From positions 1 to 22,068 of the IMG/VR virus record IMGVR_UViG_3300031219_000012: 22,068 bases of DNA; one strand, given 5' to 3'. Both the position numbers and the translations under genes were made by a program. The notes below the pieces were generated by a model. The model did not search any database and was not told the origin of the DNA. It was given only the letters and a program-made list of their open reading frames with translations. Every line of letters starts with the position of its first letter. Positions within the stretch are counted from its first letter, which is position 1. This stretch comes from a virus. This document shows positions 1-22,068 of the stretch, piece by piece.

Positions 1-334
1 TGTTATTACATCCATAACACATTGGTTGGTAATTATCAATATGATTAGCACCACCCTTAGACTTAGGGATAATGTGGTCAACGTTTAATGGATAAAGGTT
101 GTCATCATATATGTCAATATGAATGTTTCCTGCCTTATCTAACCCATGACCTATTTGTGTTCCTACGTGTCCACATTCTACACATTTAACACCTTTGTGA
201 TAGAATGTTTGTAGTCTCCTATGATCTTTGTATTTATATAGGTTTTCAAGAGGCTCTGTTTTAAATATTTTATATTTAAATACTTTAGCTTTTTGTGTTT
301 CTTTTAATTCTTTAAAATTTTCTAATACTTTCAT
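1..334 (-). CDS. HNH endonuclease, 3' end cut off by window
   Basis: The minus-strand frame opens with ATG at 334 and stays open for 111 codons to the window edge, so the C-terminus is missing. A first zinc knuckle C-V-E-C lies near residue 60, followed by D-H-I-I-P-K-S-K-G-G and M-C-Y-G-C-N-N. This is the classical arrangement of an HNH nuclease: a treble-clef zinc site, the catalytic histidine in the DH pair, and the asparagine-bearing CxxCN segment. Such free-standing HNH genes in phages are usually homing or mobility nucleases. The gene is divergent from the gp25-like gene with 48 bases between them. The first residues (M-K-V-L-E-N-F-K-E) faintly resemble the head-targeting leader seen elsewhere in the window, but the match is weak. 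Family assignment is firm; the biological role is inferred. Confidence 0.85.
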   Translation of the reverse strand, partial: MKVLENFKELKETQKAKVFKYKIFKTEPLENLYKYKDHRRLQTFYHKGVKCVECGHVGTQIGHGLDKAGNIHIDIYDDNLYPLNVDHIIPKSKGGANHIDNYQPMCYGCNN

Positions 335-382
335 ATTCTATATATTTTATATACAAAGATAAACAAAATTAATATATAAACA

Positions 383-760
383 ATGGCATCACTTAGTTTT
401 ACCGATTTTTACATAAAATACCCTGGGCATCCTAGTTTTAACAACATAGAATTGGTTGAAGATGATGTCATAAGAGTTATTGTGCAGAAGTACGAGATGA
501 TAATATTCACAAATAAGGGTGATTTATTAGGCGATCCTAATTTTGGTGCTGATTTACCAAACCTATTGTACGAAACTAAATTATCTGCCGAATTTATAGA
601 GGGGGATATTAAAGCACAAATAGCAGACTATATTCCAGAGGTTGATAACATTGAGTATGAACTTAAAGTTGAATTTTTTGAAGATCCTGATAGGTTTCAA
701 GAATATATGGTAATTGGTTTCAAGATAAGAGACATAGAGATATTTGCCAGCGTACTATAA
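383..760 (+). CDS. 25: Baseplate wedge protein, T4 gp25-like
   Basis: A 125-residue protein of the GPW/gp25 family, which joins the baseplate wedge to the sheath initiation region of contractile tails and related injection machines. The family core is visible at residues 40-66: I-I-F-T-N-K-G-D-L-L-G-D-P-N-F-G, then L-P-N-L-L-Y-E-T-K. This is the characteristic 'G-[DE]-x(4)-P-x-F-G-x-x-L' element before the helix. The length matches T4 gp25 (132 residues). The start at 383 is preceded by AATATATAAACA with no Shine-Dalgarno motif, typical of Bacteroidota and their phages. The stop directly abuts the convergent gene at 761. Together with the large sheath gene further right, it places the phage among myoviruses. 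No lysozyme activity is implied despite the old 'gp25-like lysozyme' name. Confidence 0.88.
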   Translation: MASLSFTDFYIKYPGHPSFNNIELVEDDVIRVIVQKYEMIIFTNKGDLLGDPNFGADLPNLLYETKLSAEFIEGDIKAQIADYIPEVDNIEYELKVEFFEDPDRFQEYMVIGFKIRDIEIFASVL

Positions 761-1375
761 TTATTTAATAGGACAATTTTTACCAGAGTATATATATCCT
801 TTGTTTCTAGATATATCAACACCAATCGATTTACTAGAAATATAAACATCTTCTAGACATTCAGTATCAGAACCACCTACTATAACATATCTTCTATACT
901 TATCATTACTTAGTCTTTTATATAGTTTTTTAGGGATTTGAAACCATTTATGATTATTTCCAATATATACAATTGCAGTTCCTTTAGTTGTTTTGAACAT
1001 TTCACCCTTAATTAGTTTATCATTACTTTCTTTTTTCTTTATGTTATCATAGGTGTTTTTATCTAATATCTTTTTATAATAATCTACACTAACATCATAG
1101 TTATACCTTTTTTCTATAATTTCAGTTTGGTTAGGAAAATGATATAAATCTTGCCCAATATTTATTTCTGGATCATGATCAAATAAATATTCGTTCCCCA
1201 CTTTACCATTTATGTGATTATCCCATATTTGGAACACCTCATCAAATTCATTACAATACTTTTTTAATTCTTTAACATAATTATCAGTAAAATACTTTTT
1301 AAAACTTTTTTGAACATCAACGATTATAAGAATATCATCAGTTCTATTGCTTTCGAATGTATTTATGTATTTCAT
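761..1375 (-). CDS. Isochorismatase/nicotinamidase-fold hydrolase-like protein with head-targeting-like leader
   Basis: A 204-residue protein. After an N-terminal leader (M-K-Y-I-N-T-F-E-S) it shows isochorismatase-superfamily landmarks. I-I-V-D-V-Q-K-S-F at 17-25 puts D20 at the usual catalytic Asp. I-W-D-N-H at 50-54 sits where the family has a D-x-H metal or active-site strand. V-I-V-G-G-S-D-T-E-C at 164-173 puts C173 at the nucleophile position, followed by the helix and 'S-I-G-V-D-I' strand. The fold is fairly clear from these spaced motifs, but the central region is divergent, the substrate is unknown, and the catalytic Lys is only tentatively near K89. Its leader is almost the same as that of the neighbouring gene upstream (starting at 1989), although the rest of the two proteins is unrelated. 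An AATATATAAT element lies 3-4 bases before the start. If the leader targets the capsid, this enzyme would be a candidate injected protein. Confidence 0.6.
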   Translation of the reverse strand: MKYINTFESNRTDDILIIVDVQKSFKKYFTDNYVKELKKYCNEFDEVFQIWDNHINGKVGNEYLFDHDPEINIGQDLYHFPNQTEIIEKRYNYDVSVDYYKKILDKNTYDNIKKKESNDKLIKGEMFKTTKGTAIVYIGNNHKWFQIPKKLYKRLSNDKYRRYVIVGGSDTECLEDVYISSKSIGVDISRNKGYIYSGKNCPIK

Positions 1376-1389
1376 AGTATTATATATTA

Positions 1390-1421
1390 AAAATCCCCAT
1401 CATTTCTTTGACAGGGATTTT
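1390..1421 (-). terminator. Possible terminator between the 1989-1444 and 1375-761 genes
   Basis: An 8-bp perfect stem pairs positions 1390-1397 (AAAATCCC) with 1414-1421 (GGGATTTT) around a 16-base loop. On the minus strand the stem is followed by a T-rich run, and on the plus strand too, so it may act both ways. The loop is long and G+C in the stem is low, so it is a moderate candidate only. It lies in the 68-base gap downstream of the acidic repeat protein. Confidence 0.4.
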
Positions 1422-1443
1422 ATTTATTTAGTATTTTTAATTA

Positions 1444-1989
1444 TTATATTGGCAAATCTTCATCATCATCTTCCTCTTCCTCTACATCTTCAAACCCTTC
1501 TTCGTCTTGTGCTTGTTGTGTTTGGTCTTGTTGTGTTTGGTCTTCTTCGTCTTGCATTTGTGCTTTGTCAAATCCTTCTTCGTCTTGCATTTGTGTTTCG
1601 TCTTGCATTTGTGTTTCGTCTTGTAGCTCTTCTTGACCACCATCTTCTTGTGTTTGGATTTGAGGTTGTATTTGTACTTGATCACCTTCACTATCACCAC
1701 CTATCAAGGCTCTTGAAGATAGTATGTCATTATCTAAGAACTTTTTAGCAACATGCTTAACTAACTCTTCTGCAATGTCGAAATCGCCAAAAAGTTTCTT
1801 TAAGTCCTCACCTGTTTCATCTTTTACTTTCTTACTATAAGCGTTTATAAGACTTTTAGGAACATCAATAGTTGTTCTAACTTTATATGTATCTTCTACT
1901 TGAAATACATTTTCATTTATATTTGGTGTTTTGTCTTTACTAACTTTCTTATCTGTTCTATGTGATTCGAAATTTTGAATGCGTTTCAT
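1444..1989 (-). CDS. Acidic Q/D/E-repeat protein with head-targeting-like leader
   Basis: A 181-residue protein of unknown function. It starts M-K-R-I-Q-N-F-E-S-H-R-T-D, a leader shared nearly residue for residue with the next gene downstream. Residues 30-95 look like a small folded segment (Y-K-V-R-T-T-I-D-V-P-K-S-L ... E-E-L-V-K-H-V-A-K-K-F-L). From about residue 100 it is a low-complexity tail of Gln, Asp and Glu with repeated units of the type Q-M-Q-D-E, ending in a run of Glu/Asp and L-P-I. The tail is mirrored by G+T-rich repeats on the plus strand at about 1498-1630. Acidic, leader-bearing proteins of this size are reminiscent of prohead core or internal head proteins of T4-like phages, but there is no sequence match that proves it. 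A TAATATATAA element lies at 2011-2020, about 21 bases before the start. Confidence 0.75.
   Translation of the reverse strand: MKRIQNFESHRTDKKVSKDKTPNINENVFQVEDTYKVRTTIDVPKSLINAYSKKVKDETGEDLKKLFGDFDIAEELVKHVAKKFLDNDILSSRALIGGDSEGDQVQIQPQIQTQEDGGQEELQDETQMQDETQMQDEEGFDKAQMQDEEDQTQQDQTQQAQDEEGFEDVEEEEDDDEDLPI
1498..1630. repeat. Degenerate short-unit repeats coding the Q-M-Q-D-E tail
   Basis: Units such as TCGTCTTGCATTTGTGTT recur in tandem within the C-terminal coding part of the acidic protein. At the protein level they read as repeated Q-M-Q-D-E and Q-T-Q-Q-D. Unit spacing is a multiple of three, so expansion or contraction keeps the frame. The strand asymmetry (G+T on plus) makes frames other than the coding one look open too. 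Confidence 0.7.
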
Positions 1990-2042
1990 AATTTTTGTTA
2001 TTTTTATAATTTATATATTAATATCTTAAACTCTCTTTTTTG

Positions 2043-2540
2043 CTATAATGATCCACCAATTAAGAATGCACCTATTATAACAATAATGCTACTAACACCA
2101 CCCCAAAACACTTTTTTCTCTAATTTATCGACTTGTGTTTCATATATATCAACTTTAGTATTCAAATTACCAACTTGTGATCTATAAGTTTCTTCTATTA
2201 ACATACTATTAGCTATTTGTGATTGTAAGTTTAATATTTGTTCGTCTTTATTGTTTACTAACTCAAATAAATTGGTTATTTGTATCTCTTGCTCACCTAT
2301 AACTTTTTCTAAATCATTCACAACCCTTATTGTTATTGAATCCAAGCCTTGTCCTAATATGTCATTCTTTTCCATAAGTTCTAGTATATCTAACTTAGTA
2401 TCAACATATCTAGCTTGTTCCATTGTTATAACAACATACTGATTACCCAAAGAATCTTTTTCATATTTAGGATAATCTTGACCATATAGAGCAAATGTTG
2501 ATAGGATGGCTATCAAAGTTATTATTATTTTTTTTCTCAT
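2043..2540 (-). CDS. Secreted coiled-coil protein with C-terminal membrane segment, candidate spanin/lysis partner
   Basis: A 165-residue protein. Residues 1-20 form a signal peptide (M-R-K-K, a hydrophobic core, then A-L-Y-G-Q), with Q-D at the likely mature end as is common for Bacteroidota exports. A short conserved-looking segment, D-S-L-G-N-Q-Y-V-V-I-T-M-E-Q-A-R, follows, then a long helical coiled-coil region (about 50-140). A C-terminal hydrophobic helix (F-W-G-G-V-S-S-I-I-V-I-I-G-A-F-L) ends the protein. Its ATG overlaps the stop of the preceding gene by four bases (2537-2540), implying translational coupling. A two-gene cassette of a type II membrane coiled coil followed by an exported protein recalls i-spanin/o-spanin pairs that fuse inner and outer membranes during lysis. 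No lipobox cysteine is seen, and no endolysin or holin is recognised next to it, so the lysis role is inference. Confidence 0.7.
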   Translation of the reverse strand: MRKKIIITLIAILSTFALYGQDYPKYEKDSLGNQYVVITMEQARYVDTKLDILELMEKNDILGQGLDSITIRVVNDLEKVIGEQEIQITNLFELVNNKDEQILNLQSQIANSMLIEETYRSQVGNLNTKVDIYETQVDKLEKKVFWGGVSSIIVIIGAFLIGGSL

Positions 2541-2950
2541 TTATTTAATTTTATTTTTAAAGATTTAAGCAATCTCTCATCACTTTTATCAGGTGCTTTA
2601 TTTAGGCTATCTATTTCTTTTTTATTCTTTTCTATTTTAGCTTGCAGAGATTTTAATAATTTCTTACTAAGATATGCTTCTCTCTTAGCTTGTATTATAG
2701 AATCTTGGCTTTGTTCTATCTTTGTAGAAAGTATACTATCCATTTCTTTTAATAAAACATATTCTCCCTTTATACTATCTAATTCAAATGTCAAGGAATC
2801 TCTTTTGGCTATAAGACTCTCATTTTTAGCATTAAGCCTTTCTATATCTTCCTTGTATGAATCATCTGTTTCGAAATATTCCTTGTATATAAAAAATACT
2901 AATAGAAAGAATAAGACTGTTATTAGTATTGATTTATTATCTAATTTCAT
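2537..2950 (-). CDS. N-terminally anchored coiled-coil protein, candidate i-spanin (Rz-like)
   Basis: A 137-residue protein. A single membrane segment near residues 8-21 (I-L-I-T-V-L-F-F-L-L-V-F-F-I) follows a short charged N-terminus. The rest is one long coiled-coil helix rich in Lys, Glu, Ser and Leu (about 30-115), and the C-terminus is basic. This is the architecture of Rz-type inner-membrane spanins, with the coiled coil in the periplasm. It is the first gene of a pair: its TGA stop overlaps the start of the next gene (ATGA at 2537-2540). An AATATATAAG element stands at 2966-2975, about 15 bases before the start, with no Shine-Dalgarno motif. Other membrane-bound coiled-coil proteins would look the same, so function rests on architecture and gene pairing only. 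Confidence 0.68.
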   Translation of the reverse strand: MKLDNKSILITVLFFLLVFFIYKEYFETDDSYKEDIERLNAKNESLIAKRDSLTFELDSIKGEYVLLKEMDSILSTKIEQSQDSIIQAKREAYLSKKLLKSLQAKIEKNKKEIDSLNKAPDKSDERLLKSLKIKLNK

Positions 2951-3018
2951 ATATTTTATTTTTTTCTTATATATTATTTTGCATTATCCACATATTATCT
3001 ATATATTTGTCAAAAAAA

Positions 3019-3537
3019 ATGATTAAAGAACTATACTGTTTCGATTTTGACAAAACACTGTGCTTAACACCAGAGCCAAAAGAAGGTAAAGTTATATGGA
3101 AAGAAAAGACTGGTGAGGATTGGGGACACCGAGGTTGGTGGGGTAAGTCTGACTCTTTAGATACTGATGTATTTGATATACCAAAGGTTGATTGGATTTA
3201 TGAAGAATATCTAAATGCAGTTGCTAGACCAGATTCTTACGTCATTATGGCTACTGGGAGACAGAATAGAGTAATGGGAATGAGATCCCGTGTTGAAGAA
3301 ATTATTAGAAGCCACAATATGTCCTTTGATGAGGTTCATTTATGTAGTGGTCACGATACATTTACATTTAAAGTAAAGCTATTTGAAAATCAAATAGAAA
3401 ATACTAAATGTGAACACTTCACTATGTATGATGATAGGGCTGAGCATTTAGAAAAATTCGCTAGGTGGGGAGAAACACAAAAGATAAAGATTACAATAAT
3501 CGACTCAATTAACAAAACTATAAAAACATTTAATTAA
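3019..3537 (+). CDS. HAD-superfamily phosphatase-like protein (Swiss Army Knife RNA repair HAD type)
   Basis: A 172-residue protein from the ATG at 3019. An upstream in-frame ATG at 2929 would add a hydrophobic stretch that overlaps the divergent gene, so I reject it. HAD motif I is C-F-D-F-D-K-T-L (D9 and D11). It is followed by T-P-E-P and W-x(8)-W-G-H-R-G-W-W-G, a pattern typical of the HAD domain found alone or fused in 'Swiss Army Knife' RNA repair proteins. Motif II is I-M-A-T-G-R (T79), and motif IV is M-Y-D-D-R (D138, D139). All the acidic residues needed for a HAD phosphotransferase are present. The substrate is unknown; in the named family nucleic-acid end processing is proposed. 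The gene lies 5 bases upstream of clpS, probably in one transcript. Confidence 0.8.
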   Translation: MIKELYCFDFDKTLCLTPEPKEGKVIWKEKTGEDWGHRGWWGKSDSLDTDVFDIPKVDWIYEEYLNAVARPDSYVIMATGRQNRVMGMRSRVEEIIRSHNMSFDEVHLCSGHDTFTFKVKLFENQIENTKCEHFTMYDDRAEHLEKFARWGETQKIKITIIDSINKTIKTFN

Positions 3538-3542
3538 TAGCT

Positions 3543-3821
3543 ATGACAAAGATAAAAGAAGAAACTAAGACAGAAGTAGAAGAAATATTATCTAGTCCAT
3601 ATAGACTAGATTTACACAATGACTCCCATAATTCATTTGAACATGTTATTAAGTGTTTGATAAATATATGTGGACACGAAAAAGAACAAGCAAATCAATG
3701 TGCACACATTGTACACTTTAAAGGTATTTGTGATGTTAAGTATGGTGATTATGAGACTATTTCTAGTATGAAAGAAAAATTGTCAAATAATGGACTGCTT
3801 GTTACTATGGAGGAAAACTAG
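3543..3821 (+). CDS. clpS: ClpS-like adaptor of the Clp protease (N-degron recognin)
   Basis: A 92-residue protein matching ClpS over nearly its whole length. ClpS binds the N-domain of the ClpA/ClpC ATPase and hands over substrates with destabilising N-terminal residues. Visible landmarks: L-H-N-D-S-H-N-S-F-E-H-V-I at 24-36, with the N-D pair that contacts the N-degron amine; C-G-H at 43-45; Q-A-N-Q-C-A-H-I-V-H-F-K-G at 49-61, with H58 at the second recognition position; and a C-terminal V-T-M-E-E strand. The N-D-x-x-N-[ST]-F-x-H-V-I and E-Q-C-A-x-I-V-H-x-K-G versions are those I associate with Bacteroidota ClpS, so acquisition from a host is plausible. The third residue of the usual N-D-D triplet is Ser here. 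It sits 5 bases after the HAD gene and 4 bases from the convergent terminase stop. Confidence 0.85.
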   Translation: MTKIKEETKTEVEEILSSPYRLDLHNDSHNSFEHVIKCLINICGHEKEQANQCAHIVHFKGICDVKYGDYETISSMKEKLSNNGLLVTMEEN

Positions 3822-3825
3822 CTGA

Positions 3826-6800
3826 TTACCTGCGTCTTCCATATCCACCACTTGACTTATATTTGCTCTGACCATATCCACCACCAGTTCTAGAACCAAG
3901 TGTTTTTTTCTTCACATCTAAAAAGTGTGTGTAATCATTACTTTCTATATAATCAGATTTTTTCATACACTCATTTATGTAATCAACTATTTCCTTATCA
4001 ACATGTTTGTTCATCCATTCGTGTATCATCTCTGAAAACTCGTTCTTTTCGAATATAGATGTAGCATTTACAATAGTCATGACACAATTATGTACAACTA
4101 TCCCATTTGCTACATAACTATTATCATCCTCTACTTCTAAATTATAAGTTGTTCCAGTATAATTATACTTTTCATTTCTTTGTAGTACTGACGAATATTC
4201 AAAATCAGAAATCTTTCTCATACATGACCTTTCTAAACTATCTTCATAAATAGATACCCAATATTGGCTTTTCGTAGGCTTACCATATCTATGTCTTTTA
4301 TTATAGGATATTACTGCATGTTTGTCTAATGATATAGATATATCTCTCATAGTCAATGCTAGTTGAAAACTAGTTGAACATCCTATATAATGTTTAGTCT
4401 TACCAGGTGTTTCACAGAGCCAACCATCTCCCTTTATCCAATAATCTAGGACTAGGGACATTTTCTCTTTATCTAGTTTGTTATAGAGCATTTCGGGGAA
4501 TATTTTCTCTTTATCTTCATCATAGCATTTAGAAAATATTTCCCATAAGAATCTATTATAAAATATCACAGTAGTGCAATTATTTCTATTCTGTACATGA
4601 TATTTTAAATTCCAGTTATTTATTATATCCTTCATTTCATCAATAAGAGTTAAATCTTTATCATTAAAGGCTAAAGTTATTCGGTAAGTATTATGAGATG
4701 GTTTATAACTGTTACCATCTGCTAAGAATAAGCCTAAAAACTTAGCAAAATTATTATCTAGTTCTATTTCCTTTATTTTAAAATTAGATGACGGAGAATA
4801 TTTATTCCTTTCAAATAATTCTTGATATTTGATATTATTAACATCACCAGTATATAGAGGTGATTTTATAACAACACACCTAGATTTATTAGAAATGTCA
4901 CTTGGTAAAATCCACTCTCGCTTAAGATAATTATTATAATTCTTTCTATTTTTCTTTGAGTAGTCATTTTTTGGAACATATATAGGATGGTTATATGTTA
5001 TATCTAAGCTAGGTTGGCCTCTAAATTTGATTCTGTGCATAACACCATCAAAATCTTTTTTACATATATTTGTTACTGGTTTGTAATTTCCTAAATGTGT
5101 TAACACCAACTCACCTAATTTGATATCTTTTATTCTTTTATAACCATTTATAGTCTTTATAAGAGTGTTTGGCAAAACGCAATCATCGTTTCCATTATCT
5201 GCTGCATATTTTATATTGCCAGAACTAGTTGTATGTTTTACAAATGTGGTTATTTCCCTTATGGTGTCTTCATTATTTATTGAGAAAGATTTACTAAGCA
5301 TTAGAGATTGGTAGTCTTTTATAAGTAAATTTTTTAAACTTGTTACTTTAAGTCCTACCTTTTCTTCTGGTGAATCTATTCTGTGCTTATATCTAACAAA
5401 TACAGAAGAACCATAATCATTAATACCATCAAAAACATGAGGTAGTTCTGCTAGTAATGTATTTCCATAGTTGTTAAGTTCTAAAACTATTTTAAGGTTA
5501 TCTGGATTAAAATATTCAAAAGCTAATATATAAAGCAATTCTGACATTTGTTTAATAGATATTATATTACTTCGATATATCCCAATTTGTTCTAGTTTGA
5601 AAAAATCCTTTATTGATGAATACTTTTCTTTTTGTATATCTATGACCTCTCTACTTTTATTACTTATTCTGAATATGTTTATAACAGAAAAATCTTGACC
5701 TAATCCCTCTGCAAGGTCAATTGATAAGACTATTTTATATTCTTTTCTTTTTATAGGGTTGTATATATCATAATCATCAACCCATTTTAAATTTTCATAG
5801 GAAAAATTTAGCTTATCTTCAAATTCATATATCTCCTCCCACTCATAAAGAATTTTATTATTCAATAAATGGTCTATAATATTTTCACTTAGTAAAGATT
5901 TACTAGCATTTACAAATCTAAGACCGTATTCTTGGTTAAAAGCATCTTCTCCACCAATATCTTTTATTGCCTCATCCTTCCATGTAGTAAGTTCTGCTAA
6001 CTCTAGTATAGATATCTCTTTGCCATCGGGTGTTTTTATATTAAATCCAACAACATCCTCATCATGACAATAATCATTATTATAGACCTCGATTACATAT
6101 TTTTGTAAATCAACACTCCAACTCATTTCGACCTTAGTATCAGCACCCCATTTATTATGTACTTGATTAAAAACATTATCCTTTTCTATTTTGTTTTCGT
6201 ATAATTTATGGTCATTAAGCCTTATATATGTAACAAACCTACCAGGGACTTGGTACCAGTAAACCCTCATAGGTGTGTAGTTATTTCTTTGTGGGTCACC
6301 AGCTGGTCGTTCTGCATTAGTAAGTAATTTATGAAATAAATTCATACCATTTGGTGTAGATGTTATTATTATTTTAGAGTTTTTTATTGCAGATACTGTT
6401 GGAAAAACCGCAGTATAATATGGTTCTATTATGTTTGAAGGAATATGTGCAAATTCATCTAAATAAAGAACATCAATAGTAAAACCAATAGCTGGAGTCT
6501 TTGTCCTAGCAGAGGTCTTAATACGACAACCATTGTCAAATGTCAGTGATTTTTGATTCCATGTTTTTATACCAGGTTTTAAAAAAAATGGTAGTAATGA
6601 ATAAATGGATTTTATCTTGTCAACAATCTCAACTGATGTATCACCCTTGTTAGCAACAATCATAATGTTTTTATCATTATTGAATAGTATTGTATGAAGC
6701 ATAAATATAGAAGCAGATATAGTATTGTGTGAAAGTATTCCATTTGTGTAGAACCTATGATTCTGATGGTCTACCGATAAATCAAACATAGATGATTTAT

Positions 6801-7173
6801 AATCTTCCCTTTTTATATGCTTCACAATACTATTGCCATTTTTGGTCTTTATAGTATCGCCTATTTTTAATTCTTTACAGAATACTTCATCAAAATATTC
6901 ATCAAATAATATATGATTATCTGCACAAGTTAAGCTAAGACCGTCAATAGTTTTGATATTATAATGATTAAATGGTTGTGTTAAATGTATCTCAGATACT
7001 GCCTCATATCCAGTATCAGTCTTTACTCTAATATCTATTAAAGATATAGATTTTAATATTTTTTTAGAAATATCATCCTCATCCAATGATACATTTCTAT
7101 ATTGGTATTTTTCTATCAACTCAATAGATTTTTCTATCAACTCAATCAATATTTTTTTAAGAAGTGTAATCAT
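3826..7173 (-). CDS. terL: Terminase large subunit, C-terminal piece: intein C-fragment + ATPase/nuclease with a second complete intein
   Basis: A 1115-residue precursor. Residues 1-150 are the C-fragment of a split intein ending G-I-L-S-H-N. T151 begins the terminase and completes the Walker A motif left in the other gene. Residues 151-664 closely follow T4 gp17: Walker B V-L-Y-L-D-E (235-240), coupling motif I-T-S-T-P-N-G (270-276), nuclease acidic residues D486 (S-I-D-L-A-E-G-L-G-Q-D), E565 (V-L-E-L-N) and the G-N-D-D at 661-664. Residues 665-1029 are a second intein, and 1030-1115 finish the nuclease domain (V-M-T-I-V) plus a Gly/Tyr/Arg tail G-G-Y-G-R-R-R. Excising both inteins and joining to the 117-residue N-piece gives about 717 residues, against 610 for T4 gp17. 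The mature enzyme is the ATP-driven DNA packaging motor and headful nuclease, docked on the portal. The start is 17 bases after the homing endonuclease stop and lacks a Shine-Dalgarno motif. Confidence 0.93.
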   Translation of the reverse strand: MITLLKKILIELIEKSIELIEKYQYRNVSLDEDDISKKILKSISLIDIRVKTDTGYEAVSEIHLTQPFNHYNIKTIDGLSLTCADNHILFDEYFDEVFCKELKIGDTIKTKNGNSIVKHIKREDYKSSMFDLSVDHQNHRFYTNGILSHNTISASIFMLHTILFNNDKNIMIVANKGDTSVEIVDKIKSIYSLLPFFLKPGIKTWNQKSLTFDNGCRIKTSARTKTPAIGFTIDVLYLDEFAHIPSNIIEPYYTAVFPTVSAIKNSKIIITSTPNGMNLFHKLLTNAERPAGDPQRNNYTPMRVYWYQVPGRFVTYIRLNDHKLYENKIEKDNVFNQVHNKWGADTKVEMSWSVDLQKYVIEVYNNDYCHDEDVVGFNIKTPDGKEISILELAELTTWKDEAIKDIGGEDAFNQEYGLRFVNASKSLLSENIIDHLLNNKILYEWEEIYEFEDKLNFSYENLKWVDDYDIYNPIKRKEYKIVLSIDLAEGLGQDFSVINIFRISNKSREVIDIQKEKYSSIKDFFKLEQIGIYRSNIISIKQMSELLYILAFEYFNPDNLKIVLELNNYGNTLLAELPHVFDGINDYGSSVFVRYKHRIDSPEEKVGLKVTSLKNLLIKDYQSLMLSKSFSINNEDTIREITTFVKHTTSSGNIKYAADNGNDDCVLPNTLIKTINGYKRIKDIKLGELVLTHLGNYKPVTNICKKDFDGVMHRIKFRGQPSLDITYNHPIYVPKNDYSKKNRKNYNNYLKREWILPSDISNKSRCVVIKSPLYTGDVNNIKYQELFERNKYSPSSNFKIKEIELDNNFAKFLGLFLADGNSYKPSHNTYRITLAFNDKDLTLIDEMKDIINNWNLKYHVQNRNNCTTVIFYNRFLWEIFSKCYDEDKEKIFPEMLYNKLDKEKMSLVLDYWIKGDGWLCETPGKTKHYIGCSTSFQLALTMRDISISLDKHAVISYNKRHRYGKPTKSQYWVSIYEDSLERSCMRKISDFEYSSVLQRNEKYNYTGTTYNLEVEDDNSYVANGIVVHNCVMTIVNATSIFEKNEFSEMIHEWMNKHVDKEIVDYINECMKKSDYIESNDYTHFLDVKKKTLGSRTGGGYGQSKYKSSGGYGRRR
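4087..5181 (-). other. Contiguous intein with LAGLIDADG homing endonuclease in TerL nuclease domain
   Basis: Encodes residues 665-1029 of the C-terminal TerL precursor (365 residues). Block A begins C-V-L-P-N-T-L-I. Block B holds D-I-T-Y-N-H-P with the T-x-x-H pair. Two dodecapeptides, F-L-G-L-F-L-A-D-G near 812-820 and V-L-D-Y-W-I-K-G-D-G near 908-917, mark a LAGLIDADG (DOD) endonuclease. Block F is Y-N-L-E-V-E-D-D-N-S-Y-V-A-N-G, and block G is V-V-H-N followed by Cys+1. All splicing residues (C1, penultimate His, terminal Asn, Cys+1) are present, so it should be splice-competent. The insertion lies directly after the D-D pair that carries the last catalytic aspartate of the RNase H-like nuclease. 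Confidence 0.95.
6724..7173 (-). other. Split-intein C-fragment (IntC, 150 residues) of TerL
   Basis: Residues 1-150 of the C-terminal TerL precursor. It starts with a highly helical Leu/Ile/Lys/Glu segment (1-26) containing a tandem E-L-I-E-K-S-I-E-L-I-E-K. Intein block B follows (T-I-D-G-L-S-L-T-C-A-D-N-H), then K-E-L-K-I-G-D-T-I and the block F segment M-F-D-L-S-V-D-H-Q-N-H-R-F-Y-T-N-G. Block G is I-L-S-H-N, then Thr+1. The break is therefore between blocks A and B, not at the usual endonuclease position between B and F. This matches the atypical split known from the AceL-TerL type of intein, which also sits in a terminase gene. The helical extension is additional. Confidence 0.9.
7106..7145. 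repeat. Tandem 27-base-scale repeat coding L-I-E-K-S-I-E-L-I-E-K
   Basis: TTTTTCTATCAACTCAAT occurs twice in tandem inside the start of the IntC coding region and encodes two copies of I-E-L-I-E-K. It keeps the frame and extends the helix at the intein split site, suggesting that the extension grew by local duplication. Confidence 0.65.
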
Positions 7174-7190
7174 TTTTTTATTATTTTTAT

Positions 7191-8186
7191 CTATACATTA
7201 TTTAAAAAATCTATACATTTTTTAATAGTTAAATCTTTTTTGCTTTTATATTCAGTATCCCATATTATTAGAATATCAAATCCTTTTGATTTAGCAATAT
7301 TTATTTTTAAATTATCTTTATCCCATATTTCCCTTGCAGTAGGTCCACTTTCTTTATAGAAAGGATGTGGATAATCGTTCTCTTTGAAAGTTTTAGGATT
7401 TGCATGGTATAAATCACCATTGTATTCGATAATTTTCATTCTTTTTCTATCAGTGAAGTCATATGAGAAAAATCCTACATCTTTAACTGATATAAAGAAC
7501 TCTTTATTTTTTATTGCATAGTGTACACGTTTTAGTTCATTATCTGTATAAATCTTACTTATCTTTTTAAATAAGTCTTGTGATATTTCAGAATAGCCAC
7601 ATTTCATATTACCATTTTCTGCCAAATTTTTCTGCCAAAGTGTTTGTCTATCTAGCCATCTTTTCTTACCACCAACATCACCATGTTTTTCTACACATTT
7701 TTTTAGAGAAAATGTACTTTGTCTTTCGCTAAGCATCTTTTTAGATGTTTCCTCATCATAACCTTTCAGTAAATAGTATTCTAAAGTAGTATCTGATATT
7801 CTATCCTTAATAGCTTCCTTTGCAAAAATACTTATATGCTCCTCTATATTCTCTACACCTTCATATTTTGAAAAATTCTTTGAAAATGGACTTCTTGATT
7901 TTCTTTCTAATTCAGTTGTATTTTTTTTGTGATTAGGATTTTTTGTGCCTCTTATTTTTTCAGCAAACATTTTTTTATACTTTTCTTTCTTCATATGCTT
8001 ACCACCATTAATTGTTGTCTTAGCCTTATCTGATAATGCCATTATAGGAGCACCTTCGTACAATTCTTTATATTCTTTAGTAGTCATGTTATTATGTGCA
8101 AATTTTAAATGCTTTCCATATATTCTTTTGCATTGCTCACCACATATTCTACATGTTACCGTTTCTTTATTGTCATTTATTATCAT
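7191..8186 (-). CDS. Free-standing homing endonuclease, Vsr/EDxHD-type, lodged between the two terL pieces
   Basis: A 331-residue protein. The N-terminus carries a zinc finger (C12, C15, H26, H31) followed by M-T-T-K-E-Y-K-E-L-Y, the DNA-binding module often found in phage homing endonucleases. Two F-x-L-K-K-C-V-E-K-H-G-D-x-G-G-K-K-R-W-like elements lie mid-protein (about 160-180). The C-terminal 100 residues have a very-short-patch-repair-like PD-(D/E)XK layout: D243, then I-I-E-Y-N-G-D-L-Y-H-A-N-P (E254, D258, H261), W289-D-K-D-N-L-K, and I-L-I-I-W-D-T-E-Y at 305-313. This family was described in 'fractured genes', where a homing endonuclease separates two halves of a split-intein gene, exactly the arrangement here. 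Its predicted target is the intein-free terL site. It has its own TATATATAAAAG-like element at about 8216-8229, suggesting independent expression. Confidence 0.88.
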   Translation of the reverse strand: MIINDNKETVTCRICGEQCKRIYGKHLKFAHNNMTTKEYKELYEGAPIMALSDKAKTTINGGKHMKKEKYKKMFAEKIRGTKNPNHKKNTTELERKSRSPFSKNFSKYEGVENIEEHISIFAKEAIKDRISDTTLEYYLLKGYDEETSKKMLSERQSTFSLKKCVEKHGDVGGKKRWLDRQTLWQKNLAENGNMKCGYSEISQDLFKKISKIYTDNELKRVHYAIKNKEFFISVKDVGFFSYDFTDRKRMKIIEYNGDLYHANPKTFKENDYPHPFYKESGPTAREIWDKDNLKINIAKSKGFDILIIWDTEYKSKKDLTIKKCIDFLNNV

Positions 8187-8257
8187 AATTTTATTTTGTT
8201 TTCTTTTTATATGCTTTTATATATAAAAAGTTGTTGGCTTCCTATCAAATAGGTAAA

Positions 8258-8773
8258 TTATTTTTCTAACAGGAATAAAATATCATATAATTTTATTTTT
8301 ATTTTTTCTAATAATGTTAGTGATCTTTCTTGTTTAAGCATATGATAATATAGTTTACCAATTCTATATTCTTTTCTAATTTCCTTGCTCTTAATTTCGC
8401 ATAAAGTGTTGAAGGTCAAGCACTTACCCACCTGCCTACTAGCCATTAATATATTGAATCGATTATCAACAAAATTATCTAATATGTCAGCTTGGTAGTC
8501 TCTAAGTGTTATTGCTCCAATAGAACCATCTTCTCTTTTCACCTTACAGTATTTTTCGGTAAAATGGTGTATATCTAGTGCACATTTAACGTATTCTCCT
8601 TGTTCGGCACTTGTCATCTTAAATGTAAGACCTGATCTTCTTAACCCTATTTCATTTTTAAGCCATGGGTTTTGAAACCTTTTTAGTACTATACCATCAT
8701 TTATCTTATCAGTAGCCTCGGTAACGTTCTCACTACTAAATACCATTTGTCTTTCTTTCTTAATCTTTGCCAT
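8258..8773 (-). CDS. terL: Terminase large subunit, N-terminal piece fused to intein N-fragment
   Basis: A 171-residue protein. Residues 1-117 are the N-terminal part of a T4 gp17-type terminase: W-L-K-N at 37-40, the adenine-binding region T-L-R-D-Y-Q-A-D-I-L at 89-98, and the beginning of Walker A, A-S-R-Q-V-G-K, at 111-117 (compare S-R-Q-L-G-K-T in T4). Residue C118 opens an intein N-fragment. Joining K117 to T151 of the other product restores S-R-Q-V-G-K-T followed by a gp17-like sequence (I-x-x-x-I-F-x-x-H), which confirms the pairing. Alone, this fragment cannot bind ATP properly. The start at 8773 lies across a 42-base divergent gap from the candidate small terminase gene, with a shared TATATATATTATA box in between. 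Confidence 0.93.
   Translation of the reverse strand: MAKIKKERQMVFSSENVTEATDKINDGIVLKRFQNPWLKNEIGLRRSGLTFKMTSAEQGEYVKCALDIHHFTEKYCKVKREDGSIGAITLRDYQADILDNFVDNRFNILMASRQVGKCLTFNTLCEIKSKEIRKEYRIGKLYYHMLKQERSLTLLEKIKIKLYDILFLLEK
8261..8422 (-). other. Split-intein N-fragment (IntN, 54 residues) of TerL
   Basis: Residues 118-171 of the N-terminal TerL product. Block A is C-L-T-F-N-T-L-C-E-I-K-S, with Cys1 as the splicing nucleophile. It is followed by K-E-Y-R-I-G-K-L-Y-Y-H-M-L-K, comparable with the first helix of AceL-TerL-type N-fragments, and then by an extra helical tail of about 22 residues ending at the stop codon. That tail (T-L-L-E-K-I-K-I-K-L) resembles the first residues of the C-fragment (T-L-L-K-K-I-L-I-E-L). 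Block B is absent here and present in the partner, so the split is of the atypical, early kind. Confidence 0.88.
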
Positions 8774-8789
8774 AAGCGACTTATTTTTT

Positions 8790-8802
8790 TATATATATTA
8801 TA
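8790..8802. promoter_or_regulatory. Shared TATA-like box in terL/terS-like divergent gap
   Basis: TATATATATTATA is nearly palindromic and lies 13 bases before the start at 8816 and 16 bases before the start at 8773. Its position suits a bidirectional promoter core, but in DNA this AT-rich the motif could arise by chance. Confidence 0.3.
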
Positions 8803-8815
8803 AAAAAACAGCTCT

Positions 8816-9466
8816 ATGTCTAAAACAGATAAAGAAAAAAGTAGGATACAAGACGAATTTGATCAAATACAAGGGGAGAATAATGATTTTGATATATCAA
8901 AACATTTGGCAGAAGCAGAAGATTTACCAGACCTTGGTGAGATAAGCTTGTATGATTATGATGCAGATTTAAGCACATCATCACAGCAATCAGTGGAGGT
9001 TTTAAGTTCACTTATAGACTTATACCTAAGTGATGTTCCAAAACTAAAACAACATCCTTATATAAAAAATAAGATGAAGGAAGATGCTATGGTATATTCA
9101 GAGGCTATATTCTTGGCTAAAATGACTAGAAAAAACTTCCTTAACCAACTACGCCAAATTGATAATGGGGAAAGCTCAGCTAGAATGCACGAAGTTGTTA
9201 ACCAGACTATTGTACAAGTTAGAGAAAACTCTAAATTTCTATCCACTCAAAGAACTGACTTAGAAAAGTTCTATAAAGATCTAAGAACAGATATGGGATT
9301 AGACGATATTGAAAATTCAGAGGTTTTAGAGTCACAATCTGATAAAGCGAAAGATTCACAAGATGATGGTGATATTGTTGATAATAGAAAACTAAATGAC
9401 CTTATAAAAGGAGCAATGATGAAAGAGAGTGATAATAAAAAAGAAAGTAAGGGTAAAAAGAAGTAA
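8816..9466 (+). CDS. Candidate terminase small subunit (T4 gp16-like)
   Basis: A 216-residue acidic, mostly helical protein. The middle part carries S-S-A-R-M-H-E-V-V-N-Q-T-I-V-Q-V-R-E-N at about 120-138. This resembles the segment of T4 gp16 built as S-P-R-x-x-E-V-x-x-x-x-x-x-Q-x-x-x-x-N, within the central oligomerisation helices. The preceding helix (A-M-V-Y-S-E-A-I-F-L-A-K) also fits. Before it come an acidic N-terminus (D-L-P-D-L-G-E-I-S-L-Y-D) like the gp16 N-terminal arm, and after it a disordered Lys/Asp/Ser tail. Position next to terL supports the call, although the gene is divergent rather than directly upstream on the same strand as in T4. gp16 proteins regulate the ATPase and select DNA for packaging. 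The similarity was read by eye and needs profile support; the alternative is an unrelated coiled-coil protein. Confidence 0.6.
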   Translation: MSKTDKEKSRIQDEFDQIQGENNDFDISKHLAEAEDLPDLGEISLYDYDADLSTSSQQSVEVLSSLIDLYLSDVPKLKQHPYIKNKMKEDAMVYSEAIFLAKMTRKNFLNQLRQIDNGESSARMHEVVNQTIVQVRENSKFLSTQRTDLEKFYKDLRTDMGLDDIENSEVLESQSDKAKDSQDDGDIVDNRKLNDLIKGAMMKESDNKKESKGKKK

Positions 9467-10318
9467 TTATATTTTTAAGTACTTAAATGTTTCAAAAGTT
9501 TTCACTAAATTATTAGCATGTATTAGAATATCTTTTTGTTTAAAGATGTTTCTTTGGTTATATGTTACCTCCCTAACCATAACGTATTTATCTACTCTAT
9601 TCGTAATGTCATGGATATTATTTTTTATATCATCGCTAGTATTACTCATTATTGTGGTAAACACATCGTTTATATTAATAGCCAAATCAATAGATTTTTT
9701 ATTTTCATCATAAAAGTGGACTGTGTTATAATTCTCAACAACTGTATCTGTAAATTTGTCACCATCAGTTTTATAACCGAACAAATGTTGTAATAAGAGT
9801 CTTGTTTTTAGATATGAGATATAATCTTTATCTCTATTATAAAATGTTTCTGATAGAAAGTAATAATCTTTTACTACTAGATTCATATCACACAATTCCT
9901 TCTCTAAGCTATCTATAATCGTTTTGTAGCTACTTTTACTTTTTTTAGAACATATTATGTATATATCATCGTTTTTGTTTCTAAGGTGCTGAAAATGCTT
10001 CTTATAGATAGTGTAGTCTAAATTTTCTATAATACTTGTATTCATAAATTCTTGTAAGGAGAATGATAGGTCAGTTATGTTGAACTTCATACTTTTACTC
10101 TTAATCTTTAGTGTGTTGTAAAGGTTTTCTGGTAGCCAATATCCAACATCATCAATATTAAGCATAGAATTATATTTCTTATAGATACCTTTTTTTATTA
10201 AATTGAATTCTGATTCAGTTAATTTAATGATGGGTATCGAAGGTTTATTCTTAGAGACTAACCATACTGAATTATCTATCTTAATAAGTGTATCAATGTC
10301 AAAAAAATGTGCCTTCAT
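9467..10318 (-). CDS. HAD-like phage protein of unknown function
   Basis: A 283-residue protein. The N-terminus H-F-F-D-I-D-T-L-I resembles HAD motif I (D7, D9), but it lacks the glycine of D-x-D-G-T. I-Y-I-I-C-S-K-K-S-K at about 118-127 fits motif II, where a Ser/Thr follows a hydrophobic strand. V-H-F-Y-D-E-N-K-K-S-I at about 200-210 fits the motif IV acidic strand. Between them lies a helical cap (L-S-F-S-L-Q-E-F-M-N-T). This combination suggests a HAD fold with a possibly altered active site. The stop abuts the convergent terS-like stop (9466/9467), and the start is one base from the stop of the zinc-ribbon gene, so both are probably cotranscribed. No substrate can be named. Confidence 0.55.
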   Translation of the reverse strand: MKAHFFDIDTLIKIDNSVWLVSKNKPSIPIIKLTESEFNLIKKGIYKKYNSMLNIDDVGYWLPENLYNTLKIKSKSMKFNITDLSFSLQEFMNTSIIENLDYTIYKKHFQHLRNKNDDIYIICSKKSKSSYKTIIDSLEKELCDMNLVVKDYYFLSETFYNRDKDYISYLKTRLLLQHLFGYKTDGDKFTDTVVENYNTVHFYDENKKSIDLAININDVFTTIMSNTSDDIKNNIHDITNRVDKYVMVREVTYNQRNIFKQKDILIHANNLVKTFETFKYLKI

Positions 10319-10319
10319 A

Positions 10320-10571
10320 TTATTTGCTATATTTATTAGTTTCAGTATACCTTATTTCCTCTTGTCCACCACCCTTTGGTTCATCTTCATATTCTCTATC
10401 TTCCCATGTTACTCCACCACTTGTTTGTGAGTTAAAGCTTTTGCATTTACTACATTCCTTTGGAAATACACTTTTTCCATCTTTTTCTATTGCTTTATCA
10501 ATATCATAGTAAAAGGGAGCTTTGCACCAAGGATTATTACACACTAATCTTTTTTTATTTTCTCTATCCAT
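10320..10571 (-). CDS. Small zinc-ribbon-like protein
   Basis: An 83-residue protein with four cysteines arranged C11-x4-C16 and C40-x2-C43, consistent with one structural zinc site near the N-terminus. A conserved-looking N-P-W-C-K-A-P-F-Y-Y follows the first pair. The last 35 residues are polar and probably disordered. Function is unknown; small zinc ribbons of this kind in phages bind nucleic acid or act as assembly chaperones. One base separates its stop from the start of the HAD-like gene downstream. Upstream lies a 155-base gap holding two copies of a 48-base repeat. Confidence 0.65.
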   Translation of the reverse strand: MDRENKKRLVCNNPWCKAPFYYDIDKAIEKDGKSVFPKECSKCKSFNSQTSGGVTWEDREYEDEPKGGGQEEIRYTETNKYSK

Positions 10572-10589
10572 AATCTATATATTAATTAA

Positions 10590-10637
10590 AAAACATGCAA
10601 GATCATGACTATATAGATATTATAATATAAATTTTGT
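10590..10637. repeat. Direct repeat copy 1 (AAAACATGCAAGATCATGA...)
   Basis: First of two imperfect 48-base copies in the gap between the genes at 10571 and 10727. Both start AAAACATGCAA[GC]ATCATGA and continue with TATATA and AATATAAA blocks. The palindrome TCATGA lies at the core. On the minus strand this copy sits about 20-65 bases upstream of the zinc-ribbon start, a position suited to a promoter or a protein-binding site. Confidence 0.7.
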
Positions 10638-10680
10638 GCTTGTATAGAATTTTAGTTAAAATAAATCCTTTTTACTTACA

Positions 10681-10728
10681 AAAACATGCAACATCATGAT
10701 ATATAAATATATTTAATATAAAATTTTC
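10681..10728. repeat. Direct repeat copy 2 (AAAACATGCAACATCATGA...)
   Basis: Second copy, 91 bases from the first, ending at the stop codon of the gene above. The shared core AAAACATGCAA-ATCATGA differs by one base between copies. The conservation of the G+C-containing core within such AT-rich DNA argues against chance. Confidence 0.7.
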
Positions 10729-11182
10729 ATTTTATTAGACTTTCGCTTAGTGCAAATTCATATATGTTAAGTAAATTTAGCTCATATTCAAATATAGATT
10801 TTACATCTGCTAATGTCTTTGAATTCTCTACTGCTTCAACTATCATAGTTCCAAACTTTTCTTGAAAATGTATATATGATTCACACCACGGCTTATTGTA
10901 GTTTACAAGTGTATCCCATTCTTTTTGACCACCTGATAGCCAGTACAAACTTTTTTCTGGGATTACTGAATATTTCTTAAAATCGTCCAATCTAGTTTTC
11001 CATATACTATCTGTTGAATCGACCCTTTTCATTAATATCGATACTGCTTCTGCTACATCATCTGTTATTTGTTCACCAATTTCAAAGAAATAACCACATT
11101 CTGTTTTATAAATAGATACTATATTATCATTAAAAACTATATCTGATAAATTCATCTTAACCAAAGTTTTTCTTTTTTTCAT
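10727..11182 (-). CDS. Hypothetical protein
   Basis: A 151-residue protein I do not recognise. It is predicted to be soluble and mixed alpha/beta. The N-terminus is basic (M-K-K-R-K-T-L-V-K-M). Residues 20-45 look like paired strands (I-V-S-I-Y-K-T-E-C-G-Y-F-F-E-I-G-E). A Trp-rich middle follows (S-I-W-K-T-R-L near 60, S-L-Y-W-L-S-G-G near 80, K-P-W-C-E-S-Y near 97), then helices to the C-terminus. A second in-frame ATG at codon 10 cannot be excluded as the start. It follows the MORN-like gene by 24 bases on the minus strand, so the two are likely in one transcript. Confidence 0.7.
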   Translation of the reverse strand: MKKRKTLVKMNLSDIVFNDNIVSIYKTECGYFFEIGEQITDDVAEAVSILMKRVDSTDSIWKTRLDDFKKYSVIPEKSLYWLSGGQKEWDTLVNYNKPWCESYIHFQEKFGTMIVEAVENSKTLADVKSIFEYELNLLNIYEFALSESLIK

Positions 11183-11206
11183 AGCTATCTATTATTTTTT
11201 ATACTC

Positions 11207-11491
11207 TTATATTCTTAATCCACTGTTCCACTTACCACTAAAAAGCCCATCTTCAAAAATTCCATTTAACCAATTACCATAAAATTCACCCCCTTTAAAT
11301 ACACCATAATGCCAATTACCACTTAGGTAAACACCATCATGCCATATTAGAGTATTCTTTCTTATTTCTATAACTGCGTTGGAAATTTCGGAGTCTATTA
11401 ACCAATAGAATTCCTCTTCTTTAAGTATCTCTACTATCGTATCAATATTTTTATAGGCTTTATCTTTGTAAGTAATCTGTTTAAATTTCAT
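11207..11491 (-). CDS. MORN-like W/G repeat protein
   Basis: A 94-residue protein. The first 40 residues are helical. From about residue 48 it consists of short repeats, I-W-H-D-G-V-Y-L-S-G-N-W, G-V-F-K-G-G-E-F-Y-G, N-W-L-N-G-I-F-E-D-G-L-F-S-G, each a pair of short strands with the W/F-x-x-G-x-F-x-x-G period found in MORN-like beta hairpin repeats of large phages. The function of these phage proteins is unknown; the repeats suggest a protein- or membrane-binding surface. The last repeat ends shortly before the stop (S-G-L-R-I). An AATATATAAA element is at 11511-11520, about 19 bases before the start. Confidence 0.68.
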   Translation of the reverse strand: MKFKQITYKDKAYKNIDTIVEILKEEEFYWLIDSEISNAVIEIRKNTLIWHDGVYLSGNWHYGVFKGGEFYGNWLNGIFEDGLFSGKWNSGLRI

Positions 11492-11592
11492 CTTGTTATT
11501 AATTTACACTTTTATATATTATCATTTTAATATTGCTTTTTATCTAAAATCTATTTTATGGATAAAAATTAACATATTAAAAAAAATATAAT

Positions 11593-11628
11593 AAAAAAAG
11601 CCAAAATAATATTATTTTGGCTTTTTTT
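11593..11628. terminator. Strong bidirectional terminator
   Basis: A perfect 18-bp inverted repeat centred between 11610 and 11611: AAAAAAAGCCAAAATAAT and its reverse complement. As RNA it folds into a GCC-AAAATA hairpin with a small loop, flanked by A and U tracts, so it should terminate transcription from either side. It lies downstream of the gene ending at 11660 and about 100 bases upstream of the MORN-like start, separating the two minus-strand units. Confidence 0.85.
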
Positions 11629-11659
11629 TATCACTTTATGTACTAAATAACATCAGTAC

Positions 11660-12025
11660 TTATAGGCTTTTGTCTAGAAATTCTTTTTCAATTAATGATA
11701 TCTTATCTATACCTAATCTTGATATTTTATCAAGAATTTCGTCAGTGTCAAGACTATCTATTATACCTTCTTCAATATCTTGGAAATTTTCTGGTTGTAT
11801 AGTTTCCAAAAACATTTCAATATCAATTACTGAAACTTCCTTAGAAGATTTTGGATGTGTAAAGGCAACTATTCTGTACTCTTCATCCTTCGTAGTTATC
11901 CATACTTTACTAAACCCAGCTTTCTGAGCATTTTTTATACCATCTGGTGATAAAGCAGGATACTTATCTTGAAGTATTCTGTATTCTTTATCTCTCATCT
12001 CTGTTAAATCTATACAAATAATCAT
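11660..12025 (-). CDS. Hypothetical protein
   Basis: A 121-residue protein if started at the ATG at 12025; a shorter 112-residue form would start at 11998. The frame is open further upstream to 12226, but that extension is hydrophobic and lies opposite the coding start of the 754-residue gene, so it is not credible. The protein has a plausible small alpha/beta core (Y-R-I-L-Q-D-K-Y-P-A-L-S-P-D-G near the start, K-V-W-I-T-T, Y-R-I-V-A-F-T-H-P) and an acidic helical C-terminal half (D-I-E-M-F-L-E-T-I, D-S-L-D-T-D-E-I-L-D-K-I). I do not recognise a family. The strong hairpin at 11593-11628 follows its stop. Confidence 0.6.
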   Translation of the reverse strand: MIICIDLTEMRDKEYRILQDKYPALSPDGIKNAQKAGFSKVWITTKDEEYRIVAFTHPKSSKEVSVIDIEMFLETIQPENFQDIEEGIIDSLDTDEILDKISRLGIDKISLIEKEFLDKSL

Positions 12026-12100
12026 AATAATAGTTTTAAGGTTTGATACAAATATAACAAATATATTGACATCAAGAAATAAAACAAGTCTTTTATTTTT

Positions 12101-12113
12101 AATATATATAAAA
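12101..12113 (+). promoter_or_regulatory. TATA-like element before the 754-residue gene
   Basis: AATATATATAAAA lies 10 bases upstream of the ATG at 12124, in the 98-base divergent gap. The same AATATATAA core recurs before several other genes in the window (see findings). No Shine-Dalgarno motif is present. Confidence 0.3.
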
Positions 12114-12123
12114 AAATTCATAT

Positions 12124-14388
12124 ATGAAATACCTAAAAAGAAAAAATACATACTTAAGTGAAGCATTTGACATGTCAGGTGGATCATCAGGACCATTGGG
12201 CAATGACATAAATTGGGGAGATTCATTAGTGGGTAGAATGTTCAATTCTATAGCTAGGAGATTTACAGTTAATTATAATGTTAATAGGATTGAGGCAATA
12301 GCTAAAGGCATAGATAGTGAATTTGAAATATTGTTAGCATCTGGTGTTATAGAGGGAAGTGAGCAAGAAGATGAATTTAACTTTTTTAAAATATCATTTT
12401 TATTGGGTAAGCTAAAAGAAATAATTGACAATGAAGAGTCTATAAGTAAAATAAAAGAAAATGTAGAGAACCTTTTAGATTATATATCTGAAATGGATGA
12501 ATTTAAGAACGATAGAGCTAGTATTAAAAAAGAATTAGAAGAAAGTCTTCTTAATTTTGAAGAATATTTAAAAGATATTAAAAGTGATTCTACTAATGAT
12601 GATGGGGATAAAGATGAAACTGAAACTGAAACTGAAAGCGATGATTCAGAGGAAGAAACAGATTTAGATCATCAAGAGGTGGTTAAATTAATAGACATAA
12701 TAACCGATATACTAGAGAGGGCAGAAGAACTTGAAGAAGAATATAAAAATGTTCCTAGAGTACCTAGCGTATCTAATAAAGTTAGTGATGAAGATGCAGC
12801 TATAGAAGGTATGTCAAGAGAACACAAACAGTACATTAAGCTAAGTAAGCAGATACAAGAACTAGTATCAGAAGAAAATGGCATTAAGCTAGATAAAAAT
12901 TTTCTAACAAATCTAAAAAAACTATATAGTGATGGCAAATCTAAAAAATACTGGATTGACTTAGGAAGAAAGCTTCAATTAGCATACAAAAAATTTAGCA
13001 ATAAATTTAATGAAAGTGCTGATATAGATTCTAGTGAAAGTGAAAGGGTGTCTATAGCTAGTAAGATATCAAATTTTGCTAAAAAATTAATGGGCATACC
13101 AGAAACAGAACTAGATGGCGACTTTGGTAGTTCTATTAAGAAGTTTAATAAGTTATTTAAGAGAATAGTTGATACAGGCATAGATTCTAAAAACGAGAGC
13201 AAAATAATTAAATATAATGCCTTTATGAAGGTATATGAAAAATCTACGAATGGGAAAGAAATTCAAAAATTCTTTTATAAAAACGTAGTATTAGATAATT
13301 GGATTGTTGACAAGAGTAAGGCTGATGATATTAAAGATATTGTTGAGAATTCTACAAAAGATATTAAAAAAATTGAAATAGATCCAATATTAAGCATAGT
13401 AAAGCTGTTTAACAAGGCTTTTAAGGTTTATACAACACAAACTATACCTTCTGGTAGAAGTGGTGGTAAAGTCTCTAATAATGTGTTTAGAAGGTATACT
13501 AATTTAGGATCTAATGCAGGAACTCCAGATAATCCTGGTGGTGGACCATTTATAATAAACAAAGTATTCAATAAATTTGAGGATAAGATACAGAATATTA
13601 TTAGGGATAATAAATATAAAGCTTTATTTGATAAAGATACTGAAATAGAATTGGGTGATGGTAGAAGGGTTAAAGGTGGTGGTAAAATACTTCTTAGTTT
13701 TATACAGAAACTTCTAGATGGGGAGAAGCTTTATAAAGGAAATGCTCAAAGTGAATTTTTTAAAGAATACTTTGGAATAGATGTAATACCTAAGAAAATA
13801 GGATCTGACAACATAACAGTTGGTAAAGATAATGAAGACTCACAAGATAGTGATAAAACTACTGTTAAAGATAATACACAAGTTGATAAAGAAGTAATAG
13901 ACACTTATTTTGAAGAGGTTAGTAAAATAACTGATACAGAAGGAACAATATATGGTATGTTGTTAGGAAAGCAATTAATGTTTTACCTTATTGTTATTAA
14001 AGTGGAGGATGAAGATGTGTATGTTAAGTATTCAGAAACATTTTTAAACTTTTCTAAATACTTAGACCAAGACTATAATATTAAAGCTGGTAAGATAAAA
14101 AATGTTGAATTAAGACCTAAACCAATGTTTTTTGGTAAGATGGATAGAGATTTATTTGATATAACTCCTGGTTCTGATATTAAAGTAGCAGCAGTTAATA
14201 TTGATATGTTTAACACAAATAATGAAAGAACTATAGCTAAAAACTTTAAAGACTTGAAAGATGTTAGGAATATATTTCAATTAGTTGATAATAATAAAGA
14301 ACCCATCAAGTTCACTGACTTAGAGAAAACAGCATTTGGACCAATGGATTCTAAAAACTATAAAGATTTAAAAGAAAAATTTAAATGA
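12124..14388 (+). CDS. Large acidic protein with head-targeting-like leader, possible internal virion protein
   Basis: A 754-residue protein I cannot assign to a family. It begins M-K-Y-L-K-R-K-N-T-Y-L-S-E-A, where L-S-E fits the L-x-E cleavage signature of T4 prohead protease leaders. A Gly-rich stretch follows at 18-36 (G-G-S-S-G-P-L-G-N-D-I-N-W-G-D). Residues 50-150 are helical. An acidic low-complexity stretch with repeated E-T lies at about 154-180, and a long helical or coiled-coil middle runs from 185 to 430. There is another Gly-rich linker near 460-480. The last 200 residues look more globular, with strands such as L-M-F-Y-L-I-V-I-K-V and D-V-Y-V-K-Y. Its stop overlaps the next start (ATGA at 14385-14388), so the two products are probably made together. 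Position just before the tail sheath gene suggests a structural or head-associated role; that is inference. Confidence 0.65.
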   Translation: MKYLKRKNTYLSEAFDMSGGSSGPLGNDINWGDSLVGRMFNSIARRFTVNYNVNRIEAIAKGIDSEFEILLASGVIEGSEQEDEFNFFKISFLLGKLKEIIDNEESISKIKENVENLLDYISEMDEFKNDRASIKKELEESLLNFEEYLKDIKSDSTNDDGDKDETETETESDDSEEETDLDHQEVVKLIDIITDILERAEELEEEYKNVPRVPSVSNKVSDEDAAIEGMSREHKQYIKLSKQIQELVSEENGIKLDKNFLTNLKKLYSDGKSKKYWIDLGRKLQLAYKKFSNKFNESADIDSSESERVSIASKISNFAKKLMGIPETELDGDFGSSIKKFNKLFKRIVDTGIDSKNESKIIKYNAFMKVYEKSTNGKEIQKFFYKNVVLDNWIVDKSKADDIKDIVENSTKDIKKIEIDPILSIVKLFNKAFKVYTTQTIPSGRSGGKVSNNVFRRYTNLGSNAGTPDNPGGGPFIINKVFNKFEDKIQNIIRDNKYKALFDKDTEIELGDGRRVKGGGKILLSFIQKLLDGEKLYKGNAQSEFFKEYFGIDVIPKKIGSDNITVGKDNEDSQDSDKTTVKDNTQVDKEVIDTYFEEVSKITDTEGTIYGMLLGKQLMFYLIVIKVEDEDVYVKYSETFLNFSKYLDQDYNIKAGKIKNVELRPKPMFFGKMDRDLFDITPGSDIKVAAVNIDMFNTNNERTIAKNFKDLKDVRNIFQLVDNNKEPIKFTDLEKTAFGPMDSKNYKDLKEKFK

Positions 14389-14909
14389 AACATTTAAAAA
14401 AGTATAAACTATTCTTAGAAGATTTTGAAGTTGAGGATAGTGATAGTGAAGATGTTAAACTATCTAAAGAAAAATTAGACAGAGTAAAGACACAAATATC
14501 ATATTATAACTCTAATAAATCAAAAATAGATAAAATTTATCAAGATTTAGAAAATGGTAGTATTAAAGATGATTTAGATAAGGTAATTGGGACTGATAAA
14601 GATACAAATCCATTTCTAGTTAGCTACTCTAGTATAGCTAGTATAACTAGAAGTATTGAGAAGTTAAAAAAGAGAGAAACTGATAAATCGATAGAAAAAA
14701 ATGAGCTAAAGGATAGACTATCAGATGCTAGTGATGATATCTCAAAAGATATAAGTGATAGAATAAGCAAAGTCAATGATCAAATAATTAAAATTAAAAA
14801 AGATATTAATGATGCTAGTAAAAAATTACCTGTATTAGAGAAAAGTCACAAAGAGAAAATGGATAATATAGAACAAGATATTAAAGATTGGATATCTAAA
14901 ATTAAATAG
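14385..14909 (+). CDS. Coiled-coil protein with head-targeting-like leader
   Basis: A 174-residue, strongly charged protein. The leader is M-K-H-L-K-K-Y-K-L-F-L-E-D-F, the same M-K-H-[LI]-K-x-Y-K type as the leucine-rich-repeat genes at the right end. The remainder is nearly all helix, with a break near residues 70-82 (D-K-D-T-N-P-F-L-V-S-Y-S-S) and coiled-coil heptads at 83-160 (K-L-K-K-R-E-T-D, I-S-D-R-I-S-K-V-N-D-Q-I-I-K-I-K-K-D). It overlaps the 754-residue gene by four bases, indicating translational coupling and possibly a stoichiometric complex. No enzymatic motif is visible. A weak A/T inverted repeat at 14926-14942 follows the stop. Confidence 0.65.
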   Translation: MKHLKKYKLFLEDFEVEDSDSEDVKLSKEKLDRVKTQISYYNSNKSKIDKIYQDLENGSIKDDLDKVIGTDKDTNPFLVSYSSIASITRSIEKLKKRETDKSIEKNELKDRLSDASDDISKDISDRISKVNDQIIKIKKDINDASKKLPVLEKSHKEKMDNIEQDIKDWISKIK

Positions 14910-14948
14910 CTATTATCCAAAATAGAAAAAATGTCATTTTTTAGTTTT

Positions 14949-14958
14949 TATATATATA
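14949..14958 (+). promoter_or_regulatory. TATA-like element before the tail sheath gene
   Basis: TATATATATA lies 26 bases upstream of the ATG at 14985, in a 75-base gap, followed by an A-rich leader (AAATAGAAAAT) and no Shine-Dalgarno motif. A highly expressed structural gene is expected to have its own late promoter here; the motif itself is weak evidence. Confidence 0.3.
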
Positions 14959-14984
14959 CTAAATAAAAAAATTAAATAGAAAAT

Positions 14985-17900
14985 ATGGCAAATATTCAAA
15001 TTGGCAAGTACAAAAGACCAGGTATATTCATAGAAGAATTTGATCAGTCAGTAAATTCATCACCAACAGTAGATGGGATAACTAACCTCGTTATAGGTAC
15101 TTCTAAAAAAGGACCAGTTAACACACCAGTAAGATTGACAAATATAAATGATTTAGAATCAGTTTTTGGACAAATAGACAGAGGTATGGAAAGAAAAGGA
15201 TCATTCTTTCATAGAACGATTTCTAAGATGTTAGAAACTTCACCAGTTTTTGCATTGAATTTACTCTCAACTAATGACGAATTAGACACAATTAAATTTA
15301 AAACATTGTCAGCTTCTGCTGGTACAAATAATGATGTTTTGAAAGAAGGACCTTATAGAAGAGTTTTCGACACAACAGGCTTTTGGAGAAGGGATACTGA
15401 ATCTTTCTTAAACTTAACAGATGATAATCAAAGAGCATTTAGCTTAACAAACCTATCTGATAAGACAGTAACTGCATTCGTTTTTAAATCAAGACTAAGT
15501 GGATTTGATAGAACTTTGTTAGAATGGTACGGGTCAGAAGATAGAATACCACCATATGTATCTAGTAAAGACTACGCAGCAGACTACCTAGTAGATGTTG
15601 TTTTAGTAAGTGGGGATTGGTCAGATTACCAATCACTAGCGGTTGATAACAGATGGAGTAGCTATTTCAATAATAATGGTCTTATAAAAGAAAGAGTAAG
15701 AGATTTTGCTAATGATAGAAATATTAATCTTCTAGAATACTATGAAGGTCTTTCACTTATTCCTTTTTTCAGAGATACAAATGGAAATAACATATTTATA
15801 GAAACTATTATAAACAGAGATACTGATAGAACTGGCTTATTCTGTGCATTTAATAATGATGCAGTAGAGGTTGATTCTTATAATGGTTTAATTGACTTGT
15901 TAGGAAATACTACAACTGATGAAGATGTAGAATCAATTGACTTTTTGTCTTATAATGAAACTTTAAAAGAGGAAATTGAATTTATTCAAACTCCTTTAGA
16001 CTTGCCTGGTAATGTAACTGCTATAATGGGTGGTGTGACAAATTACACAGGTCAAGCATCACATGCGTTTACAGATACTGATGTTTCACCTGCTCCATTA
16101 GTAGAGGGCAATATTGAAAACGGTAATAATAGAACAGCATATTTTGCAGAGGGATCAACTTTTGGATTAACAAGAACTGATTTCGCTATAACTGCTAGCA
16201 ATATAGAATTAACATATGAAGCTGATAGTGCATTTGTAGTTATTGGGGATAGAAAAATAGATATCACTGATGGTTCTTATACATTAATCTTAGATGCTTC
16301 ACAATACCCAGAGGCTACTAGTGGTCCAGTATCATATAGTTCGGTAGCAACTGTTAATACAAAGGGTGAAATAGCATTAAAGAATAGTGATGATGAAAAT
16401 AATATGCCTGTAGCAATTACTGAATTAGCATTAGGTAAAATTGAAATAGTTATAGATAGTACAGAATTTACGGAGTCATCAAATATACAAGACATAACAG
16501 TCGATGTAGATGGCTTTGTAGACTTGGTGATTGGTGTTGATTATAGCGTAAGTTATACAGAGAATGGTAAATTTGAAATTGAATTTTTAGATACTGCAAC
16601 AACTGTATCTCTTTCTAATTACCAACAATCTAGAAGATTTAAGATGTTTAACAGATTGGTTAGTGTAATTGATAATGTTAACAAAGATAAAGTCCTTATG
16701 AGCTTAGGCTCTACTGGTTTTAATGTTAGCTTAGGAAATGTAACAATAGAAGATATAATTACTGCTACTAGCCAGAATAAGAAATTTACATTGAAGACAC
16801 CATTAACAGAAGTTGAATTAGTGGATGTTCTTGCTGGATACTTAGTATTCTATACAGTAGATAATGAATTTATATTAGGATCAGAAGGTGCTAAAACTAA
16901 AGGAGAGGTAGCATCAAACGAAGAAGGTGTAATTGGTAAATATTCTGATTTCTACGATGCATTTAATGACGGAGTTATAAACACAAGAGATTCATTTGAC
17001 CAAGTTGGTGTTGAGAATGGTGTATTTATGAAAATGTACTTAGAGGCTAATGGCGATATGATTTTTGAATCAACTGGTAAAGATATGTTAGCGACTGAGG
17101 CAATTGACGGTGATAACTTAACTAAATCTATTACAGTTAAATCAAAACTTGGTAATTTAAAACAAACTCTAGAATTAGAGGATGATGTTAATTACATTGA
17201 GACACCTAATAAGGTATTAATAGATGGGTCTAGATATACTGAGGTTAGAATAGGCGATTTCTTGAAATCTACAAAAACTCCTAGAGAATTAACTAGGATT
17301 ATTTCTAAAAGAAGATATAATACTACTACTAATTTAGTTGAACTTACTTGTGATTCTGAAATATTAAAAGAAGATTTTAATGGTGATAGACAAACAACAA
17401 GATTTGTATCAGTAGATAATTATGCTAATACATATAAAGGTTTAGTTTTTGAAGGATTTAAAGTAAAGGAGTCTTCATTACCAGATGGTACAGAAGAAAC
17501 TCAAAATAGAATACTAAACTTAGTAGCTAAAGGAACTCCCTTATTTAAAGCAGTAACTAATAAAGAAGCTATTGATTTTAGATATTTAATTGACTCTTTT
17601 GGACTTGGATTAGTAGAAAATTCTAAATCTCAATTGGTAGATATTTGTGGAGATAGATTAGATGCATTTGGATTTATAAACATGCCTTCTTTAAGACAGT
17701 TTAAAAAATCGCCAAACTTTACAGATTTGGAAGGTGTATTAAGTGTTGAGTTCTTAGCAGATGGTGGTAATAAAGAAAGTCTAAATCCAGTTGGATATTC
17801 ATTCCCACAAGGAGTAGGTGATACATCGGTTGGGTATTTCACACCTTATGTTACTGTAAATGATAATGGTCGTCCATTAGAGATGCCACCAGCATCTTAT

Positions 17901-18473
17901 GTGGCTACAACTTATATGAGAAAGCATATTTCTAATATAACATCTATTACACCTTGGACAATAGCAGCTGGTGTTACAAATGGTAGAATAACAAATATCA
18001 CAGGTCTAGAAATGGACTTTACTAAAGAAGATATTGAGTTCTTAAATCAAGCACAAATTAACCCTATTGTTTTCAAAAGAAATAGAGGATATATAATTGA
18101 GACAGAGAACACTGCACAAACATTGTTTAATTCTGCACTATCTTTTATACATGTTAGAGAGGTTCTTATAGAACTTGAAAGAGAATTATCTAATATGTTA
18201 TTGGATTACCAATGGAAGTATAATACTCCTGATGTTAGAGCAGAAATTAAACTAAGAGCAGATGTTATATGTGAGACTTATGTGAGTAAGAATGGTTTAT
18301 TTAACTTCTTTAATAAGATGGATGATGAAAATAACACACCAGAGATAATAGATAACCAAATTGGGGTACTTGACACGTTTGTTGAACCGATACGCGGTAT
18401 GGGAATCATTGTTAATAACATCACTATCCTTAGAACTGGTGCTATATCAGCAGGTGGATTTATAAATAGATAG
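14985..18473 (+). CDS. 18: Contractile tail sheath protein, T4 gp18-like, enlarged
   Basis: A 1162-residue protein, compared with 659 in T4 gp18. The N-terminus R-P-G-I-F-I-E-E-F-D-x-S followed by P-T-V-x-G-I and L-V-I-G-T-S-K-K-G-P-V-N-T-P-V is the typical sheath handshake-arm and first-domain start. The last 300 residues hold the conserved C-terminal sheath domain: P-S-L-R-Q-F near 902, N-I-T-S-I-T-P-W-T-I-A-A-G near 985-995, N-P-I-V-F-K-R-N-R-G-Y-I-I-E near 1025, and D-T-F-V-E-P-I-R-G-M-G-I-I-V at 1130-1143, ending G-A-I-S-A-G-G-F. Between about 330 and 830 is a long, beta-rich, Thr/Val/Asp-rich insertion that probably forms extra domains on the outside of the sheath. The protein polymerises around the tail tube and contracts during infection. 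A hairpin terminator follows directly. Confidence 0.93.
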   Translation: MANIQIGKYKRPGIFIEEFDQSVNSSPTVDGITNLVIGTSKKGPVNTPVRLTNINDLESVFGQIDRGMERKGSFFHRTISKMLETSPVFALNLLSTNDELDTIKFKTLSASAGTNNDVLKEGPYRRVFDTTGFWRRDTESFLNLTDDNQRAFSLTNLSDKTVTAFVFKSRLSGFDRTLLEWYGSEDRIPPYVSSKDYAADYLVDVVLVSGDWSDYQSLAVDNRWSSYFNNNGLIKERVRDFANDRNINLLEYYEGLSLIPFFRDTNGNNIFIETIINRDTDRTGLFCAFNNDAVEVDSYNGLIDLLGNTTTDEDVESIDFLSYNETLKEEIEFIQTPLDLPGNVTAIMGGVTNYTGQASHAFTDTDVSPAPLVEGNIENGNNRTAYFAEGSTFGLTRTDFAITASNIELTYEADSAFVVIGDRKIDITDGSYTLILDASQYPEATSGPVSYSSVATVNTKGEIALKNSDDENNMPVAITELALGKIEIVIDSTEFTESSNIQDITVDVDGFVDLVIGVDYSVSYTENGKFEIEFLDTATTVSLSNYQQSRRFKMFNRLVSVIDNVNKDKVLMSLGSTGFNVSLGNVTIEDIITATSQNKKFTLKTPLTEVELVDVLAGYLVFYTVDNEFILGSEGAKTKGEVASNEEGVIGKYSDFYDAFNDGVINTRDSFDQVGVENGVFMKMYLEANGDMIFESTGKDMLATEAIDGDNLTKSITVKSKLGNLKQTLELEDDVNYIETPNKVLIDGSRYTEVRIGDFLKSTKTPRELTRIISKRRYNTTTNLVELTCDSEILKEDFNGDRQTTRFVSVDNYANTYKGLVFEGFKVKESSLPDGTEETQNRILNLVAKGTPLFKAVTNKEAIDFRYLIDSFGLGLVENSKSQLVDICGDRLDAFGFINMPSLRQFKKSPNFTDLEGVLSVEFLADGGNKESLNPVGYSFPQGVGDTSVGYFTPYVTVNDNGRPLEMPPASYVATTYMRKHISNITSITPWTIAAGVTNGRITNITGLEMDFTKEDIEFLNQAQINPIVFKRNRGYIIETENTAQTLFNSALSFIHVREVLIELERELSNMLLDYQWKYNTPDVRAEIKLRADVICETYVSKNGLFNFFNKMDDENNTPEIIDNQIGVLDTFVEPIRGMGIIVNNITILRTGAISAGGFINR

Positions 18474-18495
18474 TAAATATATAATAAATAATTAC

Positions 18496-18527
18496 AAACC
18501 TCCATTTTAATTTAATGGGGGTTTTTT
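18496..18527 (+). terminator. Terminator after the tail sheath gene
   Basis: An 11-bp stem, AAACCTCCATT (18496-18506) with AATGGGGGTTT (18514-18524), has one G-U pair and a 7-base loop and is followed by a T run. It lies 23 bases after the sheath stop. Confidence 0.85.
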
Positions 18528-18578
18528 AATTAAACAAACTATTTAAAAAGCATATAACATATAAATCAAAACCATCTT

Positions 18579-20279
18579 ATGATAAGCAAAGATTTCTTAT
18601 ATAATTATAAATTTGATAATAAGTCTGGTAAAATGTCTATGGAAAAGTATGTTTCAAAGAACTTTTTTGATGATTATACATACATAGTCAAATATTGTGA
18701 AGATAATAATATAAATCATCTATGTTTTAAAGAAAAGGTATATCATGTTATAAATGATATAAAGACAGATGTCATTTGTGTCAATGAGTTGTGTGATAAT
18801 CTAGTAAAATTTAAAAACTCATCTATGGGGTACTATGATTACTGTTCTAACAAATGTATAGGTAGTGATGATAAAATAAAAAAGAAAAAAGAAAACACCA
18901 ATTTAAAAAAATTTGGACATAAACACGCAGCACATAGTGAGCATGCTAAGGCAATAACTTCAAAAAAATATGAAAACCGAACAAATTCTTATAAAAAAAG
19001 TATCTTAAATAAGAGGATAAAAACACTAAATGATAGGTATGGTGTTAATAATGTAGCAAGTATAGATGGTCTTTTAGAAAGAAGAGTCGAGTCTTTTAAG
19101 AAAAATATAGATGCATACAAAGCATCATATAAAAAAACATCCCTTGATAGATATGGTGTAGACCATCCTTGGAAAAATGAAAAAATACACAAAAAAAGCA
19201 TTCTCAATTCAAAAATCACTAAAAATGAAAACTTGTATAAAAAAGTACTAGATAAAATACACACATATGATAACATACACTTTATTAGTATAGATTATCA
19301 CACTAGAGTAATAAGCCTACATTGCGATGTGTGTAATGAAGAGTTTAATATACATAGAGAATATTTGCATAACAGACAAAGTGTGGATAATGTAATATGT
19401 ACAAAATGCAATCCAGTCAGTAGTAATATATCTGGTCTAGAGAAGGATTTAAAAATATATATAGAGAGCATATATGACGATTTAATAATTGAAAATGATA
19501 GAAAAGTTTTAGGTGGCAAGGAACTAGATATATATTTACCAAATTCTAACATAGCATTTGAGTTTAATGGACTATATTGGCACAGTGAGATTAATAAAGC
19601 TAAGAAATACCATTATGATAAGACAAATATGTGCTTGAGTAAAGGTGTGTACCTTATGCATATATGGGAAGATGACTGGATATTGAGGAAAGATATAATA
19701 AAATCTATCATATCATATAAGCTCAAGAAAACAATAGGTTCTATATATGCTAGGAAGTGTCTAATTAAAACAGTCAACATAGAAGATAGTAGAATATTTA
19801 TGGATAATAATCATATACAGGGATATTCTAATTCTAATATAAAATTAGGTCTATATCACAAAGATACCTTAGTATCACTTATGTGTTTCTCTAGACCAAG
19901 GGGTGGATCTGATAATGAATATGAATTAATTAGGTTTTGTAATCTATTAAAAACAAATGTTGTTGGTGGTGCTAGTAAACTATTCAATTATTTATTAAAA
20001 CAGTATAGTGTTAGCAGTGTTATCTCATTTTCAGACACCTCTATGTTCGATGGCTCATTATATGAAAAATTGGGATTTGAACATACTAAAAATGTACCAA
20101 TCGATTACAAATGGATTATTGGAAATAGAAGGTGTCATAAATCTAAGTATAGAAAATCACAGCTTATAAAAATGGGTTATGATATAGATAAATCTGAAAA
20201 GGAAATAATGTATGAAGATGTTATAAGTTATAGAATATGGGACTGTGGGAAGGTCAAGTGGATTTATAAAACGCTATAG
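18579..20279 (+). CDS. Free-standing homing endonuclease, zinc-finger plus Vsr-like nuclease domain
   Basis: A 566-residue protein. The N-terminal part has a four-cysteine zinc site (C67, C72, C89, C93). Two or more repeated elements of the type K-K-F-G, D-R-Y-G-V-N-N and D-R-Y-G-V-D-H lie at about 110-200; such elements recur in phage homing endonucleases. A second zinc ribbon follows (C249, C252, C274, C277). The nuclease domain spans about 285-385: E-L-D-I-Y-L-P (D317), I-A-F-E-F-N-G-L-Y-W-H-S-E (E328, H335), Y-H-Y-D-K-T-N-M-C and L-M-H-I-W-E-D-D-W. This is a Vsr-like PD-(D/E)XK layout. A C-terminal domain (390-566) with A-R-K-C, N-H-I-Q-G-Y-S and V-V-G-G-A-S-K-L-F resembles the GNAT-like tail that often accompanies this nuclease. 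The gene sits between the sheath terminator and the repeat-protein array and is probably an intergenic mobile element. Confidence 0.82.
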   Translation: MISKDFLYNYKFDNKSGKMSMEKYVSKNFFDDYTYIVKYCEDNNINHLCFKEKVYHVINDIKTDVICVNELCDNLVKFKNSSMGYYDYCSNKCIGSDDKIKKKKENTNLKKFGHKHAAHSEHAKAITSKKYENRTNSYKKSILNKRIKTLNDRYGVNNVASIDGLLERRVESFKKNIDAYKASYKKTSLDRYGVDHPWKNEKIHKKSILNSKITKNENLYKKVLDKIHTYDNIHFISIDYHTRVISLHCDVCNEEFNIHREYLHNRQSVDNVICTKCNPVSSNISGLEKDLKIYIESIYDDLIIENDRKVLGGKELDIYLPNSNIAFEFNGLYWHSEINKAKKYHYDKTNMCLSKGVYLMHIWEDDWILRKDIIKSIISYKLKKTIGSIYARKCLIKTVNIEDSRIFMDNNHIQGYSNSNIKLGLYHKDTLVSLMCFSRPRGGSDNEYELIRFCNLLKTNVVGGASKLFNYLLKQYSVSSVISFSDTSMFDGSLYEKLGFEHTKNVPIDYKWIIGNRRCHKSKYRKSQLIKMGYDIDKSEKEIMYEDVISYRIWDCGKVKWIYKTL

Positions 20280-20304
20280 ATATATTCCTAACCAAACTCA
20301 ACTT

Positions 20305-20323
20305 ACCTATTTAATATATAGGT
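20305..20323 (+). promoter_or_regulatory. Small hairpin directly before the first LRR gene
   Basis: ACCTAT and ATAGGT form a 6-bp stem around a 7-base AT loop, ending one base before the ATG at 20325. It also contains the AATATATA element. It could modulate translation start or be a DNA binding site. The second and third genes of the array lack it and follow with gaps of only 2 and 1 bases. Confidence 0.35.
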
Positions 20324-20324
20324 T

Positions 20325-21062
20325 ATGAAACATATAAAACCTTACAAAATATTCGAGAATGCTAGTCCTAACTTCCCAACTACAAGGGATGAAGTTATAG
20401 AAGTGTGTAAAAAATATGATATAGAAAACTACACTATTAATGATGATTTAAGCATTGATGTTGCTGGTGGTGTTAATCTAGCTTATAAAAATTTAGAACA
20501 CCTACCACTAAAATTTAATTATGTGAGTGGGAATTTCCTTTGCCGTATTAATAAACTAAAATCCTTGGAAGGTTGTCCTAGAACAGTAAATGGTAGTTTC
20601 TTTTGTAATGATAATGAATTAAAGACATTAGAAGGTAGCCCACAAACAATAGATGGTGATTTTCATTGCTTTAATAATGAATTAAAGACATTAGAAGGTA
20701 GCCCACAAACAATAGGTGGTGATTTTCTTTGTTATGAAAATGAATTAAAATCTTTTGAAGGTTCTCCACAAACAGTAGGTGGTGGTTTTTATTGTGCTGA
20801 TAATGAATTAAGAGATTTAGAATACTTCCCAGAAGTAGATGGTAGTACAAATATGATAGAAAATCCAGTAAATCTATTAGTATATACCTTTATCTATTTA
20901 CCAGAAGCTAATAATTTCCTCATAGAATATTTCAATGACTATGAAATAGTTAGAAACAGAGATACTGTTATGCTAGATAGATTACAAACATTCATAAGGG
21001 ATAATAATTTAAAGATGCCTGACTTAGATGAAATAAAAAAACACTATAAAATAATAGAATAA
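20325..21062 (+). CDS. Leucine-rich-repeat protein, array copy 1, with head-targeting-like leader
   Basis: A 245-residue protein. Leader M-K-H-I-K-P-Y-K-I-F-E (I-F-E fits the hydrophobic-x-E pattern) and a conserved N-terminal region (N-F-P-T-T-R-D-E-V-I-E-V-C ... Y-T-I-N-D-D-L-S-I) precede the repeats. Residues 60-165 hold LRR-like units of 21 residues: L-K-T-L-E-G-S-P-Q-T-I-x-G-D-F-x-C-x-x-N-E. At DNA level the units repeat every 63 bases (starting near 20616, 20679 and 20742), with almost identical sequence between the first two. The C-terminal 70 residues (Y-E-I-V-R-N-R-D-T-V-M-L-D-R-L-Q-T-F-I) are shared with copy 2. LRR surfaces bind proteins; the target is unknown. If the leader directs packaging, the protein would be delivered into the host. 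Confidence 0.8.
   Translation: MKHIKPYKIFENASPNFPTTRDEVIEVCKKYDIENYTINDDLSIDVAGGVNLAYKNLEHLPLKFNYVSGNFLCRINKLKSLEGCPRTVNGSFFCNDNELKTLEGSPQTIDGDFHCFNNELKTLEGSPQTIGGDFLCYENELKSFEGSPQTVGGGFYCADNELRDLEYFPEVDGSTNMIENPVNLLVYTFIYLPEANNFLIEYFNDYEIVRNRDTVMLDRLQTFIRDNNLKMPDLDEIKKHYKIIE
20616..20804 (+). repeat. 63-base tandem units coding LRRs in copy 1
   Basis: Three successive 63-base units start with GAATTAA; units 1 and 2 share an almost identical first half (AAGACATTAGAAGGTAGCCC). The unit length equals 21 codons, so unit number can change without frameshift. Confidence 0.8.
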
Positions 21063-21064
21063 AT

Positions 21065-21802
21065 ATGAAACATATAAAACCTTATAAAATATTCGAGAGT
21101 ACAAGTCTTAACTTCCCAACTACAAGAGAGGAAGTTATAGAAGTGTGTGAAAAGTATGGAATAAATAACTACACTATTAATGATGATTTAAGTATTAGTG
21201 TTGAGGACATCATTGATTTATCACATACTGGTTTAGAATATATACCACTTAGATTTAATTATGTGAGTGGTTATTTTAATTGTTCGTATAATAAATTAAA
21301 AACACTAGAAGGTTGTCCAGAAAAAATGGGTGGAACTTTTAACTGTTCTTTTAATCAATTAAAAACATTAGAAGGTTGTCCACAAACAATAGATGGTGCT
21401 TTCTTTTCTTCATATAATAAATTAAAAACATTAGAAGGTAGCCCACAAACAGTAGGTGGTCATTTTAACTGTTCTTTTAATGATATAGAAACATTGAGAG
21501 GATGTCCTCTAGTAGTAAATGCTAATTTTTTATGTGATGATAATGAATTAAAAGACTTAGATTATTTCCCTGAAGTAAGTGGTGGTATATATATACAAGA
21601 TAATCCTGTATGTTTATTAATATATACTTTCATTTATAAACGAGAAACTGATAGTTTTCTCATAGAGGATTTTGTAGATTATGAAATAGTTAGAAACAGA
21701 GATACTGTTATGTTAGATAGGCTTCAGACCTTCATTAGGGATAACGATTTAGAAATGCCTGACTTGGAGGACATTATAAAACACTATAAAATAATAGAAT
21801 AG
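21065..21802 (+). CDS. Leucine-rich-repeat protein, array copy 2, with head-targeting-like leader
   Basis: A 245-residue paralogue of copy 1, two bases downstream of it. The leader is identical for 11 residues (M-K-H-I-K-P-Y-K-I-F-E), and the N-terminal and C-terminal regions are strongly conserved (V-R-N-R-D-T-V-M-L-D-R-L-Q-T-F-I-R-D-N). The LRR units differ more, with C-S-F-N-Q-L-K-T-L-E-G-C-P and S-S-Y-N-K-L-K-T-L-E-G-S-P. Overall length equals copy 1, although individual units have diverged. The same units in different order suggest recombination between copies. The gene is in the same transcript as its neighbours. Confidence 0.8.
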   Translation: MKHIKPYKIFESTSLNFPTTREEVIEVCEKYGINNYTINDDLSISVEDIIDLSHTGLEYIPLRFNYVSGYFNCSYNKLKTLEGCPEKMGGTFNCSFNQLKTLEGCPQTIDGAFFSSYNKLKTLEGSPQTVGGHFNCSFNDIETLRGCPLVVNANFLCDDNELKDLDYFPEVSGGIYIQDNPVCLLIYTFIYKRETDSFLIEDFVDYEIVRNRDTVMLDRLQTFIRDNDLEMPDLEDIIKHYKIIE

Positions 21803-21803
21803 A

Positions 21804-22068
21804 ATGAAACATATAAAACACTATAAAATATTCGAGAGTACAAGTCCTAACTCCCCAACTACAAGAGAAGAAGTTATAAAGGTATGTAGAAGATATAAAA
21901 TATATAGCTACACTATTAATGATGATTTAAGTATTGATGTTGATGGTGATGTTGAATTATATAGTAAAAATTTAGAATACTTACCGCTTAAATTTAATTA
22001 TGTAAATGGTTATTTTAATTGTGATTATAACAACTTAAAAACATTAGAAGGGTGTCCACAAACGGTAG
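21804..22068 (+). CDS. Leucine-rich-repeat protein, array copy 3, cut by window end
   Basis: Starts one base after copy 2 and runs open for 88 codons to the window edge, so its 3' end is not seen. Translation gives M-K-H-I-K-H-Y-K-I-F-E-S-T, then N-S-P-T-T-R-E-E-V-I-K-V-C and the first LRR units (L-K-T-L-E-G-C-P-Q-T-V). It is clearly a third paralogue; further copies may follow beyond the window. Confidence 0.78.
   Translation, partial: MKHIKHYKIFESTSPNSPTTREEVIKVCRRYKIYSYTINDDLSIDVDGDVELYSKNLEYLPLKFNYVNGYFNCDYNNLKTLEGCPQTV

What the first reader, a model, noticed from the sequence alone, without database searches (positions are those of the whole stretch)
3826..8773. Large terminase gene fractured by a split intein and interrupted by a second intein, each at a catalytic motif
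Seen directly: the N-piece ends A-S-R-Q-V-G-K then Cys; the partner reads H-N then T-I-S-A-S-I-F. Joined, they give S-R-Q-V-G-K-T, the gp17 Walker A. The second intein splits G-N-D-D from C-V-M-T-I-V at the last nuclease acidic residue. Known: inteins favour conserved active-site codons, and split inteins in phage TerL exist. Inferred: packaging ATPase is off until trans-splicing, and nuclease until cis-splicing, so motor activity could be timed by splicing. Two inteins of different type in one terminase gene is uncommon.
Basis: partly seen in the sequence, partly recalled or inferred. Interest (0 to 1): 0.85.

Follow-up and report, generated by a model that had tools for sequence, protein, structure and literature searches.

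The report
Phage packaging-motor gene in two pieces
A virus of bacteria has its DNA-packaging motor gene cut into two separate genes by one self-removing protein element and interrupted again by a second, so the working motor should form only after the pieces stitch themselves together; the kind of arrangement is known, but this version shows unusually clear signs of parasite-like movement between related viruses.

Summary
Observation confirmed. On the minus strand the T4-type large terminase is encoded as an N-piece (extein to ...SRQVGK, then a 54-aa IntN) and a C-piece (150-aa IntC, then T-ISAS...); a 365-aa LAGLIDADG intein sits between GNDD and CVMT. Of the 80 relatives examined, 63 have an exactly empty Walker A site and 73 an exactly empty nuclease site. 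The split lies between blocks A and B ('atypical', like AceL/GOS-TerL), but both halves carry conserved extra segments not seen in this family's gp46-like members. Nearly identical phages carry a quite different split intein at the same codon, around a shared endonuclease N-terminus: homing or allele swap. A 99%-identical 201-kb relative has one TerL and further split inteins in gp41 and, threefold, in NrdA. Trans- plus cis-splicing of TerL, maintained by endonuclease homing, is best supported; splicing-timed packaging is untested and has no support here. Fractured genes, split TerL inteins and two-intein TerLs are published, so this is a new variant of a known kind.

The parts
8423..8773 (-). 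N-extein: TerL aa 1-117, ending in Walker A ...MASRQVGK
   Evidence: PHROGs terminase large subunit; abuts the middle extein exactly in 63 of 80 relatives
8258..8422 (-). IntN, 54 aa (CLTFNTLCEIK...LTLLEKIKIKLYDILFLLEK) plus stop; holds block A only
   Evidence: dN/dS 0.03-0.32 in the 6 of 7 family-matched pairs where dS could be computed
7191..8186 (-). Free-standing homing endonuclease gene, 331 aa: CxxC..HxxxxH N-terminal module and VSR/EDxHD-type nuclease C-terminal domain
   Evidence: A4 alignment; 3r3p I-Bth0305I by sequence E 0.0014; fold Z 11.8/10.8 to Vsr, 10.3 to 3r3p; ROS_MUCR below its cut-off
6724..7173 (-). IntC, 150 aa: N-terminal extension, block B (CADNH), block F, ends GILSHN
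   Evidence: VidaL 6vgv E 2.2e-11, gp41-1, CatC
5182..6723 (-). Middle extein: TerL from Thr of GK|T to GNDD (514 aa, most of ATPase and nuclease domains)
4087..5181 (-). Second, contiguous intein (365 aa), class-1 motifs, two LAGLIDADG-like motifs, ends VVHN, +1 Cys
   Evidence: Pfam Intein_splicing 1.3e-15; exact 1095-bp absence in L005; homologs L089 53%, L090 42% at the same DD|C junction
3826..4086 (-). C-extein: CVMTIV... (86 aa) plus stop; end of TerL

Best explanation
A T4-type terL gene was invaded by two mobile inteins at two catalytic motifs. The first is a naturally and atypically split intein at GK|T of Walker A. N-piece and C-piece are translated separately; IntN and IntC associate into a Hint domain, and Cys1, the block B His, the penultimate His, Asn150 and Thr+1 carry out trans-splicing. 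The second, contiguous intein excises itself in cis at DD|C. The product would be a 717-aa TerL (117+514+86). The endonuclease gene between the pieces is proposed to cut intein-less (or differently occupied) terL alleles in co-infecting phages and so spread the split cassette; the LAGLIDADG intein is proposed to do the same for its own site. Shown: anatomy, homology, empty and occupied alleles, purifying selection, co-inheritance of the halves, allele swap. Inferred: splicing, endonuclease cleavage, the role of the extra segments at the split. Regulation is not needed to explain anything seen.
For: Exact empty sites in 63 of 80 relatives (site 1) and 73 of 80 (site 2), with C, T or S already at the +1 position. 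Of the 80 IntC relatives kept from 108, recognised an N-side in 68: 65 split, 3 (L140-L142, identical) contiguous; in 12 none was recognised. IntC matches solved inteins, and the model of the contiguous homolog L140 gives VidaL Z 15.3 over 108 residues. IntN and IntC distances correlate beyond extein distances: partial r 0.49, 0 of 2000 permutations as high, 46 distinct pairs. Endonuclease C-terminus resembles Vsr and I-Bth0305I. Window vs L005 in 75-base bins: flanks and exteins 0.89-1.00 (all but one bin 0.93 or more), IntN 0.48-0.59, endonuclease first half 0.92-1.00, its rest plus most of IntC 0.51-0.79, second intein cleanly absent. A second swap pair: L105/L125 (extein 96%, IntC 66%). 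One TerL in a 201-kb near-identical contig.
Against: No splicing, cleavage or transcript was tested. Block B has Ala where the usual TxxH has Thr, though Ala is invariant in the 39 rows of A6 and present in VidaL. Eight of the 65 split loci have a gap under 300 bp, so no room for an endonuclease gene, and in L098 the endonuclease frame is broken, so the endonuclease is dispensable for the split state. The window and the 201-kb record may be incomplete, so another terL copy is not fully excluded. The N-terminal half of the endonuclease model has low confidence.
Confidence: 0.86

Rival explanations
1. Splicing-timed motor: the inteins are kept because slow or conditional splicing delays ATPase and nuclease activity until capsids are ready.
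For: Both insertions interrupt catalytic motifs. Published work proposes inteins in P-loop ATPases as sensors (PMC5050341 passages), and two inteins of one DnaB as differently responsive to stress (PMC6195587, title and start of abstract).
Against: 63 of 80 relatives lack the first and 73 of 80 the second insert. Alleles with about 52% identical IntC swap in 99%-identical phages. In the near-identical 201-kb relative the split-intein load extends to NrdA and gp41.
Confidence: 0.08
2. RNA-level interruption: the pieces are joined by a group I intron or frameshift rather than by protein splicing.
For: Group I introns do occur in this lineage: RF00028, 57.5 bits, E 4.1e-14, in NrdA of the 201-kb relative.
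Against: No Rfam match in the window or in focused searches of both inserts. Both halves carry conserved intein motifs under purifying selection.
Confidence: 0.02
3. Decaying locus: a dead split intein in a defective phage, with TerL lost or replaced.
For: A fragment genome cannot show replication.
Against: The pieces are intact in several near-identical contigs; low dN/dS; only one TerL in the 201-kb contig.
Confidence: 0.03

Closest known systems
Fractured genes: split inteins flanking a free-standing homing endonuclease (Dassa et al. 2009, NAR 37:2560; not held; known here by title, citations in papers seen, and recall)
   Same: Two gene pieces with IntN/IntC and an EDxHD/VSR-like endonuclease gene between them (recalled)
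   Different: Here the host gene is terL at Walker A, the split is between blocks A and B, and a second, contiguous intein is in the same gene; whether that paper includes such a terL could not be checked
AceL-TerL / GOS-TerL / Cat-TerL atypically split inteins (passages of PMC11766414 and PMC13014065)
   Same: Phage TerL intein split after the first helix, before block B
   Different: Natural atypical IntN are given as 15-37 aa; here 54 aa with a conserved extra segment, and IntC has one too; insertion site relative to AceL not tested (recalled as different)
VidaL intein (6vgv)
   Same: Best solved relative of IntC by sequence and fold; shares Ala in block B
   Different: Split at S1, right after the second strand (PMC13014065 passage); no counterpart of the extra segment in the aligned range
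TerL with two inteins in a crAss-like Delta phage (PMC7886860 passage)
   Same: Two inteins in one TerL
   Different: There three in-frame fragments separated by two inteins; here one intein is split across two ORFs with an endonuclease gene
Mycobacteriophage TerL inteins, seven sites (PMC5050341 passages)
   Same: Inteins at TerL functional motifs; splicing and homing cleavage shown for some
   Different: All seven lie in the ATPase domain; our second intein lies in the nuclease domain; none described as split in the passages seen
MIJ3 PolB split intein with HNH endonuclease ORF between (PMC6892783 passage)
   Same: Jumbo-phage gene in two ORFs, split intein, endonuclease between
   Different: Block B lies in the N-terminal region there; different gene and endonuclease class

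Membership tests
Class 1 intein (first insert) | Cys/Ser at position 1, block B His, penultimate His, terminal Asn, C/S/T at +1 | tested here: met
   C1, CADNH...SHN|T in window; block B His, penultimate His and Asn invariant in A1 and A6
Class 1 intein (first insert) | Hint fold | tested here: met
   Model of contiguous homolog L140, residues 94-203: VidaL Z 15.3, rmsd 2.1, 108 aligned; N-terminal part of that model is low confidence, and no model of the window's own pair was made
Class 1 intein (first insert) | Splicing activity | not testable with these tools
   needs expression
Naturally split intein / fractured gene | Halves on separate ORFs, each with its extein, exteins together match intact relatives | tested here: met
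Naturally split intein / fractured gene | Free-standing endonuclease gene between halves | tested here: met
   8186-7191; a forward ORF of about 320 aa or more fills the gap in 49 of the 65 split loci (48 in the stricter recount); not every one was identified as an endonuclease
Atypical (S2) split TerL inteins such as AceL/GOS | Split after first helix and before block B | tested here: met
   IntN has block A and IGKLYYHML only; block B is in IntC; S2 definition from PMC13014065 passage
Atypical (S2) split TerL inteins such as AceL/GOS | Short IntN, 15-37 aa | tested here: not met
   54 aa; 46-69 aa in the split TerL loci except L136 (27)
VSR/EDxHD homing endonuclease | VSR-like catalytic core | tested here: met
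   Z 11.8/10.8 (1cw0/1vsr), 10.3 (3r3p); most 10-residue blocks from 201 on have pLDDT 80-94; sequence E 0.0014 to 3r3p
VSR/EDxHD homing endonuclease | Site-specific cleavage of the empty allele | not testable with these tools
   needs cleavage assay
LAGLIDADG intein (second insert) | Intein blocks plus two LAGLIDADG motifs | tested here: met
   Pfam Intein_splicing 1.3e-15 above cut-off, weak LAGLIDADG_WhiA 0.015 below cut-off; FLGLFLADG and LDYWIKGDG read by eye
T4-type terminase large subunit | Terminase_6N ATPase and RNase H-like nuclease matching gp17 | tested here: met
   Terminase_6N 4.5e-14; empty relative L010 vs gp17 E 4.2e-48, nuclease part weak but alignable

The most novel reading that the evidence does not exclude
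The conserved extra segments at the two broken ends of the intein form a dedicated pairing module that makes the split permanent and allele-specific. Type A and type B halves would pair only with their own kind, so the endonuclease cassette can replace one split-intein allele by another as a unit, and mixed co-infections would fail to make TerL unless the whole cassette is converted: a selfish element protected by the incompatibility of its halves.
Probability: 0.2. Interest if true: 0.75.

Novelty: new variant of a known kind. Interest (0 to 1): 0.52.

Why it matters
It gives a natural series at one codon of one essential gene: empty, contiguous, split without endonuclease, split with a forward endonuclease, split with a reverse endonuclease of another family, and two allelic intein lineages swapped in near-identical phages. 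That makes two open questions testable by comparison and simple assays: how inteins become split and stay split, and whether free-standing endonucleases mobilise split inteins. It also offers long-ended, possibly orthogonal atypical split inteins for protein ligation, and a caution for annotation, since terL is a standard phage marker and here looks like two partial genes plus a nuclease.

Tried and rejected
Group I or other RNA element as the cause of the break: none in the window at gathering or in focused searches. A 22-kb search had missed the NrdA intron that a 451-base search found, so the focused searches matter.

Second terL: in G001 the middle-extein query gave one match at E up to 0.01. 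The phrog_2 profile gave the two pieces of terL and a weak hit at 116544 in the NrdA region; that profile also rings in 13 of 14 control genomes, so its weak hits mean little. A different record, G002, has a second weak TerL-like match (34%), not followed.

Intein profile PF14890 over G001 gave 7 matches, none over its cut-off, although the window's C-piece passes it (58 bits); split inteins are poorly seen by it, so intein counts in G001 are lower bounds.

Aligning IntN rows to the contiguous L140 intein: MAFFT put IntN in the wrong place, so IntN rows were dropped and the model was made with L140 plus 38 IntC rows. Its first 11 residues have pLDDT under 50 and the IntN strands are not formed, so whether the extra segment is a hairpin or one long helix (model: helix 35-77) is not settled.

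Re-fusion versus ancestral contiguity of L140: its IntC is sister to split L166 (99/98), which favours re-fusion, but the deep forks are open.

PDB search with the second intein alone gave nothing strong (best E 0.099). Pfam gave no family for the three endonuclease ORFs of the NrdA locus; the GIY-YIG label there is by eye. Dassa 2009 and the GOS-TerL paper are not held, so prior description of this exact TerL site could not be checked. Literature searches; in their listings and in the passages seen I found no split intein at TerL Walker A combined with a second intein at the nuclease motif.
Full report
What is there. The window is a 22,068-base virus record. On the minus strand, 8773-8258 encodes 117 aa of terminase ending MASRQVGK, then Cys and a 54-aa IntN; 7173-3826 encodes a 150-aa IntC ending GILSHN, then Thr and 514 aa of terminase to GNDD, a 365-aa intein, and the last 86 aa from CVMTIV. 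Between the two pieces, on the same strand, lies a 331-aa ORF (8186-7191), with 71 bases before it and 17 after it. Pfam finds Terminase_6N (4.5e-14) and Intein_splicing (1.3e-15) in the C-piece and nothing in the N-piece; PHROGs find terminase large subunit in both. An intact relative (L010, 704 aa) aligns with T4 gp17 through Walker A and, weakly, through the nuclease, with HDD-LVM of gp17 opposite HDD-CVM; that this is the third catalytic acid of gp17 is recalled.

Empty and occupied sites. In the 80 IMG/VR loci kept from 208 relatives of the middle extein, the Walker A site is empty in 63, occupied in 15 and cut or unread in 2; the nuclease site is empty in 73, occupied in 5 and cut in 2 (recount). 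Several of these loci are near-copies. At the 73 empty nuclease sites the next residue is C (43), T (24) or S (6), the residues an intein needs at +1. The two loci cut at the nuclease site (L006, L007) end six bases past the insertion point, as an assembly would if that population were mixed for the insert (inference). A distant phage, L089 (middle extein 45-47%), carries an IntC homolog ending SHN|T, the tail of a VSR-type endonuclease gene upstream, and a homolog of the second intein at DD|C; its N-piece lies beyond the contig, so its split is likely but not seen. L090 carries a homolog of the second intein at the same junction plus, by eye, a different intein in its ATPase domain. Between window and L089 the second intein (55%) is more alike than the middle extein (47%).

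Kind of split. Block A and the first helix (RIGKLYYHML) are in IntN; block B (CADNH), F and G are in IntC. This is the S2 type of atypical split given for AceL and GOS TerL (PMC13014065 passage). The same passages give 15-37 aa for natural atypical IntN; here it is 54, and in the split TerL loci it is 46-69 except L136 (27). The additional length is a conserved segment (..LTLLEKIKIKLYDILFLLE) mirrored by one at the start of IntC (..LIELIEKYEYRN.SLDEDDISKKIL). Members of the same intein family in an SbcC/gp46-like gene (L168-L170; AAA_23 at E 0.0003, below its cut-off) lack it and have IntN of 31-40 aa. One terminase (L140-L142, identical) has an unsplit 203-aa intein at the same codon, with such a segment inside. 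The model of that intein gives a Hint fold for residues 94-203 (VidaL Z 15.3, rmsd 2.1, 108 aligned) and a helix for residues 35-77; its N-terminal end is low confidence. Its IntC is sister to a split one, L166 (99/98), which hints at re-fusion.

The halves belong together. Of the 80 IntC loci, 63 had all four parts readable, giving 46 distinct IntN/IntC pairs; IntN and IntC distances correlate after removing extein distances (partial r 0.49; 0 of 2000 permutations as high). Over 7 family-matched pairs, dN/dS where it could be computed was 0.03-0.32 for IntN, 0.12-0.28 for IntC and 0.12-0.34 for the endonuclease, against 0.06-0.12 for the exteins; 5 comparisons were saturated, and with dS often above 1 these are rough. 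The window-L005 pair compares two different alleles and was read apart (0.40-0.52 for the insert parts); window-L089 gave 0.34 (middle extein) and 0.28 (second intein).

The endonuclease. In an alignment of 20, C12, C15, H26 and H31 of the N-terminal module and E254 and H261 of the C-terminal domain are invariant. The C-terminal domain comes in two forms behind a conserved N-terminus, as if the nuclease module had been exchanged. The profile finds the catalytic domain of I-Bth0305I (3r3p, E 0.0014); the model's C-terminal part matches Vsr (Z 11.8 and 10.8), 3hrl (10.6) and 3r3p (10.3), with two mitoribosome chains close behind at 9.8 and 9.2 and the next row at 7.4. The N-terminal half of the model is low confidence.

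Mobility. Window and L005 were compared in 75-base bins. Flanks and exteins are 0.89-1.00 identical, all bins but one 0.93 or more, right up to the splice junctions. Inside, IntN is 0.48-0.59, the first half of the endonuclease 0.92-1.00, its second half and most of IntC 0.51-0.79, the end of IntC near-identical, and the second intein is absent to the base. L006 and L007 share the L005 allele. One search, on 77 of the 80 IntC loci, found 19 pairs with exteins over 93% and IntC under 75% identical; they reduce to this event and a second one, L105/L125 (extein 96%, IntC 66%). Of the 65 split loci, 49 have a forward ORF of about 320 aa or more in the gap (48 in the stricter recount), 5 a reverse ORF of about 575 aa, 8 a gap under 300 bp; the rest have a broken forward frame (L098, L136) or a long gap without one clear gene (L167). 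These loci overlap with those and several are near-copies. L119, L120 and L151 have the reverse gene where L121, with an identical IntN, has a 47-base gap. The reverse genes of L104, L106, L119, L120 and L151 are 37-40% identical to the window's own free-standing 566-aa endonuclease at 18579-20279.

Genome context. Contig IMGVR_UViG_3300028374_000002 (201,264 bases; G001) has the same fractured terL (99%) and one TerL only. It also holds a DnaB-type (gp41-like) helicase split at its Walker A (MAQTNGGK|C... / ...GILSHN|S...), IntN 37 aa, with a 78-base gap and no endonuclease gene (DnaB_C 4e-14). Its NrdA is in four polypeptide pieces that match Ribonuc_red_lgC positions 1-72, 75-213, 190-392 and 391-514 in turn, with three split inteins and an endonuclease-like ORF in each gap ([quoted passage not shown]). 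The 566-aa endonuclease family gave 14 matches there, some of them fragments of one gene. This load on unrelated genes is what a mobile-element reading predicts. [quoted passage not shown] fragmented nrdD in Jug phages (PMC12363816 passages).

How it most likely works. Trans-splicing at Walker A and cis-splicing at the nuclease motif would rebuild a 717-aa TerL; until then neither piece has a whole Walker A. Homing by the free-standing endonuclease and by the LAGLIDADG intein explains the presence-absence pattern and the swaps. Splicing and cleavage themselves are inferred. A timing role is possible, as argued for other inteins (PMC5050341 passages; PMC6195587 start of abstract), but nothing here favours it.

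Known or new. Fractured genes with split inteins and endonuclease genes (Dassa 2009, cited in several papers seen; not read), atypically split TerL inteins, TerL with two inteins, a jumbo-phage polymerase with split intein plus endonuclease and mycobacteriophage TerL inteins are known. New to the extent that I could check: the combination in one terL, the nuclease-motif site, the long conserved ends at the split, and the allele swap around a shared endonuclease N-terminus. I call it a new variant of a known kind.

Noticed in passing
L231:2205-9687 (G001:110000-122000), 99%-TerL-identical relative: NrdA is in four polypeptide pieces with three split inteins, an endonuclease-like ORF in each gap (two match the VSR-type profile; the third looks GIY-YIG by eye, no Pfam match), plus a group I intron (RF00028, E 4.1e-14) between GGGK and KRKGS: three trans-splicing events and one RNA splicing for one enzyme.
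   Followed up: partly
L240:3718-4446 and L231:25-1185: DnaB-type helicase of the same relative is split at its Walker A by a short-IntN (37 aa) intein whose IntC matches the A1 profile (E 2.7e-21), with no endonuclease gene in the 78-base gap.
   Followed up: partly
window 18579-20279 (+): 566-aa free-standing endonuclease (phrog_3339, E 3e-105); its family gave 14 matches in the 201-kb relative, and relatives lie in reverse inside the split-terL gap of other phages.
   Followed up: partly
L140-L142, 203-aa intein at TerL Walker A: Contiguous version of the split intein with the extra segment inside; nearest relative by IntC (L166) is split, hinting at natural re-fusion.
   Followed up: partly
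window 761-1375 and 1444-1989 (-), 12124-14388, 14385-14909, 20325-21062, 21065-21802, 21804-22067 (+): Several otherwise different proteins begin with a similar leader (MKHIKPYKIFE, MKYINTFES, MKRIQNFES, MKHLKKYKLF). Recalled T4 capsid-targeting sequences look similar; possibly head-packaged proteins.
   Followed up: no
window 20325-22067 (+): Three tandem paralogs with leucine-rich-like repeats (LKTLEGCPQTI...), the last cut by the contig end.
   Followed up: no
L212 (G002:182871-183389): A second, weak TerL-like match (34% over aa 5-183) in a 276-kb relative that also has a split terL (L126).
   Followed up: no
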